Both the position numbers and the translations under genes were made by a program. The notes under the pieces are model-generated. The model saw nothing but the letters and a program-made list of their open reading frames with translations. It had not been told where the DNA came from and searched no databases. From Baekduia soli (lineage in GTDB: Bacteria > Actinomycetota > Thermoleophilia > Solirubrobacterales > Solirubrobacteraceae), in NCBI RefSeq assembly GCF_007970665.1, contig NZ_CP042430.1, positions 2,356,001 through 2,420,000 of the forward strand: a stretch of 64,000 bases of DNA, given 5' to 3'. Below, piece by piece: positions 1 through 64,000 of the stretch. How positions within the stretch are numbered: the first letter of the stretch is position 1; each line of letters starts with the position of its first letter.

Positions 1-914
1 TCGCGGGGCGCGCCGTGCACGCCTTCCATGTCGAGGGCGCCGGCGGCGGCCACGCGCCCAACCTGCTCGCGCTCGCGGGCCGCTCCAACGTGCTCACGTC
101 ATCGACGACGCCGACGGTGCCCTTCGGCCGCGACACCGCCGCCGAGCACCTCGCGATGGTCGCGGCCGTCCACGTCCTGGACCCCGGGGCGGTGGCCGGC
201 GACGGCGTGGCCGCGCGGACCCGTGTGCGGCCGGCGACGATGGCCGCCGAGGGCGTCCTGCACGACCTGGGGATCATCCACATGCTCTCCAGCGACAGCC
301 AGGGCATGGGCCGCGCCGGCGAGGTCGTGCGGCGCGCCCTCCAGAACGCCGACGTCATGAAGCGGCTGCGCGGCGACGCGGGCTACCCGGCCGACCCGGG
401 CGGCGCCGACAATGCGCGCGTGCTGCGCCACCTGGCCAAGGTCACGATCAACCCGGCGATCGTGCACGGGCTCGCGCACGACGTCGGGGCGCTCACGCCC
501 GGGCGGATCGCCGACTGCGTCCTGTGGCGGCCCGAGCTGTTCGCCGTGCGGCCCGAGCTCGTGGTCAAGATGGGCGTCTCGGTGTGGGGTGCCAGCGGCG
601 ACCCCGACGCGACCACGATGCTGTGCGAGCCCGTCGTCGTGCGCCGCCAGGTCGGCGCCCACGGCGACGCCCCGTCGCGGCTGTCGCTGGCCTTCGTCTC
701 GGCGGCCGGCGCCGACGCGGACCTGCCGAGCACGCGGCCGCGCTCCGTCGTGCGCGGCTGCCGTGCCGTGACGGCCGCCGACATGGTGCGCAACGACCGG
801 CGGGCCGAGGTGACGGTCAGCCCCGACGGGCGCGAGGTGCGCGTCGACGGCGAGGTCGTGGGCATCGAGCCCGTCGAGGAGGTCGCGATGTCCTGGCGCT
901 ACCTTCTCGGCTGA
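1..914 (+). CDS. ureC: Urease subunit alpha, C-terminal part (5' end outside window)
   Basis: About 303 residues of the catalytic subunit of the nickel enzyme urease, which hydrolyses urea to ammonia and carbamate in the cytoplasm. The reading frame is open from base 3 and enters the window just before the family segment HVEGAGGGHAP. The catalytic-Asp segment SSDSQGMGR, the RVRP arginine segment and the C-terminal segments HGLAHDVG, ADCVLWRPELFAVRP and MSWRYLLG all match UreC. In the mobile active-site flap the usual Cys-His pair reads Val-His (AAVHVL), so the flap cysteine is missing while the histidine remains. The nickel-binding carbamylated lysine and the other urease subunits would lie upstream. 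A generic amidohydrolase is unlikely given the end-to-end match. Confidence 0.9.
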   Translation, partial: AGRAVHAFHVEGAGGGHAPNLLALAGRSNVLTSSTTPTVPFGRDTAAEHLAMVAAVHVLDPGAVAGDGVAARTRVRPATMAAEGVLHDLGIIHMLSSDSQGMGRAGEVVRRALQNADVMKRLRGDAGYPADPGGADNARVLRHLAKVTINPAIVHGLAHDVGALTPGRIADCVLWRPELFAVRPELVVKMGVSVWGASGDPDATTMLCEPVVVRRQVGAHGDAPSRLSLAFVSAAGADADLPSTRPRSVVRGCRAVTAADMVRNDRRAEVTVSPDGREVRVDGEVVGIEPVEEVAMSWRYLLG

Positions 915-1508
915 GTGCCCCTGCTCGCCGACGCACCTCCGCGGCCCGCCATCGTCCAGGACCCCATCCCGTTCGGCGCTCGGCGCGTGGGCGAGATGCG
1001 CGCCTACACCGTGCGCCACTACGGCCTGCACCGCGCGCGCCTGGTCGCCCCCAAGGTGATCGTCGAGCACCTGACGGCCAACACCTCGTTCTCGGCGACG
1101 TTCAACACGTTTGCGCCCGACGTGGCCGACAGCGAGCTGGGGGAGCTGCCCGGCACGTGCTCGCACTTCGTCATCGACCAGCAGGGCACGATCCACCAGC
1201 TCGTCCCGCTGCGCTGGATGTGCCGACACACGGTCGGGCTGAACTGGACGGCGATCGGGATCGAGCACGTCGGCACGAGCGAGGCGGCGGTGCTGGGCAA
1301 CCGCCGCATGCTGCGCGCCTCGCTGTCGCTGACGCGCTGGCTGCAGGGCCGCTACGGCATCCTCACCCGGGACGTCATCGGCCACAACGAGTCGCTGACC
1401 AGCCCGTACCACCACGAGCGCGTCGCGCGCCTGCGCAGCCAGACCCACGCTGACTTCCCGCGGCGGTTCATGCTCGTCTACCGCCGTGACCTGGCTCAGG
1501 GGCCGTAG
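915..1508 (+). CDS. N-acetylmuramoyl-L-alanine amidase / PGRP-like protein (Amidase_2 fold)
   Basis: A 197-residue protein whose GTG start follows the ureC stop directly (TGAGTG), so it is probably translationally coupled to ureC. The pattern VEHLTA, then SHFVIDQQGTIHQLVP, then NWTAIGIEHVG and VIGHNESL is that of the Amidase_2/peptidoglycan-recognition fold; the histidines in VEHLT and VIGHNE are the expected zinc ligands. Family members cleave the amide between MurNAc and the stem peptide, or only bind peptidoglycan. No convincing signal peptide is visible, so a cytoplasmic recycling role (AmpD-like) or non-classical export are both open. The link to urease is by position only. Confidence 0.75.
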   Translation: MPLLADAPPRPAIVQDPIPFGARRVGEMRAYTVRHYGLHRARLVAPKVIVEHLTANTSFSATFNTFAPDVADSELGELPGTCSHFVIDQQGTIHQLVPLRWMCRHTVGLNWTAIGIEHVGTSEAAVLGNRRMLRASLSLTRWLQGRYGILTRDVIGHNESLTSPYHHERVARLRSQTHADFPRRFMLVYRRDLAQGP

Positions 1509-1604
1509 TCGAGGCGCACGACGCGGTGCAGCTCGCCGCCGCGGCCGGCCTGCCGCAGCGGGCGAAGCGCAGCTCCGAGATCGCCAGCACGACCAGGCAG
1601 GGCG

Positions 1605-1636
1605 CCGTGACGTTTTCCCCGGGCCGCGCGTCACGG
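1605..1636. promoter_or_regulatory. Inverted repeat upstream of the small YCII-like gene
   Basis: CCGTGACG at 1605-1612 is repeated inverted as CGTCACGG at 1629-1636, with a 16-nt spacer. It lies in the 190-bp gap after the amidase gene and 63 nt before the next start codon. It could be an operator or a weak hairpin. No other copy was noticed. Confidence 0.3.
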
Positions 1637-1698
1637 GAGTAGCGTCGGCGCGTCAGGCCCGGAGTTCCGTGGCCGGGCCGCAAGCGAAGGGAGTCGGC

Positions 1699-2061
1699 AT
1701 GGCCGACCGCATGCTGTTCATCGGATGGGGCGCGCCGGTGCGGGGCCGGGAGGAGCGCAGCCTCGAGGTGTTCAACGCGTCCATGGGCCTCTATGGGCGC
1801 CTGCAGCAGGAGGGGAGGATCGAGGGCTTCGACGTCGCGCTGATGACGCCCAACGCCGAGCTCGGCGGCTTCATCCAGCTGCACGGCACCGCGGCGCAGC
1901 TGGCCGCAGTCCGCGAGGACCCCGAGTTCCAGCGCATGACGGTCGACGCGGAGCTCTGCGTCGACGGGATGCGCCTGATCGACGGTTTCACCAACGGCGG
2001 GGTGGCCGAGCAGATGGCGCTCTACACCGAGGCCGTCGCGATGGTGCCGCAGGCCACCTGA
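1699..2061 (+). CDS. Small protein resembling the dimeric alpha/beta-barrel (YCII-like) fold
   Basis: A 120-residue protein starting MADRMLFIGWG. The ATG at 1699 is taken because GAAGGGAG lies just upstream; longer readings run into non-coding-looking sequence. The alternation MLFIGWGAPV, EGFDVALMTPNAELGGFIQLHG, EDPEFQRMTVDAELCVDGMRLIDGF looks like a ferredoxin-like alpha/beta sandwich of the kind used by small dimeric enzymes or sensors, but no catalytic motif is evident. It is transcribed alone, with a hairpin 17 nt after its stop. I do not recognise a specific function. Confidence 0.6.
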   Translation: MADRMLFIGWGAPVRGREERSLEVFNASMGLYGRLQQEGRIEGFDVALMTPNAELGGFIQLHGTAAQLAAVREDPEFQRMTVDAELCVDGMRLIDGFTNGGVAEQMALYTEAVAMVPQAT

Positions 2062-2077
2062 CACGTCGTGGGATGAA

Positions 2078-2096
2078 GGTGCCCCGGCGGGGTACC
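2078..2096 (+). terminator. Hairpin after the YCII-like gene
   Basis: GGTGCCCC at 2078-2085 pairs with GGGGTACC at 2089-2096 across a 3-nt loop, with one G-T wobble. It begins 17 nt after the stop at 2061. No U-tract follows, as is usual for terminators in high-GC actinobacteria. Confidence 0.45.
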
Positions 2097-2201
2097 GATG
2101 ACCGGGACATGGCCAGAGATCCCCGCCGGGCGTCCGTCGCCGCCCACGTCTCCGCGATCGCCCGCCGCTCGGCCGGCGAAGGCGACGCGATCACGTCCAC
2201 G

Positions 2202-2345
2202 ATGAGCCAGCGCTGCTGGCCGGGCGGCGGCGATCGCCACCGCCCGGCCGCCGCCACGTGGCTGCGCGGCTGGCGGCCCGCCCGTGCCGCGGTGCTGCTG
2301 CCGGTGTGCGCCTGCGCCGCGGGCGCCTGCACCGTCTGCAACTGA
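2202..2345 (+). CDS. Possible Cys-rich microprotein (47 residues)
   Basis: A short frame in the 293-bp gap between the YCII-like gene and mutM. It starts MSQRCW and ends PVCACAAGACTVCN, giving four cysteines in the last twelve residues, a spacing that could bind a metal. An in-frame ATG at 2109 would extend it to 78 residues. No clear ribosome-binding site precedes either start, and the gap has the same GC-rich composition as its surroundings, so this may be a chance frame. Nothing else was recognised in the gap apart from the hairpin at 2078-2096. Confidence 0.25.
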   Translation: MSQRCWPGGGDRHRPAAATWLRGWRPARAAVLLPVCACAAGACTVCN

Positions 2346-2354
2346 GGCGCGCGC

Positions 2355-3140
2355 TCAGCCGCCCTGCTCGGCCGAGCACCAGTAGGTCGTGCGGCCGCCG
2401 ATCGTCGCCCGCGCCATGTCCGCGCCGCAGCGCGGGCACACGCCGTCGCGGCGGCGGTGGGGGATGACGTCGCCGGTGTGCACGCCGCCCCGCGCGATCG
2501 CCCGCCGCGTCGCCGCGCGGATCACGCGCCGCAGGTGGTCGAGCTCGTCGGCGTCCAGCGAGCCGGCGGGCCGGCGCGGGTCCAGCCGGGCGCGCCACAG
2601 CGCCTCGTCGGCCAGCAGGTTGCCGACGCCCGCCAGCACGCCCTGGTCCATGATGCGCGCCTTCAGCGGCGCCTCGCCGCGGCCGACCCGCTCGCGGAAC
2701 GCGTCGCGCCCGATCTCGGCGGCGTCGGGGCCCAGGCCGCCGAGGTCGGGGTCCAGGACGGCCCGGCCCAGCCGGCGCTTGTCGCGCAGGATGAGGTGAC
2801 CGCCGTCGGCGAACGTGAGCGTGAAGCGGTCCCAGACGGGCCGGTGCCCGCCGGGCCCGTCGCGCTTGGGGTCGCCGGCCGCCGCGTCGTCGACGACGAT
2901 CCGCCCGGCCATCCCGAGGTGCAGGCCCAGGGACGGCCCGCCGTCGGTCTCGATCCACATGGCCTTGCCCTGGCGGTGGGCCGAGACGAGCCGGCGGCCC
3001 GTGAGGGCCTCGGCCAGCTCGCCGGGGGCGTGGGGGCGGCAGACGTAGGTGTCGGTGTCGTCGACGGCGGCGATCTCGCGACCGAGCGCGCGCCGCTCGA
3101 TGAGCGCGCGGGCGCGCTCGACCTCGGGCAGTTCCGGCAT
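2355..3140 (-). CDS. mutM: Formamidopyrimidine-DNA glycosylase (Fpg/Nei family)
   Basis: A 261-residue base-excision repair glycosylase/AP lyase. It starts MPELPEVE, giving the catalytic N-terminal proline and Glu2 once Met is removed. LHLGMAGR, WDRFTLTFADG and the helix-two-turn-helix segment LKARIMDQGVLAGVGNLLADE follow in the expected order. The C-terminal zinc finger begins normally (CPRCG) but ends YWCSAEQGG, so the last CxxC has Glu in place of the fourth cysteine. Zinc binding may therefore be altered, or the protein may belong to the actinobacterial Nei-like branch. It lies 36 nt downstream of the ferredoxin gene on the same strand and could be read from the long operon above. Confidence 0.85.
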   Translation of the reverse strand: MPELPEVERARALIERRALGREIAAVDDTDTYVCRPHAPGELAEALTGRRLVSAHRQGKAMWIETDGGPSLGLHLGMAGRIVVDDAAAGDPKRDGPGGHRPVWDRFTLTFADGGHLILRDKRRLGRAVLDPDLGGLGPDAAEIGRDAFRERVGRGEAPLKARIMDQGVLAGVGNLLADEALWRARLDPRRPAGSLDADELDHLRRVIRAATRRAIARGGVHTGDVIPHRRRDGVCPRCGADMARATIGGRTTYWCSAEQGG

Positions 3141-3176
3141 GGGCGTCCAGGCTACGACGCGGACCGTCCCGCCGGA

Positions 3177-3419
3177 TCAGGCCAGCGTCGCCTCGTCGTC
3201 ATAGAGCTTGAGGATCGTGACCGTCCCCGCCGGCGTCGCGTCCATGCACAGGCGGCACAGGACACACTCGTCGACGTTGCCCTCGACGACCTGCACCGTG
3301 CCGCCGGCGTCGGCGAAGATGTCGACGGGGCAGACCTCGGTGAGCTTGGCCGCGATCGCACCGTCCTGGGCGGCCGCGTCGTCGACCTGCACGCCGATGA
3401 ACGTTCCGTCGACCCTCAT
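3177..3419 (-). CDS. Small 4Fe-4S ferredoxin-like protein (FixX-like)
   Basis: An 80-residue protein. CPVDIF at about 30-35 and CVLCRLC at about 52-58 supply four cysteines, enough for one [4Fe-4S] cluster in the arrangement of FixX-type ferredoxins, which have one early Cys-Pro and a later CxxCxxC. The position after CxxCxxC where a classical ferredoxin has its fourth cysteine is Thr. It overlaps the end of the SucD-like gene by ATGA and is the last gene of the tightly spaced run, so it is probably the electron partner of an operon enzyme, with the luciferase-like oxidoreductase one candidate. The partner is inferred from position. Confidence 0.7.
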   Translation of the reverse strand: MRVDGTFIGVQVDDAAAQDGAIAAKLTEVCPVDIFADAGGTVQVVEGNVDECVLCRLCMDATPAGTVTILKLYDDEATLA

Positions 3420-4342
3420 GCGCTGACGCTCCTCTCGGCGATCTTGGCCTTCATGATGTCCGGGATCTCGGAGATCTCCTCCGCCACCGTGATGCCGGCC
3501 TCGGCGAGCCGGGCGATCTTCTCGGTCGCGGTGTCCTCCTTGCCCTCCACGATCGTGCCGGCGTGGCCGAAGCTCATGCCCGGCATCTCGTCCATGAACC
3601 GGCCGGCCATGAACGCGACGATCGGCAGTCGCGAGTCGTTCTCGGTGACCCAGCGGGCCAGCTCGGCCTCCATGCGGCCGCCGGGCTCGGTGTAGATGAC
3701 GATGCCCTGGGTCTGCTCGTCGGCCTCGAACAGCGGCATGAGCTCGGCGTAGGACTGGCCGATGATCGCGTCGCCGCCGATCGACACCGCCGTCGACTGG
3801 CCGAGGCCCGCGGCGGTCAGCGTCGAGGACATCTCCGTCGTCATGCCGCCCGAGCGCGAGATGACGCCGATGGGCCCGGGGGAGTAGGCCTTGGCCGCGT
3901 CCTTGGCCGGGCCGCCGATGCCGCCCATCTTGATGACGTCGGGGACGATGATCCCCAGGCAGTTGGGGCCGATGATGCGCGCGCCGCGCAGCGCGGCGAG
4001 CTCGACCATCTGGGCCACGTCCCGGCGCGGGATGCGCTCCGTGACGATGACGATGGTCTTGATGCCGTTCTCGATGGCCTCGAAGACCGCGTCCTTGGTG
4101 AACGCCGGCGGCACGGTGACCACCGAGCCGTCGATGGGCGCGCCGTGGTGGGCCACGGCCTGCTGCACGGTGTCGAACACGGGCACGCCGTGGACCTCGC
4201 GGCCCAGGCGGCCGGGCGTCACGCCGCCGACGACCTTCGCGCCCTTGCCGTAGTCCAGGCACTCGCGCGTGAGGTTGACGGCCTCGCGGCCCGTGATGCC
4301 CTGGACGATGAACGTCGTGGTCTCGTCGACGAGGATGCTCAC
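3416..4342 (-). CDS. sucD: Succinyl-CoA ligase (ADP-forming)-like alpha subunit
   Basis: A 308-residue acyl-CoA synthetase alpha subunit. It has the CoA-binding N-terminal domain (FIVQGITGREAVN, GGVTPGRLG), GARIIGPNCLGII, and the phosphohistidine loop FGHAGTIV with His260. With the beta subunit it would interconvert an acyl-CoA and its acid with ATP formation. Start overlaps the beta gene (ATGA). Because it sits with a ferredoxin, a kinase-like protein and a luciferase-like enzyme rather than TCA-cycle genes, a catabolic dicarboxylate such as malate or a methyl-branched acid is as likely as succinate. The alpha/beta family call is firm; the substrate is not. Confidence 0.85.
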   Translation of the reverse strand: MSILVDETTTFIVQGITGREAVNLTRECLDYGKGAKVVGGVTPGRLGREVHGVPVFDTVQQAVAHHGAPIDGSVVTVPPAFTKDAVFEAIENGIKTIVIVTERIPRRDVAQMVELAALRGARIIGPNCLGIIVPDVIKMGGIGGPAKDAAKAYSPGPIGVISRSGGMTTEMSSTLTAAGLGQSTAVSIGGDAIIGQSYAELMPLFEADEQTQGIVIYTEPGGRMEAELARWVTENDSRLPIVAFMAGRFMDEMPGMSFGHAGTIVEGKEDTATEKIARLAEAGITVAEEISEIPDIMKAKIAERSVSA

Positions 4343-5547
4343 GATGCGGCTCCGATCTTCTCGACGGCGCGGCGCGCCGCCTCGTGCATCGACACCGAGC
4401 GGTCGGCGTACTCCACGCCGTAGCGCTCGAGGATCTTGAAGCCCTCCTCCTCCCAGGCGCCCGGGATGCGGAAGATCGCGATCTTCTCCGCCGGGTCCAT
4501 CCCGAGCTCGAGGCAGGCGGCGATGACGCCGCGGGCCACGATGTCCACCCGCGTGTTGGAGACGATGGACATCATCACGGCGATCTTGTCGACGCCGGGC
4601 TTGCTCAGCACGAGCTTGGCCAGCCCCTTGGCCTTGGAGACCGACGGGTTGCCGCCGATCTCGCAGTAGTTGGCCGGGTCGCCGCCGTACTTGCGGACCG
4701 CGTCGAACAGGGTCAGCGAGCCGCCGCCCGCGCCGATGACCAGGCCGAGGTTGCCGTTGAACTCGGTGACGTTGCCGGCCACGCCGCGGTGGTCCTGGCT
4801 GTCGACGGCCTCGCCGGCCAGCTCGAACGCGGTGGGCTCGCGCGCCTCGCGCGTCTCGTCGTCGCCCACGCCGAGGTCCTTGAGCAGCGCCTTGTGGCGC
4901 CCGCGGGCCTCATTCTCCATGTCCATGTGCGCATCCAGCGCGACGAACGAGCCGTCGGCCAGGCGGGCCAGCGGGTTGATCTCGGCCAGCGTCATGTCGT
5001 TCTCGACGAACAGCTTGGCCAGCCGCGTCAGGATGGGGACCAGGCGGTTGAGCGCCGAGCCGGTCACGCCGGTGGAGGCGATGACCTCCTTGGCCTCGAA
5101 GTCGCCGAAGGGCAGGATGTTGCTGAAGTGCCGGCGCCCGACCTTGTCGGGCTGCTCCTCGGCGACCTGCTCGATGTCGATGCCGCCGACCGGCGAGAAG
5201 ATCATCACCGGCTTCTTGCGGATGCCGTCCCACACGACGCCCGCGTAGTACTCCTGCTCGAACTCGGCCCTGGGGTCCACGAGGACGCCGCGGGGCACGT
5301 GCCCGTTGATCTCCAGCGCCAGGATGTCCTTGGCGTGGGCCTCGGCCTCCTCGGGCGTGTCGGCGAACTTCACGCCGCCGGCCTTCATCCGGCCGCCGGA
5401 CAGGACCTGGGACTTGATGACCGTGGGGCCGCCGATGCGGGCGGCGATCTCCTTCGCCTCCTGCGCGTCGGTCGTGAACCCGTAGTCGGTGACGGGGATG
5501 CCGGCCCGCTTGACGATCTCGCGGGCTTCGTATTCGAAGAATCTCAA
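4339..5547 (-). CDS. sucC: Succinyl-CoA ligase (ADP-forming)-like beta subunit
   Basis: A 402-residue ATP-grasp subunit. It starts from TTG (reading RFFEYEAREIVKRAGIP) with GGAGG nine nt upstream. Seen in order: the ATP-grasp part with VIKSQVLSGGRMKAGGVKF, the metal/nucleotide segment LAEINPLARL, and the CoA-ligase half with NGNLGLVIGAGGGSL and GGNPSVSKAKGLAK. Length is near the usual 390-400. It pairs with the overlapping alpha gene. It lies 42 nt after the luciferase-like gene, the only real gap in this operon, so co-transcription is likely. Confidence 0.85.
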   Translation of the reverse strand: MRFFEYEAREIVKRAGIPVTDYGFTTDAQEAKEIAARIGGPTVIKSQVLSGGRMKAGGVKFADTPEEAEAHAKDILALEINGHVPRGVLVDPRAEFEQEYYAGVVWDGIRKKPVMIFSPVGGIDIEQVAEEQPDKVGRRHFSNILPFGDFEAKEVIASTGVTGSALNRLVPILTRLAKLFVENDMTLAEINPLARLADGSFVALDAHMDMENEARGRHKALLKDLGVGDDETREAREPTAFELAGEAVDSQDHRGVAGNVTEFNGNLGLVIGAGGGSLTLFDAVRKYGGDPANYCEIGGNPSVSKAKGLAKLVLSKPGVDKIAVMMSIVSNTRVDIVARGVIAACLELGMDPAEKIAIFRIPGAWEEEGFKILERYGVEYADRSVSMHEAARRAVEKIGAAS

Positions 5548-5589
5548 GGCGGTACGCCTCCGGTCGGGGGAGGTGGGCGGCGGCGGACC

Positions 5590-6630
5590 TTAGCCGTTTC
5601 CGGGCGCGCAGTGCTCGGTCAGCAGGGCCAGGTTGTGCGCCACGCGCTCGGCCGGGACGCGGAACGTCGGCGGCGAGAGCACGACCTCGTCGGCCACGCC
5701 GTCGAAGCGCGACAGCGCCTCGGCGACCTGCTGCGGGGTGCCGGCCAGGGCGAACTCGTCGAGCATCGCGTCGGTGACCGCGGCGATCATGCCGTCGACG
5801 TCGCCCTGGCGGAAGGCGCCCTGGATGGCCTTGGCCTCCTCCGCGAAGCCGCAGACGTCGAACAGCAGGCCGTAGGACTTGACCGAGCCGTAGAAGGCGA
5901 TCATCGCCGCGGCGTCGCGGCGGGCCTGCTCCTCGTCCTCGTTGGCCGACGCCAGCGTGTAGGTCGCCACCTTGACCTCGGCGGGGTCGCGCTCGGCGTG
6001 GCGTGCGCCCTTGTCGATGGCGGGGCGCACGACCTCGGTGATGTAGCGCGGGCTGAGCAGGGTGTGGCCGAGCAGGCCGTCGGCGACGCGCCCGGCGCTC
6101 TCGATCATCCGCGGGTTGACCCCGGCGGTGTAGATCGGGATGTCGCGCTCCGGCGGGGAGGCGAGGTCGTCCAGGCCCTGGATGTGCAGGTGGTAGAAGC
6201 GCCCGTCGTGCTTGATCGGCCCCTCGTGGAGGTTCCAGATCCGGCGCAGCAGCGGGACGAGCTCCTCCATCCGCACGGCGGGGGCGTCGCCGTCGAGCCC
6301 GTGCCAGTCCGAGATCATGCGCCGCGTCCCGTTGCCGATGCCCAGCACCATGCGCCCGCCCGACAGCTCGTCGAGGTCGCGCGCCTCGGCGGCGAGCATG
6401 AGCGGGCTGCGCCCGACGCCGTAGATCACGCCCGAGCCGATGCGGCAGTTCCTGGTCCGCATGGCTGCCGCGGCCAGCGTCACGGTCGCCGAGCGGTTGT
6501 AGAGCTCGCACGTCCACACGGAGTCGAAGCCCGCCTCGTCCGCGGCGTGCGCGGCGTGGGTCATCGCGTCCAGGGAGGGCGCGAACGCGCAGACGCCGCG
6601 CAGGGGACGGGGGCCGCCGGAAGTTACCAT
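5590..6630 (-). CDS. Luciferase-like (LLM class, probably F420-dependent) oxidoreductase
   Basis: A 346-residue TIM-barrel protein. The start at 6630 (MVTSGG) overlaps the end of the kinase gene; a longer frame is open upstream but only reads across that gene. The segments GFDSVWTCELYNRSATVTLAA, YGVGRSPLMLAAEARDLDEL, LGIGNGTRRMISDWHG and IPIYTAGVNPRMIE are the bacterial-luciferase-like fold, closest to methylene-tetrahydromethanopterin-reductase-like F420 enzymes. A clear paralogue lies at 61227-62258, also beside a small protein and an APH kinase. The substrate is unknown; a CoA-ester-derived compound is suggested only by context. Confidence 0.8.
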   Translation of the reverse strand: MVTSGGPRPLRGVCAFAPSLDAMTHAAHAADEAGFDSVWTCELYNRSATVTLAAAAMRTRNCRIGSGVIYGVGRSPLMLAAEARDLDELSGGRMVLGIGNGTRRMISDWHGLDGDAPAVRMEELVPLLRRIWNLHEGPIKHDGRFYHLHIQGLDDLASPPERDIPIYTAGVNPRMIESAGRVADGLLGHTLLSPRYITEVVRPAIDKGARHAERDPAEVKVATYTLASANEDEEQARRDAAAMIAFYGSVKSYGLLFDVCGFAEEAKAIQGAFRQGDVDGMIAAVTDAMLDEFALAGTPQQVAEALSRFDGVADEVVLSPPTFRVPAERVAHNLALLTEHCAPGNG

Positions 6631-7625
6631 GCCATCAACCTCGCCATGTCCTGGCGCAGCCCCGCGAGGGAGAAGCGGCTCCACGCCATCCGGAAATCGG
6701 TCGTGTGACCGCGGTCGTACATCCACACCGCGGTGAACTGCGTCGCCAGCAGCATCATCGCCGCCAGCATCTCGAACGTCTTGAGGTCCTCGGGGTCGAC
6801 GTGGCGGCCGGTCAGCTCGGCGTAGCGCCCCAGGAACCACTCCTGCTCGGCGATGCAGCCCATGAGCGGGCTGTGGGCGCGCAGGTGCTTGCCCGCCGCG
6901 CGCGCCATCGTCAGGTAGCCGAGGTCGAAGCGCGCGTCGCCGACGTAGACGAGCTCCCAGTCGAGGATCGCCCGCACCCGGTCGCCGGCCACGAGCATGT
7001 TGCCGATGCGGTAGTCGCCGTGGACCAGGCCGGTCCAGGGCTCCGTCGGCTCGCGCGCGGCGACCCAGTCGTAGGCCTCCTCCACGATCGGGTCGCGCAC
7101 GAGGCGCTTCTCCTCGTAGACCGTGCGCCAGCGCGCCACGACGTCGGCGAAGCCCATGACCGGCACGCCCTGCGGAAGCCGTGCGGTGTCGCTGAGGTGC
7201 ACGCGCGCCAGGTTCTCCACCATGTCGTTCGCGATGCCCCGGGGCCCCGCGTAGTCGGCGGCCAGCCGCGCCTGGTCGGCGCGGCCGTACATGTTCGGCG
7301 CCTCGCCCTCGACGTGCTCCATGACGAAGAACGGGCCGCCGAACGCGGTGCCCGGGTCCTCCTGCAGCGCGTGCACGCGCGGCATGGTGATCCCGGTGTC
7401 CTCCAGCGCCCGGTAGACGTGGAACTCGAGGGCCAGGTCGGTGTCCAGCAGCGCACCGCCGGGTCGCACCCGGACGACGAGGCGCCGCCGGTCCGTCGTG
7501 GCCACGTAGGAGTGGCGCGACCAGCCGCCGGCGAGCTGGTCGACCGCGATGACCTGCTCGCCGTCCAGCAGTCGCCCCGCGGCCTGCAGCGCGTCGCGGA
7601 CCGCGTCGGCCCGTGCGTCGCTCAC
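6624..7625 (-). CDS. APH-family phosphotransferase (ACAD10-like kinase)
   Basis: A 333-residue aminoglycoside-phosphotransferase-fold protein. GGWSRHSYVATTDRRRLVVRVRPGG is the nucleotide-binding start, HGDYRIGN at about 201-208 is the catalytic loop, and ILDWELVYVGDARFDLGY carries the metal-binding Asp. Known relatives phosphorylate hydroxylated acids or hydroxyacyl-CoAs (ACAD10/11 type) rather than antibiotics, which suits this acyl-CoA neighbourhood. It overlaps both neighbours by 4-7 nt. A paralogue with the same loop is at 62736-63776, and both are preceded by a small helical protein gene, so kinase and small protein may work as a pair. Confidence 0.8.
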   Translation of the reverse strand: MSDARADAVRDALQAAGRLLDGEQVIAVDQLAGGWSRHSYVATTDRRRLVVRVRPGGALLDTDLALEFHVYRALEDTGITMPRVHALQEDPGTAFGGPFFVMEHVEGEAPNMYGRADQARLAADYAGPRGIANDMVENLARVHLSDTARLPQGVPVMGFADVVARWRTVYEEKRLVRDPIVEEAYDWVAAREPTEPWTGLVHGDYRIGNMLVAGDRVRAILDWELVYVGDARFDLGYLTMARAAGKHLRAHSPLMGCIAEQEWFLGRYAELTGRHVDPEDLKTFEMLAAMMLLATQFTAVWMYDRGHTTDFRMAWSRFSLAGLRQDMARLMAW

Positions 7626-8050
7626 CCGCGCCCCGCCTCGATCGCGTCGGCCAGCAGCTCGACCTCGCGGTCGGCCAGGTGTGCGAGCCGCGCCTGCACG
7701 GCGCCGCGCAGCGTCGCGGCCCCCGGCGCCGGATCGGCGCGCAGCGCGTCGAGCAGCTCGCAGACCAGGTCGCCCAGCGGCGCGGCGGCCGACGTGCCGC
7801 GCAGACGCGTGGCGAGCGGCGCCAGCGCCGGCAGGCCCGCCGCCTGGACGGCGTCGGCGACGTCGGCGGCGAACACGGCGCGCTCGGCGTCGAAGTGCTC
7901 GATCTCGACCGCCAGGTGCCGCGACCCGCTGTAGGCCGACAGCAGGCTGGCGCGCCCGAACGCGTTGCCGGGCTCCTCGCTGCGGGCCGCGTCGCGCGCG
8001 GCGGCGCCGATCGCGGTGACGACCTCGGCCGGCGTCAGCGGGTTGAGCAT
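7622..8050 (-). CDS. Small helical protein of unknown function, paired with the APH kinase
   Basis: A 142-residue, Ala/Leu/Asp-rich, mostly helical protein starting MLNPLTPAEVVTAIGAA. I recognise no catalytic motif. Its ATG shares one base with the crotonase stop (TGATG) and its stop overlaps the kinase start (ATGA), so the three are co-translated. The gene at 62326-62739 has similar length and composition, shares segments of the type LLSAYSGSRHLA / LLSAFSVTRLLA, and also directly precedes an APH kinase. Such small proteins next to ACAD10-type kinases recall the DUF6285 family, but that identification is tentative. Confidence 0.65.
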   Translation of the reverse strand: MLNPLTPAEVVTAIGAAARDAARSEEPGNAFGRASLLSAYSGSRHLAVEIEHFDAERAVFAADVADAVQAAGLPALAPLATRLRGTSAAAPLGDLVCELLDALRADPAPGAATLRGAVQARLAHLADREVELLADAIEAGRG

Positions 8051-8967
8051 CAGCCGGCGGACGGGTTGCGCCGGCGCCGGTCGAACGGCGGCTCGGGGAA
8101 CGGCGGCGTGCCGTCGGGCAGGTCGCGGCTGACGGTCAGCGGAAACGCGGGCGGGCGCTTCTCGATGAACGACTGCGCGCCCTCGGCCGCGTCGGCGGAC
8201 GCCGCGCGCTCCTCGATGTAGATCGACTCGGCGCGGTGGGCGTCCATGGGGTGGGTGGCTCCGGCCATCTGCCACAGGAGCTGGCGGTTGAGCGCGACGG
8301 AGACCGGCGCGGTGTGCTCCACCATCCTGCGGGCGGTCTCGTAGGCGGCCGGGAGCAGGTCGTCGGCGGGCAGCACCTCGCGCACGAGCCCGGCGGCCAG
8401 CGCCTCGTCGGCGCCGAACACCCGGCCGCTGATCGCCCACTCCAGGGCCGTGCTCATGCCGACGGCGCGGGTCAAGAACCAGCTCGACGCCGCATCCATG
8501 CAGATGCCCCGGCGGCTGAAGACGTAGCCGAACTTCGCGTGCTCGGAGGCCAGGCGGACGTCCATCGGGAGCGGAAACGTCGCGCCGAAGCCGACCCCGG
8601 CCCCGTTGATCGCGCCGACGATCGGCTTCAGGCAGCGGAACATGCGCAGGCAGATGAGGCCGCCGCTGTCGCGCGGGATGTCGCCGGGGCGCAGCTCCTC
8701 CGTGCCGCGCTCGACGGCCCGGTCGCGCACGTCGAAGCCGTTGGTCAGGTCGTAGCCGGCGCAGAACGCGCGGCCGCGCCCGGTGACGACCACCGCGCGG
8801 ACGTCGTCGTCGGCGTCGACGAGGTCCCAGACGAGCAGCAGCTCGCGCTCCATCGCCGCGTCGAGCGCGTTGAGCTGGTCGGGGCGGTTCATCGCGATCG
8901 TCGCGATGCCGTCCTGCACCTCGTAGGTGATCGCGTCGTAGCTCATCGGCTTGGGGGTGAAGGTCAT
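8050..8967 (-). CDS. Crotonase-superfamily protein (enoyl-CoA hydratase-like)
   Basis: A 305-residue protein, start MTFTPKPMSYD. The crotonase fold is shown by NRPDQLNALD, GRGRAFCAGYDL, KPIVGAINGAGVGFG and GRVFGADEALAAGLV. The two classical catalytic glutamates are absent: the oxyanion-helix region reads GVGFGATFPLPMD and the second reads YVFSRRGICMDAASSWF. The last segment resembles the actinobacterial branch with PEAASSW, here DAASSW. It may therefore be an isomerase, hydrolase or other crotonase rather than a hydratase. A poorly conserved Pro/Arg-rich tail of about 40 residues ends it. Start overlaps the phosphatase gene end (ATGA). Confidence 0.75.
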   Translation of the reverse strand: MTFTPKPMSYDAITYEVQDGIATIAMNRPDQLNALDAAMERELLLVWDLVDADDDVRAVVVTGRGRAFCAGYDLTNGFDVRDRAVERGTEELRPGDIPRDSGGLICLRMFRCLKPIVGAINGAGVGFGATFPLPMDVRLASEHAKFGYVFSRRGICMDAASSWFLTRAVGMSTALEWAISGRVFGADEALAAGLVREVLPADDLLPAAYETARRMVEHTAPVSVALNRQLLWQMAGATHPMDAHRAESIYIEERAASADAAEGAQSFIEKRPPAFPLTVSRDLPDGTPPFPEPPFDRRRRNPSAG

Positions 8968-9638
8968 CGGGTCGCCTCCGCGAGCTCGGTGAGGTGGGCG
9001 ATGTCGTTGAAGGTCCGCAGCGCCCAGCGGCCGCTGTCGAGGCGCAGCAGGCGGGTGATCGAGGCGTTCTCGGCGTACAGGAATGCGAAGGCCAGGCTGT
9101 CGGTCGCCTGCCGGCAGGCCTCGGCGATCACGCCGCCGTGCAGGACGGCGACCCCGGTGCCGTCGGGGCCCACGGCATCGGCCATCCGCGCCATGCCGGC
9201 GGTGATCCGCGCCGAGAAGGCGTCCATGTCCTCTGCGTCGGGGATCACGTCCCACCGGCCCGTGGCCAGGATCTCTGCCGAGACCGGGTCGTCGCCCATC
9301 CGCGAGCTGAGCTGGCCCTCCCACTCGCCGAGGTGGACCTCGCGCAGCTCCTCGATCACGACGGGCGCCAGGTCCAGGACGCGGGCCAGCGGCTCGGCGG
9401 TCTGCGCCGTGCGCCGCAGCGGTGTGATGAACAGCCGGCGCGCGTCGGTGCCACGCAGGCGCTGCGCCACGGCGTCGGCCTGCACATGACCGCGGTCGGA
9501 CAGCGGCGGGTCAGAGTGGCCGTCGACGAGGCCCAGCGTGTGGCCGTCGGCGATCCCCGCCGACGAGCCGTGGCGCACGCAGACGATCTCGGTGGCTCCC
9601 GCGGGGAGCGTGAAGGGTCGCTGGAAGTCGCGCGGCAT
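8964..9638 (-). CDS. Histidine phosphatase family protein
   Basis: A 224-residue protein with the RHG signature CVRHGSS (His23) and the second catalytic region GVAVLHGGVIAE, so a phosphohistidine-mechanism phosphatase. The start at 9638 (MPRDFQRPF) is chosen over a longer frame because the palindromic operator and the divergent synthetase promoter lie just upstream. It is the first gene of the minus-strand operon ending near 3177. Together with the APH kinase it gives the operon both a phosphorylating and a dephosphorylating enzyme. The substrate is unknown. A second family member is at 15915-16598. Confidence 0.8.
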   Translation of the reverse strand: MPRDFQRPFTLPAGATEIVCVRHGSSAGIADGHTLGLVDGHSDPPLSDRGHVQADAVAQRLRGTDARRLFITPLRRTAQTAEPLARVLDLAPVVIEELREVHLGEWEGQLSSRMGDDPVSAEILATGRWDVIPDAEDMDAFSARITAGMARMADAVGPDGTGVAVLHGGVIAEACRQATDSLAFAFLYAENASITRLLRLDSGRWALRTFNDIAHLTELAEATR

Positions 9639-9678
9639 CGCCGCCGCCGACTGTAGGTGGGGACGGGGTCGATCGCGT

Positions 9679-9696
9679 CCTGGCGAAAGCGCCAGT
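9679..9696. promoter_or_regulatory. Operator-like palindrome (site A)
   Basis: CCTGGCGAAAGCGCCAGT matches 15 of 18 positions of the best family palindrome ACTGGCGCTAGCGCCAGT. It lies near the middle of the 100-bp gap between divergent histidine phosphatase and acyl-CoA synthetase genes, 40 and 42 nt from their starts. Confidence 0.65.
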
Positions 9697-9738
9697 TCTC
9701 GACCGCGGGACCGGCTGGTTGGATGCCGGGAGGTGTCC

Positions 9739-11328
9739 GTGACCCCTGCCATGCGCGCGCTGACGACGCTGCCTGCGGTGCTCGACGCGGCGGCCGAGCG
9801 CGACGGCGACCGGATCGTCCTGCACGCCGACGGGCGCGACGTCGGCACGGCGGAGCTGCACGCGGGCTCCCTGCACGTCGCGGGGGCGCTGCGCGCCTGG
9901 GGCATCCGCCCGGGCGACCGTGCCGCGATCATGATGGCCAACGTCCCGGAGTTCATCTCCGTGTGGTTCGGCATCTCGCGGGCGGGCGTCATCGAGGTCC
10001 CCGTCCACTGCGCCTACCGCGGCCCGCTGCTGGAGCACATCCTCTCGGAGTCCGGCGTGCGGATCCTGTTCTGCGACGCCGAGTTCGTCGACCGCCTCGG
10101 GCCGCTGAGCCTGCCTGGCCTCGAGCACATCGTGGTGCGCGGGGAGTCCGACACGTCCGCCGTCCCGGCGCAGGCGGCGGTGCACCCGCTGGCCGAGGCG
10201 CTCAGCGCCGACCCGGACCCCGATCCGCCGGTGGTCTCGCCCGGCGATGTCTCCTGCGTGCTCTACACGTCGGGCACCACGGGCCCGGCCAAGGGCGTGG
10301 TGCTGCCGCACACGGCCAACCTGCGGCTGGCGACGGCCAACATCGAGCTCATGCGCTACTCGGCGCAGGACGTCCTCTACACCGCGTTCCCGCTCTTCCA
10401 CGTCAACGCCAAGTTCACGTCGGTCTGCTCGACGCTGCTCATCGGCGGCCGCCTGGTCCTCGACGACCGCTTCAGCGCCTCGCGCTTCTGGGACATCATG
10501 CGCGAGCACGGGGTCACCTCCTTCAACTACATGGGCTCGCTGCTGACGATCCTGGCCAAGCAGCCGCGCGGGCCCGGCGACCGCGACCACGGCGTGGTCA
10601 AGGCCTACGGCGGCGCGTGCCCCGGCGATCTGTGGACGGAGTTCGAGGAGCGCTTCGGCGTCCACATCGGTGAGCACTACGGCATGACGGAGACCGGCAT
10701 CACGACGTGGAACACGTTCGAGGAGCGCCGGACGGGCTCCTGCGGACGCGCCGCCCCGTGGTACGAGGTGCGCGTCGCACGCCCCGACGACGTCGAGTGC
10801 GAGGTGGGGGAGGTCGGCGAGATCCAGGTGCGCCCGCGCGATCCCGACATCATGCTGCGCGAGTACTGGGCGCGGCCGGACGCGACGATCGAGGCGTTCC
10901 GCAACTTCTGGTTCCACACCGGCGACCGCGCCCGGATGGACGAGGACGGGTTCTTCTACTACGTCGACCGCCTCAAGGACTCCATCCGCCGGCGCGGCGA
11001 GAACATCTCCTCCTACGACGTCGAGAACGTGGTCAACGGCTTCCCGTCGGTCGTGGAGTGCGCGGCCTACGGCGTGCCGTCCGAGCTCGGCGAGGACGAC
11101 GTCATGGTCGCCGTCGTCTGGGAGCCGGGCGCCGAGCCGCGCTTCGAGGAGCTCATCGCCCACTGCGACGAGCGCCTGGCCGACTTCGCCACCCCGCGCT
11201 ACCTGCGAGCCTGTGCCGAGCTGCCCAAGACCCCGAGCCAGCGGGTGCAGAAGTTCAAGCTGCGCGAGGAGGGCGTCACGCCCGACACGATCGACCGCGG
11301 CGACCGCATCGGCGCCCGGCGCCGCTGA
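9739..11328 (+). CDS. AMP-dependent acyl-CoA synthetase (CaiC-like)
   Basis: A 529-residue class I adenylate-forming enzyme that activates a carboxylic acid to acyl-AMP and then acyl-CoA. The P-loop-like motif LYTSGTTGPAKG, HYGMTETG and the hinge/C-terminal region RLKDSIRRRGENISSYDVE are present, followed by a catalytic-lysine region near PSQRVQKFK. The GTG at 9739 is chosen for GGGAGG five nt upstream. Its closest relative in the window is the synthetase at 27373-28974, which shares the RLKDSIRRRGENISSY segment; this branch includes crotonobetaine/carnitine-CoA ligase. It is convergent with the next synthetase. Substrate unknown. Confidence 0.85.
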   Translation: MTPAMRALTTLPAVLDAAAERDGDRIVLHADGRDVGTAELHAGSLHVAGALRAWGIRPGDRAAIMMANVPEFISVWFGISRAGVIEVPVHCAYRGPLLEHILSESGVRILFCDAEFVDRLGPLSLPGLEHIVVRGESDTSAVPAQAAVHPLAEALSADPDPDPPVVSPGDVSCVLYTSGTTGPAKGVVLPHTANLRLATANIELMRYSAQDVLYTAFPLFHVNAKFTSVCSTLLIGGRLVLDDRFSASRFWDIMREHGVTSFNYMGSLLTILAKQPRGPGDRDHGVVKAYGGACPGDLWTEFEERFGVHIGEHYGMTETGITTWNTFEERRTGSCGRAAPWYEVRVARPDDVECEVGEVGEIQVRPRDPDIMLREYWARPDATIEAFRNFWFHTGDRARMDEDGFFYYVDRLKDSIRRRGENISSYDVENVVNGFPSVVECAAYGVPSELGEDDVMVAVVWEPGAEPRFEELIAHCDERLADFATPRYLRACAELPKTPSQRVQKFKLREEGVTPDTIDRGDRIGARRR

Positions 11329-11335
11329 GCGCCCC

Positions 11336-12973
11336 TCAGAGCCCGGCGCCGTGCAAGGCGCCGTCCTCCCCGGTGAGCAGGCCCTTCATCACGCGGCCCA
11401 TCGCGTTGCGAGGCAGCGCGTCCAGGAAGTCGACCCTGGCCGGCACCTTGTAGTCGGCCAGCCGCTCGCGGCACCAGGCGATGAGCTCGGCCTCGGTGGG
11501 CGGCGGGTCGGTGGAGGCCACGACGACGCCGCGCACGTCCTCGCCGAGGACGGGGTTGGGCATGGGCACGGCGGCGGCCTCGAGGATCCCGGGGTGCTCG
11601 CCGAGCACGCCCTCGACCTCGGCCGAGGAGATGTTCAGCCCGCCGCGGCGGATGATCTGCTTCGAGCGGTCCACGAAGAACACGAACCCGGCGTCGTCGA
11701 TGAGCGCCATGTCGCCCGTGTGCAGCCAGCCGTCGCGCAGCGCCAGCCGCGAGGCCTCCTCGTCGCGCACGTAGCGCGACATGGAGCTCGGCCCGCGCAG
11801 GCACAGCTCGCCGGGCTCGCCGACGGCGGCCGGGGTGCCGTCCTCGGCGAGCACCGTGTGCTCGATCCAGGGGTGGAACGTCGTGCGGCCGATGGACATC
11901 CCGTTGGCGCCCAGGCGCTGCAGGGCCTCCGGGTGGTCATCGTTGATGAGCATCATCCCGGAGGTGCCGCCCTCGGTCAGGCCGTAGACGTTGACGACCT
12001 CGACGCCCCAGCCCTGGCCGATCTCCTCCCAGACTCGCCGGTAGAAGCTCGCCGGGCCGGGCTGGGCGCCGTAGCAGACGCGGCGCAGCGCGGGGAAGCG
12101 CAGCGCGGCGATCTCCTCCTTCGTCAGCCGGGCGAAGATGAGCTGCAGGACCGCGGAGATGAGGAAGATGGAGGTCGTGCCGTAGCGCTCCATGCGCTCC
12201 AGCGTCCCGCGGACGTCGAACTCGGTGTCGATGACGTACGTGCAGCCGGCGACGAGCGCGGCGAGCTGGTTGGTGTGGCAGCCCGTGCTCGTGAAGAACG
12301 GCGCGAAGCCCTGGTAGACGCTCGTCGCGTCCAGGCCCCACAGCGGCACGGACTGGTGTCCGCAGGCCACCGACTCGGCGTGGGTCAGCCCGACGGCCTT
12401 GGGGTTGCCCGTGGTGCCCGAGGTGAAGATCCAGTCGGCGTCGTCGAGCTCGCCGACCGTCGTGCGCGGGTGGCCCGGGTCGCCGTCGTCCAGCGCCTGC
12501 GCGAGGCTCGCGCCCAGCACCGGCTCGTCCGCGACCTCGATGAGCACGGCGTCGCCGAGGGACGGCTGCAGCTCGGACAGCAGGCCGGCGTAGGCCGGGG
12601 CGAACACGATCGCGGCGGGGGCGACGAACTCGAGCACGAACGCGAGCTCGCGGGCCACGTAGCGCGTGTTGAGCGGGACGTTGATCGCGCCGAGGCGGTG
12701 GACGGCGTGGTAGGTGAGGATGGCCTCGGCCGCGCCGTCGTTGGCCAGCAGGATCCCGACCCGGTCGCCCTTGCCGACCCCGGCGGCGGCCAGCGAGGCC
12801 GACAGCCGGGCCGCGTCGTCGCGCAGCTGCGCATAGGTCCGGGCGACCTCCGTGCCCGTCAGCAGGCTGGACGCGAGGATCGCCGGGTGATCGGCGCGAT
12901 CGGCCGCGCGGGCGTCGAGCAGGTCGGGGACGGTGCGCTCGGCGACGGAGGCCGGCAGCGGGCGCTGACTCAT
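11336..12973 (-). CDS. AMP-dependent acyl-CoA synthetase
   Basis: A 545-residue adenylate-forming CoA ligase. Seen: IFTSGTTGNPKAVGLTHAE, the VYGLTEGG acceptor-site motif, the hinge MALIDDAGFVFFVDRSKQIIRRGGLNISSAEVE, and the C-terminal lysine region PRNAMGRVMKG. It has the full length of the family. Its gene is divergent from the frameshifted synthetase at 13074, with a shared operator-like palindrome between them, and ends seven nt from the convergent synthetase at 9739. It is only distantly similar to its neighbours, so this is a collection of ligases rather than a fresh tandem duplication. The acid it activates cannot be told from sequence. Confidence 0.85.
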   Translation of the reverse strand: MSQRPLPASVAERTVPDLLDARAADRADHPAILASSLLTGTEVARTYAQLRDDAARLSASLAAAGVGKGDRVGILLANDGAAEAILTYHAVHRLGAINVPLNTRYVARELAFVLEFVAPAAIVFAPAYAGLLSELQPSLGDAVLIEVADEPVLGASLAQALDDGDPGHPRTTVGELDDADWIFTSGTTGNPKAVGLTHAESVACGHQSVPLWGLDATSVYQGFAPFFTSTGCHTNQLAALVAGCTYVIDTEFDVRGTLERMERYGTTSIFLISAVLQLIFARLTKEEIAALRFPALRRVCYGAQPGPASFYRRVWEEIGQGWGVEVVNVYGLTEGGTSGMMLINDDHPEALQRLGANGMSIGRTTFHPWIEHTVLAEDGTPAAVGEPGELCLRGPSSMSRYVRDEEASRLALRDGWLHTGDMALIDDAGFVFFVDRSKQIIRRGGLNISSAEVEGVLGEHPGILEAAAVPMPNPVLGEDVRGVVVASTDPPPTEAELIAWCRERLADYKVPARVDFLDALPRNAMGRVMKGLLTGEDGALHGAGL

Positions 12974-13010
12974 GTCTCATGCACCCTCGCCCGTCGCGCC
13001 GCGCGCGCCT

Positions 13011-13028
13011 ACTGTCAGTAGCGCCAGT
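13011..13028. promoter_or_regulatory. Operator-like palindrome (site B)
   Basis: ACTGTCAGTAGCGCCAGT matches 15 of 18 positions of the family palindrome. It is in the 100-bp divergent gap between two acyl-CoA synthetase genes, 37 nt from the minus-strand start and 45 nt from the plus-strand start. Confidence 0.65.
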
Positions 13029-13073
13029 GCCGCGTGGCGAGCGCCGGGGCCGGCCGCGCGAGATGATGGGTTC

Positions 13074-14523
13074 ATGGACTGGTCCTATCCGCTGCGCGCC
13101 GCCTGTGAGCGCCATCCGCGCCGCGTCGCGGTGCGCCACCGCGGCCGTGAGCTGACCTTCGCCGAGCTGGAGGCGGGCGTCGCCGGCCTCGCCCAGGGCC
13201 TGTCCGACCGCGGGCTGGCCGGCCGCGCCGTGGCCTGGATCCTGCCCAACGCCCCCGAGGCCGTCGAGCTGTCGATGGCGCTGGCGCGCGTGGGGCCGTC
13301 GGTGTGCCCTCAACGACCGCCTCACCCAGGACGAGCTCGCGTTCATCGCCGACGACGCGGGCGCCGAGCTGCTCGTCACGACCCCGGGCCGCGACGGCCT
13401 GCCCCCCGACATCCCCGTCGCGACCGTGGACGAGCTGCGTGCCCTGCCGGGTCCCGCCGAGCTGCCCGACGTCCCCGACGACGCCGTGGCGACCATCATG
13501 TACACGTCGGGCACGACCGGCGTGCCCAAGGGCGTGGCGCGCACGCACCGTGCCAACGCCTGGAACGTGGTCAACTCGGCGCTGGGTTCGCCGCGGACAC
13601 CGGAGGACGTCGAGCTCTTCAACCTGCCGGCGTTCGGCATCGGCCTGCTGCACTTCGCGATCCCCGCGCTGCTCGGCGGCGCCACGCTGGTGCTCGACGG
13701 CGCGTTCGACCCGGCCCGGGTCTGGGCGCTGCTGGGCGCCGGCGACGTCACCCGCACGTTCCTGGCGCCGACGATGATCAGCGCGATGCTCGCGGTCCCC
13801 GCCCAGGAGCGCCACGACGTCTCCTCGCTGCAGGTCGTCTACTGCGCCTACGAGTTCGCCCCGCGGCTGCGCGAGCGGGCGCTGGAGCGCTTCGGCGACG
13901 TCTTCGTCTACATGTACGGGTTGACCGAGGCGCAGCTGACGTGCACGCGCCCCGGCGACTTCACCGCCAAGCCCGGCAGCGTGGGCACCGCGATGGGCGC
14001 GCTTCGCCTGCGGATCGTCGGCGACGACGGGACGCCGCTGCCGGCCGGCGAGGTGGGGGAGATCGCGCTCCAGGGGCCGTCGACGATGGCCGGCTACCAC
14101 GGGCGGCCGGAGGAGACTGCGGCGACGCTGCGCGACGGCTGGGTGCACACGGGCGACCTGGGGCGCATCGACGCCGACGGCGACCTGCACTACGTCGGGC
14201 GCAGCAAGGAGATGATCAAGACCGGCGGGTTCAGCGTCGATCCGACCGAGGTCGAGCAGGTCCTGCTGACGCTGCCGGGCATCGCGGAGGCCGCCGTCGT
14301 CGGCGTCGCCGACGAGCACTGGGGCGAGATGGTCGTGGCGTTCGCCGCACCGCCGGGGCCGGCGGGCGAGGCCGAGGTCATCGCCGCCTGCCGTGCGCGC
14401 CTGGCCGGCTACAAGGTGCCCAAGAAGGTGCGCTTCCTCGATGCGCTGCCGCTCAACGCCACGGGCAAGGTCCAGCGCGGGGCGCTCCGGGCGCTCCTGG
14501 CGCCCGGAGCCCCTGGTCCGTGA
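13074..14523 (+). pseudogene. Acyl-CoA synthetase interrupted by a frameshift near 13292-13309
   Basis: An adenylate-forming CoA ligase of about 483 residues if repaired. The N-terminal 73 codons (MDWSYPLRAACERHP to ELSMALARVG) are in one frame. From LNDRLTQDELAFIADD (13309) the protein continues in another frame through MYTSGTTGVPKGVARTH, YMYGLTEAQ, GRSKEMIKTGGFSVDPTEVEQ and the lysine region NATGKVQRG. Adding one G to the G4 run at 13292-13295 and one at 13306 gives VGAVGVALNDRLT; removing one C would give VGPSVCLNDRLT. Everything else is intact, so a sequencing deletion is more likely than real loss. The start is 45 nt from an operator-like palindrome shared with the divergent synthetase. 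Confidence 0.75.
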
Positions 14524-14524
14524 C

Positions 14525-15361
14525 TCAGCCGGCCGCGGCCGCGCCGGTGCGCGAGGACACGAACGCGTCGACGAGCTCGGCCAGGCCGGCGGGGTCCTCG
14601 AACATCGGGTAGTGGCCGATGTCGGGCAGGATCCGCACCTCGGCCTGCTCGCCGATGAGCTCGGCCGAGAGCCGGATGAGCGGCTCGGGCACCCAGAAGT
14701 CGTCGGCGCCCTTGATGATCAGCACGGGGCAGCGGACGTCGCCGAGCTGGTCGCGCACATCGTGGGAGGCCCATCCCTGGATGTCGCCGTTGCCGGCCTG
14801 GTGGGCGTTCTGGTGCTGCCACCAGAGCTCCTTGACCTTCTCGGGGTCGGCGAGCATCGGCTTGCCCAGCGACTCGACGGCCGCGTACTCCAGGAACGGC
14901 TTCCAGGCCGTCGACCAGGCCGGGCGCTCCAGCTCGGCGGGGAACGGCAGGATCGGCGAGCCCCACGCCAGCCCCTCCATCGGCACGATGGCCAGGAAGT
15001 CCTCGCTGTGGTTGGCCGCCAGGTCGAACGCGATGCAGCCGCCGATCGAGCAGCCGATCATGACGGGCTTGGAGCCGACGCACACCTCCTGGGCGAAGCG
15101 GTGGACGAACTCCGCGTGCTGGTTGATCGTGCGGTGCGGCTCCCAGCCCACGGGGTAGGAGCGCGAGTGGCCGGGCAGGTCCAGGGCCAGCCCGCGGTAG
15201 CCCCGCTGCGCCAGCAGCGGCAGCAGGTACTGGTACTCGCGGGAGTCGGCCCCGGCGGTGTGCACGCACACCACGGGCGTCCCCTCGCCGCACGCGTCGT
15301 AGAACGTCCGCGTGCCGTCGATGGAGACGTAGTGGCCGGTGATCGGCGCGTCGGTGCTCAC
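14525..15361 (-). CDS. Alpha/beta hydrolase
   Basis: A 278-residue alpha/beta-hydrolase-fold enzyme. TPVVCVHTAGAD is the oxyanion region, IGCSIGG carries the nucleophile Ser105, GADDFWVPE the acidic residue and IGHYPMFEDP the catalytic histidine. It starts from a GTG (STDAPITGHYVSIDG) overlapping the stop of the preceding small gene by GTGA, so the two are coupled. The acyl-CoA surroundings suggest an esterase, or a C-C hydrolase acting on a ring-cleavage product, but the sequence does not decide. Its stop is one base from the convergent synthetase stop. Confidence 0.8.
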   Translation of the reverse strand: MSTDAPITGHYVSIDGTRTFYDACGEGTPVVCVHTAGADSREYQYLLPLLAQRGYRGLALDLPGHSRSYPVGWEPHRTINQHAEFVHRFAQEVCVGSKPVMIGCSIGGCIAFDLAANHSEDFLAIVPMEGLAWGSPILPFPAELERPAWSTAWKPFLEYAAVESLGKPMLADPEKVKELWWQHQNAHQAGNGDIQGWASHDVRDQLGDVRCPVLIIKGADDFWVPEPLIRLSAELIGEQAEVRILPDIGHYPMFEDPAGLAELVDAFVSSRTGAAAAG

Positions 15362-15800
15362 GCGATCGCCTCCGCGCCGACGGCCGTCCGCGCGAGGCAG
15401 CCGGCCAGCCGCATGCTCGCGATGTGCATGCGCCCGGCCTCGATGCCGTTGCCCTCGATGGCGATCTCCGGCGGCCGGTAGCCGCCGCCCGCCGCCTCGA
15501 TCTCCTCGACGGTGTCGAGGTAGCGCGAGCCGGCCGAGACGAGGTCGGTGAACGTCCGCTCGCCCGTGCCGAGCATGGTCCACGCCTCGGGCGAGCCCGA
15601 CAGCTTGAACGTGTAGCCGAAGACGGGGATGAAGTCGAAGACCTCGATCACCCGTCCGCGGTAGACCTTCAGCCACAGGCGCTGGGCGCCGGCCTCGATC
15701 AGGATCGAGCCGTCGAACCACCGCGCCTCGGCCACGAACTCCTCGTCGGCGTGCAACGCCTCCAAGAACCGCTCCTGGAACCCGTATCCCCGAGCTGCAT
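15358..15800 (-). pseudogene. Small unknown protein, frameshifted near its start
   Basis: About 147 residues if repaired. The body reads GFQERFLEALHADEEF, RLWLKVYRGRVIEVFDF, GYTFKLSGSPEAWTMLGTG, PEIAIEGNGIEAGRMHIASM. The only good start is the ATG at 15800, with GAGGGG eight nt upstream, but it is one base out of frame with the body. Adding one base to the C4 run at 15788-15791 (G4 on the coding strand) gives MQLGGYGFQERF and restores one frame. Otherwise translation could begin at TTG 15765. The profile resembles SCP2-like or small lipid-binding proteins but I do not recognise the family. It is coupled to the hydrolase gene by a GTGA overlap. Confidence 0.6.
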
Positions 15801-15828
15801 GGTCCGATCCCCTCGATGAAGTTGTAGG

Positions 15829-15844
15829 CCTACCGTCCGGTCGA
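15829..15844. promoter_or_regulatory. CCTACCG-type half palindrome, candidate TetR site
   Basis: CCTACCGTCCGGTCGA resembles the near-perfect palindrome CCTACCGTGCGGTAGG at 39137 upstream of the 2-oxoacid dehydrogenase genes. It lies in the divergent gap between the small hydrolase-partner gene and the histidine phosphatase, 28 nt from the first start. The right half is degenerate. The left side also forms GTAGGCCTAC at 15824-15833. Confidence 0.4.
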
Positions 15845-15914
15845 CCCTCGGGCGACCCTAACCCGCCACCCGAGCACGCGTCAACGCGGGGGACGATCTG
15901 GCAGGCTGCCTGCC

Positions 15915-16598
15915 ATGCCCAGCGTCCTCCTCGTCCGCCACGGCCAGGCCTCCTACGGCGGCGAGGACTACGACGTGCTGTCCGAGATCGGCCACCGCCA
16001 GGCCGCCGTGCTGGCGGGCGAGCTGCAGCGCCGCGGCGTGGACATCCACCGGCTCGTCAGCGGCGGCCTGAACCGCCAGCGCGACACCGCGGCGGCCTTC
16101 GCGGCCACCACGGGCCTGGAGGTCGAGGTCGACCCGGGGTGGGACGAGTACGACTCCCAGGACGTCCTGACCCACCACTCCACCAGCGACGCACGGCTGG
16201 ACCGCAAGCCGGGCGAGCCGACGACGTCGATCTCCTCGCGCGACTTCCAGGACCTGCTCGACGGGGTGCTGACCGACTGGATCACCGCCGGCGACGCGAG
16301 CCCGGCGGCCGAGCCCTGGACCGCCTTCGACGCGCGGGTGCGCGCCGCGATGGACCGCGTGATCGACAGCCTGGGATCCGGCCAGACCGCGCTCGTCGTG
16401 TCCTCGGGCGGCACGATCGGCGGCATCTGCGCGGCGCTGCTGGGAATGCCGCCCACCGACCTCGTGACGTTCAACCGCGTGGCCGTCAACACCGGCATCA
16501 CGCGCCTGGTCTCGGGCCGCTCGGGCGTGACGCTCGTCACCTTCAACGAGCACGGCCACCTCGACGGGATGGGCCCGGAGCTGCGGACCTACCGCTGA
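15915..16598 (+). CDS. Histidine phosphatase family protein
   Basis: A 227-residue phosphoglycerate-mutase-fold phosphatase. It begins MPSVLLVRHGQASYGG, so the phospho-accepting His9 sits in an RHG motif, and ALVVSSGGTIGG carries the second catalytic region with Ser in place of the usual His before the GG. Family members dephosphorylate small metabolites or act on phospho-CoA-like compounds. It is monocistronic, overlaps the convergent enoyl-CoA hydratase by 10 nt, and is divergent from the hydrolase pair across a gap carrying a CCTACCG-type site. It is the second such phosphatase in the window, after 8964-9638. Confidence 0.8.
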   Translation: MPSVLLVRHGQASYGGEDYDVLSEIGHRQAAVLAGELQRRGVDIHRLVSGGLNRQRDTAAAFAATTGLEVEVDPGWDEYDSQDVLTHHSTSDARLDRKPGEPTTSISSRDFQDLLDGVLTDWITAGDASPAAEPWTAFDARVRAAMDRVIDSLGSGQTALVVSSGGTIGGICAALLGMPPTDLVTFNRVAVNTGITRLVSGRSGVTLVTFNEHGHLDGMGPELRTYR

Positions 16599-17374
16599 GC
16601 GGCGCCGCGGAAGTCGGGCCGGCGCTTCTCGGCGAAGGCCTCCAGGCCCTCCTGCGTCGCGGCCGAGCGCCGAACGGCCTCCCACTCGGCGCGCTCGCGC
16701 GCCAGGCCCTCCTCGATCGTCACGTCGGGCGCGAGGACCGCCAGGCGCTTCGTCGCCTGGATGGCCTCGGCCGGCCCGTCGGCCAGGCGCCGCGCGATGT
16801 CCAGGGCGACCTCGGCGGCGGTGCCGTCGGGCACGACGCGGCTGGCGATCCCCATGGCCCCGGCCTCGACGCCGGTGATCCGGCGGCCGGTGAGCAGCAG
16901 GTCGCGTGCCACGCCCTGGCCGACGGCGCGGACCAGGCGCTGCGTGCCGCCCGCCCCGGCGATGAGGCCGATCGTCGCCTCGGGCAGCCCGAGCCTGGCC
17001 GACTCCCCGACGACGCGGATGTCGCAGCACAGCGCGAGCTCGAAGCCGCCGCCCATCGCGGGACCGTCGACCGCGGCGATCGTCGGGGCGGGCGTGCGCT
17101 CGAACGCGGAGTAGGCGTCCTGGCAGTGGCGGACGAACTCCAGCTGCTCCTCGATGGACACCCGTGCCATCCAGGGGATGTCGCCGCCGGCGGCGAACAT
17201 CCGCGGCACGGCGCTGCGCACGACCACGGCGCGCGTGTGCGGCCCGAGGGCCAGCACGGCGTCGCGGACCATGCACACGAACGCGTCGTCGAACTGGTTG
17301 ACGGGGGGTCGCTCGAGGACCACCTGCGCCACGCCGTCGTCGTGCTCGACACGGACCCACGGGTCGCTGGCCAT
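16589..17374 (-). CDS. Enoyl-CoA hydratase
   Basis: A 261-residue crotonase. Both catalytic glutamates are where expected: GGGFELALCCD and GLPEATIGLIAGAGGTQRL. It is thus the most canonical hydratase in this window and should add water to trans-2-enoyl-CoA in beta-oxidation. The start at 17374 (MASDPWVRVEHDDG) lies ten nt from a CTACCCGCCGGTAG palindrome. The gap of 170 bp to the divergent carboxylase operon also contains a site of the larger operator family at 17423-17440. Confidence 0.88.
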   Translation of the reverse strand: MASDPWVRVEHDDGVAQVVLERPPVNQFDDAFVCMVRDAVLALGPHTRAVVVRSAVPRMFAAGGDIPWMARVSIEEQLEFVRHCQDAYSAFERTPAPTIAAVDGPAMGGGFELALCCDIRVVGESARLGLPEATIGLIAGAGGTQRLVRAVGQGVARDLLLTGRRITGVEAGAMGIASRVVPDGTAAEVALDIARRLADGPAEAIQATKRLAVLAPDVTIEEGLARERAEWEAVRRSAATQEGLEAFAEKRRPDFRGAAQR

Positions 17375-17384
17375 GGCCGCGAGT

Positions 17385-17398
17385 CTACCCGCCGGTAG
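17385..17398. promoter_or_regulatory. CTACC-type palindrome, candidate TetR site
   Basis: CTACCCGCCGGTAG, 10 nt upstream of the enoyl-CoA hydratase start. Its CTACC/GGTAG arms match those of the palindrome at 39137-39152, so the two may be bound by the same TetR-type regulator. Confidence 0.45.
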
Positions 17399-17422
17399 GC
17401 CGGCGACGGGGGTCGCCGACAG

Positions 17423-17440
17423 GCTGTCCCTAGCGACAGT
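17423..17440. promoter_or_regulatory. Operator-like palindrome (site C)
   Basis: GCTGTCCCTAGCGACAGT matches 14 of 18 positions of the family palindrome and is itself a good inverted repeat (CTGTC/GACAG). It lies upstream of the gamma-like gene, whose start is 104 nt away, and 48 nt from the divergent hydratase start. Confidence 0.6.
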
Positions 17441-17544
17441 CTTGCCTTGAGGGGCCCCCACGCCTCTGGTAGTTGTCGACCTCGTCGGCCGTCCGCTCGG
17501 TAGGGACGGCGGCGGGTCATGGGGCAACTCTCGAGGAGGACAGC

Positions 17545-17913
17545 GTGAGCCAGGTCGCGGTGCAGGACGGTCCCGGACGCCGGACGGGTGGCGATCCCAC
17601 CGTGGGCGACGCGTTCACGTTCCGCCGGGACGCGACGGCGGGCTGGCAGATCCACTGCTCGGAGTGCGACCACCACTACGGCCCGGCCGAGCGCGACCCC
17701 AAGCTCGGCGCGGTCGTGCGGGAGGGCTCGATCACCGACCTGTCGACGCTGAGCGACGTCGGGATGACCGAGCGGCTCGTCGCCCGCCAGTTCTTCTGCC
17801 CGTCCTGCGCGCTGCTCATGGCGGTCAACGTCCAGCAGGTCGGGGACCCGGTGATGCTGGAGTGGAGCCTGGACCCGGCCACCCTGGACAGCGCGATCGC
17901 GCCGGAGGCCTGA
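17545..17913 (+). CDS. Acetone/acetophenone carboxylase gamma-like zinc protein
   Basis: A 122-residue protein with IHCSECDHHYGP at about 33-44 and FFCPSCALLMAVNV at about 83-96, two CxxC pairs forming a zinc ribbon, and a terminal segment GDPVMLEWSLDP typical of the small subunit of acetone and acetophenone carboxylases. The GTG at 17545 is preceded by GAGGAGGA. It is three nt upstream of the fused HyuA-HyuB gene, so it should be the third subunit of that enzyme. The same type of domain recurs fused to the C-terminus of the second beta protein at 24831-27154. Confidence 0.75.
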   Translation: MSQVAVQDGPGRRTGGDPTVGDAFTFRRDATAGWQIHCSECDHHYGPAERDPKLGAVVREGSITDLSTLSDVGMTERLVARQFFCPSCALLMAVNVQQVGDPVMLEWSLDPATLDSAIAPEA

Positions 17914-17915
17914 CC

Positions 17916-20900
17916 ATGTACAACGTCGCCGTCGACATCGGTGGCACGTTCACCGACTGCGTCGTCCATGACGTGGAGGCCGCGCGCATCGTCGCGGCCA
18001 AGGCGCCGACCCAGCGCCAGGACCTCGGGGCCGGCGTGCTCGACGCGGTCCGGGCGGCCGCCGAGCGCCTCGGGACGCCCCTGGACGACGTGCTGCGCGA
18101 CACGGAGCGCTTCATCCACGGCTCGACGGTCGCCACGAACGCGATGATCGAGCGCGACGGCGCGCGCACGGCCTACATCACGACCGCCGGCCACGAGGAC
18201 ACGCTGGCGATCGGCAAGATCTTCCAGAAGCGCGCCGGCCTGTCCGAGCGCGAGATCTCGCACCTCAACCGCCTGTCCATGGCCGATCCGCCGCTCATCG
18301 AGCGAGAGCTGGTCTTCGGCGTGGTCGAGCGCGTCGACTACCAGGGCCGTGTCGTGCTCGAGTTGGCCGACGAGGCGATCGCCGAGGTCGTGGAGCGCGT
18401 GCGCGCCTCGGGCGTGCAGGCCGTGGCCATCTGCCTGCTGTGGAGCTTCCTCGAGCCGGCGCACGAGCGGCGCCTGGCCGACGCGCTGCGCCGCGAGCTT
18501 CCGGACATGTACGTGTCGGCGTCGGTCGACGTCGCCTCGGTGCTCGGCGAGTACGAGCGCGGCGTGACCACGGCGCTCAACGCCTACCTCGGGCCGCCGA
18601 TCTCCCGCTACCTCGGCGGCCTGCAGGACCTGCTCAGCGCCGGCGGCCTCACCGCCCCCGTGCTGCTCATGACCGCCGAAGGCGGCGTCGTGCCGATCTC
18701 CAGCGCCCGCGACCGGCCCGTCAGCCTCCTGGACTCGGGCCCCGTCGGCGGCACGCTGGGCTCGCGCTTCGTCGGCCGCGCCTACGACGAGCGCAACATC
18801 ATCTGCACCGACGTCGGCGGCACGTCGTTCGACGTGTCGCTGGTCATCGACGACGGCTTCCAGCTCGAGCACGAGCCCGTCATCGCCCAGTACGCCTTCA
18901 AGGTGCCCAAGGTCGCGGTCAAGAGCATCGGCGCCGGCGGCGGCTCGATCGCCTGGGTCGACCAGATCGGCGTCCTGAAGGTCGGGCCGCACTCGGCGGG
19001 CGCCCGCCCGGGCCCGGCGTGCTACGGCCGCGGCGGCGAGCTGCCGACGGTGACCGACGCCAACCTGATCCTCGGCTTCCTCAACCCGGACAACTTCCTC
19101 GGCGGGGCGATGACGCTGGACCGCGAGGCGGCGGTCCGGGCGTTCGAGCCGCTGGCGCAGCGCCTGGGCCAGACGGTCCAGGAGGTCGCCGCGGGCGTGC
19201 ACCGGATCATGAACTCGCACATGGCCGACCTGCTCCGCGCGTCGACCATCGAGCGCGGCCACGACCCGCGCGACTTCGCCCTGTTCGCCTACGGCGGCGC
19301 CGCCGCGACGCACGCCGTCGGCTACGCGGCCGAGGCCGGCGTCAAGGGCATCCACGTCCTCAACGACGCCACGGCGTTCAGCGCGCTGGGCATGCTCACC
19401 GCCGACCTCGCGCACTCCTTCGACCGCGCCCGCCCGCTGTCGACGCCGTTCTCCGACGCCGACTACGGCGTCATGTCCGGGATCTACGACGAGCTGCGCA
19501 CGGCGGCCGAGGCCCAGCTCGTCAGCGAGGGCGAGTCCCCGGCCGGCGCCACGTTCCGCCGCAGCGTGCTCCTGCGCTTCCGCGCGCAGGTCCACGAGCT
19601 CGAGCTCGACGTCCCCGACGACCTGACGCTCGACGCCGCCGGGCTGGACCGTCTCATCGAGCTGTTCACCGCGCGCTACGAGGACACCTACGGCGAGGGC
19701 TCGGCCTACCCCGACGCCGGCGTCGAGATCACGACGTTCCGGCTGACCGCGACGGTCCCGACCTCCGTCGCCGAGCTGCCGCGCCTGGCGCCGGCCGACG
19801 GCGACGCCGCCCAGGCGCTGACGGGCTCGCGCGAGGCCTGGTTCGATGGCCACGGCCTGCTCGAGATGGCCGTCTACGACGGCGAGCGGCTCGGGCCGGG
19901 CCACCACCTGGAGGGCCCCGCCGTGGTCGAGCGCTACGGCGACAGCGTGCTGGTCCCGCCCGGCTTCGCGGCCACGGTCGACGACCGCGGCTCGATCCAC
20001 GTCGAGATCGGCGACCGCACCACCGCGTCCGACGCCGAGGCCGACCTCACCGACGGCCGCCTGGACCCCATCACCTACGAGGTCATCCGCAACCGGCTCT
20101 GGGCCATCAACGACGAGCAGGCCCAGACCGCGGCCCGCAAGTCGGGCAGCCAGTTCATCTACGAGGCGTTCGACTTCAACGCCGGCCTGCTGGACGCCGA
20201 CGGCAACGGCCTGTTCGCCGGCGTCTACGTCCTGTTCCACACGACCGGCCTGGACATGACCGTCCAGGCGATCATGGAGCGGTTCGGCGAGATCCGCGAC
20301 GGCGACATGTTCATCACCAACGACCCGTGGGTCGGGGCGATCCACTTCAACGACTTCGTGACGGTGACGCCGATCTTCGCCGACGGCGAGATCATCGCCT
20401 GGGGCGCGCTGGTCATGCACTACCAGGACGTCGGCGGCCCGGTGCCGGGCAGCTTCGTGGTCGGGGCGACCAACGTCTTCGAGGAGTGCCCGATCATCAC
20501 GCCGCTGAAGCTGATGGACGCCGGGCGTTACTGCACCGAGGTCGAGACGCTGCTGCTGCGCAACACGCGGACGCCGATGATGAACGGGCTCAACCTGCGC
20601 GCCACGGTGGCCTCGCAGGCCACGACGCGCCGGCGCGTGCTGGAGGTCGTCGACCGCTACGGCAAGGACGCGTTCAAGGCCGCCACCGCGCAGGTCCAGG
20701 AGGAGGTCGAGCAGACGGTCCGCAGCCGCCTGGACGAGATCCCCGACGGCGAGTGGTACGACCACGTCTACCTCGACCACGACGGCGTGAACTACGAGCT
20801 CTACGAGGTCAAGCTGCGCCTGGAGAAGCGCGGCGGCAAGCTCATCTTCGACTTCACCGGCACGTCGCCGGAGGCGCCGGGGATGATCAACGGCACGATC

Positions 20901-21953
20901 TCGGGGCTGCGCGGGGGCGTGGCGGTCGCCGTGCTGGTCATGCTCGCCTACGAGATCCCATGGTCGACGGGTGGCCTGCGCGACATCGTCGAGATCATCT
21001 CCGAGCCCGGGACGATCAACAACTGCACCTACCCGGCGGCCTGCAGCGGCGGCAGCGTGTGCGCCGAGGAGGCGACGGAGAACGTCGCGGGCACCGTCGT
21101 CGGCAAGATGCTCGCCGCCAGCGGGCGCCTGCGCGACGAGTCGATGACGGTCTGGTACCCCTACTTTAACCTGGTGATCCTGGCCGGGCTGGACCAGTAC
21201 GGCGACCCGCTGGCCTCGCTCATGTTCGACAACTCCGCCGGGGGCGGCGGCGCGCGGCGCTGGGGCGACGGCGTCGACTGTGGCGGCTACTTCGAGTCGA
21301 TGTCCTGCGTGTGCCCCAACGTCGAGTCCAACGAGAAGATCTTCCCCGTCCTGGAGCTCTACCGCCACCGGGCGCCCGGCAGCTACGGCCACGGGCGCCA
21401 CCGCGGCGGGACGGGCATCGAGGTCGGGACGATCTCCTACGACGTCGACCGCGACCTGGAGGTCATCGTCACCACGCACGGCGCCGCCCAGCCCGGCGCG
21501 CCCGGGCTGTACGGCGGCTACCCGTGCGCGCTGAACACCAACGTCATCCTGCGCGGCGCCGACGCCCGCGAGCAGTTGCTGGCCGGCGCGCTGGTGCGCG
21601 GCGAGGGCGACGTCGGGTTCTCGGGCCGCGAGGTGCTCGAGGCCAAGGCCCGCACGACGCTGGCCCCGGGCGACATGCTCATCACCCGCAACGAGGGCGG
21701 TCCCGGCTTCGGCGACCCCCTGCGCCGCGACCCCGCCCTCGTGGCGCGCGACGTGCGGACGGGGCTGTGCACCGCGCAGGACGCCGACGCGGTCTACGGC
21801 GTCGTGCTCGGCGCCGACGGGGGCGCCGACGACGCGGCCACCACGCAGCGCCGCGCCGAGCTGCGCGCGCAGCGCCTGACGGGCGCCACGCCCGTCTCCG
21901 ATCTGATCCAACGCCACGGCGCCGAGGGCGCCCTGGCCGCACTGGGGAGCTGA
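17916..21953 (+). CDS. Fused HyuA-HyuB ATP-dependent carboxylase/hydrolase
   Basis: A 1345-residue fusion of the two large subunits of the hydantoinase/oxoprolinase/acetone-carboxylase superfamily. Residues 1 to about 700 are HyuA-like, with phosphate-binding loops DIGGTFTDCV (about 6-15) and DVGGTSFDVSLV (about 299-310), GAGGGSIAWVD, RPGPACYGRGG and the family hallmark STIERGHDPRDFALFAYGG. From about 715 the HyuB part begins DPITYEVIRNRLWAIN and includes MFITNDPWVGAIHFND and the C-terminal NEGGPGFGDP. The paired gamma gene and neighbouring SDR and CoA ligases favour a ketone carboxylase over 5-oxoprolinase. Known enzymes phosphorylate ketone and bicarbonate with ATP, then couple them. The substrate is unknown. 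Confidence 0.85.
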   Translation: MYNVAVDIGGTFTDCVVHDVEAARIVAAKAPTQRQDLGAGVLDAVRAAAERLGTPLDDVLRDTERFIHGSTVATNAMIERDGARTAYITTAGHEDTLAIGKIFQKRAGLSEREISHLNRLSMADPPLIERELVFGVVERVDYQGRVVLELADEAIAEVVERVRASGVQAVAICLLWSFLEPAHERRLADALRRELPDMYVSASVDVASVLGEYERGVTTALNAYLGPPISRYLGGLQDLLSAGGLTAPVLLMTAEGGVVPISSARDRPVSLLDSGPVGGTLGSRFVGRAYDERNIICTDVGGTSFDVSLVIDDGFQLEHEPVIAQYAFKVPKVAVKSIGAGGGSIAWVDQIGVLKVGPHSAGARPGPACYGRGGELPTVTDANLILGFLNPDNFLGGAMTLDREAAVRAFEPLAQRLGQTVQEVAAGVHRIMNSHMADLLRASTIERGHDPRDFALFAYGGAAATHAVGYAAEAGVKGIHVLNDATAFSALGMLTADLAHSFDRARPLSTPFSDADYGVMSGIYDELRTAAEAQLVSEGESPAGATFRRSVLLRFRAQVHELELDVPDDLTLDAAGLDRLIELFTARYEDTYGEGSAYPDAGVEITTFRLTATVPTSVAELPRLAPADGDAAQALTGSREAWFDGHGLLEMAVYDGERLGPGHHLEGPAVVERYGDSVLVPPGFAATVDDRGSIHVEIGDRTTASDAEADLTDGRLDPITYEVIRNRLWAINDEQAQTAARKSGSQFIYEAFDFNAGLLDADGNGLFAGVYVLFHTTGLDMTVQAIMERFGEIRDGDMFITNDPWVGAIHFNDFVTVTPIFADGEIIAWGALVMHYQDVGGPVPGSFVVGATNVFEECPIITPLKLMDAGRYCTEVETLLLRNTRTPMMNGLNLRATVASQATTRRRVLEVVDRYGKDAFKAATAQVQEEVEQTVRSRLDEIPDGEWYDHVYLDHDGVNYELYEVKLRLEKRGGKLIFDFTGTSPEAPGMINGTISGLRGGVAVAVLVMLAYEIPWSTGGLRDIVEIISEPGTINNCTYPAACSGGSVCAEEATENVAGTVVGKMLAASGRLRDESMTVWYPYFNLVILAGLDQYGDPLASLMFDNSAGGGGARRWGDGVDCGGYFESMSCVCPNVESNEKIFPVLELYRHRAPGSYGHGRHRGGTGIEVGTISYDVDRDLEVIVTTHGAAQPGAPGLYGGYPCALNTNVILRGADAREQLLAGALVRGEGDVGFSGREVLEAKARTTLAPGDMLITRNEGGPGFGDPLRRDPALVARDVRTGLCTAQDADAVYGVVLGADGGADDAATTQRRAELRAQRLTGATPVSDLIQRHGAEGALAALGS

Positions 21954-21963
21954 GGCGACCGAC

Positions 21964-22731
21964 ATGGGACGACTTGACGAGCGGGTGGCCGTGGTCACCG
22001 GCGCGGCCGGCGGGTTCGGCAGCGCGATCGCGCGACGCCTGCACGCCGAGGGCGCACGCGTCGCGCTGTGGGACATCCGCGAGGACGACGCGGTGGCGCT
22101 GGGGCAGGGCATCGCCGGGGACGGGACGACGCTCGGCGTCGGCGTGGACATCGGAGACTCGGCAGCCGTCGACGCGGCGGCGGCGCGCACCCGCGAGGCG
22201 CTGGGCCCGATCGACATCCTGGTCAACAACGCGGGCGTCGTGAACTCGGCGCCGCCCTGGGAGGTCACCGACGCCGACTGGGACTGGCACTTCCGCGTCA
22301 ACTCGACGGGCGCGTACTACTGCATCCGCGCGTGCCTGCCCGACATGCGCGAGCGCCGCTACGGCAAGATCGTCAACATCGGCTCCGTCGCCGCCCAGCA
22401 GGGGCGGCCCACCACGAGCCCGGCCTACGCGGCGTCCAAGGGCGCCATCCTGGGCATGACGGTCTCGCTGGCCCGCAACCTCGGCGCCGACGGCATCTGC
22501 GTCAACGCCGTCAACCCCGGGTTCATCAAGACGGTCATCCACGACCAGTTCAGCGCCGAGCAGCTCGCCCCGCTCATGGCCGACATCCCGCTGGACCGCC
22601 GCGGCGAGCCCGGCGCCAAGGGCATCCCGGAGGACATCGCCGCCGCCGTGGCCTTCCTGGCCTCGCCGGACTCGGACTTCATCACCGGCGAGTACCTGAG
22701 CGTCAACGGCGGGTCGAGGACCGGCTCGTGA
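21964..22731 (+). CDS. Short-chain dehydrogenase/reductase
   Basis: A 255-residue classical SDR. TGAAGGFG at 12-19 is the nucleotide-binding motif, NNAG at 88-91, and the catalytic residues are Ser141, Tyr155 and Lys159 (YAASK). It is ten nt after the first carboxylase gene and its stop overlaps the second HyuA start (GTGA), so it is embedded in the carboxylase operon. By analogy with ethylbenzene degradation, where an SDR makes acetophenone for its carboxylase, it may oxidise a secondary alcohol to the ketone that the carboxylases use. That role is inferred from position. Confidence 0.85.
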   Translation: MGRLDERVAVVTGAAGGFGSAIARRLHAEGARVALWDIREDDAVALGQGIAGDGTTLGVGVDIGDSAAVDAAAARTREALGPIDILVNNAGVVNSAPPWEVTDADWDWHFRVNSTGAYYCIRACLPDMRERRYGKIVNIGSVAAQQGRPTTSPAYAASKGAILGMTVSLARNLGADGICVNAVNPGFIKTVIHDQFSAEQLAPLMADIPLDRRGEPGAKGIPEDIAAAVAFLASPDSDFITGEYLSVNGGSRTGS

Positions 22732-24829
22732 GCGGCTACCGGGTCAGCATCGACATCGGCGGGACGTTCACCGACTGCACGATCGTCGACGCCGGTCAGG
22801 CCGTGACGATCGCCAAGGCCCCGTCGACGCCGTCGGACTTCTCCAAGGGCTTCATCGACGCGCTGCGCGCCGGTGCCGCGGCGCTGGATCTCGACCTCGG
22901 CGAGCTGCTGCGGCGCACCGCCCGCATGTCGCACGGCACGACCGTCGGCATCAACGCCGTCGTGAGCCGCACGGGCGCGCGCGTCGGCCTGATCTCGACC
23001 GCGGGCCACGGCGACGCGCTGCGGATCCTCAACAACACGGGACGCACGAACGGCCAGCCCGTCGAGCGCATCCTCAACTACGCGGCCAGCTCGCTCCCCG
23101 ACCGCTTCGTGCGCCGCGAGGACACGATCGAGGTCACCGAGCGCATCGACACGTTCGGCGACGTCGTCGTCGCGCTCGACGAGGACGAGGTCCTGGCCGC
23201 CGCGCGGCGGCTGCTGGACCAGGGCGTGCAGACGCTGGCGGTCAGCTACCTGTGGAGCCACCTCAACCCGGTCCATGAGCGCCGCACGCGCGAGCTGCTG
23301 GACGCCGCGCACCCCGACGTCTACGTCAGCTACGGCTCCGAGCTGGCGACGCGCATCGGCGAGTACCCGCGTGCGGCCACCGCGGTGCTGAACTCCTACA
23401 TCGGCCCGCTCATGCGCGACTACGTGACGCGGCTCATGGACCAGCTGCGCGAGCACGGCTACGCCGAGCGCCTGCTCTTCGCCCAGTGCGACGGCGGCCT
23501 CATCGACGCGGCCGACGTCATCGGCCGCCCGGTCATGACGCTGGAGTCGGGCCCCGTCGGCGGCGTGATCGCCTCGGCACGCGCGGGCGCCCAGACCGGG
23601 CACCCCAACATCATCGCCGCCGACATGGGCGGCACCACGTTCGACGTCAGCGTCATCGCCGAGGGCGAGCCGCTCGTGCGCGACGGCGTGGTCGTCGAGC
23701 AGCACGACCTCTTCCTGCGGATGGTCGACGTCGAGTCCGTCGGCGCGGGCGGGGGCAGCCTGGCCTGGATCGACCCGCAGTCGGGCGCTCTGCGCGTCGG
23801 GCCGCAGAGCGCCGGGGCCGTGCCGGGACCGGTCTGCTACGGCCGCGGCGGCACGCAGGCGACGGTCACCGACGCCGACCTCGTGCTCGGCCTGCTCAAC
23901 CCCGACAACTTCCTCGGGGCCGGATGACGCTCGACGTCGAGGCCGCCCGGCACGCCGTCGGGGAGCTGGGGGAGCGCATCGGCCTTGGCCTGCTGGAGTG
24001 CGCCGCGGGCATCCAGGAGGTCGCCGACAACCTCATGGAGGACAAGATCCGCTCCATGACGATCGCCCGCGGCCACGACCCGCGGGACTTCGTGCTCTAC
24101 GCCTTCGGCGGCGGCGGCGCGGTCCACGCCGGGCTGTTCTCGCGCGGCCTGGGCATCCGGCGCGTGGTGGTCCCCGTCGGCGACCTCGCCTCGGTGTGGT
24201 CGGCCTACGGCATCGGCCTGGAGGGCTACGGACGCACCTACGAGCTGCCCGTGTTCCTGCACGCCCCGCTGGACGCCACGGCCATGGCCGAGGGCTACGA
24301 GCGCCTCGAGCGCCTCGCGCGCTCCGACGCCGAGCGCTCGGACGTCGCGTGGGACTCGTTGCGCCTGGCCCGCACGGCCGACATGAAGTACGCGCTGCAG
24401 GTCTACGACGTCGAGGCGGCCGTGCCCGCGGGCGCGATGGAGCAGGGCGCGATGCAGGGCATCGTCGACAGCTTCGAGCGCACCTACGCCCAGCGCTTCG
24501 GCGAGGGCGTCGGCTACCCCGAGGGCGGGATCGACCTCACCGCGCTGCGCCTCGGCGTCCAGCCCGCCGAGCCGATCGCCGTGCCCGCCGGCGGCGGAGC
24601 GCTGCCCACGGGCGGCGACAGCGCGCCGACGGGGTCGCGCGACGTCTACTGGACCGAGCTGAAGGCCGTGTCGGCCACGCCGGTCTACACCGGCCCCGAC
24701 CTGGCGGCGGGCACGCGCATCGACGGCCCGGCGCTCGTCGACTACCCGGACACGACCGTGGTGCTGCGTCCCGAACTGCGGTTGACCGTCGAGGCCGGCG
24801 GCAACCTGACCATCGACCTGGAAGCCTGA
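22728..24829 (+). pseudogene. Second HyuA-like (acetone-carboxylase beta type) subunit, frameshifted at 23916-23919
   Basis: About 700 residues if repaired. The N-terminal part runs from the GTG at 22728 (SGYRVSIDIGGTFTDC) through ESGPVGGV, DMGGTTFDVSVI (about 299-310), GAGGGSLAWID and VCYGRGG to NPDNFLG. There the frame meets a stop after FLGAG at 23927, while the remainder (MTLDVEAARHAVGELG, MTIARGHDPRDFVLYAFGGGG, VVLRPELRLTVEAGG) lies in another frame. One extra G in the G4 run at 23916-23919 gives NFLGGRMTLDVEAARH, matching NFLGGAMTLDREAA in the first system. The body shows no decay, so the gene is probably functional and the break a base-calling deletion. Confidence 0.75.
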
Positions 24830-24830
24830 G

Positions 24831-27154
24831 ATGAGCGCGACGAACGCCCCGCGGACCCTCGAGAACGAGCGCGAGCGCCGCGCCGAGACCTTCGTTGCCG
24901 GCTACCTGCCGCCGGATGACCTGGTCATCGATCCGTCGCTGCAGCTGCACACCGAGCACGACACCGACATCGACCCGATCTCCTACGAGGTCCTGCGCTC
25001 CAAGCTGTGGAACGTCAACTGGGACCACCAGGAGACGATCCGCCGCGTGTCGGGCAGCCAGGTCGTCGTCTTCGGCTACGACTTCAACACGTCGATCCAG
25101 ACCGAGGACGGCGCCGGCGTCTGCTTCGGGCCGGGCAACCTGTTCTTCAGCGGCTGCGCCGACCTCGTGGTCAAGTGGACGCTGGAGCACCGGTCGATGA
25201 ACGTCGGCATCGGCGAGGGCGACATCTTCCTGCAGGACGACCCGTGGATCGGCACGAACCACCAGATGGACACCGCGGTCTACGCGCCGGTCTTCTGGGA
25301 GGGCCGGCTGTTCGCCTGGGTCTACAACGTCATCCACCAGCGCGAGCTGGGCGGGGTCGAGCCCGGCGGGTTCACCCAGCAGGCGCGCGACGTCTACTCC
25401 GAGCCCACGTTCTTCCCGCCCATCAAGCTCGTCGAGGCGGGCCGGCTGCGCGAGGACGTCGCCGACGCCTGGGTCCGGCGGTCGCGGCTGGCGGGCTCAT
25501 GACGCTCGAGCTGCGCTCGCAGATCGCCGGCGTCGAGCTGGCCCGCGAGCGCGTGCTGGACATGGTGCGCCGCTACGGGCCGCTGCAGGTCAAGGGCGCG
25601 ATGCGCAAGATGATCGCGACGACGGCGGGCGTGGTCGGCGACCGCCTGCGCTCGCTGCCCGACGGCGAGTGGACCGACACGCGCTACGTCTCGGGCGCCG
25701 TCGTCGGCGACCTCAACCCCTACAAGTTCAGCCTCACGGTCCGCAAGACCGGCGACCGGCTCTTCTACACCAACGCCGGCACCGACCCCAGCGTCGGCTC
25801 GTTCAACATCACGGCCGGCGTGTTGCGCGCGTGCATCACCAACTCGCTGCTGACGTTCCTCTGCTACGACCAGTACCTGTGCGCGGCGGGGCTGCTGGAA
25901 CAGGTCGACTTCGAGTTCGAGCGCGGCACGATCACCGCGGCGCGCCACCCGGCGGCGTGCAGCACCTCGATCGGGCTCGTCGTCGCGCTCGTCCAGGCCC
26001 AGCACCTCAACATGAAGATGCTGTCGACCAACCCGACGACGGCGCACCAGACGTTCGGCGCCTCGGGGGCGGCGACGCTGATCTACAACCACACCTTCGG
26101 CCTGGACCAGTACGGCAACCCGACGGCGAACTTCCCGATGGACGGCATCGTCGGCGGCCTCGGGGCGTTCCCGTGGCGCGACGGCCTGGAGCACGGCGGC
26201 ACGATGAGCGCCACGATGAACCCCGTGGGCAGCGTCGAGGCGATCGAACGCGAGATCCCGATGCTGTTCCTCTACCGGCGCGAGGCCGTCGACTCCGGCG
26301 GCCATGGCGAGTGGCGCGGCGGCGCGTGCCTGGTCTCCGCCATGGTCGGCCACCGCTCGCCCGAGCACTACATCTCCTCCGGCGGCCTGGCCCAGAGCGT
26401 GACGATGGGCATCGGCGTGCTCGGCGGCTGGCCGGCGACGGGCGGCACCATGTGGCGTGCCGAGGACTGCGCGATCCGCGACTGGTTCGCCGACGGGCGC
26501 CTGCCCGGCACGCCCGCGGCGCTGCGCGAGATGGCGCCCGAGGGCGGCCTGGCGCCGCCCAAGGTGTTCGACAACCGCATCACCGAGCGCGACGTGTTCG
26601 AGGTGCTGCCCAACCCGGGCGCCGGCTACGGCGACCCGGTGCTGCGCCGGGCCGATCTGGTGGCCGACGACCTGGTCCAGGGCAAGGTCACGCCTGAGCA
26701 CGCCCGCGTGATCTACGGCGTGGTCGTCGACGGCGACGGGGCGGTCGACGAGGCCGCGACGGCGGCCGAGCGCAAGGCGCTGCGCGCGCGTCGGCTGGAC
26801 CGCGCCCGCCCGCCGCGCGAGCCGCGCGAGGGTGCGCTGGGCTCGGTGACCGAGCACGCGCTGGCCACCGTCGTGGCCGGGCCGGGCGCCGACGGCACGC
26901 CGGCGCTGGGCTGCGCGGCGTGCGCGCGGGAGCTCGCGCCGCGCGAGGGCAACTACCGCCGGGGCGCGGCCTGGCTCGAGCTGGCGATGACCGAGCTGGG
27001 GACGCACTTCACCGACCCCAAGGAGCAGATCGGCCACGAGCTGATCTGGCGCTCCTACCTGTGCCCGGGCTGCGGCGTGGCGCTCGACGGCGAGCTCTGC
27101 CGGCCCGACGACGAGCCCGTGTGGGACGTGCGGCTGGCGCCACGGGCCTCGTGA
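24831..27154 (+). pseudogene. Second HyuB-like subunit fused to a gamma-like zinc domain, frameshifted at 25493-25495
   Basis: About 774 residues if repaired. It begins MSATNAPRTLENERERRAE, with the HyuB core from DPISYEVLRSKLWNVNW and LQDDPWIGTNHQMDTAV. The frame ends after RRSRLAGS at 25502. A second frame resumes at once with MTLELRSQIAGVELARERV and runs to LPNPGAGYGDPV. Adding one G to the G3 run at 25493-25495 gives SRLAGLMTLELRSQIAG without a break. A true split is possible but less likely, since the join is mid-domain. The last 80 residues carry CAACARELAP and YLCPGCGVAL, the two CxxC pairs of an acetone-carboxylase gamma domain, so beta and gamma are fused here and separate in the first system. 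Confidence 0.75.
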
Positions 27155-27198
27155 ACCTGGGTGGTCCCGCGGGCCGGCTGGGGCGAGCCCGGGTGGGT

Positions 27199-27218
27199 GG
27201 CGCTCCGCGCGGGGCGCC
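27199..27218. terminator. GC-rich hairpin between convergent operons
   Basis: GGCGCTCCGC followed directly by GCGGGGCGCC forms a near-perfect inverted repeat with one T-G wobble. It lies in the 218-bp gap between the end of the carboxylase operon and the end of the convergent synthetase gene. No U-tract is present. The rest of the gap is featureless apart from a G8 run near 27248. Confidence 0.4.
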
Positions 27219-27372
27219 GGCACCCGGAGGTCGTCCGCGGGGCGTCGGGGGGGGCAGGTGGCGCGAAGGTGGCGTCATGCCCCACGTTCGCGACACCCGG
27301 CGCGCTCGGTGAGCGTGGACGCGCCCGTTCCGTCCGGACCCGGCACCCGGCCCCGGCGCCGTCGCCCCCCGC

Positions 27373-28974
27373 TCAGCCGGCGGCGGGCGCCTGGCGATCC
27401 CAGGCGCCGGCGAAGCCCAGGTCGCGCAGGGCGAACTTCTGGATCTTCTCCGTCGGGGTCTTGGGCAGCTCGTCGACGACCCGGACGTAGCGGGGGACCA
27501 TGAACGCGGCAAGCTCGCGCGTGCAGTGGGCGATGAGGTCGGCGGGGTCGAGGTCGTGGCCCTCGCGGGGCACCACGACGATCATGACCTCCTCCTCGCC
27601 CAGCTCGGACGGCACGCCCACCGCGGCGCTCTCCAGGACGGCGGGATGCGCGTTGACCGCGCGCTCCACCTCGTAGGAGCTGATGTTCTCGCCGCGGCGG
27701 CGGATGGAGTCCTTGAGGCGGTCGATGAACGTGAACCAGCCTTCGGCGTCGCGTCGGCCGCGGTCGCCGGAGTGGAACCAGCCGCCCTCCCAGGCGGCCT
27801 CGGTGGCCTCCGGGTTCTTGTAGTAGCCGAGGAACATCGTGTTGGGCTGATCGGTGCGGATGACGAACTCGCCGGGCTCGTCGACGGCGGCCTCCGTGCC
27901 GTCGGGCCGCTGGATCTGCACCTGCGACCAGCTCAGCGGCACCCCGCACGTCCCCGGGTGCACCGCGTCGGGCCGATTGGCCAGCGCGACGCCCGCGCTC
28001 TCGGTCAGCCCGTAGATCTCGACGATCTGGACGCCGAAGCGCCGCTCGAACGCGTGGAACTGATCGGCCGGAGCCGAGCTGCCGGTGGTCAGGCGCAGCG
28101 GGTTGTCGGCGTCGTCGGGTCGCTCGGGCTGCTTGAGCAGGATCGTCAGGATCGCGCCGATGTAGTTGAAGATCGTGGCGCCCTGCGCGCGGACCTCGTC
28201 GAGGAACCCGGAGCCCGAGAAGCGGGCGGTCATCACGAGCGGGCGGCCCGACAGCAGCGCGGGCACGACGGAGATGGCCTGGGCGTTGATGTGGAACAAC
28301 GGCAGGCAGGTCCACAGGACGTCGTCCTCGCGCAGGCGCACGTAGGTCTGCGCGTACTCGAAGCCGGTCACCGCGTAGGCGTTGTGACAGGTCATGACGC
28401 CCTTGGACGGCCCCGTCGTGCCGGACGTGTAGAGCACCGAGGCCAGGTCGCCCGGCCGCACGCGCGGCCGCGACGGCGCGGCGTGCCCGCCGTCCAGCAG
28501 CGGCGCGACGGGCACCCAGCGCGGGCCGGGGCTGTCGCCGGCCACGAGCAGGCGGTCGGGCCCGGTGCCCGGCGGCAGCGCGAACTCGTAGGCCTCGACG
28601 AGCGGGGCGTCGACGACGCAGATCCGCGCGTCGCAGTGCTCGACGATGTAGCGCAGGCCCTCCCCGCGCAGGTGCGTGTTGACCGGGACCAGCACGGCGC
28701 CCAGCAGCGCCGAGCCCAGCCACAGGTCCAGGAACGTGGGCCCGTTGGGCAGCATCACCGCGAGCTTGTCGCCCTGCCCGAGGCCGAGCGCGGCCAGGGC
28801 GCCGGCCGCGCTCTCGGCGCTCTGCAGGCCCTCGGCGAACGTGCGGTGCTCACCCTCGAATGTGAAGAAGCGGGCGTCGGGGGTCGCGGCGGCGCGGCGC
28901 TCGAGGATCTCGGGCAGCGTGGTCTGCTCGCCCAGGGCCCCGACGTAGGCCGGGGGCGCGACGGAGGTCGGCAT
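27373..28974 (-). CDS. AMP-dependent acyl-CoA synthetase (CaiC-like)
   Basis: A 533-residue adenylate-forming CoA ligase with LYTSGTTGPSKGVMTCH, EIYGLTESAG, RLKDSIRRRGENISSYEVE and the lysine region PTEKIQKFA. It is most similar in this window to the synthetase at 9739. It converges on the carboxylase operon and diverges from a quinone-oxidoreductase-like gene across an 89-bp gap with an operator-like palindrome. If the carboxylases make a beta-keto acid from a ketone, this enzyme is a natural candidate to convert it to the CoA thioester, as in acetophenone degradation; that is inference. Confidence 0.85.
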   Translation of the reverse strand: MPTSVAPPAYVGALGEQTTLPEILERRAAATPDARFFTFEGEHRTFAEGLQSAESAAGALAALGLGQGDKLAVMLPNGPTFLDLWLGSALLGAVLVPVNTHLRGEGLRYIVEHCDARICVVDAPLVEAYEFALPPGTGPDRLLVAGDSPGPRWVPVAPLLDGGHAAPSRPRVRPGDLASVLYTSGTTGPSKGVMTCHNAYAVTGFEYAQTYVRLREDDVLWTCLPLFHINAQAISVVPALLSGRPLVMTARFSGSGFLDEVRAQGATIFNYIGAILTILLKQPERPDDADNPLRLTTGSSAPADQFHAFERRFGVQIVEIYGLTESAGVALANRPDAVHPGTCGVPLSWSQVQIQRPDGTEAAVDEPGEFVIRTDQPNTMFLGYYKNPEATEAAWEGGWFHSGDRGRRDAEGWFTFIDRLKDSIRRRGENISSYEVERAVNAHPAVLESAAVGVPSELGEEEVMIVVVPREGHDLDPADLIAHCTRELAAFMVPRYVRVVDELPKTPTEKIQKFALRDLGFAGAWDRQAPAAG

Positions 28975-29008
28975 CCCGCGACCCTGGCGGCGCCGGTGGC
29001 GGACTCCA

Positions 29009-29026
29009 ACTGTTCCATCCGACAGT
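29009..29026. promoter_or_regulatory. Operator-like palindrome (site D)
   Basis: ACTGTTCCATCCGACAGT keeps only the outer ACTGT/ACAGT arms, matching 10 of 18 positions, but it occupies the same place as the other sites: the middle of an 89-bp divergent gap, 34 nt from the synthetase start and 37 nt from the oxidoreductase start. It is the weakest member of the family. Confidence 0.45.
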
Positions 29027-29063
29027 CGGCGCGCCGCCGCCGTCGCCCTAGGGTCGGCCGACG

Positions 29064-30050
29064 ATGCCCGCGATGCACCAGGCCGTGGCGCTCAGCGCCT
29101 TCGGACCCCCCGAGGTCCTGCACTGGGTGAAGCAGCCCGTGCCCGAGCCCGGGCCCGGCGAGGCGCTCGTCGCCGTGGAGGCGATCGGGGTCAACTTCGC
29201 CGACACGATGGTGCGCCGCGGCGAGTACCGGCGCGACCAGCCCCTGTCCTTCACGCCGGGCTTCGAGGTCGTCGGCCGCGTCCTGGAGGCGCCCGACGGC
29301 GGCCCTGCGCCGGGCACGCGCGTCGCGGTCTTCACCGACGACGGCGGCGGCTACGCCGAGACGGTGGCCGAGCCCCTGCGCCGCGTGTGCACCGTGCCCG
29401 ACGACGTGCCGGCGACGGTCGCGGCGACGCTCCTGGTCTCCGGCGTGACCGCCTGGTACGCCGTGCACCGCTTCGGACAGGTGCAGCCCGGCGAGGCGGT
29501 CCTGGTGCACGCCGCGGCCGGCAGCCTGGGGGCCACGTCGATCCAGCTCGTGCGCGCCGCCGGCGGGCGGCCGATCGCCACCGCGTCGACGGCCGCCAAG
29601 CTCGAGGTCGCCCGCCGCCACGGCGCGGAGGTCTCCCTCCTGTCGGAGCCCGAGACGCTGGCCGACCGGGTCCGCCAGGCCACCGGCGGGCAGGGGGCCG
29701 ACGTCGTCGTCGACGGCGTCGGAGGACCGCTGTTCGCGCCGAGCATGCGCGCGCTGGCCTTCGGGGGGCGCTACGTCATCGCCGGGGCGGCGGCCCAGCA
29801 GCCCGGGACGCTGGACACCCGTGGCCTCATGCCCCGGACCCAGACCATCGCCGGCTTCGTCGTCGCGCGCGTGGCCGCGCGAGACCCCGCCGAGCCCCAG
29901 GCCGCCTTCGACGCGGTGCTCGACCTCCACCGCCGCGGCCTGCTCGTCCCCGACGTGACGATCATCGGCCGCGACGACCTCGTGGCCGCGCACCACAGCA
30001 TCGAGGGGCGCCGGCACGTCGGCAAGCTCGTCGTCGACCTGCGCGCCTGA
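29064..30050 (+). CDS. NADPH:quinone oxidoreductase-like (zinc-less MDR family)
   Basis: A 328-residue medium-chain reductase without the zinc ligands of alcohol dehydrogenases. The catalytic-domain start VNFADTMVRRGEYRRDQPL and the nucleotide-binding segment VLVHAAAGSLGATSIQL identify the QOR branch, whose members reduce quinones or enoyl groups with NADPH. Its paralogue at 58073-59059 shares the long segment NFADTMVRRGEYRRDQ. Both are divergent from an acyl-CoA synthetase with an operator-like palindrome between, and both have a MaoC gene pair nearby. A 2-enoyl reductase role would fit. Confidence 0.85.
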   Translation: MPAMHQAVALSAFGPPEVLHWVKQPVPEPGPGEALVAVEAIGVNFADTMVRRGEYRRDQPLSFTPGFEVVGRVLEAPDGGPAPGTRVAVFTDDGGGYAETVAEPLRRVCTVPDDVPATVAATLLVSGVTAWYAVHRFGQVQPGEAVLVHAAAGSLGATSIQLVRAAGGRPIATASTAAKLEVARRHGAEVSLLSEPETLADRVRQATGGQGADVVVDGVGGPLFAPSMRALAFGGRYVIAGAAAQQPGTLDTRGLMPRTQTIAGFVVARVAARDPAEPQAAFDAVLDLHRRGLLVPDVTIIGRDDLVAAHHSIEGRRHVGKLVVDLRA

Positions 30051-30062
30051 CGTCGCGCGGCG

Positions 30063-30080
30063 TCTGGCACTTGCGCCAGT
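30063..30080. promoter_or_regulatory. Operator-like palindrome (site E)
   Basis: TCTGGCACTTGCGCCAGT matches 15 of 18 positions of the family palindrome. It starts 13 nt after the QOR stop and lies 34 nt upstream of the MaoC-type gene start. Confidence 0.65.
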
Positions 30081-30114
30081 TGGCGCGCCCCGGCGCAGGT
30101 GCGAGGGTCGCCCG

Positions 30115-30558
30115 ATGAAGAGCATGGGCGACGTTCCGCTGTTCTCCGAGCTCAGCTACGAGGAGCTGAGCGTCGGGCAGCGCTGGGGCCCGTTCGTGGA
30201 GTCCCTGGACCAGGACGCCAGCGACGGGCTGCGCGGGGCGCTGGGGTCGCCGGCGCCCGGCGCGCGCGCCCCGCTGGGCGTGCTGCCGCTGCTGACGCTG
30301 CGGGTCCTGCGCCGCGCCCTGCACGGGATCATCCCGGGCGGCGTGCTGGCCCGTCAGACGTTCTCCCACGTCGACGTCATCCCCGCGGCCGGAGATATCG
30401 AGATCCACGTCTGGGTCAGCGCGCAGCAGCGCCGACCCAGCGGCTTCTACACCACCTTCACCTTCGCCCTCGCGGTCGACGGCCGCACGCCGGCGATCGT
30501 CGAGTGGATGATCCTGGCCCCGCCGCCCGCCCAGGGCGCGGATGGAGGAGCGGCATGA
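30115..30558 (+). CDS. MaoC-like N-terminal dehydratase-domain protein (hot-dog fold)
   Basis: A 147-residue protein of the hot-dog type that forms the inactive half of two-gene MaoC hydratases. FSELSYEELSVGQRWGPF and GGVLARQTFSHVDVIPAAGDIEIHVWV are typical, and no catalytic Asp-His motif is present. Its stop overlaps the start of the catalytic MaoC gene by ATGA, so a heterodimer is expected, as in mycobacterial FAS-II and sterol-side-chain hydratases. Its paralogue is at 55821-56261. Operator-like site E lies 34 nt upstream. Confidence 0.75.
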   Translation: MKSMGDVPLFSELSYEELSVGQRWGPFVESLDQDASDGLRGALGSPAPGARAPLGVLPLLTLRVLRRALHGIIPGGVLARQTFSHVDVIPAAGDIEIHVWVSAQQRRPSGFYTTFTFALAVDGRTPAIVEWMILAPPPAQGADGGAA

Positions 30559-30965
30559 CGACCGGCTGGCGCGCGTTCCCCGAGGTGACCCACGTCATCG
30601 GGCGGACCGAGATCGACCGCTACGCGGAGCTCTCGGGCGACTACAACCCACTGCACATGGACCCCGAGTACGCCGAGGCGACGTCCTTCGGCAGCGTGAT
30701 CGCGCACGGGCCGATCGGGCTCCAGACGCTCTTCGAGGCGGTCAGCACCTGGATGGGCGGCGACGGCGTGCCGGCGGGCGTGCGCATCGACGTGATCTAC
30801 CGCGGCCCGGTCCGCATCGGCGACGCGGTGACCTGCCGGGCCGAGGACGTCAGCGACCACGCGGGCGATCTCGTCGTGCAGGCGCGCTGCACCAATCAGG
30901 ACGGCGGTGAAGTCCTCCAGGGCCTCGTCGTGGTGCCGCGGCACCTCGCGCCGCGGGCCGATTAG
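30555..30965 (+). CDS. MaoC-like (R)-specific enoyl-CoA hydratase
   Basis: A 136-residue single hot-dog hydratase. It contains the full (R)-hydratase motif YAELSGDYNPLHMDPEYA followed by FGSVIAHGP, with the catalytic Asp and His both in place. It would hydrate a 2-enoyl-CoA to the (R)-3-hydroxyacyl-CoA together with the overlapping N-terminal-type partner. The same gene pair occurs at 55429-56261. Its stop codon lies inside operator-like site F of the downstream transporter. Confidence 0.85.
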   Translation: MTTGWRAFPEVTHVIGRTEIDRYAELSGDYNPLHMDPEYAEATSFGSVIAHGPIGLQTLFEAVSTWMGGDGVPAGVRIDVIYRGPVRIGDAVTCRAEDVSDHAGDLVVQARCTNQDGGEVLQGLVVVPRHLAPRAD

Positions 30966-30978
30966 CGCTTGTGACAGT
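30961..30978. promoter_or_regulatory. Operator-like palindrome (site F)
   Basis: ATTAGCGCTTGTGACAGT matches 13 of 18 positions of the family palindrome. It overlaps the stop codon of the MaoC gene and lies 60 nt upstream of the ABC permease start. Confidence 0.5.
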
Positions 30979-31038
30979 ACCCCCTCGCAGGTGGCGTGGA
31001 GAGAATGGCGCCCAAGCTAGGGCGAGACGGAGAGACTG

Positions 31039-32085
31039 ATGTCAGAGAACGTGCCGAGCCCCGCGCTCGCGCTTGAGGATCGCAAGAGCGGCACCGGCGG
31101 AACGCCTGGCGGCGATGCCGCGCCCGGCTCCCGGCGGAGGAGCACGTCGATGGGCGTGCTCGCGAGCCGCTATGGCCTGCTCGTCGCGTTCCTCGTGACG
31201 ATCCTCGTCTTCAGCCTCGCGCGGCCCCACTCGTTCCCGACGTGGCGCAACACGCAGTCGATCCTGACCCTGGCGGCGCCGTCGCTGATCATGGCCGTCG
31301 GCCTCACCGTCGTGCTGGTCATGCAGGACTTCGACCTGTCGATCGGCGCGATGATCGGCCTGGGCAGCGGCGCGGCCATGGACTTCATGGTCAAGAACGG
31401 CATCGGCACGGTGCCCATGATCCTCATCGTGCTGGCCATCGCGATCGGCGCCGGCCTGCTCAACGGCTACATGGTGGCCTTCCTCGGCGGCTCGTCGTTC
31501 ATCATCACCTTGGCGATGGGAACGGTGTTAACCGGGGTGGAGTACGCCATGACCAACCAGGACACGGTGTACAGCGGCTTCTCGTCGAGCTTCACGGCGA
31601 TCGGCCAGAACAACTTCCTGGGCCTGAACCTCCAGATCTGGATCGCCCTGGTGATCGGGATCATCATCTGGGTCCTGCTGGACCGCAGCGAGATCGGTCG
31701 CTACATGTACGCGATCGGCGGCAACTCCGAGGCCGCCCGCCTCTCGGGCGTGCGCGTGCGGATCCTGCGGGTGCTCGGCTTCGTGATCGTCGCCATCACC
31801 GCCGCGATCGTCGGCCTGCTGCTCACCGCCCAGGCCGGCTCCTACGCGCCGAACGTCGGCGGCTCCTACCTCCTGCCGGCCTTCGCGGCCGTGTTCCTCG
31901 GGGCGGCCGTCTTCCGGCCCGGCGAGTTCAACGTGCTCGGCACGCTGGTCGGCGTCCTGTTCCTCGGCGTCATCCAGACCGGCCTGACGATGCTCGACCT
32001 GCAGACCTACCTCATCAACCTGGTCCAGGGCGGCATCCTCATCACCGCGGTCCTGGTCAGCCGGCTCGGTCAGCGGCAGGCCTAG
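31039..32085 (+). CDS. Ribose-type ABC transporter permease (RbsC family)
   Basis: A 348-residue membrane protein. After a soluble, low-complexity N-terminus of about 40 residues it has a series of hydrophobic segments. The signatures GLTVVLVMQDFDLSIGAMIGLG and MYAIGGNSEAARLSGVRV are those of BPD_transp_2 permeases for sugars and related compounds. It forms the channel of an importer with the ATPase two nt downstream and the lipoprotein at 33724. The operator-like site 60 nt upstream ties it to the catabolic genes, so the substrate may not be a sugar. Confidence 0.88.
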   Translation: MSENVPSPALALEDRKSGTGGTPGGDAAPGSRRRSTSMGVLASRYGLLVAFLVTILVFSLARPHSFPTWRNTQSILTLAAPSLIMAVGLTVVLVMQDFDLSIGAMIGLGSGAAMDFMVKNGIGTVPMILIVLAIAIGAGLLNGYMVAFLGGSSFIITLAMGTVLTGVEYAMTNQDTVYSGFSSSFTAIGQNNFLGLNLQIWIALVIGIIIWVLLDRSEIGRYMYAIGGNSEAARLSGVRVRILRVLGFVIVAITAAIVGLLLTAQAGSYAPNVGGSYLLPAFAAVFLGAAVFRPGEFNVLGTLVGVLFLGVIQTGLTMLDLQTYLINLVQGGILITAVLVSRLGQRQA

Positions 32086-32087
32086 CC

Positions 32088-33647
32088 ATGACCGAGGAGA
32101 CGCAGGCCGCCGTCGCCGACGACGACTTCGGGACCCCCGAGATCGACGCCGTCAAGGCGATCGAGGTACGAGCGCTCACCAAGCGCTACCCCGGCGTGGT
32201 CGCGCTGGACCACGCCGACGTGACGGTCCCGGGCGGGAGCATCCTGGGCCTGCTCGGCAAGAACGGGGCCGGCAAGAGCACGTTGATCAAGGTGCTGGCC
32301 GGCGTCACCCAGCCCGACGAGGGCGAGATCCTCGTCGACGGCGAGGCCGTCCACATCCACAGCCCGCACGACGCCGCCGCGCTGGGGTTCGCGTTCGTCC
32401 ACCAGGAGATGGCCGACGTGCCGAACCTGTCCGTGGCCGAGAACATCGGGCTGGGCCTCGGCTACCCGAAGGTCGGCGGCCTGGTCAAGCGCCGCGAGCT
32501 GCGCAACTGGGCGCGCGCGGTGCTGGACCGGCTCGAGGCGCCGATCGACCCGCGGGCCACGCTGTCGTCGCTCAGCGTCGCGGAGCGGCGGCTGGTCATG
32601 ATCGCCCGCGGACTGGCGGCCAACGCGCGGCTGTTCGTGCTCGACGAGCCGACGGCATCCCTGACCGAGGACGAGATCGACCACCTCCACAAGGTGCTGC
32701 GCACGCTGCGCGACCACGGCGTGGCCGTCGTGTACGTCAGCCACCGCCTCGACGAGATCTTCGCGATCACCGATCGCGTGACGGTCATGCGCGACGGCCA
32801 GACCGTCTACACCGACGACACCAAGAACCTCGACAAGGCCGCGATGATCGCCCAGATCACCGGCTCGGCCGCGCGGCCCGAGCAGCGCCAGCGGCACATC
32901 ATGGCGGGCGACGCCTCCGAGCTGCTTCGCGTGGAGGGCTTCAGCTCGCCGGGCGTGGTCGAGGACGCGGGCTTCACCCTGCGCAAGGGCGAGCTGCTCG
33001 GGGTCGCCGGGCTCGTCGGCGCCGGGCGCACGGAGCTCATGCGGCTCATCTTCGGAGCCGACCACGCCGCGTCGGGCAAGGTGTTCATCCGCGGCGAGGA
33101 GGTTGCGATCAAGTCGCCGCGCGACGCCATGCGCGCCGGCATGGCGCTGCTGCCCGAGGACCGCAAGGGCCAGGGCGCGGTGCTCGACTTCTCCGTCCGC
33201 AAGAACATCACGCTGACCAATATGTCGAAGTTCCGGCTGGCCAAGGGCGTGCCGCTGCCGGTCGAGCGCCGCGAGCGGTCGACGACGCGGGACCTCGTCC
33301 AGCGCCTGAAGATCAAGGTCGCCAACTCGGAGCATCCGACGCGCTTCCTGTCGGGCGGCAACCAGCAGAAGGTCGTGCTGGCGAAGTGGCTGGGCTCCAA
33401 CGCCGACATCTTCATCTTCGACGAGCCCACCCACGGCATCGACGTGGAGGGCAAGGAGGAGATCTATGACCTGATGTCCGAGCTGGCGGCGAGCGGCAAG
33501 GGCGTCATCTTCATCTCGTCGGAGTTCACCGAGTTGGTGGGGGCATGCAATCGCGTGCTGGTCATGCGGGACGGCCGGCTGGTGAGTGAGCTCGAAGGGG
33601 ACGCGATCACCGACGCGGCCCTCGTCGAGCTCTGCTACTCGCACTGA
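32088..33647 (+). CDS. Ribose-type ABC transporter ATP-binding protein (RbsA family)
   Basis: A 519-residue protein with two tandem ABC domains. The first has Walker A GKNGAGKST, LSVAERRLVMIARGL in the signature position and Walker B LFVLDEPTASL. The second has the degenerate P-loop GLVGAGRTE, the signature LSGGNQQKVVLAKWL and FIFDEPTHGIDV. This unequal arrangement is standard for RbsA/MglA ATPases. It would power the permease encoded just upstream. Confidence 0.9.
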   Translation: MTEETQAAVADDDFGTPEIDAVKAIEVRALTKRYPGVVALDHADVTVPGGSILGLLGKNGAGKSTLIKVLAGVTQPDEGEILVDGEAVHIHSPHDAAALGFAFVHQEMADVPNLSVAENIGLGLGYPKVGGLVKRRELRNWARAVLDRLEAPIDPRATLSSLSVAERRLVMIARGLAANARLFVLDEPTASLTEDEIDHLHKVLRTLRDHGVAVVYVSHRLDEIFAITDRVTVMRDGQTVYTDDTKNLDKAAMIAQITGSAARPEQRQRHIMAGDASELLRVEGFSSPGVVEDAGFTLRKGELLGVAGLVGAGRTELMRLIFGADHAASGKVFIRGEEVAIKSPRDAMRAGMALLPEDRKGQGAVLDFSVRKNITLTNMSKFRLAKGVPLPVERRERSTTRDLVQRLKIKVANSEHPTRFLSGGNQQKVVLAKWLGSNADIFIFDEPTHGIDVEGKEEIYDLMSELAASGKGVIFISSEFTELVGACNRVLVMRDGRLVSELEGDAITDAALVELCYSH

Positions 33648-33680
33648 GGCAAGCGCGGGGTCATCGATACATCGCCGACG

Positions 33681-33697
33681 GCCCACCGGAGGTGGGC
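33681..33697 (+). other. Stem-loop between ATPase and binding-protein genes
   Basis: GCCCACC and GGTGGGC pair perfectly around a 3-nt loop, 33 nt after the ATPase stop and 26 nt before the binding-protein start. There is no U-tract. Such hairpins between importer genes can protect the downstream mRNA or partly attenuate, giving different amounts of binding protein and ATPase. Confidence 0.4.
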
Positions 33698-33723
33698 GAC
33701 GGCACAATGGAGGAGAGGCACAC

Positions 33724-34917
33724 ATGAGGAGTTTCGTCCACGGGTCGCGGCGATGGCTGCTTGCAGTCGTCGGCGTGAGCCTGGCGTTCGCGGTCGCCGC
33801 GTGCGGCAGCAAGAACAACAGCAGCAGCAGCGGGAACAGCAACGTCAGCAAGGGCTCGGGCATCCGCGCGAGCACCGGCTCGCGTGCCGAGCAGGCCACC
33901 GCCGACGGCAAGAAGGTCGGCGCGTCGATGGGCGCGAAGGTCGCGCTGCCGGTCAAGACGATCGGCATCATCAACTTCCTGAACGGCATCGAGTCCTCCG
34001 ACCGCCTGGCCGCCACCGCCAAGCTGGCCGCGAGCAAGCTCGGCTGGAAGACCATCCAGTGCGACGGCAAGGGCACCCCGACGGTGTTCGTGGCCTGCGG
34101 CAACTCGCTGCTGGACCGCGGGGTGGACGGCATCGTCGAGATCGCCATCGACCCGAGCCAGATCCAGTCCGTGCTGACCAAGGCCAAGAAGGCCGGCGTG
34201 CCGGTCGTCCAGGCCGGCGGCGGCGCGCTGCCCAACGGCGACTTGGCCGGCAACTACGGTCCTGACGAGGTCAAGGCGGGCCAGGTGCTCACCGACGGCC
34301 TCATCAAGAAGCTCGGCCCCGGCGGCGGCGGCGTGATCATCCACGACTTCCCCGCGGCATGGGCGAAGGACCGCACCGATCAGCTGCGCAACCGCATCAA
34401 GCAGGGCAACACCAAGCTGACCATCCTGAAGAACACCATCACCGACGCGGCGAACATCGTCCCGTTCACGCGCAAGACCACGACCGACGAGCTCACGCAG
34501 TACGGCTCCAAGGTCAAGGCCTTCTGGATGGCGTTCGACACGACCGGCCAGATCGCCGGGCAGGTCATCTCGGCCAAGTACGCCGGCAAGTCGTTCCCCG
34601 ACAAGCCGCTCGTGGCGACGTTCCACGCCGATCTCGGCACCCTGGACCTCATGCGCCAGGGCAAGATCGACATGACGTCGGAGGCCAACTACGACGCGTC
34701 GGACTGGATCGCCGTCGACCAGATGGCGGAGTACTTCGCCCGCAAGACGCCCCCGTCGCAGGACAACCAGCCCAAGTACCCCGTGGTGGGCGACGTGTTC
34801 AGCTACGAGATCATCGACAGCAGCAACCTGCCGCCCAAGGGGCAGTACGTGGCGCCGAAGCTGGACGTGCCGTCCTTCTTCGCCTCCAAGTGGCAGACGG
34901 AGTTCACGACCGGCTGA
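33724..34917 (+). CDS. ABC transporter substrate-binding lipoprotein (RbsB-like)
   Basis: A 397-residue exported protein. The N-terminus has basic residues, a hydrophobic stretch (WLLAVVGVSLAFAV) and the lipobox AVAAC with Cys27, followed by a Ser/Asn-rich linker. The mature part fits the periplasmic-binding-protein type 1 fold (TIGIINFLNGIESSDRLAATA, DRGVDGIVEIAIDPSQ, GVPVVQAGGG). GGAGG precedes the ATG. It should deliver substrate to the permease encoded upstream. The binding residues do not identify the ligand. Confidence 0.88.
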   Translation: MRSFVHGSRRWLLAVVGVSLAFAVAACGSKNNSSSSGNSNVSKGSGIRASTGSRAEQATADGKKVGASMGAKVALPVKTIGIINFLNGIESSDRLAATAKLAASKLGWKTIQCDGKGTPTVFVACGNSLLDRGVDGIVEIAIDPSQIQSVLTKAKKAGVPVVQAGGGALPNGDLAGNYGPDEVKAGQVLTDGLIKKLGPGGGGVIIHDFPAAWAKDRTDQLRNRIKQGNTKLTILKNTITDAANIVPFTRKTTTDELTQYGSKVKAFWMAFDTTGQIAGQVISAKYAGKSFPDKPLVATFHADLGTLDLMRQGKIDMTSEANYDASDWIAVDQMAEYFARKTPPSQDNQPKYPVVGDVFSYEIIDSSNLPPKGQYVAPKLDVPSFFASKWQTEFTTG

Positions 34918-34942
34918 TCCCTGCCGGACCCCGCCGTCCGTC

Positions 34943-34969
34943 GTCCGCCGCCCGTCGTGGGCGGCGGAC
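34943..34969 (+). terminator. Strong hairpin after the transporter operon
   Basis: GTCCGCCGCCC at 34943-34953 and GGGCGGCGGAC at 34959-34969 form a perfect 11-bp stem with a 5-nt loop, 26 nt after the binding-protein stop. No U-tract follows. It separates the importer from the alcohol dehydrogenase gene starting at 35011. Confidence 0.65.
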
Positions 34970-35010
34970 GCGGCGGGCGGGTGCCGTCGTCGTCCGATCG
35001 TGCGAGACGC

Positions 35011-36064
35011 ATGCTCCAGCTGAGCTACCGCGGTGCGGGACGGCTTGCCGTCGATGAGGTGGCGGCGCCGGCGCTGCGCGCCGGCGAGGTGCGGGTGCGT
35101 GTGCACTCCACGGGTCTGTGCAAGTCCGACGTCTACGGCTACAGCGGTCGCAACGACCGCCGTGACGCGGTCCTGGAGCCCGGCGGCCTGATGGTCATGG
35201 GCCACGAGATCTCCGGCCACGTCGCCGAGGAGCACCCCGGCGCCGGCGGCCCCCCCGTCGGCACGCCCGTCGCCGTCAACCCGATCGTCGGCTGCGGCGC
35301 CTGCGCGCACTGCGAGGCCGGCGACGAGAACGTGTGCGAGCGGCGCACGGTGATCGGCTGCCTGCCGTCGGTGCCCGGCGGCTACGCCGAGACCGTCGCG
35401 GTCCCCGCCCGCAACGTCCATCCCCTCGCACCCGGCACGCCGCTGGAGTGGGGCGCCCTGGTCGAGCCGCTCACGGTCGGCGCCCACGGCGTCCGCCTGG
35501 CCGACCCCAGGCCCGGCGACAGCGTGCTCGTCATCGGCGGCGGCATCATCGGCCTCGGCGCGGCGCTGGCCGCGCGACGGCACGCGGGCGACGGCGTGCT
35601 CGTGCTCGAGCCGGTGCCCGAGCGCCGCGACCTCTGCGCGCGCCTGGGCCTGGAGGCCGCCGACCCCGGCGACGTGCTCGGCTCGGGCCGGCGGTTCGAC
35701 ATCGCCGTGGACTGCGTCGCGCGGCCCGAGACCTTCGCCGGCGCCGTGACCGCCGTGCCCCCCGGGGCATCGTCGTGCTCGTCGGCATCTGGGAGGACGT
35801 CATCCCGCTGCCGGTCAGCGACGTCGTCTGGCGCGAGACGCGGATCCACGGGTCCTACGGCTTCACCACCGCCGACTTCGCCGACGTCGTGGCGTGGGTG
35901 GGCCGCGGCGAGGTCGACCTCGCTCCGGTCATCGAGCACCGCGTGGGCTTCGACGGCGTCATCGACGCCTTCGCGGCCTACGCCGACGGCAGGCTGGACG
36001 CGGTCCGCACGCTCTTCCAGCCGGCGGCCCCGCCGGCCCCACCGATCCGACGACCAAGGAGTAG
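35011..36064 (+). pseudogene. Zinc-dependent alcohol dehydrogenase, two frameshifts (35764-35767 and 36035-36036)
   Basis: About 351 residues if repaired. This is a medium-chain zinc dehydrogenase: STGLCKSDVYG and GHEISGHV hold catalytic-zinc ligands, GCGACAHCEAGDENVC the four structural-zinc cysteines, and VLVIGGGIIGLGAALAARR the nucleotide-binding loop. After FAGAVTAVPPG the frame changes; GIVVLVGIWEDVIPLPVSDVVW continues in another frame. One G added to the G4 run at 35764-35767 joins them. A second added G at 36035-36036 gives the end PPGPTDPTTKE and a TAG three nt before the SDR start; without it the frame runs on into the SDR gene. Conserved residues are intact, so base-calling deletions are likely. 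Confidence 0.75.
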
Positions 36065-36067
36065 GAC

Positions 36068-36820
36068 ATGCTCGACACGGGACTCGCCGAGAAGGTCTGC
36101 CTCGTCACGGGCGGGGCCAAGGGCATCGGCCTGGCCACCGCCCGGATCCTCGCGGGGGAGGGCGCGGTCCTCGCCCTGGCCGACAACGACAAGGCCGGCC
36201 TGGACGCCGCCGAGGTCGGCCACGACGCCGACGACGACGTCCTGCGCATCGCCGGCGACATGTCCAAGCGCGCCGACGTGCAGCGCACGCTGGCCGAGGT
36301 CAAGGAGCGCTTCGGCCGCCTCGACGTGCTCATCCACTGCGCCGGCATCTACCGGATCGCCCCGTTGCCCGACGTGACCGACGAGGAGTGGGACGCCGTC
36401 CTGGACGTCAACCTGCGCAGCACGTTCCTGCTCGGCCAGGGCGCCATCGAGCTCATGCGCGAGCACGGCGACGGGCGCATCGTCCTGTTCAGCTCGTTCG
36501 CGTCGCGCACCGGCGGCCTGCGCTCCGGCGCGCCCTACGCGGCGTCGAAGGCCGGCGTGGCCGGGCTGTCGCGCCACCTCGCCGGCTACGGCGGCCCGCT
36601 CGGCGTCCGGGTCAACTGCATCCTCCCGGGACTGACGATGACGCCGATGACCACGATCCTCAGCGAGGACGCCTTCGAGGAGGGCATCGCGCGGACGCCG
36701 CTGCGCCGCGCGTCGACCGCGGACGAGCAGGCGAGCATCGCGGTGCTGCTCGCCTCCGATCTGACCAGCTTCGTCCACGGCGTGTCCCTGGACGTCAACG
36801 GCGGGATGTACATGGCATGA
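36068..36820 (+). CDS. Short-chain dehydrogenase/reductase
   Basis: A 250-residue classical SDR. TGGAKGIG at 14-21 binds the cofactor, and Ser143, Tyr157 and Lys161 (YAASK) form the catalytic set. It starts three nt after the TAG of the alcohol dehydrogenase and its stop overlaps the synthetase start (ATGA). Alcohol dehydrogenase, SDR and CoA ligase in a row suggest stepwise oxidation of an alcohol followed by activation of the acid, but the substrate is not evident. Confidence 0.85.
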   Translation: MLDTGLAEKVCLVTGGAKGIGLATARILAGEGAVLALADNDKAGLDAAEVGHDADDDVLRIAGDMSKRADVQRTLAEVKERFGRLDVLIHCAGIYRIAPLPDVTDEEWDAVLDVNLRSTFLLGQGAIELMREHGDGRIVLFSSFASRTGGLRSGAPYAASKAGVAGLSRHLAGYGGPLGVRVNCILPGLTMTPMTTILSEDAFEEGIARTPLRRASTADEQASIAVLLASDLTSFVHGVSLDVNGGMYMA

Positions 36821-38430
36821 CCGACGCACGGACGCACCTGGACCCCGCAACGCCGACGCTCGACGCGATGGGGGAGCGCACGATCACCGACCTGCTGGAG
36901 GAGCAGGCGGGCCAGTTCGGCGACCGCACGCTCATCGTCTTCGAGGACCGCACGGGCGCGATCACCGAGCTCAGCTACGCCGAGGTCCGCGACCGCGCCC
37001 ACCGCTGCGCCGCCGGGCTGGCCGCCAGGGGCGTCGGCCGCGGCGACTACGTCGTCGTGCACCTGCGCAACTGCCCCGAGCTGCTCGTCGCGTGGTTCGG
37101 GATGGCTCGGCTGGGCGCCGTCTTCGTGCCGTCCAACGTCGCGAACACCGCGTCGGAGATCGGGCACATCATCGCCACCACCGGCGCCCGGCGGGCGATC
37201 ACCGAGCCCGACCTCGTCGAGCCCGTCGAGCAGGCCGTCGCCGACGCCGGCGGCGGCCTGGAGATCCTCGTCGCGCGCGGCGCCGCCGGCTCCCATGCCC
37301 GCTTCGAGGACCTGCTGGAGACCGGCGGCCCGGTCCCCGACGACCAGGCGCGCTCCATGGACGTCTGCGAGCTCATCTTCACCTCGGGCACCACGCGCAA
37401 GCCCAAGGCCGTGATGCTCACCCACGCCAACTGCCTGCGCGCCGGGCTGGACTCCGTGCACTGCCTGTGGCTGACGCCCGGCGAGCGCTGCCTGACCGCG
37501 CTGCCGATGTTCCACGTCAACGCCCAGGCCTTCAACCTGTTCGGCAACCTGACCGTGGGCGGCACGCTCATCCTGCTCGAGGAGTTCCGGGCCTCGAAGT
37601 TCATGCGCCAGGTCCGCGAGCACGAGGCGACGCAGACCTGCCTCGTGGCGATGCAGCTGCGCACGCTCATCGCCCAGCCGGTCGACCCCGCCGAGCGCGA
37701 CCACAAGGTCCGCCGGCTCTTCTTCGCCATCAACGTCACCGACGAGGAGAAGGACGCCTTCGAGGAGCGCTTCGGCATCGAGCTGATCAACGGCTACGGC
37801 CTGTCGGAGGCCATGACGCTGCTGGCCTGCTCGCCCATCGCCGGGCCGCGGCGCTGGCCGTCGATCGGCCTGCCCTCGCCGGGCCGCCGGCTCCTGCTGC
37901 TCGACGACGAGGGCCGCGAGGTCGCCCAGGGCGAGGTGGGGGAGATCGTCGTGGAGGGGACTCCCGGGCGCGACATCATGCTCGGCTACCTCAACGATGA
38001 GGAGGCCACCGCCGCGGCGCTGCACGGGCGCCTGCTGCACACCGGCGACAACGCCTACGCTGACGAGAAGGGCTACCTGTACTTCTTCGACCGCAAGAAG
38101 GACATGATCAAGCGGGCGGGGGAGAACGTGTCGGCCATCGAGGTCGAGTCGACGCTGCTCGAGCACCCGCAGATCGCCGAGGCGGCCGTGGTCGGGGTGC
38201 CCGACGACATCCGCGACGAGGCCGTCGCCGCCGTGGTCGTGCCCACCGAGCCGGGCGTGCTCAGCGAGCAGGAGGTCATCGACTACTGCCGTGAGCACCT
38301 CTCGAAGTTCAAGGTGCCCACGCTGGTCACGTTCGCGACCCAGCTGCCGCGCACCTCGATCGGCAAGATCCGCAAGGACGAGCTGCGCAAGGAGCTGACC
38401 GGCGCGCCCGCGCCACCCCCGGCGGGGTGA
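36817..38430 (+). CDS. AMP-dependent acyl-CoA synthetase
   Basis: A 537-residue adenylate-forming CoA ligase. IFTSGTTRKPKAVMLTHAN replaces the usual Gly after TSGTT with Arg, LINGYGLSEAM is the acceptor motif, FDRKKDMIKRAGENVSAIEVE the hinge, and TSIGKIRKDELRKEL the C-terminal lysine region. It is the last gene of the alcohol dehydrogenase/SDR/synthetase set and is followed 11 nt later by the convergent TetR gene. It has normal family length. The acid substrate is unknown. Confidence 0.85.
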   Translation: MTDARTHLDPATPTLDAMGERTITDLLEEQAGQFGDRTLIVFEDRTGAITELSYAEVRDRAHRCAAGLAARGVGRGDYVVVHLRNCPELLVAWFGMARLGAVFVPSNVANTASEIGHIIATTGARRAITEPDLVEPVEQAVADAGGGLEILVARGAAGSHARFEDLLETGGPVPDDQARSMDVCELIFTSGTTRKPKAVMLTHANCLRAGLDSVHCLWLTPGERCLTALPMFHVNAQAFNLFGNLTVGGTLILLEEFRASKFMRQVREHEATQTCLVAMQLRTLIAQPVDPAERDHKVRRLFFAINVTDEEKDAFEERFGIELINGYGLSEAMTLLACSPIAGPRRWPSIGLPSPGRRLLLLDDEGREVAQGEVGEIVVEGTPGRDIMLGYLNDEEATAAALHGRLLHTGDNAYADEKGYLYFFDRKKDMIKRAGENVSAIEVESTLLEHPQIAEAAVVGVPDDIRDEAVAAVVVPTEPGVLSEQEVIDYCREHLSKFKVPTLVTFATQLPRTSIGKIRKDELRKELTGAPAPPPAG

Positions 38431-38440
38431 CCGCGGCCGC

Positions 38441-39061
38441 TCAGCGGACCTCGAGCCCCCGCAGCGCGATCCGCGCGAACGTCTCGGCGACCTCCTCGGC
38501 CGTCAGCGGGCCGCCCGGCTGGAACCACGTGTAGCCCCAGTTGGCCATGGCCAGCAGCGCCTTGGCCGCGATGGCCGGGGGCACGTCGACGAACGCGCCC
38601 CCCTCGCGGCCCTCGGTCAGGACGCGGTGCAGCATCTGCTCGTAGAAGTCGCGCTTGATGACCAGCTCGTTCCAGCGCTCGCCGCCGACGGAGCGGTGCT
38701 CGGCGAGGAAGACCGTGACGCCGTCGCGGTGGCGCGCGACGAACCCCATGGCCGACCGCAGCGTGGCGGCGACCTTCTCCGCCGGCGTGGCCGAGGAGCC
38801 GACGATCCGCATCATCTCGGCGATGAGCTCGTCGATCATCTGCTCGTGGATCGCGAAGAGCAGGTCCTCCTTGCGACGCACGTGGTGGTACAGGCTCGGC
38901 TTGCGCATGCCGACGGCGGCGGCGATCTCCGACATCGACGCGGCGTGGTAGCCGCGCTCGCTGAACACGCGGGTCGCGGCGGCGATGATGTCGGCGCGGA
39001 CCGGCGTCGCGGACCCAGTGTCCGGCCGGGCCGACCGGCGCTGCGGATCGGTCGGGGACAA
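38441..39061 (-). CDS. TetR-family transcriptional regulator
   Basis: A 206-residue regulator if started at the TTG at 39061, which has GGAGG four nt upstream; a GTG at 39118 would add 19 residues. The N-terminal helix-turn-helix is clear: ATRVFSERGYHAASMSEIAAAVGMRKPSLYHHVRRKEDLL. The C-terminal part is a ligand-binding domain of the fatty-acid-responsive TetR type. It is divergent from the 2-oxoacid dehydrogenase operon, and the palindrome CCTACCGTGCGGTAGG between them is the obvious candidate operator. Similar arms at 17385 and 15829 suggest further targets. Probable repressor released by an acyl-CoA or other intermediate. Confidence 0.85.
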   Translation of the reverse strand: MSPTDPQRRSARPDTGSATPVRADIIAAATRVFSERGYHAASMSEIAAAVGMRKPSLYHHVRRKEDLLFAIHEQMIDELIAEMMRIVGSSATPAEKVAATLRSAMGFVARHRDGVTVFLAEHRSVGGERWNELVIKRDFYEQMLHRVLTEGREGGAFVDVPPAIAAKALLAMANWGYTWFQPGGPLTAEEVAETFARIALRGLEVR

Positions 39062-39136
39062 GCAACCTCCAGGTCGTGGTCGGAGGACGGAATCCAGGTT
39101 TGCCGTGCTCCTCCGCACACGGTACAGTGGCCCCAG

Positions 39137-39152
39137 CCTACCGTGCGGTAGG
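39137..39152. promoter_or_regulatory. Palindrome CCTACCGTGCGGTAGG, candidate TetR operator
   Basis: A 16-bp inverted repeat with a single mismatch, in the divergent gap between the TetR gene and the E1-alpha gene, 31 nt upstream of the E1-alpha TTG start. The type of sequence and position are typical of TetR autoregulatory sites. Confidence 0.65.
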
Positions 39153-39183
39153 GAATGGTTCGGGGTCGAAGAGGAGATCGGTT

Positions 39184-40158
39184 TTGGCAGAGTCCCGCAC
39201 GTCCACGGTGGAGTCCCCGTCAGGAGCGGAGGCCGCGCAGGCGCGCTACCGCCTCATGCGGCTCAGCCGCCGCTTCGAGGAGACCGTCCACGAGCAGTTC
39301 CATGAGGGCAACGTCCCCGGGCCGCTGCACCTCTCCATCGGCCAGGAGGCCGTCGCGGTCGGCGCGATCTCGCCGCTGCGCGTCAGCGACGCCGTCCTCT
39401 CCACGCACCGCGGTCATCACCACTGCCTCGCCAAGGGCGCGAAGGCCGACCGCCTGATGGCCGAGCTGCTGGGCCGCGAGCCCGGCTACTCCCGCGGCCG
39501 CGGCGGCTCCATGCACGTCGCGATCCCCGACATCGGGCTGCTGGGCACGAACGGCATCGTCGGCGCCGGCATCCCGATCGCCACGGGCGCGGCGTACGGC
39601 ATGCAGGCCCAGGGCCGCGACGACGTCACGGTCTGCTTCTTCGGCGAGGGCGCCACCGGCACCGGGGCCTTCGGCGAGTCGTTGAACATCGCGGCGCTCT
39701 GGAAGCTCCCGCTCGTCTTCATCTGCGAGAACAACCAGTACGTCGAGCTCACGCCGCAGAGCGTGCACGTGGCCGGCGAGATCCACCGTCGCGGAGAGTC
39801 CTTCGGGATGCCCGGCGTCAAGGTCGACGGCAACGACATCGACGAGGTCCTCGCCGCGGTGGGCGACGCCGTCGCGCGGGCGCGTGCCGGCGAGGGCCCG
39901 ACGATGATCGAGGCGGTCACCTACCGCTGGTTCGGCCACTACGCCGGCGACAAGGCGGCCTACCGCGAGTCCGACGAGGTCGAGCAGTGGCGGGCCAAGG
40001 ACCCGCTCGTGCGCTCGCGCGCCAAGCTCGACGCGGCCGTGGCCGACGAGCTCGACGCCTCCGCCGAGGCCGAGATCCAGGCCGCGCTGGAGTTCGCCCT
40101 CAACAGCCCGATCACGGGCCCCGACTCCCTGGCCCTCGACCACCTCGCCACCACATGA
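39184..40158 (+). CDS. 2-oxoacid dehydrogenase E1 component, alpha subunit
   Basis: A 324-residue thiamine-diphosphate enzyme subunit. GHHHCLAKGA, RGRGGSMHVA and the cofactor motif from GEGATGTGAFGESLN to ENNQY (about 154-186) fit the PdhA/AcoA family. The TTG at 39184 has GAGGAG seven nt upstream. It forms a heterotetramer with the overlapping beta subunit and decarboxylates a 2-oxo acid, or cleaves acetoin, onto a lipoyl group. Pyruvate, acetoin and branched-chain oxoacid dehydrogenases share these features, so the substrate is open. No E3 gene follows, so the housekeeping dihydrolipoyl dehydrogenase must serve. Confidence 0.87.
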   Translation: MAESRTSTVESPSGAEAAQARYRLMRLSRRFEETVHEQFHEGNVPGPLHLSIGQEAVAVGAISPLRVSDAVLSTHRGHHHCLAKGAKADRLMAELLGREPGYSRGRGGSMHVAIPDIGLLGTNGIVGAGIPIATGAAYGMQAQGRDDVTVCFFGEGATGTGAFGESLNIAALWKLPLVFICENNQYVELTPQSVHVAGEIHRRGESFGMPGVKVDGNDIDEVLAAVGDAVARARAGEGPTMIEAVTYRWFGHYAGDKAAYRESDEVEQWRAKDPLVRSRAKLDAAVADELDASAEAEIQAALEFALNSPITGPDSLALDHLATT

Positions 40159-41156
40159 CCGCCACCACCGAGACCGCGCAGACGCGCTCCCTGAAGACCT
40201 GGCAGGGCATCAACCAGGCGCTCACCGAGGAGATGGAGCGCGACGAGCGCGTCGTCCTCGTCGGCGAGGACGTCGGGCGGCCCGGCGGGCCCTACGGGGT
40301 CACCCGCGGGCTGCTGGACAAGTTCGGCGGCCTACGGGTCCGCGACACCCCGATCAGCGAGGCCGTCCTCGTCGGCCTGGGCGTCGGCGGCGGCGCCGTC
40401 GGCCTGCGTCCCGTCGTCGAGATCATGTTCTTCGACTTCGCGATGATCGCGATGGACCAGATCGTCAACCAGGCGGCGAAGTTCCGGTACTTCTCCGGGC
40501 ACTCCATGCCGCTGACGATCCGCACGATGTGCGGGGCCGGCGGCCCCAACGGGGCGCAGCACTCGCAGAACTTCGAGGCGTGGTTCTGCGCGGTCCCGGG
40601 GCTGAAGGTGATCATGCCCTCCAACGCGCGCGACGCCAAGGGGCTGCTCAAGGCCGCGATCCGCGACGACGACCCGGTGCTGTTCATCGAGACGCTGGGC
40701 ATCCTGCCCACCCGCCGCGACGTGCCCGTCGACGAGGACTTCGTGCTGCCCATCGGCGTCGCCGAGACGCGCCGCGAGGGCACCGACGTCACCGTCGTGG
40801 CCATCGGCCGACTCGTCGACCGCGCGCTGGAGGCCGCCGAGACGCTGGCCGAGGAGGGCATCTCGGTCGAGGTCATCGACCCGCGCACGCTGTCGCCGCT
40901 GGACACCGATGCGCTGGTCGCGTCCATCCGGCGGACCGGCCGCCTCGTCACCGCGACGGAGGCCACCGCGCCGTGCTCCATCGGCTCGGAGGTCTGCGCG
41001 CTGGCCGTGGAGAACTGCCTGTCCGAGCTCAAGTCGGCGCCCGTGCGCGTCGCCTCCCCGTTCATCAACGTGCCGACTCCGGTGCCGCTCGCCGAGTGGC
41101 GCGCCCCGGGCCCCGACGCCGTTGCCGATGCCGTCCGAAAGGTGATGCAGGGCTGA
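40155..41156 (+). CDS. 2-oxoacid dehydrogenase E1 component, beta subunit
   Basis: A 333-residue subunit starting with ATGA overlap to E1 alpha. VVLVGEDVGRPGGPYGVTRGL, DTPISEAVLVGLGVGGG, MFFDFAMIAMDQIVNQAAKF and the C-terminal domain (VIDPRTLSPLDTDALVAS, VTATEATAPCSIGSEV) are characteristic of PdhB/AcoB/BkdB. It supplies part of the thiamine site and the E2-binding surface. Its stop shares a base with the start of the lipoyl-domain gene. Confidence 0.88.
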   Translation: MTATTETAQTRSLKTWQGINQALTEEMERDERVVLVGEDVGRPGGPYGVTRGLLDKFGGLRVRDTPISEAVLVGLGVGGGAVGLRPVVEIMFFDFAMIAMDQIVNQAAKFRYFSGHSMPLTIRTMCGAGGPNGAQHSQNFEAWFCAVPGLKVIMPSNARDAKGLLKAAIRDDDPVLFIETLGILPTRRDVPVDEDFVLPIGVAETRREGTDVTVVAIGRLVDRALEAAETLAEEGISVEVIDPRTLSPLDTDALVASIRRTGRLVTATEATAPCSIGSEVCALAVENCLSELKSAPVRVASPFINVPTPVPLAEWRAPGPDAVADAVRKVMQG

Positions 41157-41395
41157 TGTCCGACCGCGTGGAGATCGTCATCCAGGACCCCGGCAACACC
41201 GAGGAGGTCGAGATCGTCGGCATCGAGGTGAAGGTCGGCGACACGGTGGCCGAGGGCGATGCGCTGCTCGAGGTGGCCACCGACAAGGCCAACATGGACA
41301 TGGAGGCACCGTCGGCGGGCACCGTGGCCGAGATCCTGGTCTCCGAGGGCGACATCGTCCCCGTCACCCAGGTCCTGATGGTGCTGGAGTCATGA
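41156..41395 (+). CDS. Stand-alone lipoyl domain (E2 N-terminal domain as a separate protein)
   Basis: Only 79 residues, a complete biotinyl/lipoyl domain with the modification site Lys44 in TDKANMD and the mirror-image beta hairpins around GDTVAEGDALLEV and GDIVPVTQVLMVLE. Normally this domain is the N-terminus of E2. Here its stop overlaps the start of the catalytic E2 gene by ATGA. No single added base obviously fuses the two smoothly, and both have clean termini, so it looks like a genuine split. It would act as a free swinging arm between E1, E2 and E3. Confidence 0.8.
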   Translation: MSDRVEIVIQDPGNTEEVEIVGIEVKVGDTVAEGDALLEVATDKANMDMEAPSAGTVAEILVSEGDIVPVTQVLMVLES

Positions 41396-42114
41396 CCCAG
41401 GTCGCGGCGCCCACCGGGCGCGGCGAGCCCGAGGTCCGCAAGCTCTCGCTCATGCGCCGCGCCATGGCGCGGCGCATGGTCGAGGCGTCGGCGGTGCCGT
41501 GCTTCTACCTGCGCGTGACCGCCGACGCGACCGCGCTCATCGCCGCCCGCGCGCAGATCAAGGCCTCGGGGGTCACCCCGGTCCCGTCGATCAACGACTT
41601 CATCGTCCTGGCCGTGGGCCGGGCGCTGCGCGCGCACCCGCACGTCAACGCCTCCTGGGGCGACAACACGGTCGAGGTGCACCCGCGCGTCAACGTCGGG
41701 GTGGCCGTGGCGGTCGAGGGCGGGCTCGTCGTCCCCGCCGTCTACGACACCGACCGCCTGGACGTCCACGGTGTCGCCGCGGCCGTCCGCGAGGTCGCCG
41801 GCCTGGCCAACGCCCGCAAGCTGGGCCGCGAGCTGCTGGAGGACGCGACCTTCACGGTCTCCAACCTCGGCATGTTCGGCATCGAGGACTTCGACCCCAT
41901 CATCAACCCGCCCCAGGCGGCGATCCTCGGCGTCGGGACGGTCACGCCCGACGCCGCGGGGCGGCAGGCGATGCGCCTGACGCTGGGGTGCGATCATCGC
42001 GTTCTCACCGGCGCGGAGGGCGCGCCGTTCCTGGTCGACGTCAAGGAACGACTGCAGGACCCCGACGGCCTGCTGGCCGCCGGACCGGATCCGAGCGAGG
42101 AGGGAGCATCATGA
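41392..42114 (+). CDS. 2-oxoacid dehydrogenase E2 catalytic domain (acyltransferase) without lipoyl domain
   Basis: A 240-residue protein that is almost only the catalytic trimer-forming domain: KLSLMRRAMARRMVEASAVPCFYL at the start, TFTVSNLGMFGIEDFDPIINPP, and the active-site segment CDHRVLTGAEGAPFL with His and, in place of the usual Asp, Thr-Gly. There is no room for a peripheral-subunit-binding domain. It transfers the acyl group from lipoate to CoA. It overlaps both the lipoyl gene and the MmgE/PrpD gene by four nt. It looks like a compact, split version of the usual E2. Confidence 0.8.
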   Translation: MTQVAAPTGRGEPEVRKLSLMRRAMARRMVEASAVPCFYLRVTADATALIAARAQIKASGVTPVPSINDFIVLAVGRALRAHPHVNASWGDNTVEVHPRVNVGVAVAVEGGLVVPAVYDTDRLDVHGVAAAVREVAGLANARKLGRELLEDATFTVSNLGMFGIEDFDPIINPPQAAILGVGTVTPDAAGRQAMRLTLGCDHRVLTGAEGAPFLVDVKERLQDPDGLLAAGPDPSEEGAS

Positions 42115-43469
42115 GCACCGTGCACCAGTCCACGACGAGCGTCGGCCGGCAGCTGGGCCGCTTCGTCGCCGAGCTGGCCGACGCCGACGTGCCGGCCGAG
42201 GTCGCCGAGAAGCTGCGCACCAGCCTGCTGCACAACCTCTCCTGTGCGCTCGGCGCCTCGACGCAGGGCGCCGCGCTCTGGGAGCTGGCGCGGGGGCGCG
42301 GGCCCGCCGAGGCCACGATGCTGTGCGACGGCGACCGGGTCCTGGCCGAGGACGCCGCCTTCGCCAACGGCGCGCTCATGCACACGCGCGCGCAGGACGA
42401 CACGTTCTTCGCCGGCAAGACCCACATCGGCTCGGCCGTCTTTCCGGCCGCGCTGGCCATCGCCGAGCGCGAGGGCTCCGACGGCGCGGCGTTCCTGCGC
42501 GCGATCACCGCCGGCTGCGAGGTCGGCTGCGCCGTGTCCGAGCGCCTGGCCGCGGTGTCGACCGCGCGCGGCTTCCGCGCCACGCCGGTCTTCAGTCCGC
42601 TGGGGGCGGCCGCCGCGTCGGCGTCGCTGCTGGGCCTCGACGCCGAGGGCATCAGCAACGCGATCGCCATCGCCGCGAACTTCGCCGGCGGCCTGAACCA
42701 GACCTGGATCGACGGCACCAGCGAGTACCGGCTGCACCTCGGCATGGCGGCCCGCCACGGCGTGCACGCCGCGCGGCTGGCGCAGGCCGGCTTCACGGGC
42801 GCGCCGCACTGGTACGAGGGCGCGGCCGGCTTCGCCAACGCGTTCGCCGGGCCCGACGCCGACCTCGACATCGCCGGCGACTGGGAGCTCGGCACCCGCT
42901 GGCGCTCGCTCGACGTGACCTACAAGCCCTATCCGGTCTGCGCGATCACGCAGAGCCCGGTACAGGTCGCGATCGACCTGGCCAACCGCCACGACATCGA
43001 CCCGGCGCAGATCGTCGCGGTGCGCGTGCACCTCAACCCGGCCGACCGCAGCTACCCGGGCACGGTCAACGAGGGCCCGTTCGTCGACGTCGGCGCGACG
43101 CTCATGAGCGCGCAGTACTGCGTGGCCATGGCGCTCAAGCACCGCTCGGCCACCCTCGAGGGCCTGCGTGAGTTCGACGACGAGGTCATCGCCCGCCTGG
43201 TCTCGGTCACCGAGGTGCTCCCCGACGAGGGCCTGCCGTCGCTGGCCGGCCGCGTCGAGGTCGACCTGGACGCGGGCACCGTCGGCGGCGAGCTGGTGCC
43301 CGACGTCTACACCTACGGCTGGGACTGGAACGGCGTGGTGGCCAACATCAAGCGCATGGAGCCCGAGATCGCGCTGGACCGCGCCCAGCTCGACGCGCTC
43401 GAGCAGGCGGTGCACGGCCTGGCCGACCTGGACTCCGTGTCGCCCATCGTCCGCGGGACGGTGGCGTGA
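42111..43469 (+). CDS. MmgE/PrpD family protein
   Basis: A 452-residue protein with the MmgE/PrpD fold, whose known members include 2-methylcitrate dehydratase, cis-aconitate decarboxylase and iminodisuccinate epimerase. AEDAAFANGALMHTRAQDDTF and HIGSAVFPAALAIAER match the conserved N-terminal region, VTYKPYPVCAITQSPVQ the lid domain. It overlaps E2 at its start and the next gene at its end. A role in cleaving or isomerising a tricarboxylic or branched acid that feeds the dehydrogenase complex is plausible but not shown. 2-Methylcitrate genes are not nearby. Confidence 0.8.
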   Translation: MSTVHQSTTSVGRQLGRFVAELADADVPAEVAEKLRTSLLHNLSCALGASTQGAALWELARGRGPAEATMLCDGDRVLAEDAAFANGALMHTRAQDDTFFAGKTHIGSAVFPAALAIAEREGSDGAAFLRAITAGCEVGCAVSERLAAVSTARGFRATPVFSPLGAAAASASLLGLDAEGISNAIAIAANFAGGLNQTWIDGTSEYRLHLGMAARHGVHAARLAQAGFTGAPHWYEGAAGFANAFAGPDADLDIAGDWELGTRWRSLDVTYKPYPVCAITQSPVQVAIDLANRHDIDPAQIVAVRVHLNPADRSYPGTVNEGPFVDVGATLMSAQYCVAMALKHRSATLEGLREFDDEVIARLVSVTEVLPDEGLPSLAGRVEVDLDAGTVGGELVPDVYTYGWDWNGVVANIKRMEPEIALDRAQLDALEQAVHGLADLDSVSPIVRGTVA

Positions 43470-44491
43470 GCCCGGCGGTCGTCGATCCCGAGGAGGACCT
43501 CTTCCACGAGCCCGACCCGGCCCGGGAGCGCTGGCGGGAGAGCTTCTACTTCGACTTCTACGACTTCAAGCACGGTCTCGGCGGCTACTCGAGCATCGGC
43601 TACCGCCCGTCCAAGGGCTCGTTCGGCTCGATGCAGGTCGTCTGGGGCCCCGGCCTGCCGACGCTGGGCGCCAGCGAGTACGGCCGCTACGAGGAGCACA
43701 CCGGCCACCGGGAGGTCGGCGGCCTGCTCTACGTGCCGCGCGCGAAGCTCGGCACGTGGAGCTTCCGGTTCGACGGCCATCTCAACGACGGCGGCTCCGA
43801 CGTGGCGGTCGCGATCCCGGCGCTGCGTGGGGCCGACACGCCCGAGTGCCTGTCGGTGCCCGTGTCCTACGACCTGGACTTCACGCCCGACCAGCCCGCC
43901 TACATCTACGAGGAGAACCCGGAGTGGGACGGGCTCTTCGACGGCCACGTCGACGAGGTCGGCCGCGTGACGGGGACGATGACCGTCGACGGGCGCACGT
44001 ACGAGATCGACGGCCGCGGCGCCAAGGACCACTCGTGGGGCTCGCGCGACTGGTCGCGTCCCAAGGGCTGGCGCTGGGCCGACATCCTGTTCGAGGAGGG
44101 CTCGCAGCTCACGCTGTGGCGCGCCACGTTCGACGGGACCCGCTGGCTGCAGGACGGGGCGATCTACGCCGACGGCGCCGCGCACCCGATCACCTCGTTC
44201 ACCGAGCACCTGACGTTCGCCCCGCGCCCGCGGGCCGACCGCCCCGACTCGTGGGAGTTCACGGTCGGCGCCGGCGAGCAGGAGATGCGCGGGACCTGCG
44301 AGATCCTCAACGTCGTGCCGCTGCTGTTCAGCATGCGCGACGAGCGCGGTGAGAAGGCCACGATGTGGAACGACAAGGCGTCGTTCCGGTGCACGCTGGA
44401 GGACGGCCGCGTCGGCTACGGCAACGCCGAGTTCCAGTTCCGGGCGCCCGCCTCGGGCACCGCGCCACGCCCGCTGGTCGCCGGCGCCTGA
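43466..44491 (+). CDS. DUF7064/7065-like lipocalin-type protein
   Basis: A 341-residue protein from a GTG overlapping the MmgE/PrpD stop (GTGA). Tryptophan- and tyrosine-rich beta segments such as ESFYFDFYDFKHGLGGYSSIG, a central RGAKDHSWGSRDWSRPKGWRW and FEFTV-type strands recall the two-domain lipocalin-like fold of hydroxyneurosporene synthase/tocopherol cyclase relatives (DUF7064/DUF7065). These often lie beside acyl-CoA and sterol or terpenoid genes and are presumed to bind hydrophobic ligands. There is no signal peptide. It is the last gene of the dehydrogenase operon and converges on a TetR gene. Confidence 0.6.
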   Translation: MSPAVVDPEEDLFHEPDPARERWRESFYFDFYDFKHGLGGYSSIGYRPSKGSFGSMQVVWGPGLPTLGASEYGRYEEHTGHREVGGLLYVPRAKLGTWSFRFDGHLNDGGSDVAVAIPALRGADTPECLSVPVSYDLDFTPDQPAYIYEENPEWDGLFDGHVDEVGRVTGTMTVDGRTYEIDGRGAKDHSWGSRDWSRPKGWRWADILFEEGSQLTLWRATFDGTRWLQDGAIYADGAAHPITSFTEHLTFAPRPRADRPDSWEFTVGAGEQEMRGTCEILNVVPLLFSMRDERGEKATMWNDKASFRCTLEDGRVGYGNAEFQFRAPASGTAPRPLVAGA

Positions 44492-44492
44492 G

Positions 44493-45131
44493 TCAGCGGG
44501 TGGGGCCGGGGACGCGCTGCGCGACCCCGGCCGACACGAGCGCCGTGGCGTGCTCGATGTAGCGCTCGACCAGGTCGGGGTCCATCGTGGCCTGGAACGA
44601 GCGCTCCAGCAGCGGGCCCGCGGCGAACAGGAACTCGCAGATGCCCACGACGCTGAAGAAGAACAGCGTCGGGTCGATCTCGCGCCAGCCGCTGCGGCGG
44701 CGGCCCTCGGCCAGCAGCGTCGCGTAGAAGTCGCGGGCGGGGATCGCGAAGGACGCGCTGATGCGGTCCACGGCGCCGGGCTCGGCGCGCTGCAGCCGCT
44801 CGTTCATCAGCCGGTTGACGTAGGGATAGCGCACGTAGTTGCGCACGATCTCGGCGACGTGGCGGTGCAGCGCCTCCTCGGGGTCGAGGTGCAGGGCCGA
44901 CAGCCGGTCGATCTCGCTCGACAGCCCCCGCAGGACGCGCTCGAGCAGGGCGTCGAGCAGCCCGTCCTTGCTGCCGAAGCAGTACTTGACCATCGCGACG
45001 TTGACGTCGGCGCGGTCGCAGATCTCGCTGACGGTGGCCGTGTGGGTGGCGCGCTCGACGAACAGGTCGTGGGCGGCGGAGAGGAGCTTCTCGCGGGTGA
45101 TGTCGGCGCCTCGGCGGGCCACGCGGCCCAT
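44493..45131 (-). CDS. TetR-family transcriptional regulator
   Basis: A 212-residue regulator starting at MGRVARRGADITREKLL; an ATG at 45170 would place the start inside the operator-like palindrome. The DNA-binding part is AHDLFVERATHTATVSEICDRADVNVAMVKYCFGSKDGLLDALL. The C-terminal domain is all-helical, as in ligand-responsive TetR proteins. It diverges from atuA with only 52 bp between starts, so it very probably represses atuA and the carboxylase genes. The inducer could be an isoprenoid or branched acyl-CoA, by analogy with the neighbouring enzymes. Confidence 0.85.
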   Translation of the reverse strand: MGRVARRGADITREKLLSAAHDLFVERATHTATVSEICDRADVNVAMVKYCFGSKDGLLDALLERVLRGLSSEIDRLSALHLDPEEALHRHVAEIVRNYVRYPYVNRLMNERLQRAEPGAVDRISASFAIPARDFYATLLAEGRRRSGWREIDPTLFFFSVVGICEFLFAAGPLLERSFQATMDPDLVERYIEHATALVSAGVAQRVPGPTR

Positions 45132-45156
45132 CCTGACGCGATCGCCCTTGACATTC

Positions 45157-45172
45157 AAATAAACGTTCATTT
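45157..45172. promoter_or_regulatory. AT-rich palindrome AAATAAACGTTCATTT, candidate TetR operator
   Basis: A 16-bp inverted repeat centred on AACGTT with one mismatch, in the 52-bp gap between the divergent TetR and atuA genes, 11 nt from the atuA start. It stands out as an AT-rich island in very GC-rich surroundings, which is typical of a promoter covered by its repressor. Confidence 0.65.
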
Positions 45173-45183
45173 AGTCTCCGCCC

Positions 45184-47016
45184 ATGGCTGATTCCGTGCG
45201 TCTGGGTTGTTGGGCGGCGTTCTGGGGGGACACGAGCACCGCGGTCGACCAGATCCTCGACGGGTCCGAGGTGGACTACCTCATCTCGGACTACCTGTCG
45301 GAGATCACGATGGCCCTGCTGGCCCGGGCCCGGGCCAAGGACCCCGACGCCGGCTTCGTGCCCGACGCGATCCGCGTCATCGCCGCACGCCTGCAGGACA
45401 TCCACGAGCGCGGCATCAAGGTGGTCACCAACGCCGGCGCGCTGAACCCCGCGGCCTGCGCGCAGGCCTTCCGCGATGCGGCCGAGGCCGCCGGCGTGCC
45501 GCTCAAGGTCGCGGCCGTGCTCGGCGACGACCTCACCCCGCAGGCCGACGCGATCCTGGGCTCCGACCCCAAGGACATGTTCACGGGCGAGCCGCTGCCG
45601 GCGCGCCCGATGACGATGAACGCCTACCTCGGCGCCCGGCCCATCGCGGCCGCGCTGGCCGCCGGGGCCGACATCGTCGTGACCGGCCGCGCGGTCGACT
45701 CCGCCGTTGCCCTCGGCCCGCTCCTGCACGAGTTCGGCTGGAGCGACACGGACTACGACCTGCTCTCGGCCGGAACGCTGGCCGGCCACGTCGTCGAGTG
45801 CGGGCCGCAGTGCACGGGCGGCAACTTCACCGACTGGGACATCGTGCCCGGCTGGGACAACATGGGCTTCCCCATCGCCGAGTGCTTCCCCGACGGCACC
45901 GCGATCATCTCCAAGCCCGACAACACGGGCGGCCTGGTCTCGCCCGCCACCGTCAGCGAGCAGATCCTCTACGAGATCGGCGACCCCGGCGCCTACGTCA
46001 TGCCCGACGTTCTGTGCGACTGGCGCAACATCAAGCTCGAGTCCGTGGGCGAGAACCGCGTGCGCGTCTCCGGAGCGCGCGGCAGCCAGCCGCCCACGAC
46101 CTACAAGGTCACCGCGACGCACGCCAACGGCTACCGCTGCATGACCACCGCCGCCTTCGGCGGCCTGGACGCCGGCGCCAAGGCCCGGCGCGCCGGGCAG
46201 GCGCTCGTCTCGCGCGCCGAGCGGCTCATCGCCAAGGCGGGCTTCGAGCCGCTGACGGAGTCCTCGGTCGAGGTCGTCGGCGCGGGGGACACGTTCGGCC
46301 CCGAGCACCGCAACGACGCGGCCACGGAGGCCGTCGTGAAGATCGGCGTGCGCCATCCCGAACGCGCGGCGCTCGAGCACTTCGCGAGCGAGTTCGCCCC
46401 TATGGCGCTCGTCGCCCAGGGGATGACGGGGTACTTCGCGGGCCGGCCGCGCGTCGCGCCCGCCATCGCCGTCTACCACCTGCTCATCGAGAAGGCCTCG
46501 CTGGACGTGCGCGTCCTGCTCGGCGACGAGACCATCCCGGTCGACATCGCCCCGGGCAAGCCCGGACCCGCGGCCGGCACGCCCGAGCTGCCCGACGCGC
46601 CCTCCGGCGGGGTGAGTCCGATCTCCGGCGGCTTCACCGTGCCGCTGCGCCGCCTGGCCTACGCCCGCAGCGGCGACAAGGGCAACAACGCCAACATCGG
46701 CGTCATCGCCCGCCGGCCCGAGTTCGCCGCGGTCATCGAGGAGCAGCTGACGACCGACCGGGTCCAGGCGTTCTTCCAGCAGTACCTCACCGGCGGCGTC
46801 AAGCGCTGGTCGCTGCCCGGCCTGTCGGCGGTCAACTTCATCCTCGAGGGTGCCCTGGGCGGCCGCGGCGGCACGTCGACGCTGCGCTACGACCCGCAGG
46901 GCAAGAGCTTCGGCGCGATGCTCCTGCAGGTGCCGATCGCCGTGCCGGCCGAGTGGGACGCCAACGGGCTGCTGACCCGCGACGCCGCGCCCGCGCGCGA
47001 GCAGTCGGTCGCGTGA
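45184..47016 (+). CDS. atuA: AtuA-family protein (acyclic terpene utilisation, DUF1446)
   Basis: A 610-residue protein of unknown biochemical activity but known association with geranyl-CoA/citronellol catabolism in Pseudomonas. The N-terminal AtuA domain is seen from LGCWAAFWGD, DYLISDYLSEITMA, GIKVVTNAGALNP to NITGRAVDSA-like VTGRAVDSAVALGPL and GNFTDWD. From about residue 485 a C-terminal ferredoxin-fold domain follows (RLAYARSGDKGNNANIGVIARR). Fusion of both domains is common in actinobacteria. The gene leads an operon with a biotin-dependent carboxylase (GTGA overlap), just as AtuA accompanies geranyl-CoA carboxylase. Which CoA ester is used here is unknown. Confidence 0.88.
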   Translation: MADSVRLGCWAAFWGDTSTAVDQILDGSEVDYLISDYLSEITMALLARARAKDPDAGFVPDAIRVIAARLQDIHERGIKVVTNAGALNPAACAQAFRDAAEAAGVPLKVAAVLGDDLTPQADAILGSDPKDMFTGEPLPARPMTMNAYLGARPIAAALAAGADIVVTGRAVDSAVALGPLLHEFGWSDTDYDLLSAGTLAGHVVECGPQCTGGNFTDWDIVPGWDNMGFPIAECFPDGTAIISKPDNTGGLVSPATVSEQILYEIGDPGAYVMPDVLCDWRNIKLESVGENRVRVSGARGSQPPTTYKVTATHANGYRCMTTAAFGGLDAGAKARRAGQALVSRAERLIAKAGFEPLTESSVEVVGAGDTFGPEHRNDAATEAVVKIGVRHPERAALEHFASEFAPMALVAQGMTGYFAGRPRVAPAIAVYHLLIEKASLDVRVLLGDETIPVDIAPGKPGPAAGTPELPDAPSGGVSPISGGFTVPLRRLAYARSGDKGNNANIGVIARRPEFAAVIEEQLTTDRVQAFFQQYLTGGVKRWSLPGLSAVNFILEGALGGRGGTSTLRYDPQGKSFGAMLLQVPIAVPAEWDANGLLTRDAAPAREQSVA

Positions 47017-48491
47017 GCCTCCCCGAGAAGGTCCTCGTCGCCAACCGCGGCGAGATCGCCGTGCGCATCATGCGCACGCTGCGCCGCCTGGGGATCGCCA
47101 GCGTGGCGGTCTATCACGCCGAGGACGCCTGCGGCCGCGCCGTGCGCGAGGCCGACGAGGCCGTCGAGCTGTTCGGCGACACGCCCGTGGGCGCCTACCT
47201 CGACATCGAGGGCATCGTGGCCGCCTGTCACGCGACGGGCGCCACCGCCGTGCACCCGGGGTTCGGCTTCCTGTCGGAGAACGCCGCGTTCGCCGAGGCG
47301 CTGGCCGCCGCGGAGATCACGTTCATCGGCCCGCCGCCGTCGGCGATGCGCGCCATGGGCGACAAGATCGAGTCCAAGCGCCTGGCCGCCGCGGCCGGCG
47401 TGCCGACGCTGCCCGGCTCGCCCGACGCCGTGGCCGACGTCGAGGAGGCGGTCGCGATCGCCACCGAGATCGGCTTCCCCGTCCTGCTGAAGGCCAGCGC
47501 GGGCGGCGGCGGCAAGGGCATGCGCATCGCGGTGGACGCCGACGACTGCCGCGAGGCCTTCGACCGCGCGTCGGCGGAGGCCAAGGCCAGCTTCGGCGAC
47601 GGCCGCGTCTTCGTGGAGCGCTTCATCACCAAGCCGCGCCACGTCGAGGTCCAGGTCCTGGCCGACACGCACGGCACCGTGCTGCACCTCGGCGAGCGCG
47701 AGTGCTCCATCCAGCGCCGCTACCAGAAGGTGATCGAGGAGTCGCCGTCGCCGGCGATCGACGCCGAGACGCGCGCGGCCATGGGCGCCACCGCCGTCGC
47801 GCTGGCCCGGGCCGTCGACTACGTCTCGGCGGGCACCGTGGAGATGATCCTCGACGAGGACGGCAGCTTCTACTTCCTGGAGATGAACACGCGGCTGCAG
47901 GTCGAGCACCCGGTCACCGAGCTGGTGACGGGCATCGACATCGTGGCCGAGCAGGTCCGCATCGCGGCCGGCGAGCCGCTGGGCTACGGCCAGGACGACG
48001 TGCGCATGAGCGGCCACGCGATCGAGTGCCGTGTCTACGCGGAGGACGCCGACGCCGGGTTCATCCCCGCGACCGGCCGCCTCGGCCTCGTGCGCTTCCC
48101 CGCCGGCGAGGGCATCCGCGTCGACCACGGCGTCGTCGAGGGCCAGGAGATCAGCGCCTCGTTCGACCCGATGATCGCCAAGATCGCCGCCCACGGCGCC
48201 ACCCGCGAGGAGGCGATCGCGCGCTCGCGCGACGCGCTGTGCCGCACGGTCCTGCTGGGCACGGTGACCAACACGGCCTACCTGGAGCGCGTGCTCGGCC
48301 ATCCCGACTTCATCTCGGGCGACACGCACACGGGCTTCCTCGAGCAGCACGCCGACGCGCTGGCGCCACCGCCGCCGCCCGACGACGTCGAGCGCTGCCT
48401 GGTCGCCGCGGCCGCCCTGGCCAGCCCGCGCTTCGACGAGCGCCTCGCCGCCCCCGAGCCGTTGGCGTCCATGGGCGCCTGGAGGCCCTAG
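47013..48491 (+). CDS. Acyl-CoA carboxylase, biotin carboxylase subunit
   Basis: A 492-residue ATP-grasp biotin carboxylase that starts with GTG overlapping the atuA stop. The N-terminal KVLVANRGEIAVRIMRTLRRLG, the glycine-rich ATP loop KASAGGGGKGMRI (about 163-175), GERECSIQRRYQKVIEE and FLEMNTRLQVEHPVTE (about 288-303) are intact. It carboxylates biotin on the separate carrier encoded three nt downstream. In Pseudomonas geranyl- and methylcrotonyl-CoA carboxylases this domain and the carrier are one polypeptide; here they are two. Confidence 0.92.
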   Translation: MSLPEKVLVANRGEIAVRIMRTLRRLGIASVAVYHAEDACGRAVREADEAVELFGDTPVGAYLDIEGIVAACHATGATAVHPGFGFLSENAAFAEALAAAEITFIGPPPSAMRAMGDKIESKRLAAAAGVPTLPGSPDAVADVEEAVAIATEIGFPVLLKASAGGGGKGMRIAVDADDCREAFDRASAEAKASFGDGRVFVERFITKPRHVEVQVLADTHGTVLHLGERECSIQRRYQKVIEESPSPAIDAETRAAMGATAVALARAVDYVSAGTVEMILDEDGSFYFLEMNTRLQVEHPVTELVTGIDIVAEQVRIAAGEPLGYGQDDVRMSGHAIECRVYAEDADAGFIPATGRLGLVRFPAGEGIRVDHGVVEGQEISASFDPMIAKIAAHGATREEAIARSRDALCRTVLLGTVTNTAYLERVLGHPDFISGDTHTGFLEQHADALAPPPPPDDVERCLVAAAALASPRFDERLAAPEPLASMGAWRP

Positions 48492-48494
48492 ACC

Positions 48495-49010
48495 ATGCCC
48501 TTCGAGATCACCCTGGGCGACCGCACCGCCCACACCGTCGACGTCGCCCGCCACGGCGGCCGCGCCACCGTGACGATCGACGGCCGCGACTACCACGGCA
48601 GCCTGCGTCCCGCCGGCGATGGCTACGAGCTCACGCTCGAGGACCGCACCGAGCCGATGTGGATCCTCGTCGACGGCGACGCGATCCTCGTGCATGCCTT
48701 CGGGCAGTCCTGGGATCTGGGCATCGTCGACCCCGTCGAGCGCTCGCGCGGCGGCGGCCCGTCGGAGGACGTGGCGCTGGCGCCCATGCCCGGCACCGTC
48801 ATCAGCATCGCCGTCGCCCCGGGCGACGAGGTCACCGCCGGCCTGCCGCTGATGGTCATCGAGAGCATGAAGATGCAGAGCGAGATCACCGCCGCCCGCG
48901 ACGGCGTCGTCGAGCAGGTCTTCCTGGACGTCGGCGACACGTTCGACCGGGGCGCCGCGCTCGTCGCCCTGGAGGCCGACCCCGAGACCGACCCGACCGA
49001 GGAGGACTGA
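48495..49010 (+). CDS. Acyl-CoA carboxylase, biotin carboxyl carrier subunit
   Basis: A 171-residue carrier. The biotinyl domain occupies about residues 95-165, with the site ESMKM and target Lys126. The first 80 residues (VDVARHGGRATVTIDGRDYHG, YELTLEDRTEPMWILVDGDAI) form a beta-rich segment resembling the BT domain that connects carrier and catalytic subunits in methylcrotonyl- and propionyl-CoA carboxylases, detached here from the carboxylase polypeptide. It sits between the biotin carboxylase and carboxyltransferase genes with gaps of two to three nt. Confidence 0.88.
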   Translation: MPFEITLGDRTAHTVDVARHGGRATVTIDGRDYHGSLRPAGDGYELTLEDRTEPMWILVDGDAILVHAFGQSWDLGIVDPVERSRGGGPSEDVALAPMPGTVISIAVAPGDEVTAGLPLMVIESMKMQSEITAARDGVVEQVFLDVGDTFDRGAALVALEADPETDPTEED

Positions 49011-49012
49011 CC

Positions 49013-50611
49013 GTGCACCGCCTCGAGACCCACGTCGATCCCAACTCCCCGAGCTACAAGGCGTTCTACGCCCACAACAAGGGCCTCGCGGCCGAGCTGG
49101 CCGAGACCCTGCGCAAGGCGCGCGAGGACCGCCCGCAGCGGGCCTGGGACCGCCTGGCCGAGCAGGACAAGCTCCCGGTGCGCGAGCGCCTGGACCTCCT
49201 GCTGGACCGCGGCGCGCCGTTCCTGGAGCTCATGTCGCTGGCCGCCAACCGCCACTACGACGGCGAGGCGCCCCAGGCGCTGCTGGTCACCGGCATCGGG
49301 GTCGTCAGCGGCCGCGAGGTGATGGTGATCGCCAACGACAGCTCGCTGAAGGGCGGCGCCTGGTACCCGATCACCACGCGCAAGATCGTCCGCGCGCTGC
49401 AGATCGCCCTGGAGAACAAGCTGCCGGTCGTGCACATGCTCGACAGCGGCGGCGCCAACCTCCACCTCCAGGACGAGATCTACGCCTGGGCGGGCAAGAT
49501 CTTCCAGCAGCAGTGCCACCTCAGCGCCGCGGGCATCCCCCAGCTGGCCGTCGTGTTCGGCTACTGCACGGCGGGGGCGGCGTACACGCCGACGCTGTGC
49601 GACCAGACGATCATGGTCCGCGAGCGCGGCGCGATCTTCCTGGCCGGACCGCCGCTGGTCAAGGCGGCCACGGGCGAGGAGAACACGACGGAGGAGCTCG
49701 GCGGGGCCGACATGCACACGTCGGTCTCCGGCGTGGCCGACTACGCCGTGGACTCCGAGGCCGAGGCGCTCTCGCTGGCGCGCGACATCGTCGGCGTGTG
49801 GGCCCGTCGCGAGAAGGCCGACAGCGACCGCCGCGCGCCCGAGCCGCCGTTCCACGACCCCGACCAGCTCTACGGGATCATCCCCGACGACGTCAAGAAG
49901 CAGTTCGAGATGCGCGAGGTCATCGCGCGCGTCGTCGACGGCAGCCTGTTCCACGAGTTCAAGCCGCGCTACGGCGACACGATGGTCTGCGGCTGGGCGT
50001 TCATCTGGGGCTTCAAGGTCGGCATCCTCGGCAACAACGGCGTGATCTACAGCGAGGCCGCCAACAAGGCGACCACGTTCATGCAGCTGTGCGACCGCGA
50101 CGGCATCCCGCTGTTGTTCCTGCACAACGTCACCGGCTTCATGGTCGGCCGCGAGTACGAGCGCCGGGGCATCACCAAGGACGGCGCGAAGATGCTCATG
50201 ACGCAGGCCAACGTGACCGTGCCCAAGCTCTCGGTGCTGTGCCACGCCTCGCAGGGCGCCGGCAACTACGCGATGGCCGGCCGGACGTGGGACCCGCGCC
50301 TGGTCTACGCCTGGCCCAACTCGCGCTCGTCGATCATGGGCCCCGAGCAGGCGGCCGACGTGCTGACCCAGGTCCGCGTCGCCGGCCTGCGCCGGCGCGG
50401 GGAGGACCCGTCCCCGGACGAGATCAGCACGATCAAGACCGAGGTCACGGCCTACTTCGAGCAGACCTACCACTCGTATTACCTCACCTCCGACCTGCGC
50501 GACGACGGGCTGATCGACCCGGTCGACACCCGCAACACCCTCGGGATGTCGCTGTCGGCGGTGCTCAACGCCCCCATCGTGCGCACGCCCGGCGGCGTGC
50601 TGCGCATCTGA
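49013..50611 (+). CDS. Acyl-CoA carboxylase, carboxyltransferase subunit
   Basis: A 532-residue carboxyltransferase from a GTG at 49013. It has two crotonase-like halves: MLDSGGANLHLQDEIYAW, FGYCTAGAAYTPTLCD and GPPLVKAATGEENTTEELGGADMHTSVSG in the first; LLFLHNVTGFMVGREYERRGI and HASQGAGNYAMAGRTWDPRL in the second. The AATGEE/ELGGADMH region places it with methylcrotonyl- and geranyl-CoA carboxylases rather than acetyl- or propionyl-CoA enzymes. The presence of AtuA favours geranyl-CoA or another branched 3-methyl-enoyl-CoA; leucine degradation remains possible. Confidence 0.9.
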   Translation: MHRLETHVDPNSPSYKAFYAHNKGLAAELAETLRKAREDRPQRAWDRLAEQDKLPVRERLDLLLDRGAPFLELMSLAANRHYDGEAPQALLVTGIGVVSGREVMVIANDSSLKGGAWYPITTRKIVRALQIALENKLPVVHMLDSGGANLHLQDEIYAWAGKIFQQQCHLSAAGIPQLAVVFGYCTAGAAYTPTLCDQTIMVRERGAIFLAGPPLVKAATGEENTTEELGGADMHTSVSGVADYAVDSEAEALSLARDIVGVWARREKADSDRRAPEPPFHDPDQLYGIIPDDVKKQFEMREVIARVVDGSLFHEFKPRYGDTMVCGWAFIWGFKVGILGNNGVIYSEAANKATTFMQLCDRDGIPLLFLHNVTGFMVGREYERRGITKDGAKMLMTQANVTVPKLSVLCHASQGAGNYAMAGRTWDPRLVYAWPNSRSSIMGPEQAADVLTQVRVAGLRRRGEDPSPDEISTIKTEVTAYFEQTYHSYYLTSDLRDDGLIDPVDTRNTLGMSLSAVLNAPIVRTPGGVLRI

Positions 50612-50629
50612 CCGACGAGGAGCTGGCCG

Positions 50630-51394
50630 ATGACCGACGTTGTGACCTACGAGGTCTCCGACGCCGTCGCGTGGATGACCATCAACCGCCCCGAGGCGCG
50701 CAACGCGCTGAGCAAGGCGGTTCGCGACGGGCTGTGGGAGGGCTTCCGCCGCTTCGCCGACGACGACTCGGCGGCGGTGCTCGTGCTCACCGGCGCGGGG
50801 GAGAAGGCCTTCTGCGCGGGCGGCGACCTCAAGGAGATGTCCGACACGGCGCTGACGATCCCGCCCAAGGACTTCCTGCCCTACCTGCAGCGGTCGGTCA
50901 AGACCGACAAGCCGGTCATCGCCGCCGTCAACGGCGTCGCGTTCGCCGGCGGCTTCCTGCTGGCCCAGATGGTCGACCTGGTCATCGCGGCCGACCACGC
51001 GAAGTTCGGGATCACCGAGGCCAAGGTCGGCCGCGGCTCGCCGTGGGCCGCGCCCCTGCCGTGGCTCATCCCGCCGCGCGTGGCGATGGAGATCCTCGTC
51101 ACGGGCGAGCCGATCACCGCCCAGCGCGGCTACGAGCTCGGGCTGGTCAACAAGGTCGTTCCGCTGGCCGAGCTGCGCGAGGCCGCCGAGACGATGGCCA
51201 AGGGCATCGCGGCCAACGCACCGCTGTCGGTGCGCGCCGCCAAGTCGATGGTCTACCTCTCGGCCGAGCACCACTGGACCGAGGCGCTGGACGCCGCCGA
51301 CAAGCTCTACGAGCCCGTCTACCTCAGCGAGGACGCCCAGGAGGGCCCGCGGTCCTTCAAGGAGAAGCGCCCGCCGGTGTGGCAGGGTAGGTGA
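50630..51394 (+). CDS. Crotonase-family hydratase following the carboxylase
   Basis: A 254-residue crotonase, start ATG with GAGGAG upstream. In the position of the first catalytic glutamate the sequence reads FAGGFLLAQMVD (Leu), while the second, GITEAKVG, keeps Glu. One-glutamate crotonases include the hydratases that act on 3-methylglutaconyl-type CoA esters. Placed directly after the carboxylase, it is best read as the step that hydrates the carboxylated product before C-C cleavage, equivalent to LiuC or AtuE. No lyase gene is adjacent. Confidence 0.8.
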   Translation: MTDVVTYEVSDAVAWMTINRPEARNALSKAVRDGLWEGFRRFADDDSAAVLVLTGAGEKAFCAGGDLKEMSDTALTIPPKDFLPYLQRSVKTDKPVIAAVNGVAFAGGFLLAQMVDLVIAADHAKFGITEAKVGRGSPWAAPLPWLIPPRVAMEILVTGEPITAQRGYELGLVNKVVPLAELREAAETMAKGIAANAPLSVRAAKSMVYLSAEHHWTEALDAADKLYEPVYLSEDAQEGPRSFKEKRPPVWQGR

Positions 51395-51397
51395 GAC

Positions 51398-51416
51398 ACC
51401 GGCCCGGGAGGCCGGT
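51398..51416. terminator. Hairpin 1 between convergent operons
   Basis: ACCGGCC and GGCCGGT form a perfect 7-bp stem with a 5-nt loop, four nt after the crotonase stop. It is the first of two tandem hairpins in the 72-bp gap between the carboxylase operon and the convergent synthetase. Confidence 0.55.
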
Positions 51417-51422
51417 TCCGCT

Positions 51423-51452
51423 GCGGGTTCGGCGCCCGGCGGCCGAACCCGC
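51423..51452. terminator. Hairpin 2, perfect 11-bp stem
   Basis: GCGGGTTCGGC at 51423-51433 pairs exactly with GCCGAACCCGC at 51442-51452 around an 8-nt loop. It sits 14 nt from the stop of the convergent acyl-CoA synthetase and can serve both strands. No U-tract is present on either side. Confidence 0.65.
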
Positions 51453-51466
51453 GGCGGCGGCCTGAC

Positions 51467-53143
51467 TCAGTCGCCCGCCGGCCTCTCGCGCAGCGATTCG
51501 CGGAGCTCGCTGCGGCGGATCTTGCCGCTGACGGTCTTGGGCAGCTCGTCGACGAAGTGGATCTCTCGCGGGTACTTGTACGGCGCGGTGAGGTCGCGTG
51601 AGTGCTTCTGCAGCTCGGCCGCGAGCTCGTCGCCGGCCTCGTAGCCGGGGGCGAGGATCACGAAGGCGGTGACGATCTGCGTGCGCTGCGGGTCGTCCTT
51701 GCCGACCACGGCGGCCTCGACGACCGCCGGGTGCTCGACGAGCGCGGACTCGACCTCGAACGGCCCGATCCGGTAGGCCGACGAGGTGATGACGTCGTCG
51801 TCGCGGCCTTCGAACCACAGGTAGCCGTCGCCGTCGCGCCACGCCTTGTCGCCCGTGAGATACCAGCCGCCGACGAAGGACTTCTCGTTGGCCGCGTCGT
51901 CGCGGTAGTAGCCGTCGAACAGGCCGATCGGGCGCGGGTCGGTGACCTTGACCGCGATGCTGCCCACGACGTCGTCGGGGGCGCGCTCGCCGCTCTCGTC
52001 CAGGACGTCGACGGTCCAGCCCGGCACGGGCTTGCCCATCGAGCCGGGCCGGACGTCCATCGCGCGGTAGTTGGCGACGAGCACGCAGGTCTCCGACTGG
52101 CCGTAGCCGTCGTACACCGTCAGGCCGCCCGTGCCGTCCTTCCACGCGCGGATGACCTCGGGGTTCAGCGGCTCGCCGGCGCTCGTGCAGTGGCGCACGC
52201 CGCTCAGGTCGTAGGCGGCCAGGTCGGCCTGCACGAGCATGCGGTACAGCGTCGGCGGCGCGCAGAACGAGGTGATCCCGGCGTCCTTGAGGATGCGCAG
52301 GATGGTGTCGGCGTCGGGCTTGCCCAGCGCGACCTGCACGATCGTCGCCCGTTCGTGCCACTGGCCGAACAGCCCGCCCCAGGCGGCCTTGGCCCAGCCC
52401 GTGTCGGTCACCGTCCAGTGCCGGTCGCCGGGGCGCAGGTCGTGCCAGAAGCGCGCGGTCGACACGTGGCCCAGCCCGTAGGCCGTGGGGTGCAGGACCA
52501 TCTTGGGGTAGCTGACCGTCCCGCTCGTGAAGAACAGGATCATCGGGTCGCTGCTGGAGGTGGGGGAGTCCGGCAGCTCGCCGTCGCCGGCGGCCTCCAT
52601 GATCGTCTCCAGGTCGTTCCAGCCCTCGCGATCGCCCACGCCCAGCCCGATGCGCGTGCGCAGGGTGGGGAGCTCCTCGCGCACCGCGTCGAGCTTCTCG
52701 GCGCCCACGGAGTCGGTGATCGCGGCGACCGCGTCGGCGGCGCGGATCCGGTAGGAGATGTCGCGCGCCGTGAGCTGGTTGGTGCCCGGCATGACCACCG
52801 CTCCGATGCGGATCGCGCCGAGCATCGCGAAGTACCACGCCGGATGGCGGGGCAGCATGATGAAGATCGGGTCGCCCTTGCCGATGCCCGCGGCCAGCAG
52901 CGCGCGCGCCGCCTTGCGCGACTCGGCCGCCAGCTGGGCGACGGTGTGCTCGGCGATCGTCTCGCCGCCCGGGCCCAACGAGACGAGCGCGAGGTCGTCG
53001 GGGGCCTCCTGCGCCCAGCGCTCGATGATGTCGACCACCGGGTTGAAGCGCTCGGGCAGGTCGACGTGGTAGCTCTCCCGCGCCTCCTCATAGGACGTGA
53101 GGTTGGGCGGCGCGGTGCGGTCCGGGCGTGAGATCTCAGGCAT
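51467..53143 (-). CDS. Medium-chain-type acyl-CoA synthetase (ACSM-like)
   Basis: A 558-residue adenylate-forming ligase. FFTSGTVSYPKMVLHP in place of the usual TSGTTGxPK, DTGWAKAAWGGLFGQW, YDGYGQSETCVL and GRDDDVITSSAYRIGPFEVES assign it to the ACSM/medium-chain branch, which acts on medium-chain, branched or aromatic acids. The C-terminal lysine region is KTVSGKIRRSELRE. It diverges from the CoA-transferase operon across a 90-bp gap with an operator-like palindrome. It is distinct from the CaiC-like enzymes of this window. Confidence 0.88.
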   Translation of the reverse strand: MPEISRPDRTAPPNLTSYEEARESYHVDLPERFNPVVDIIERWAQEAPDDLALVSLGPGGETIAEHTVAQLAAESRKAARALLAAGIGKGDPIFIMLPRHPAWYFAMLGAIRIGAVVMPGTNQLTARDISYRIRAADAVAAITDSVGAEKLDAVREELPTLRTRIGLGVGDREGWNDLETIMEAAGDGELPDSPTSSSDPMILFFTSGTVSYPKMVLHPTAYGLGHVSTARFWHDLRPGDRHWTVTDTGWAKAAWGGLFGQWHERATIVQVALGKPDADTILRILKDAGITSFCAPPTLYRMLVQADLAAYDLSGVRHCTSAGEPLNPEVIRAWKDGTGGLTVYDGYGQSETCVLVANYRAMDVRPGSMGKPVPGWTVDVLDESGERAPDDVVGSIAVKVTDPRPIGLFDGYYRDDAANEKSFVGGWYLTGDKAWRDGDGYLWFEGRDDDVITSSAYRIGPFEVESALVEHPAVVEAAVVGKDDPQRTQIVTAFVILAPGYEAGDELAAELQKHSRDLTAPYKYPREIHFVDELPKTVSGKIRRSELRESLRERPAGD

Positions 53144-53181
53144 CGTCGCCGCCGACGGTATCGGCGGCGGCCCCGCGCCGT

Positions 53182-53199
53182 ATTGGCGGAAGTGACAGT
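53182..53199. promoter_or_regulatory. Operator-like palindrome (site G)
   Basis: ATTGGCGGAAGTGACAGT matches 13 of 18 positions of the family palindrome. It is central in the 90-bp gap between divergent synthetase and CoA-transferase genes, 38 and 34 nt from their starts. Confidence 0.55.
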
Positions 53200-53233
53200 G
53201 GCCCCGGGGGTCGCGGCCCGGTGGGATGGGGAC

Positions 53234-54109
53234 ATGAGCCCGGGCCGCACATCGGTCGTCGCCGACCTCGACGACGCCCTCGCCGTCGTCACCGACGGCG
53301 CCGTGATCGGGATCGGCGGTGCCGTCACCGCCGGCCATCCCATGGCGCTGGTCCGGGGGCTGGCCCGCCGCGGGGTGCGCGACCTCACCGTCGTGGCCCC
53401 CGTGGGCGGCATCGAGGTCGACATCCTCATCGCCGCCGGCTGCGTCAGCCGCGTGGTGGGCTGCTACGTCGGCGCCGAGACCGTCGCGGCCGTCGGCCCC
53501 GTGTTCCGCACTGCCGCCCAGAACGGCACGATCGAGGTCGTCGACCTCGACGAGGCCCACACGGTCCAGGGGCTGCGGGCCGCCGGCCAGGGCCTGCCGT
53601 TCCTGCCCTGGCGGGGCGGCGTCGGCACGTCCTACGCGCAGCTCAACCCCACGCTCGTCGAGTTCGACGACCCCGTCCGCGGCGAGCCGTTGCTGGCCAT
53701 CCCGGCGCTCGAGCTCGACGTCGCGCTGCTGTACTCCGAGGTCTCCGACGCCTACGGCAACGCCCAGCCCGTCGGCACGGCCCACATGGATCCGCTCATC
53801 GGCTCCGCGGCCCGGCACGTCGTCCTCCAGGTCGACCGCGTCGTCAGCAACGACGAGATCCGCCGCAACCCGGGCAGCACGATCTACTGGCGCGACACGA
53901 CCGTCGTCCGCGCCCCGTTCGGCACCCACCCCTACTCCAACGGCTGGATGACGGCCGACGAGGAGCACCTGCGCGACTTCGTGCGCGCGGGGCGCGCCGG
54001 CGGCGACGACCTCGACGGCTACCTGCGCCGCCACGTGCACGGCCCGGCGGACAACGATGCCTACCTCGAGGAGGTCGGCATCCGCCGGCTGACCTCGCTG
54101 CTGATCTGA
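53234..54109 (+). CDS. CoA-transferase-family subunit A (glutaconate CoA-transferase/IpdA-like)
   Basis: A 291-residue class I CoA-transferase-fold subunit: DGAVIGIGGAVTAGHPMALVRGLARRG, VVAPVGGIEVDILIAAGCVSRVVGCYVG and VALLYSEVSDAYGNAQ. The start at 53234 is preferred because an upstream GTG/ATG would run through the operator. The subunit pairs with the next gene, six nt downstream. Relatives include glutaconate and 3-oxoadipate CoA-transferases and the ring-opening hydrolase IpdAB of steroid degradation. With acyl-CoA synthetases around, either transfer of CoA or CoA-ester ring cleavage is possible. Confidence 0.82.
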   Translation: MSPGRTSVVADLDDALAVVTDGAVIGIGGAVTAGHPMALVRGLARRGVRDLTVVAPVGGIEVDILIAAGCVSRVVGCYVGAETVAAVGPVFRTAAQNGTIEVVDLDEAHTVQGLRAAGQGLPFLPWRGGVGTSYAQLNPTLVEFDDPVRGEPLLAIPALELDVALLYSEVSDAYGNAQPVGTAHMDPLIGSAARHVVLQVDRVVSNDEIRRNPGSTIYWRDTTVVRAPFGTHPYSNGWMTADEEHLRDFVRAGRAGGDDLDGYLRRHVHGPADNDAYLEEVGIRRLTSLLI

Positions 54110-54115
54110 GCCCCC

Positions 54116-54886
54116 ATGACCGAGCCGTCGATCAACGAGCTGTTCGCCATCCTCCTCGCCCGCGACCTGCGCGAGGACGACCGCACCATCATGGTCGGCG
54201 CCAACATGCCCATGGCCCGTGCGGCCGCCGTGCTGGCCAGCCTGACCACGCACCCCGACGTGCGCGTCCTCATCGGCCTGGGCGTCCACGGCCTGGGCGA
54301 CGGCGCCGACCCGCCGGGCGTGTACCCGTTCCTGTTCGACCCGCGCACGCTCATCGGCGAGGCGCTCATGTTCCAGAGCCGTGTGTTCGACGACATGAAC
54401 CGCCCCGACGTCTTCTTCTTCGGCGGCCTGCAGCTCGACCGGCGCGGCAACCTCAACCTGTTCGGCATCCCCGACGGCGAGGGCGGCTGGAAGATGCGCG
54501 GCCCGGGCTCGCTGGCCCTGGCGACGATGAGCACCTACTGCAAGGGCTACTACATCGTCATGCCCAGCCACGACCCGCGCACGTTCGTCGAGCGCGTGTC
54601 GCTGATCTCCGCGCTGGGCGACGCGACGGAGCGCAGGCGGCTCAAGCTCCCGGGCGGCGGCATCCGCATGGTGCTCTCGCCGCTGGGCGTCTTCGACTTC
54701 GACGACGCGGGGGACATGCGCGTGCGCAGCCTGCACGCCGGCGTGACCGCCGACCAGGTCCGTGAGGCCACGGGCTTCGAGCTCGTCTGGCCCGACGAGG
54801 TGCCCGTGACGCCCGCGCCGACCGACGCCGAGCTCGAGGTGCTGCGGGGCCGGGTGGACGTGCACGGCACGCTGGCCGCGTCGTGA
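54116..54886 (+). CDS. CoA-transferase-family subunit B (IpdB/glutaconate CoA-transferase-like)
   Basis: A 256-residue beta subunit: FAILLARDLREDDRTIMVGANMP, DVFFFGGLQLDRRGNLNLFGIPDG and TYCKGYYIVMPSHDPRTFVERV. At the place where true class I CoA-transferases carry the catalytic glutamate (within a G-E-N/S-type motif) this sequence shows FFFGGLQLD and no clear Glu, which would favour the IpdAB-like hydrolase branch. This reading was made by eye and needs alignment. It overlaps the CMD-family gene (GTGA) and is part of a three-gene operon. Confidence 0.8.
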   Translation: MTEPSINELFAILLARDLREDDRTIMVGANMPMARAAAVLASLTTHPDVRVLIGLGVHGLGDGADPPGVYPFLFDPRTLIGEALMFQSRVFDDMNRPDVFFFGGLQLDRRGNLNLFGIPDGEGGWKMRGPGSLALATMSTYCKGYYIVMPSHDPRTFVERVSLISALGDATERRRLKLPGGGIRMVLSPLGVFDFDDAGDMRVRSLHAGVTADQVREATGFELVWPDEVPVTPAPTDAELEVLRGRVDVHGTLAAS

Positions 54887-55416
54887 CGCCGCGGATCACG
54901 CCGCCGGCGCACTTCGACGACCACCAGGTCGAGCAGCTCGACAAGACCTACCCCAAGCCGGGTGGGGAGTACCTGAACCTCTGGAAGACCCTGGCCCACC
55001 GGCCCGAGCTGCTGCGCCGCGTCAACGCGCTGGGCGGCTACTACCCGCGCCACTCGGTCGTCGGCGTGCGGGAGCGCGAGCTCGCCATCCTGCGCACGGC
55101 GGCCCGCCGCGGTGCCGCCTACGTCGAGGCCCAGCACCGCGCGATCGCGGCCGACGCCGGGGTGCCGGCGGCCGAGATCGCCGCGGCGGCCGATCCGGCG
55201 CTCGAGCACGCGTGGGCGCCCGCCGACGCCGCGCTGCTGGCGTTCGTCGACGAGTTCGTGGCCCACGACACGGTGGGCGACGCGACGTGGTCGGCCCTGC
55301 ACGCGCACCTCGGCGACGACGGCGTGCTCGAGCTGCTGGTGATGATCGGCTTCTACGGGCTGATCGGCGCGATGCTCAGCGCCGTGCGCGTCGAGATCGA
55401 CGCGCCGGCCGCGTAG
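54883..55416 (+). CDS. Carboxymuconolactone decarboxylase (CMD) family protein
   Basis: A 177-residue helical protein from a GTG overlapping the CoA-transferase B stop. YPRHSVVGVRERELAILRTAARRGAAYVEAQHRAIA is the CMD/AhpD core. The AhpD CxxC redox pair is absent; EAQH with a nearby His takes its place, as in decarboxylase-type or uncharacterised CMD proteins. Its position after the CoA-transferase pair suggests a ring-fission or lactone intermediate, but the reaction is not determined. Convergent with the MaoC gene twelve nt away. Confidence 0.78.
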   Translation: MTPRITPPAHFDDHQVEQLDKTYPKPGGEYLNLWKTLAHRPELLRRVNALGGYYPRHSVVGVRERELAILRTAARRGAAYVEAQHRAIAADAGVPAAEIAAAADPALEHAWAPADAALLAFVDEFVAHDTVGDATWSALHAHLGDDGVLELLVMIGFYGLIGAMLSAVRVEIDAPAA

Positions 55417-55428
55417 GGCGCCGCCGGC

Positions 55429-55821
55429 CTACGGCGTCGCCAGCACCGCGCGCACCGAGACGACCGTCGTGCCGTCCTGGTTGACGCAGTCGGCCTCGAC
55501 CGCCGTGCGGCCGTCCCCGAGGTCCTCGGAGGAGCGCAGCTCGCTCGTGATGCTGTCGCCCGGCCGGGTCGGTGCGCGGTAGGTCACCTTGACCTCGGAG
55601 CCCGGCGGCAGCGCGTCGACGCCGAGCCAGGCCGTGGCCGCGCGGAAGAACGCGTGCAGCGCGATCGGGCCGTGGGCGATGATGCCGCCGAACTCGGAGG
55701 CCGCGGCGGCCTCGGGGTCGACGTGCAGCGGGTTGAAGTCCCCCGACAGCTCGGCGTAGGCGTCGATGTTGGCCTGGGTGACCACGTCGGTCACGGGCGT
55801 GAAGGCCGTGGGGTCGGGCAT
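55429..55821 (-). CDS. MaoC-like (R)-specific enoyl-CoA hydratase
   Basis: A 130-residue catalytic hot-dog hydratase starting MPDPTAFTPVTDV. It has the hydratase motif YAELSGDFNPLHVDPEAA followed by FGGIIAHGP with the catalytic Asp and His. The start shares one base with the stop of its N-terminal-type partner (TGATG). It is the paralogue of 30555-30965, and the two-gene arrangement is the same. Confidence 0.85.
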   Translation of the reverse strand: MPDPTAFTPVTDVVTQANIDAYAELSGDFNPLHVDPEAAAASEFGGIIAHGPIALHAFFRAATAWLGVDALPPGSEVKVTYRAPTRPGDSITSELRSSEDLGDGRTAVEADCVNQDGTTVVSVRAVLATP

Positions 55822-56261
55822 CACGACGTCTCCTGTCCGGGCCCGGTGGGCCACACGATGATCTTGCGACCGGTCACCACCTGGGTGCCCTGCTGGTCGC
55901 GGATGTCGAACTCGATCGTCACGAACGGCCGCTCGCGCTTGATCTCCTTGTTGCCGACCCACACCGTGATCTCCGCGTCGCTGTCGACGGGCAGGGGGGC
56001 GTGGTACTCGAGCTCCTGCTTGGCCAGGATGCTGCCGGCCGGGATGCCGCCCATGCCGCGCCGCAGCGCGTGCAGGAAGAGCACCGGGAAGACCGCGGGC
56101 GGCGCGAACGCCGGCTCGGAGGGCTCGCCGATGGGGCCGGCCAGCCGGCCGGCGATGTCGCGCGACACCCTTTCGGTGAACGGGCCCATGCGCTCGTCCA
56201 CGACGAGGTCGTCGTAGGCGATGTTCGAGAGTGCCGGGGAGTCCCCGGACGTGCCGGTCAT
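55821..56261 (-). CDS. MaoC-like N-terminal dehydratase-domain protein (hot-dog fold)
   Basis: A 146-residue partner of the MaoC hydratase. The ATG at 56261 (MTGTSGDSPALSNIAYDDL) is chosen; a TTG further up would lie in the operator. GPFTERVSRDIAGRLAG and GSILAKQELEYHAPLPVDSDAEITVWV match the gene at 30115-30558. No Asp-His catalytic motif is present, so it should be the non-catalytic half of a heterodimer. The perfect palindrome H lies 35 nt upstream. Confidence 0.75.
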   Translation of the reverse strand: MTGTSGDSPALSNIAYDDLVVDERMGPFTERVSRDIAGRLAGPIGEPSEPAFAPPAVFPVLFLHALRRGMGGIPAGSILAKQELEYHAPLPVDSDAEITVWVGNKEIKRERPFVTIEFDIRDQQGTQVVTGRKIIVWPTGPGQETS

Positions 56262-56296
56262 GACAGGGACCCTCGGAGATCGCGGGTCGACGTTCA

Positions 56297-56314
56297 ACTG
56301 GCGCTAGCGCCAGT
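56297..56314. promoter_or_regulatory. Operator-like palindrome (site H, perfect)
   Basis: ACTGGCGCTAGCGCCAGT, a perfect 18-bp palindrome, identical to site L at 63786. It lies 35 nt upstream of the MaoC-pair start and shares one base with the stop codon of the preceding synthetase gene. Confidence 0.75.
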
Positions 56315-57981
56315 CAGTGCTTGGTGCTCTCGTAGAGCGTCGCGTTGGCGGCGCGCAGCTTGAACTTCAGGACCTTGCCGCCGACGGTCACGGGCAGTTC
56401 GTCGACGACCACGACCATCTTCGGGCTCTCGAAGCCGGCCAGCCGCTGGCGGGCGAAGACCATGAGCTCGTCGGTGTCGGGCGTGGCGCCCGGCTCGGCG
56501 ATGACGAACGCGGTCACCGCCTCGCCCCACTGCTCGTGGGGCAGGCCGACGACCGCGGCCTTCTGCACATCGGGGTGCTGGACGAGCACGGACTCCACGC
56601 GCTGGCTCGAGACGTTCTCGCCGCCGGACTTCACGATGTCCTTGGAGCGGTCGACCATGATGCGCAGGCCGTCGGCGTCGTACTCGCAGACGTCGCCGGA
56701 GTGGAACCAGCCGCCTCGGAACGCCTCGCGCGTGGCCTCCTCGTCGCGGTAGTACCCCGCGGTGACGACGGGCGAGCGGTAGACGACCTCGCCGGGGACG
56801 CCGGGCCGGTCGCGCAGCGACATGCCGTCCTCGTCGACGACATCGGCGGCGACCATCGGGTTGGGCACGCCGACGTAGTTGAGCTCGGGCGCGGTGCGGT
56901 GGAACAGCTCGGTCCACTTGTCGGGCCAGAAGCGGTGGCAGGAGATCGCCTCGGTCTGGCCGAGGATCTCGCAGGCGATGAGGTCCTCGCCGCAGTGGCG
57001 CTTGAGCGCGCGGATGAGGCCCGGGGGCGCGGCCGTCCAGCCGTACACCGTGGTCGTCAGCGACCGCACGTCGTAGGTCATCGGCTCGCGGTCCAGCGCG
57101 GCGACGAAGTCCGTGAGCATGGCCGGCGAGCCGCCCCACAGGCAGGTGGCCTGCTCCTGGGTGACCGCCTTGGCGATCTTCGTGGCGTCGACGCCACGGC
57201 CCATGACCAGCGTGCCGCCCGACAGGAAGGCCGGGAAGCTGAAGATCTGGTCGGCGATGTGGAAGATGAGCGGGAGGAAGCTGCAGAGCTTGAGGTCGCA
57301 CTCGATCTTCAGGCCCCGCGTGAGCGTCAGCGCCAAGGAGTAGGCGCCGAGGTAGCTGTAGGCGTGGGTGACCATCGCGCCCTTGGGCATCGCGGTGGTG
57401 CCCGAGGTGTAGATGATCTCCCACACGTCGTCGGCGTGGACCTCGACGGCGGGCTCGGTCGTGGCGTGGCCCTCGACGAAGTCCGCGAAGCCGACGCTGC
57501 CGTCGATCAGGCCGCCCTCGATGGCGATCGTCACCTGCGGGGCGATGCCCTGCTCGCCGAAGCCGCCCTTGGCCTTGGGCCACAGGACGTCGTCGACGAT
57601 GGCGAACGCGGGCTCGCACCGGCCGAGCAGGTAGGAGATGACGTCGGGCGCGAGCATCGGGTTGATCGGCACGACGGTCAGCCCCGCCTTGGCGACGCCG
57701 ATCTTGAAGATGTAGGCCTCTACGGAGTTCTCGCAGAACATCGCGACGCGGTCGCCGCGCTGCAGGCCTCGGGCCAGGAGCGCGTTGGCGACGCGGTTGG
57801 CCAGCTCGTCGGCCTGCCGGTAGGTCACCCGCTGGTTCTCGGGGTGGGCGAACGCGCCCTCCCAGGCCACGATCGCCTCCTTGTCGGGGTAGCTCCAGGT
57901 GACGCGCTCGAACAGATCTCCGACGCTCATGCGCTCCCAGCGCTGCGTCGCCCGCCGGCCGTACAGGCTCGTCACGTCCAT
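56314..57981 (-). CDS. AMP-dependent acyl-CoA synthetase
   Basis: A 555-residue adenylate-forming CoA ligase starting MDVTSLYGRRATQRWERM. Seen: IYTSGTTAMPKGAMVTHAY, ILGQTEAISC, VDRSKDIVKSGGENVSSQRVE and the C-terminal lysine region PVTVGGKVLKFK. It is upstream of the MaoC pair on the same strand, but a perfect operator-like palindrome separates them, so the hydratases may have their own promoter. It is divergent from the second QOR gene with a 91-bp gap. Substrate unknown. Confidence 0.87.
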   Translation of the reverse strand: MDVTSLYGRRATQRWERMSVGDLFERVTWSYPDKEAIVAWEGAFAHPENQRVTYRQADELANRVANALLARGLQRGDRVAMFCENSVEAYIFKIGVAKAGLTVVPINPMLAPDVISYLLGRCEPAFAIVDDVLWPKAKGGFGEQGIAPQVTIAIEGGLIDGSVGFADFVEGHATTEPAVEVHADDVWEIIYTSGTTAMPKGAMVTHAYSYLGAYSLALTLTRGLKIECDLKLCSFLPLIFHIADQIFSFPAFLSGGTLVMGRGVDATKIAKAVTQEQATCLWGGSPAMLTDFVAALDREPMTYDVRSLTTTVYGWTAAPPGLIRALKRHCGEDLIACEILGQTEAISCHRFWPDKWTELFHRTAPELNYVGVPNPMVAADVVDEDGMSLRDRPGVPGEVVYRSPVVTAGYYRDEEATREAFRGGWFHSGDVCEYDADGLRIMVDRSKDIVKSGGENVSSQRVESVLVQHPDVQKAAVVGLPHEQWGEAVTAFVIAEPGATPDTDELMVFARQRLAGFESPKMVVVVDELPVTVGGKVLKFKLRAANATLYESTKH

Positions 57982-58017
57982 GACCGGCGACGCTACGACG
58001 GCATCCGCCCGTGCGGT

Positions 58018-58035
58018 CCTAGCACTTGCGCCAGT
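58018..58035. promoter_or_regulatory. Operator-like palindrome (site I)
   Basis: CCTAGCACTTGCGCCAGT matches 14 of 18 positions of the family palindrome. It lies exactly in the middle of the 91-bp gap between the divergent synthetase and QOR genes, 36 and 37 nt from their starts. Confidence 0.65.
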
Positions 58036-58072
58036 TGGCGCCGTCGGCGCCGCCCGCGACGCTGCCGTCCTC

Positions 58073-59059
58073 GTGCCCACACGTCGCTACGTCGCCCTCG
58101 ATCGGTTCGGCCCGCCGGACGTCATGCGCTGGACCACCGGCCCGGCGCCGCAGCGCGGCGAGGGCGAGGTCCTCGTGGCCGTCGAGGCGATCGGCCTGAA
58201 CTTCGCCGACACGATGGTGCGCCGGGGCGAGTACCGCCGCGACCAGTCCCTGGACTTCACCCCGGGCTTCGAGGTCGCCGGCCACGTCCTGGAGTCCGGG
58301 GACGGCGGCCCGGCCCCCGGCACGCCCGTGCTCGTCTTCTGCGAGAACGGCGGCGGCTATGCCGACACGATCAGCGCGCCGGCCGACCACGTCTTCACGC
58401 TCATCGAGGGCATGGCCCCGCGCGACGCCGCGGCGCTGTTCACCCAGGGCGTGACCGCCTGGTACGCCGTGCACCGATACGGGCAGGTCGGCGAGGGCGA
58501 CTGGGTGCTCGTCCACGCCGCCGCCGGCGGCCTGGGCGGCATGTCGGTCCAGCTCGCCGCCCTGGCCGGCGCGCGGGTCGTCGCGACGGCCTCCACGCCC
58601 GCCAAGCTCGAGATCGCCCGCCGGTACGGCGCGACCGAGACCGTCCTGGCCGACCCGGAGACGCTGACGGCCGGCGTGCGCGCCGCGACCGGCGGCCACG
58701 GCGCCGACGTGGTCATCGACGGCGTCGGCGGCGACCTCTTCATGCCCTCCATGCGGGCCCTGGCCTTCGGCGGGCGCTACCTCGTGGTCGGCTCGGCCAG
58801 CCAGGCGCCGGCCATGCTCGACGTCCGCGCGCTCATGCCGCGCGGCCAGACCGTGACGGGCGTGCTCGTCGCCCGGGTCGCCGAGCAGGACCCGTCCGAG
58901 CCCCAGCGGGCGTTCGACGAGATCCAGCGGCTCGTGCTCTCCGGCGAGCTCAGGCCCGACGTGCGGACGATGCCCGCGGCCGAGATCGCCGCCGCCCACG
59001 AGCTCATCGAGTCGCGCAGCCTGACCGGCAAGGTCGTGCTCGAGCTCGAGCCCGCGTAA
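58073..59059 (+). CDS. NADPH:quinone oxidoreductase-like (zinc-less MDR family)
   Basis: A 328-residue paralogue of the enzyme at 29064-30050, with NFADTMVRRGEYRRDQSLDF, VLVHAAAGGLGGMSVQL and GADVVIDGVGGDLFMPSMRALAFGG-type segments shared. The GTG at 58073 (PTRRYVALDRFGPPDV) aligns with the start of the paralogue; an open frame continues upstream but would include the operator and run into the divergent synthetase gene. Like its paralogue it is divergent from a CoA ligase and near a MaoC pair, so a common enoyl- or quinone-type reduction step is likely. Confidence 0.85.
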   Translation: MPTRRYVALDRFGPPDVMRWTTGPAPQRGEGEVLVAVEAIGLNFADTMVRRGEYRRDQSLDFTPGFEVAGHVLESGDGGPAPGTPVLVFCENGGGYADTISAPADHVFTLIEGMAPRDAAALFTQGVTAWYAVHRYGQVGEGDWVLVHAAAGGLGGMSVQLAALAGARVVATASTPAKLEIARRYGATETVLADPETLTAGVRAATGGHGADVVIDGVGGDLFMPSMRALAFGGRYLVVGSASQAPAMLDVRALMPRGQTVTGVLVARVAEQDPSEPQRAFDEIQRLVLSGELRPDVRTMPAAEIAAAHELIESRSLTGKVVLELEPA

Positions 59060-59095
59060 GGCCCGGCCCGGCCGCGGGCCCCGGCCCCCTGGGGT

Positions 59096-59113
59096 ACTAG
59101 CGCTTTCGCCTAT
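59096..59113. promoter_or_regulatory. Operator-like palindrome (site J)
   Basis: ACTAGCGCTTTCGCCTAT matches 13 of 18 positions of the family palindrome. It lies in the 123-bp gap between the QOR and acyl-CoA dehydrogenase genes, 69 nt upstream of the latter. Confidence 0.5.
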
Positions 59114-59182
59114 GGCTGGCCCGTGCGACCGGGACTAGGGTCGGGCGGCCCACCTGATTGATCTGCGATCCCGGAGGACGCT

Positions 59183-60418
59183 GTGGACTTCGAGCCGAGT
59201 GACCGCGCCAAGGCGCTGCTGGAGCGCGTGCGCGCGTTCCTGGACGAGCACGTCTACCCCAACGAGCGCGAGATCGAGGACGCGATCGACGCCGAGGTCG
59301 ACCGCGACACCCCGTTCCCGGCCGTCCTGGTCGAGCTGCGCGCCAAGGCGCGCGCCGAGGGCTTGTGGAACCTCGCCCTCCCCGACGAGCGCCTCGGGTC
59401 CGGCCTGAGCAACCTCGACTACGGCGTGGTCTCGGAGGAGATCGGCCGCGCGACGACCACCGCGCCCTACGTCTTCAACGTCCAGCCGCCCGACAGCGGC
59501 AACATGGAGATCCTCGTCGAGCACGCGACCCCGGAGCAGCGGGAGAAGTACACCGAGCCGCTGCTCGACGGCGACATCCGCTCCTGCTACGCCATGACCG
59601 AGCCCGACACGGCCGGCTCGGACCCCACGGGCCTGGCGTGCTCGGCCGTCCTGGACGGCGACGAGTGGGTCATCAACGGGCGCAAGTGGTGGTGCACGAA
59701 CGCGCTCGGCGCCCGGTTCGCGATCGTCATGGCGGTCACCGACCCCGACGGGCCCAAGCACTCCCGAGCCACGATGCTGCTGGTCCCCACCGACACGCCC
59801 GGCTTCCAGTACGTCCGCCCGCTGTCGAACATGGGCCACACCGCCGGCCCCGGCCACTGGGAGCTGGCCTTCGAGGACTGCCGCGTCCCGGCCGGTATCT
59901 CCACGCTGGGCGGCCGCGGCAACGGCTTCAAGATCTCCCAGGACCGCCTCGGCCCCGGTCGCATCCACCACTGCATGCGCCTCATCGGCGTCGCCGAGCG
60001 CGCGCTGGAGCTCATGTGCGCGAGGGCCAAGTCCCGCGAGATGTTCGGCTCGCCGCTGTCGGACCGGCAGTTCATCCAGGACTTCATCGCGACCTCCCGC
60101 GCCGAGATCGACCAGGCGCGCCTGGTCACCTGGCACGCCGCGTGGAAGCTCGACCAGGTCGGCAACCGCGCCGCCCGCGAGGAGCTGTCGATCACCAAGC
60201 TCGTCGTGCCCACCATGGGGCTCAACGTCGTCGACCGGGCCATCCAGGTCTACGGCGGCGCCGGCGTGTCGGAGGACACGCCCCTGTCGTGGATGTACCG
60301 CTACAACCGCATGCTGCGCATCGGCGACGGCGCCGACGAGGTGCACAAGATGGTCATCGCGCGCATGGAGCTCGCGAAGGTCAAGGATCCGGAGCCGACG
60401 ACGGCGGGAGCACGATGA
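59183..60418 (+). CDS. Acyl-CoA dehydrogenase
   Basis: A 411-residue FAD flavoenzyme, GTG start with GGAGG five nt upstream. CYAMTEPDTAGSDPTGLACSA is the FAD/acyl-CoA segment, INGRKWWCTNALGARF follows, and QVYGGAGVSEDTPLSWMYRYNRMLRIGDGADEVHKM is the conserved C-terminal region. The profile resembles the long-N-terminus ACAD branch related to ACAD10/11, whose partner kinases are APH-fold proteins; an APH kinase follows within the same gene group. It should introduce a 2,3-double bond in an acyl-CoA. The crotonase gene overlaps its stop (ATGA). Confidence 0.88.
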   Translation: MDFEPSDRAKALLERVRAFLDEHVYPNEREIEDAIDAEVDRDTPFPAVLVELRAKARAEGLWNLALPDERLGSGLSNLDYGVVSEEIGRATTTAPYVFNVQPPDSGNMEILVEHATPEQREKYTEPLLDGDIRSCYAMTEPDTAGSDPTGLACSAVLDGDEWVINGRKWWCTNALGARFAIVMAVTDPDGPKHSRATMLLVPTDTPGFQYVRPLSNMGHTAGPGHWELAFEDCRVPAGISTLGGRGNGFKISQDRLGPGRIHHCMRLIGVAERALELMCARAKSREMFGSPLSDRQFIQDFIATSRAEIDQARLVTWHAAWKLDQVGNRAAREELSITKLVVPTMGLNVVDRAIQVYGGAGVSEDTPLSWMYRYNRMLRIGDGADEVHKMVIARMELAKVKDPEPTTAGAR

Positions 60419-61218
60419 GCTACACGTACAACACGATGCTGGTCGAGCACCCCCGCGACGGGGTCGTGCTCGTGAGCCTCAACCGGCCGGATCGCTACAA
60501 CGCGATCACGTTCGAGATGTTCGACGAGATGCACGCGCTGTGCGACGAGCTCCAGAAGGACGACGACGCGCGGGTGGTCATCATCACCGGCGTCGGCAAG
60601 GGCTTCTGCTCGGGCCTGGACCTCGACGAGGCCTACACGCTGCCGGACATGACCGCGCAGGAGATGATGCTCGGCCAGCAGCAGTGGGCCGGTGCGTTCC
60701 AGAAGTTCCACGAGATCAAGCAGCCCGTGATCGCGGCGGTCAACGGCGCAGCCGCCGGCGGTGGGCTCGGGTTCGCGCTGTGCGCCGACATCCGGATCGC
60801 CAGCCCGGCCGCGCGGTTCAACGCCGCCTTCGTGCGCATCGGCCTGTCGGCCGGCGACGTCGGCGTGTCGTGGTCGCTGCCCCGGGTCATCGGCATGGGC
60901 CGCGCGGCGGAGATGATGCTCACCGGGCGCTTCTACGACGCCGAGGAGGCCGAGCGCATCGGCCTGGTCAACCGCGTCGTCCCGGCCGACAAGCTCATGG
61001 ACGAGTGCCTGGCCATCGCCGACCAGATCGTCCTCAACAGCCCGTTCGGCGTGACGATGTCCAAGCGCGTGCTCAACACGAACGTTGACGCCGGCTCGCT
61101 CAGCCAGGCGATCGAGGTCGAGAACCGCGGCCAGACGCTGGCGACGCGCGGCGCGGACTTCCGCGAGGCCCTCTCGGCGTTCCGCGAGAAGCGCGAGCCG
61201 AAGTTCACCGGGACCTGA
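60415..61218 (+). CDS. Enoyl-CoA hydratase/isomerase family protein
   Basis: A 267-residue crotonase. NRPDRYNAITFEMF, GVGKGFCSGLDLDEAY, KQPVIAAVNGAAAGGGLGFALCAD and RFNAAFVRIGLSAGDVGVSW are family segments. Both hydratase glutamates are replaced (Gly in GGGLGFAL, Val in AAFVRIG), but the Asp in SAGDVG is kept, a residue used by dienoyl-CoA isomerases. An isomerase or atypical hydratase is therefore more likely than a standard hydratase. It follows the acyl-CoA dehydrogenase and is eight nt before the luciferase-like gene. Confidence 0.8.
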   Translation: MSYTYNTMLVEHPRDGVVLVSLNRPDRYNAITFEMFDEMHALCDELQKDDDARVVIITGVGKGFCSGLDLDEAYTLPDMTAQEMMLGQQQWAGAFQKFHEIKQPVIAAVNGAAAGGGLGFALCADIRIASPAARFNAAFVRIGLSAGDVGVSWSLPRVIGMGRAAEMMLTGRFYDAEEAERIGLVNRVVPADKLMDECLAIADQIVLNSPFGVTMSKRVLNTNVDAGSLSQAIEVENRGQTLATRGADFREALSAFREKREPKFTGT

Positions 61219-61226
61219 GCCGGCCG

Positions 61227-62258
61227 GTGGCCTCGCTCACGGTCGGGATCGAGCCCCAGGGCACGTCCGTCCGCGCCATGGGCGAGGTCGCCGCGGCGGC
61301 GGACGCCGCCGGCCTGGACGCGGCGTGGGCGCCCGAGCTCTACAACCGCTCGGCGACCATCACGGTCGCCGAGATGGCCCACCGCACGCAGCGCTGCCGC
61401 GTCGGGACGGCGATCGCCTACGGCGTCGGGCGCAGCCCGCTGACGATGGCCGCCGAGGCCCGCGACCTCGACGAGATCTCCGACGGGCGCTTCGTGCTCG
61501 GCCTGGGCAACGGCACCCGGCGGATGATCTCCGACTGGCACGGTCTGGACCCCGAGGCGCCCGCGGTGCGGATGGAGGAGCTCGTGCCGCTCATCCGCCG
61601 CCTGTGGCGCGTGCACGAGGAGGCCATCGACCACGACGGGCGTTTCTACCGCCTGCACTTCCGGCCCACGGGCGACCTGCTGCCGCCGCTGCGCGAGCGC
61701 ATCCCGATCTACACGGCGGGCGTCAACCCGCGGATGATCGAAACGGCCGGCCGCGTCGCCGACGGGCTGCTCGGCCACGTGCTGTTCACGATCCCCTACC
61801 TCGAGGACGTCGTGCTGCCGGCGATCGAGAAGGGCGCACGGCGCATGGAGCGCGACCCGTCGGAGATCCAGGTGGCCAGCCTCGTGTTCGCCGCGGTCAA
61901 CGACGACGCCGAGCAGGCGCGCCGCGACGTGGCGGCGCAGATCGCCTTCTACGCCTCGGCCAAGACCTACGGCACGATCATGGAGCGCATCGGCTTCGGC
62001 GGGGTGGGGGAGGCGATCCGTGAGGCGTTCGCCCGCCGCGACCACGAGGCGATGATCGCGGCGGTGCCCGACGCGATGATCGACGCGCTCGCGGTCTGCG
62101 GGACGGCGCAGGACGTCCGCGACGGGCTGCGCCGCTACGAGGGGCTGCTCGATCACGCGATCCTCTACACGCCGAGCTTCGGGCTGGCGCCCGAGCGCGT
62201 GCAGGACAACGCCCTGGGGCTCATCCGGGCGTGCTCGGCGATCGCCCGCCCGCGGTAG
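61227..62258 (+). CDS. Luciferase-like (LLM class, probably F420-dependent) oxidoreductase
   Basis: A 343-residue TIM-barrel oxidoreductase from a GTG at 61227. It is a close paralogue of 5590-6630: ELYNRSATITVAEMAH, YGVGRSPLTMAAEARDLDE, GNGTRRMISDWHGL and IPIYTAGVNPRMIETAGRVA are nearly shared. As there, a small helical protein and an APH kinase gene are adjacent, but here they are downstream with their own operator-like site. It ends the acyl-CoA dehydrogenase/crotonase set. Substrate unknown. Confidence 0.82.
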   Translation: MASLTVGIEPQGTSVRAMGEVAAAADAAGLDAAWAPELYNRSATITVAEMAHRTQRCRVGTAIAYGVGRSPLTMAAEARDLDEISDGRFVLGLGNGTRRMISDWHGLDPEAPAVRMEELVPLIRRLWRVHEEAIDHDGRFYRLHFRPTGDLLPPLRERIPIYTAGVNPRMIETAGRVADGLLGHVLFTIPYLEDVVLPAIEKGARRMERDPSEIQVASLVFAAVNDDAEQARRDVAAQIAFYASAKTYGTIMERIGFGGVGEAIREAFARRDHEAMIAAVPDAMIDALAVCGTAQDVRDGLRRYEGLLDHAILYTPSFGLAPERVQDNALGLIRACSAIARPR

Positions 62259-62271
62259 CCCCGGCGCGCGG

Positions 62272-62289
62272 ATTGGCGCATGCGCTAGT
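62272..62289. promoter_or_regulatory. Operator-like palindrome (site K)
   Basis: ATTGGCGCATGCGCTAGT matches 14 of 18 positions of the family palindrome. It lies in the 67-bp gap after the luciferase-like gene, 36 nt upstream of the small helical protein gene. Confidence 0.6.
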
Positions 62290-62325
62290 GGCGCAGGGCA
62301 CCGTCGCCCGGTCTGATGGAGGCCG

Positions 62326-62739
62326 GTGTTCAACGCATTGAGATCCGATGAGCTGCTCGTGGGGGTGGGGCGCATGCTGCGCATGGCCGCCGACCTCCAG
62401 GGCCCGCCGGAGGACTACGAGCGCAGCGTCCTGCTCTCGGCCTTCAGCGTGACGCGCCTGCTGGCCTCCGAGCAGCGGGCCGCGCCGGCCCTGCTGGCCT
62501 CCACGCAGGCCGGGCTGGACGACGTGCTGGCCGCCGACCTGCGGCCCGCCGTCAGCGAGGCGCGCCGGCGCATCGCCGCCGCCGCCGACGGCGTCGAGGT
62601 CGGCGACGTGCTGGTCGACCTGCTCGCCGAGCTGCCGGCGCAGGACCCCACGCGCACCGCCGTGCACGGCGTGCTGCGGCGCATGGTCGACGAGGAGGTG
62701 GCGGCGCTCGCGCGCTCCCCCGAGGAGGACGAGGCGTGA
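62326..62739 (+). CDS. Small helical protein of unknown function, paired with an APH kinase
   Basis: A 137-residue helical protein from a GTG with GGAGG three nt upstream. It begins FNALRSDELLVGVGRMLRM and contains YERSVLLSAFSVTRLLASEQ, similar in position and type to YSGSRHLAVE in 7622-8050. No catalytic motif is evident. Its stop overlaps the kinase start (ATGA). The conserved pairing of this small protein with an ACAD10-like kinase at two loci suggests that it is a subunit or regulator of the kinase, possibly of the DUF6285 type. Confidence 0.62.
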   Translation: MFNALRSDELLVGVGRMLRMAADLQGPPEDYERSVLLSAFSVTRLLASEQRAAPALLASTQAGLDDVLAADLRPAVSEARRRIAAAADGVEVGDVLVDLLAELPAQDPTRTAVHGVLRRMVDEEVAALARSPEEDEA

Positions 62740-63776
62740 GCGCCGAGGACCACGAGGGCATCGACGCCGCCAAGGCGGAGGCGATGCTGGCGACGATGCG
62801 CTCGGTCGGCTCGGCCGACGACGCGTCGCGCGTCACGTACCTCGAGCAGCTCGAGGGCGGCTGGTCGCGCCACTCCTATGCCGCGCGCGTGCGGCACGGC
62901 GACGGCACCGAGCGCGCCTACATCCTGCGCGCGCGGCCGCGCGCGTCGACGCTGGACACCGACCTGGGCCAGGAGTTCCGGACCTTCGAGCTGCTCGTCG
63001 ACGAGCCGCTGCCCTCGCCCGCCGTCCACGGCTACGAGCCCTCCGAGGACACCCCGTTCGACGGGCCCTACTTCGTGATGGACCGCCTCGTGGGCCACGC
63101 CGTCAACGTCTGGCGGGGCCGCGACCGCCGCCAGCTGCACGAGGACTGGGAGGGCGGCCGCGGCATCGCGACCGACTTCGTCGCGTACCTGGCCGCGATC
63201 CACCGCATCGATCCCGGGCGCGCCGCGCAGGCGAGCATCGTGCGCGACTTCACCGCGACGGTCGACCACTGGCAGGGCGTCTACCAGGAGATGCGCCTGG
63301 TCCGCGATCCCGTGATCGAGGAGGCCTACGCCTGGGTGCGCAGCCGCGAGCCCGACCCCGTGCCGGCCTGCCTGGTCCACGGCGACTACCGCATCGGCAA
63401 CTGCCTCATCGAGGACGGCCGCGTGTCGGGCATCCTGGACTGGGAGCTCTCCTACGTCGGCGACCCGCGCTTCGATCTCGGGTACATGGCGCTGGACTAC
63501 CACGCCGGCAAGTTCACGACGCCGGGATCCGACCTGCTGGCCGCGGTGGCCGACCGGACGTGGTTCTACGAGCGCTACGGCGAGCTGACGGGGCAGCCCG
63601 TCGACCTCGAGGCCGTGCGCACGTTCAGCGCCCTCGGCGCGCTCATGCTCTTCGCGATCATGACGACGGGGATCCGCGTGTACTCGCGCCGTGAGACGAC
63701 CGACATCCGCATGGCCTGGGCGCGCTTCGTGCTGCCCGGCCTGCGCCAGGATCTCGCCGGGATCATGGCCTGGTGA
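62736..63776 (+). CDS. APH-family phosphotransferase (ACAD10-like kinase)
   Basis: A 346-residue kinase-fold protein. LEGGWSRHSYAARV is the nucleotide-binding start, HGDYRIGN at about 215-222 the catalytic loop, and ILDWELSYVGDPRFDLGYM the metal-binding segment. It ends RFVLPGLRQDLAGIMAW, like the RFSLAGLRQDMARLMAW end of the paralogue at 6624-7625. It probably phosphorylates a hydroxyacyl-CoA or related compound in the manner of ACAD10/11, since an acyl-CoA dehydrogenase lies in the same gene group. Confidence 0.82.
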   Translation: MSAEDHEGIDAAKAEAMLATMRSVGSADDASRVTYLEQLEGGWSRHSYAARVRHGDGTERAYILRARPRASTLDTDLGQEFRTFELLVDEPLPSPAVHGYEPSEDTPFDGPYFVMDRLVGHAVNVWRGRDRRQLHEDWEGGRGIATDFVAYLAAIHRIDPGRAAQASIVRDFTATVDHWQGVYQEMRLVRDPVIEEAYAWVRSREPDPVPACLVHGDYRIGNCLIEDGRVSGILDWELSYVGDPRFDLGYMALDYHAGKFTTPGSDLLAAVADRTWFYERYGELTGQPVDLEAVRTFSALGALMLFAIMTTGIRVYSRRETTDIRMAWARFVLPGLRQDLAGIMAW

Positions 63777-63785
63777 CCCGTGACC

Positions 63786-63803
63786 ACTGGCGCTAGCGCC
63801 AGT
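63786..63803. promoter_or_regulatory. Operator-like palindrome (site L, perfect)
   Basis: ACTGGCGCTAGCGCCAGT, a perfect palindrome identical to site H. It starts ten nt after the kinase stop and lies 59 nt upstream of the next synthetase start. Confidence 0.75.
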
Positions 63804-63862
63804 ACCACGGCGCGGAGCGGGGTGTCATTCTCGCGCCGCGTACGGAAGATGGGGAGGGTCGC

Positions 63863-64000
63863 ATGACGGATCTCGATGCTGCGAAGGTCAAGTTGGATCT
63901 CACGCGGGCATCGCGCTGGAACTCCCTCACCCTGTCGCAGCTGCTCGAGCGCGACGGCCTGGACCTCGACAAGCCCGCGATCGTCTTCGAGGACGCGTCG
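63863..64000 (+). CDS. Acyl-CoA synthetase, N-terminal fragment (runs off the window)
   Basis: The first 46 codons of a gene with GGGAGG seven nt before its ATG. The reading MTDLDAAKVKLDLTRASRWN, then SLTLSQLLERDGLDLDKPAI and VFEDAS resembles the start of AMP-dependent synthetases, where a short helical lead is followed by the KPAIVFED strand. It is preceded by a perfect operator-like palindrome. It would be the eighth acyl-CoA synthetase in the window. The identification rests on a short stretch. Confidence 0.55.
   Translation, partial: MTDLDAAKVKLDLTRASRWNSLTLSQLLERDGLDLDKPAIVFEDAS

Follow-up and report, generated by a model that had tools for sequence, protein, structure and literature searches.

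An AtuA-linked carboxylase operon in Baekduia soli with separate biotin carboxylase and carrier proteins

The Atu pathway of Pseudomonas (atuABCDEFGH, with the regulator AtuR) combines AtuA, a γ-carboxylase and a one-glutamate crotonase, and has a divergent TetR regulator with an inverted repeat 5′ of atuA. Its geranyl-CoA carboxylase (GCC; AtuC/AtuF; 5ikl) and the 3-methylcrotonyl-CoA carboxylase (MCC; LiuB/LiuD; 3u9r and the human enzyme) both have a fused α-subunit in which the biotin carboxylase (BC), BT domain and biotin carboxyl carrier (BCCP) form one chain. According to the description of the MCC acyl pocket in PMC4673880, MCC carries Phe191 and a three-residue insertion before it, and Phe191 blocks geranyl-CoA. 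The initial annotation of the locus described here held that AtuA has no assigned reaction, which is not right. Papers on geraniol degradation make competing assignments of acetate release to AtuA or to LiuE, a relative—citramalate lyase (CmlA)—has a solved structure, and the AtuA-like ThnQ/ThnS lyase of anaerobic naphthalene degradation has a reported activity. Here we compare with these systems a gene set in a 64-kilobase (kb) window, the whole stretch of 64,000 nucleotides that was analysed.

Gene set and operator-like stretch

The set of TetR gene, AtuA, BC, BCCP, carboxyltransferase (CT) and crotonase spans 44493–51394 (Table 1). All parts expected from the initial annotation are present at their places, as judged by Pfam matches and coordinates, and all reading frames of the set are open. 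AtuA overlaps the carboxylase genes, as had been noted, and does so by 4 bp because the start codon of BC is a GTG at 47013. AtuA, a carboxylase and an AtuE-type hydratase occur in one operon beside a divergent TetR gene, which supports its description as a reduced Atu-like set. AtuB, AtuD, AtuG and AtuH were not found inside the operon; it contains no acyl-CoA dehydrogenase (ACAD), the nearest one found being at 59183. Also outside the operon are AMP-binding enzymes at 51467 and 56314 and a zinc ADH at 57932, and no HMGL-family gene was found within the 64-kb window. The acyl-CoA synthetase-like gene adjoins the core operon in near relatives too.

Table 1 Features of the AtuA-linked carboxylase locus (positions in the window)
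Feature	Position	Strand	Evidence or remark
TetR-family regulator	44493..45170	(-), divergent	PF00440 E 5.4e-10, PF14514 E 1.3e-22
Promoter/operator-like stretch	45148..45183	(+)	TTGACA and imperfect palindrome directly 5′ of the AtuA ATG
AtuA, 610 aa	45184..47016	(+)	PF07287 and AtuA_ferredoxin PF23544
Biotin carboxylase (BC), 492 aa	47013..48491	(+)	Three biotin-carboxylase Pfam domains
BT barrel and biotin carboxyl carrier (BCCP), 171 aa	48495..49010	(+)	PF00364 E 2.8e-16
Carboxyltransferase (CT), 532 aa	49013..50611	(+)	PF01039 E 2.7e-129
Crotonase	50630..51394	(+)	PF00378 E 5e-58
Acyl-CoA synthetase-like neighbour	51467..53143	(-), outside core operon	PF00501 E 1.7e-66, PF13193 E 8e-25

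Directly 5′ of AtuA, TTGACA (45148–45153) precedes the imperfect palindrome AATAAACGTTCATTTAG (45158–45174); the stretch ends at the AtuA ATG, and the AtuA transcript is possibly leaderless. The stretch is conserved, with variation, in seven loci including that of the window. Its palindrome pattern has a single match in the window, against an expectation of 0 in shuffled sequence, and, with at most one mismatch, a single match genome-wide (5.2 Mb; control 0); a search for the pattern in L044, L045, L069–L072 and L075 did not find it. Because this conserved stretch falls within codons 1–13 of the long TetR reading frame, we prefer Met14, at 45131, as the likely true start. By its sequence, the palindrome stretch would act in regulation, with the divergent TetR protein probably repressing the operon at the palindrome just 5′ of AtuA. 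The operator sequence differs from those AtuR repeats that are quoted in PMC9973270.

A carboxylase divided within its BT domain

Biotin carboxylase and carrier are separate proteins here, in agreement with the initial annotation (BC, 492 aa; BCCP, 171 aa), and the fused α-subunit of GCC and MCC is absent from the operon. BC has no BCCP match in a profile search; its C terminus reads ...MGAWRP-stop, and Trp490 aligns as the BT hook Trp known from MCC. All 39 split BC rows examined, which come from several phyla, end at the hook Trp (W-x-x-stop); L112 (short) and L118 (gapped) were left out of this alignment. The intergenic gaps at the split in actinobacterial rows are −4 to 3 bp. The α-subunit is thus split within the BT domain, after the hook Trp.

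The BT-like N-terminal domain ascribed to the carrier is only partly there: the barrel is on BCCP, and the helix and hook appear to lie at the end of BC. BT_MCC_alpha (PF21139) matches BCCP with E 2.2e-6 and 28.5 bits, below the 31-bit cut-off and over model positions 42–117 of 118 only. The AF2 model of BCCP has eight strands in residues 3–78 followed by the carrier fold, Foldseek matches it to PCC/MCC α across BT–BCCP, and its carrier part has a structure match with Z 14; the biotin site reads ESMKM at 123, with Lys126. We propose from the sequence that the BC tail holds the BT helix and hook. The BT domain would then be completed between two chains: the BC tail would bring the helix and hook to the core formed by CT, and the barrel would come from the BCCP protein. 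The split is not peculiar to this organism and was found in other genera. Searches of an open-access paper library gave no description of an AtuA-linked three-protein carboxylase. Annotated records examined for this carboxylase group carry generic labels only.

The CT sequence matches that of MCC nearly end to end, and its best single sequence match in the PDB is P. aeruginosa MCC β (3u9r, E 2.8e-158). The acyl pocket, however, differs from that of MCC. In the comparison with GCC and MCC that had been suggested, carried out by alignment, Ala160 of CT aligns with Phe191 of MCC (numbered as in the human MCC chain) and with Gly162 of GCC, and the three-residue insertion of MCC is absent. CT therefore has neither element of the MCC pocket; it resembles GCC in lacking the insertion and in having a small residue at the Phe191 position, and differs from it in that this residue is Ala rather than Gly. 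The position is Gly or Ala in 50 of 50 split CT rows, some of which are almost identical to one another (L208 and L066 seem to be one contig), and six MCC-type rows read HFG in the pocket segment. With Gly or Ala replacing Phe191, the predicted substrate is therefore larger than 3-methylcrotonyl-CoA.

Phylogeny places the split CTs in a third clade apart from MCC and GCC (34 rows, SH-aLRT 99, to be read with caution owing to long outgroup branches). The GCC-type clade has a support of 96, and CT is not among the AtuC-type CTs of classic Atu clusters. The tree, whose rows were thinned by name for near-identity so that two MCC-type rows (L095 and L103) were dropped, leaves unsettled the fork that joins the MCC, GCC and split clades; a sister relation of split and GCC clades is possible. 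An AU test in which the actinobacterial split CTs were constrained with MCC rejected that placement (p-AU 1.2e-5, with the groups chosen when the first tree was already known). The grouping with leucine-pathway MccB that would have spoken against the initial annotation was found neither in the tree nor by the AU test, and its suggestion of a substrate other than 3-methylcrotonyl-CoA is probably correct, given the separate clade, the AU test and the Ala in place of Phe191.

AtuA and the crotonase

AtuA matches PF07287 over model positions 1–435 of 437 (E 1.9e-138; 462.4 bits versus a cut-off of 22.8) and has a C-terminal AtuA_ferredoxin domain (PF23544, E 7.2e-25). Its AF2 model (pLDDT 88.5) aligns with chain 9evf_A, which we count as citramalate lyase by its deposited name, over 415 residues of the AtuA domain only (Z 30.6, rmsd 3.6; Foldseek E 3.3e-24). 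Other VIA rows for AtuA, mostly covering residues ~313–429 in a common ferredoxin-like arrangement, were left out of the comparison, and structures missing from the VIA listing are no basis for exclusion. A profile alignment shows shared GRxxD, EC, D, LYExxDP and VSGxR motifs. The model thus gives the AtuA domain the CmlA/citramalate lyase fold (9erq and 9evf), although the identity is low (17%) and the 456-aa 9evf chain leaves the ferredoxin-like domain of AtuA uncovered.

Citramalate lyase, as described in PMC4682846, yields acetate and pyruvate from a tertiary hydroxy acid; acetate-releasing cleavage of this kind is the chemistry that we propose AtuA to have in common with it, although citramalate carries no CoA. 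ThnQ/ThnS, which is annotated as AtuA-like and set beside AtuA here by its description only, reportedly cleaves a 3-hydroxyglutaryl-CoA analogue, a tertiary alcohol, to a 3-oxoacyl-CoA; as described, it differs in consisting of two polypeptides and in having a ring substrate. By analogy, AtuA is a candidate 3-hydroxy-3-alkylglutaryl-CoA:acetate lyase. The citramalate lyase structure binds ADP, which, like the low identity and the uncovered domain, counts against the pathway proposed below.

Aligned to the solved structure 3r9t, the crotonase has Leu110 in place of Glu and retains Glu130, in columns that we take to be those of the two classical catalytic Glu residues of crotonases. The one-glutamate site had been singled out in the initial annotation; it is present, but it is not unusual, as 58 of 60 crotonases from AtuA loci have the second Glu but not the first, and we rejected the idea that it is odd. 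Only L121, with both Glu, and one upstream row of L071, with neither, depart from this. Downstream of split sets the first position is Leu in the window and Leu (seven) or Arg (one) in other rows. It is Gly in all 12 AtuE-position crotonases and, among crotonases upstream of AtuA, in 21/21 from split loci, 4/4 from fused loci and 12/13 from loci with neither set. The window crotonase is only 26–30% identical to the AtuE-position crotonases of most classic clusters, and is proposed from its sequence to be a 3-alkylglutaconyl-CoA hydratase. Its missing first Glu, shared with the AtuE-position enzymes, is in keeping with the pathway proposed below.

Distribution, proposed pathway and alternatives

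Solirubrobacterales-type and Pseudonocardiaceae loci keep the order AtuA–BC–BCCP–CT–crotonase, and because it recurs in other genera the arrangement is not due to chance. A close CT (E ≤ 1e-200) occurs in 9 of 399 genomes drawn from the class of the window genome, and AtuA adjoins it in all seven with a long enough contig, the window's included; genome G002 has its close CT on a cut contig, and no AtuA match was found anywhere in its assembly (81% complete). In 396 genomes drawn from the phylum, the only listed match of >54% identity was that of the window, contrary to an expectation that Actinomycetota would often have close split CTs; the 29 other phylum loci fetched, as the best-ranked, all carry the MCC Phe. 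The split-CT lineage was seen in Actinomycetota, Pseudomonadota and a SAR324 genome. When alphaproteobacterial loci were sampled via CT, AtuA adjoined the split set in one of ten and an AtuA-like match lay ~9 kb off in another; as the other eight have the split carboxylase without AtuA, the pairing is not obligatory, and we rejected the view that AtuA always accompanies the split carboxylase. An HpcH/CitE-family protein occurs with the split carboxylase in locus L201.

Elsewhere in the window genome are two CTs of the MCC type, both with an HMGL-family gene next to them. That these clusters carry HMGL-family genes in the slot of AtuA speaks for the pathway proposed below. The genome also encodes a separate GCC-clade CT (L058) with a fused α-subunit, and neither AtuA nor an HMGL gene was found in its surroundings (16.5 kb), so an argument from the lyase slot does not apply generally.

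The analysis establishes the gene order, the point of the split, the pocket residue and clade of CT and, by a structure model, the fold of AtuA. We infer the reaction steps, the assembly of the split BT domain, the substrate class and the regulation. On balance we favour a module for β-methyl removal from 3-methyl-branched 2-enoyl-CoAs larger than 3-methylcrotonyl-CoA, most likely derived from isoprenoid acids. BC, the BT-barrel/BCCP protein and CT would carboxylate the γ-methyl carbon to yield a 3-alkylglutaconyl-CoA, which the crotonase would hydrate to a 3-hydroxy-3-alkylglutaryl-CoA. AtuA would then cleave the tertiary carbinol in a retro-aldol reaction, releasing acetate and a 3-oxoacyl-CoA, the breakdown of which ordinary β-oxidation would complete. 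Against this reading stand the lack of an ACAD gene in the operon, the split loci without AtuA, the AtuA-free assembly of G002 and the neighbouring IpdAB-like genes, which would also suit a substrate derived from a ring.

A true Atu pathway for geranyl- or citronellyl-CoA (acyclic monoterpenes), whose dehydrogenase and oxidation genes would lie elsewhere, seems fairly unlikely. It would account for the Atu core of AtuA, carboxylase and one-glutamate hydratase and for a pocket without the MCC insertion, as in GCC. Near six alphaproteobacterial split sets (L064, L080, L092, L095, L103 and L117) there are also two ACADs and a CT of the MCC type, which would fit 3-methylcrotonyl-CoA as an end product. 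However, CT lies outside the AtuC-type clade, the α-subunit is split, no AtuB, AtuD or AtuG was found in the operon, and the genome has its separate GCC-clade CT. We consider improbable an alicyclic or steroid-like ring substrate, in which AtuA would open or trim a ring-derived tertiary alcohol together with a neighbouring IpdAB-like pair. The neighbouring IpdA-like protein best matches IpdA-type chains among solved structures (6con, E 6.9e-31) but is similar to glutaconate CoA-transferase as well (3.3e-26). Of five Conexibacter-like loci (L065, L066, L068, L206 and L207), some cut by contig ends, 5/5 have IpdA beside the AtuA set, 4/5 IpdB, 3/5 CMD and 2/5 MaoC, and ThnQ/ThnS offers a precedent; the core nevertheless occurs without an IpdAB match in L044, L045, L067, L070, L071 and L075.

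Pocket, tree and AU test led us to reject a paralogous MCC set for leucine or isovalerate, to which the best PDB match of CT would point; the two MCC-type sets with HMGL-family genes elsewhere in the genome also make this very improbable. That the split marks a decaying remnant of an operon being lost is scarcely credible. AtuA is patchy (a search of 101 genomes gave matches in 12, and two of the seven genomes from the genus have one, among them that of the window), and two relatives have an in-frame stop (L048) or an interrupted AtuA (L049), but the open frames in the window, the identical split point across phyla and the short gaps at it in actinobacterial rows argue against decay. Returning to the β-methyl-removal module, a broader idea is more tentative than the module itself: the split enzymes might form a third γ-carboxylase lineage beside MCC and GCC, with a trans-completed BT domain, serving as an exchangeable front end for C–C lyases (AtuA, or HpcH/CitE in L201) and acting on branched acids outside the range of both MCC and GCC.

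The split BT domain and the Gly or Ala at the Phe191 position give a sequence-defined rule for this carboxylase group, and an inter-subunit domain shared out over two chains would also reveal how BC is anchored to the core formed by CT. With AtuA tied to a solved lyase, the disputed assignment of acetate release in terpene degradation, to AtuA or to LiuE, becomes testable.

Gene order, putative operator and crotonase

The window spans positions 2356001-2420000 of a single-contig genome of 5.2 Mb. The initial annotation described a reduced Atu-like set under its own TetR gene, in which AtuA overlaps a carboxylase with biotin carboxylase (BC) and biotin carrier (BCCP) as separate proteins, and this was borne out: the AtuA and BC genes share 4 bp, and gaps of 3 bp (BC–BCCP) and 2 bp (BCCP–carboxyltransferase (CT)) follow.

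Features of the AtuA set and its flank in the window
Feature	Position	Length (aa)	Placement
TetR gene	from 44493		divergent from AtuA
AtuA		610	right of TetR gene
BC		492	after AtuA
BCCP (short)		171	after BC
CT		532	after BCCP
Crotonase		254	after CT
AMP-binding enzyme gene			beyond crotonase, opposite strand
IpdA/IpdB-like CoA-transferase-fold pair and CMD-family gene	53183-55416		

Between TetR Met14 and the AtuA ATG, TTGACA precedes the imperfect palindrome AATAAACGTTCATTTAG, which is conserved, with some differences, across seven loci (window counted). It occurs once in the window (≤3 mismatches), its core occurs once in the whole genome (≤1 mismatch), and a pattern search of the actinobacterial loci that are further removed (L044, L045, L069–L072 and L075) gave no match. 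This would suit a dedicated regulator acting locally in near relatives, with the palindrome as putative operator; the palindrome differs from the AtuR repeat that a passage of PMC9973270 quotes.

The one-glutamate crotonase is present (Leu110 replaces the first Glu, the second is kept as Glu130) but is not distinctive. Among 60 crotonase sequences taken from AtuA loci, 58 show the same state (exceptions, L121 with both Glu and one L071 row with neither), and a single Glu is therefore usual in AtuA clusters; it characterizes 12/12 crotonases in the AtuE position and 21/21 upstream of AtuA in split loci.

Carboxyltransferase clade and division of the alpha subunit

The part of PMC4673880 on substrate preference gives Phe191 and a three-residue insertion for methylcrotonyl-CoA carboxylase (MCC), Gly162 and no insertion for geranyl-CoA carboxylase (GCC), and reports that mutating this residue can alter preference. 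Counted along the alignment, the HFG Phe is position 191 of human MCC chain 8j4z, and window Ala160 is index 161 of GCC chain 5ikl, with matched stretches of equal length; the insertion is absent from the aligned window CT. Every one of the 50 split CT rows carries Gly or Ala here; 15 (the actinobacterial ones) are without the insertion and 35 retain it. CTs with a fused alpha subunit (BC, BT and BCCP in one chain) have Gly or Ala in 20/23 and Phe in 3/23, and as a control, 29/29 other best-ranked actinobacterial CT loci have Phe.

A tree of 76 CT rows, rooted on five more distant paralogs from the window's genome, contains a split clade (34 rows, SH-aLRT 99), a GCC-type clade (22 rows, 96) and an MCC-type clade (15 rows, 89); it was made by a quick method without bootstrap, with long outgroup branches flagged, and gives no firm branching order among the three clades. 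Forcing 13 actinobacterial split rows together with 11 MCC rows was rejected (p-AU 1.2e-5; groups defined only after the tree had been seen). Grouping with leucine-pathway MccB, named beforehand as part of the outcome that would speak against the initial annotation, thus did not occur, and the leucine-pathway (MCC) reading is rejected on Ala160, the absent insertion, the separate clade and the AU result. The CT also falls outside the GCC-type clade, so that the enzyme fits neither name.

In six alphaproteobacterial loci, the split set is followed several kb further on by a second CT, of MCC type with Phe (L064:18220, L080:18439, L092:18583, L095:19263, L103:19263 and L117:19245), as expected if 3-methylcrotonyl-CoA were an end product.

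In its structural passages, PMC4673880 describes the BT domain of MCC and GCC as a long helix, hook loop and beta barrel contacting the beta subunit, with a 'mostly conserved' hook Trp (Trp483 in GCC, 543 in MCC) buried at the beta interface. Trp is the third-last residue in 39/39 split BC rows (38 distinct; for example, ...GGWRN, ...GEWRP, ...GAWRP) and has the same position in 11 split BCs from CT-anchored sets, one of which (L208) is probably a repeat of L066. In the alignment of split with fused sequences, the hook column holds Trp in 19/26 fused alpha rows (for example, SGWRNN, GWHSS) and other letters in 7/26. The BCCP model (pLDDT 89.0, pTM 0.57) has eight strands at residues 3-78, followed by the carrier domain; the BT-like N-terminal domain noted initially is therefore there in its strands, but its leading helix is absent and the hook Trp is at the BC end. 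Foldseek placed the model end to end on PCC and MCC alpha chains over BT–BCCP (best E 9.3e-12, TM-scores of about 0.4), VIA whole-length alignments had an rmsd of 10-15, and the carrier domain alone fitted with Z 14; we read the low TM-scores and high rmsd as different angles between the two domains. The simplest reading of sequences and model is that the BT domain is cut directly after the hook Trp and would be completed by two chains, BC and BCCP, in an assembly that we infer.

Distribution of the split carboxylase with and without AtuA

An AtuA-alignment scan of the genome_contigs collection confirmed at least 577 loci. Among the best 80 of these, a split BC–BCCP–CT set is near AtuA in 34, a fused alpha subunit in 20 (2 of them also split) and neither in 28, some of these being truncated at a contig end or carrying disrupted reading frames. 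Conexibacter and other Solirubrobacterales are the nearest named AtuA relatives among the matches listed (83% to Conexibacter sp. RYN_248). The order AtuA–BC–BCCP–CT–crotonase recurs in genomes G004, G052, G046 and G024 and in loci L066, L067, L070 (Amycolatopsis), L071 and L075 (Pseudonocardia); the fused loci include the classic order AtuA–CT–ACAD–crotonase–fused BC/BCCP in Alcanivorax, Halopseudomonas and Marinobacter. Annotated plasmid records of Nitratireductor, Roseovarius and Sulfitobacter carry the split set and AtuA under generic gene names. In Sulfitobacter the two are separated by genes for a branched-chain-type ABC transporter and an AMP-binding protein (L063:10806-17388), hinting at an imported substrate.

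In L049:5105-8351 the AtuA homologue is divided into two parts with about 1.4 kb between them, in L048 AtuA has an in-frame stop, and BC is broken across two frames in L046/L073, possibly through insertion, decay or sequencing error. Two MAG records titled Bifidobacterium breve (L068, L074) have AtuA-locus genes close to Solirubrobacterales, and the titles look wrong. In L071:2553-12306, a Solirubrobacterales MAG, an MCC-type set with fused alpha subunit directly adjoins the AtuA split set.

Because these 80 loci were chosen through AtuA, a second search was run through CT. In the class of Bradyrhizobium jicamae (L078), 11/289 genomes, the query's own counted, had a CT at E ≤ 1e-210. BC, BCCP and CT occur together in 8/10 non-query loci; AtuA is directly adjacent in one (L196), an AtuA-like match lies about 9 kb off in another (L199/L219), and none was found within the 12-18 kb examined in the other 8. 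On this CT-anchored sample, the idea that AtuA always accompanies the split carboxylase is rejected; the carboxylase is therefore wider than the AtuA module. Split-clade BCCP–CT pairs adjoin a glyoxalase-family gene at L197:4033-5293 and L198:6411-7718, with no BC match in the stretch examined, and at L201:5750-7134 an HpcH/CitE-family lyase and MaoC hydratase take AtuA's place beside a split carboxylase of this clade. Within the class to which the window belongs, split carboxylase and AtuA mostly co-occur: 9/399 genomes have a CT at E ≤ 1e-200, and AtuA is adjacent in all 7 judgeable ones (window counted). In the remaining two the CT contig is truncated; part of AtuA sits on a different contig in G028, and G002 has no AtuA match in its whole 81%-complete assembly.

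AtuA as candidate lyase

AtuA had been described as lacking an assigned reaction, which does not hold: papers on geraniol degradation give the step to AtuA or to LiuE, with the role of AtuA 'speculated' in the relevant passage of a 2022 mBio paper (PMC9973270) and LiuE assigned in the corresponding passage of a monoterpene review (PMC4097962), and AtuA-like ThnQS is reported to act as a lyase on a 3-hydroxyglutaryl-CoA analogue. Among solved structures, only citramalate lyase subunit A is significantly similar to it in sequence (9erq, E 4.5e-6; profile E 6.4e-8). The AtuA model (pLDDT 88.5) matches 9evf_A with Z 30.6 over 415 residues, excluding the C-terminal ferredoxin-like domain; the next entry scores 9.7 over one small region only. 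Citramalate lyase is described in part of PMC4682846 as converting (S)-citramalate to pyruvate and acetate, and the logic proposed as common to both is that the bond is broken at a carbon with a tertiary hydroxyl group. On fold match and shared logic, AtuA is the leading candidate to release acetate in this set.

Gene neighbourhoods in the same genome agree, as a correlation only, with AtuA being a lyase for substrates that HMG-CoA lyase refuses. Downstream of the CT at 357399 (L057) come a crotonase gene and an HMGL-family gene, and the CT at 4932647 (L059) is preceded by an HMGL-family gene, both CTs having the MCC Phe; beside the window CT, with Ala, AtuA occupies this position, and the 5 HMGL-family places of the genome all lie outside the window. 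The pattern is weakened by the genome's GCC-clade CT (L058), which has neither gene nearby. A second AtuA-family gene (L054:9583-10893; G000:C1:770603-771880) encodes 437 aa with AtuA as the sole domain found, and no carboxylase match in the 19.5 kb examined.

The IpdA/IpdB-like pair and CMD-family gene also adjoin the AtuA set in Conexibacter-like loci L065, L066, L068, L206 and L207, where members vary by locus and some are cut at contig ends. Acyclic isoprenoid acids are our first guess for the substrate; ring-derived acids are a possible alternative, given the IpdAB-like genes that adjoin the set in near relatives. The AtuA and LiuE assignments are separable by assay. The set in the window is real and conserved, and it is new in part: it varies the Atu scheme by using a gamma-carboxylase of a third, split kind.
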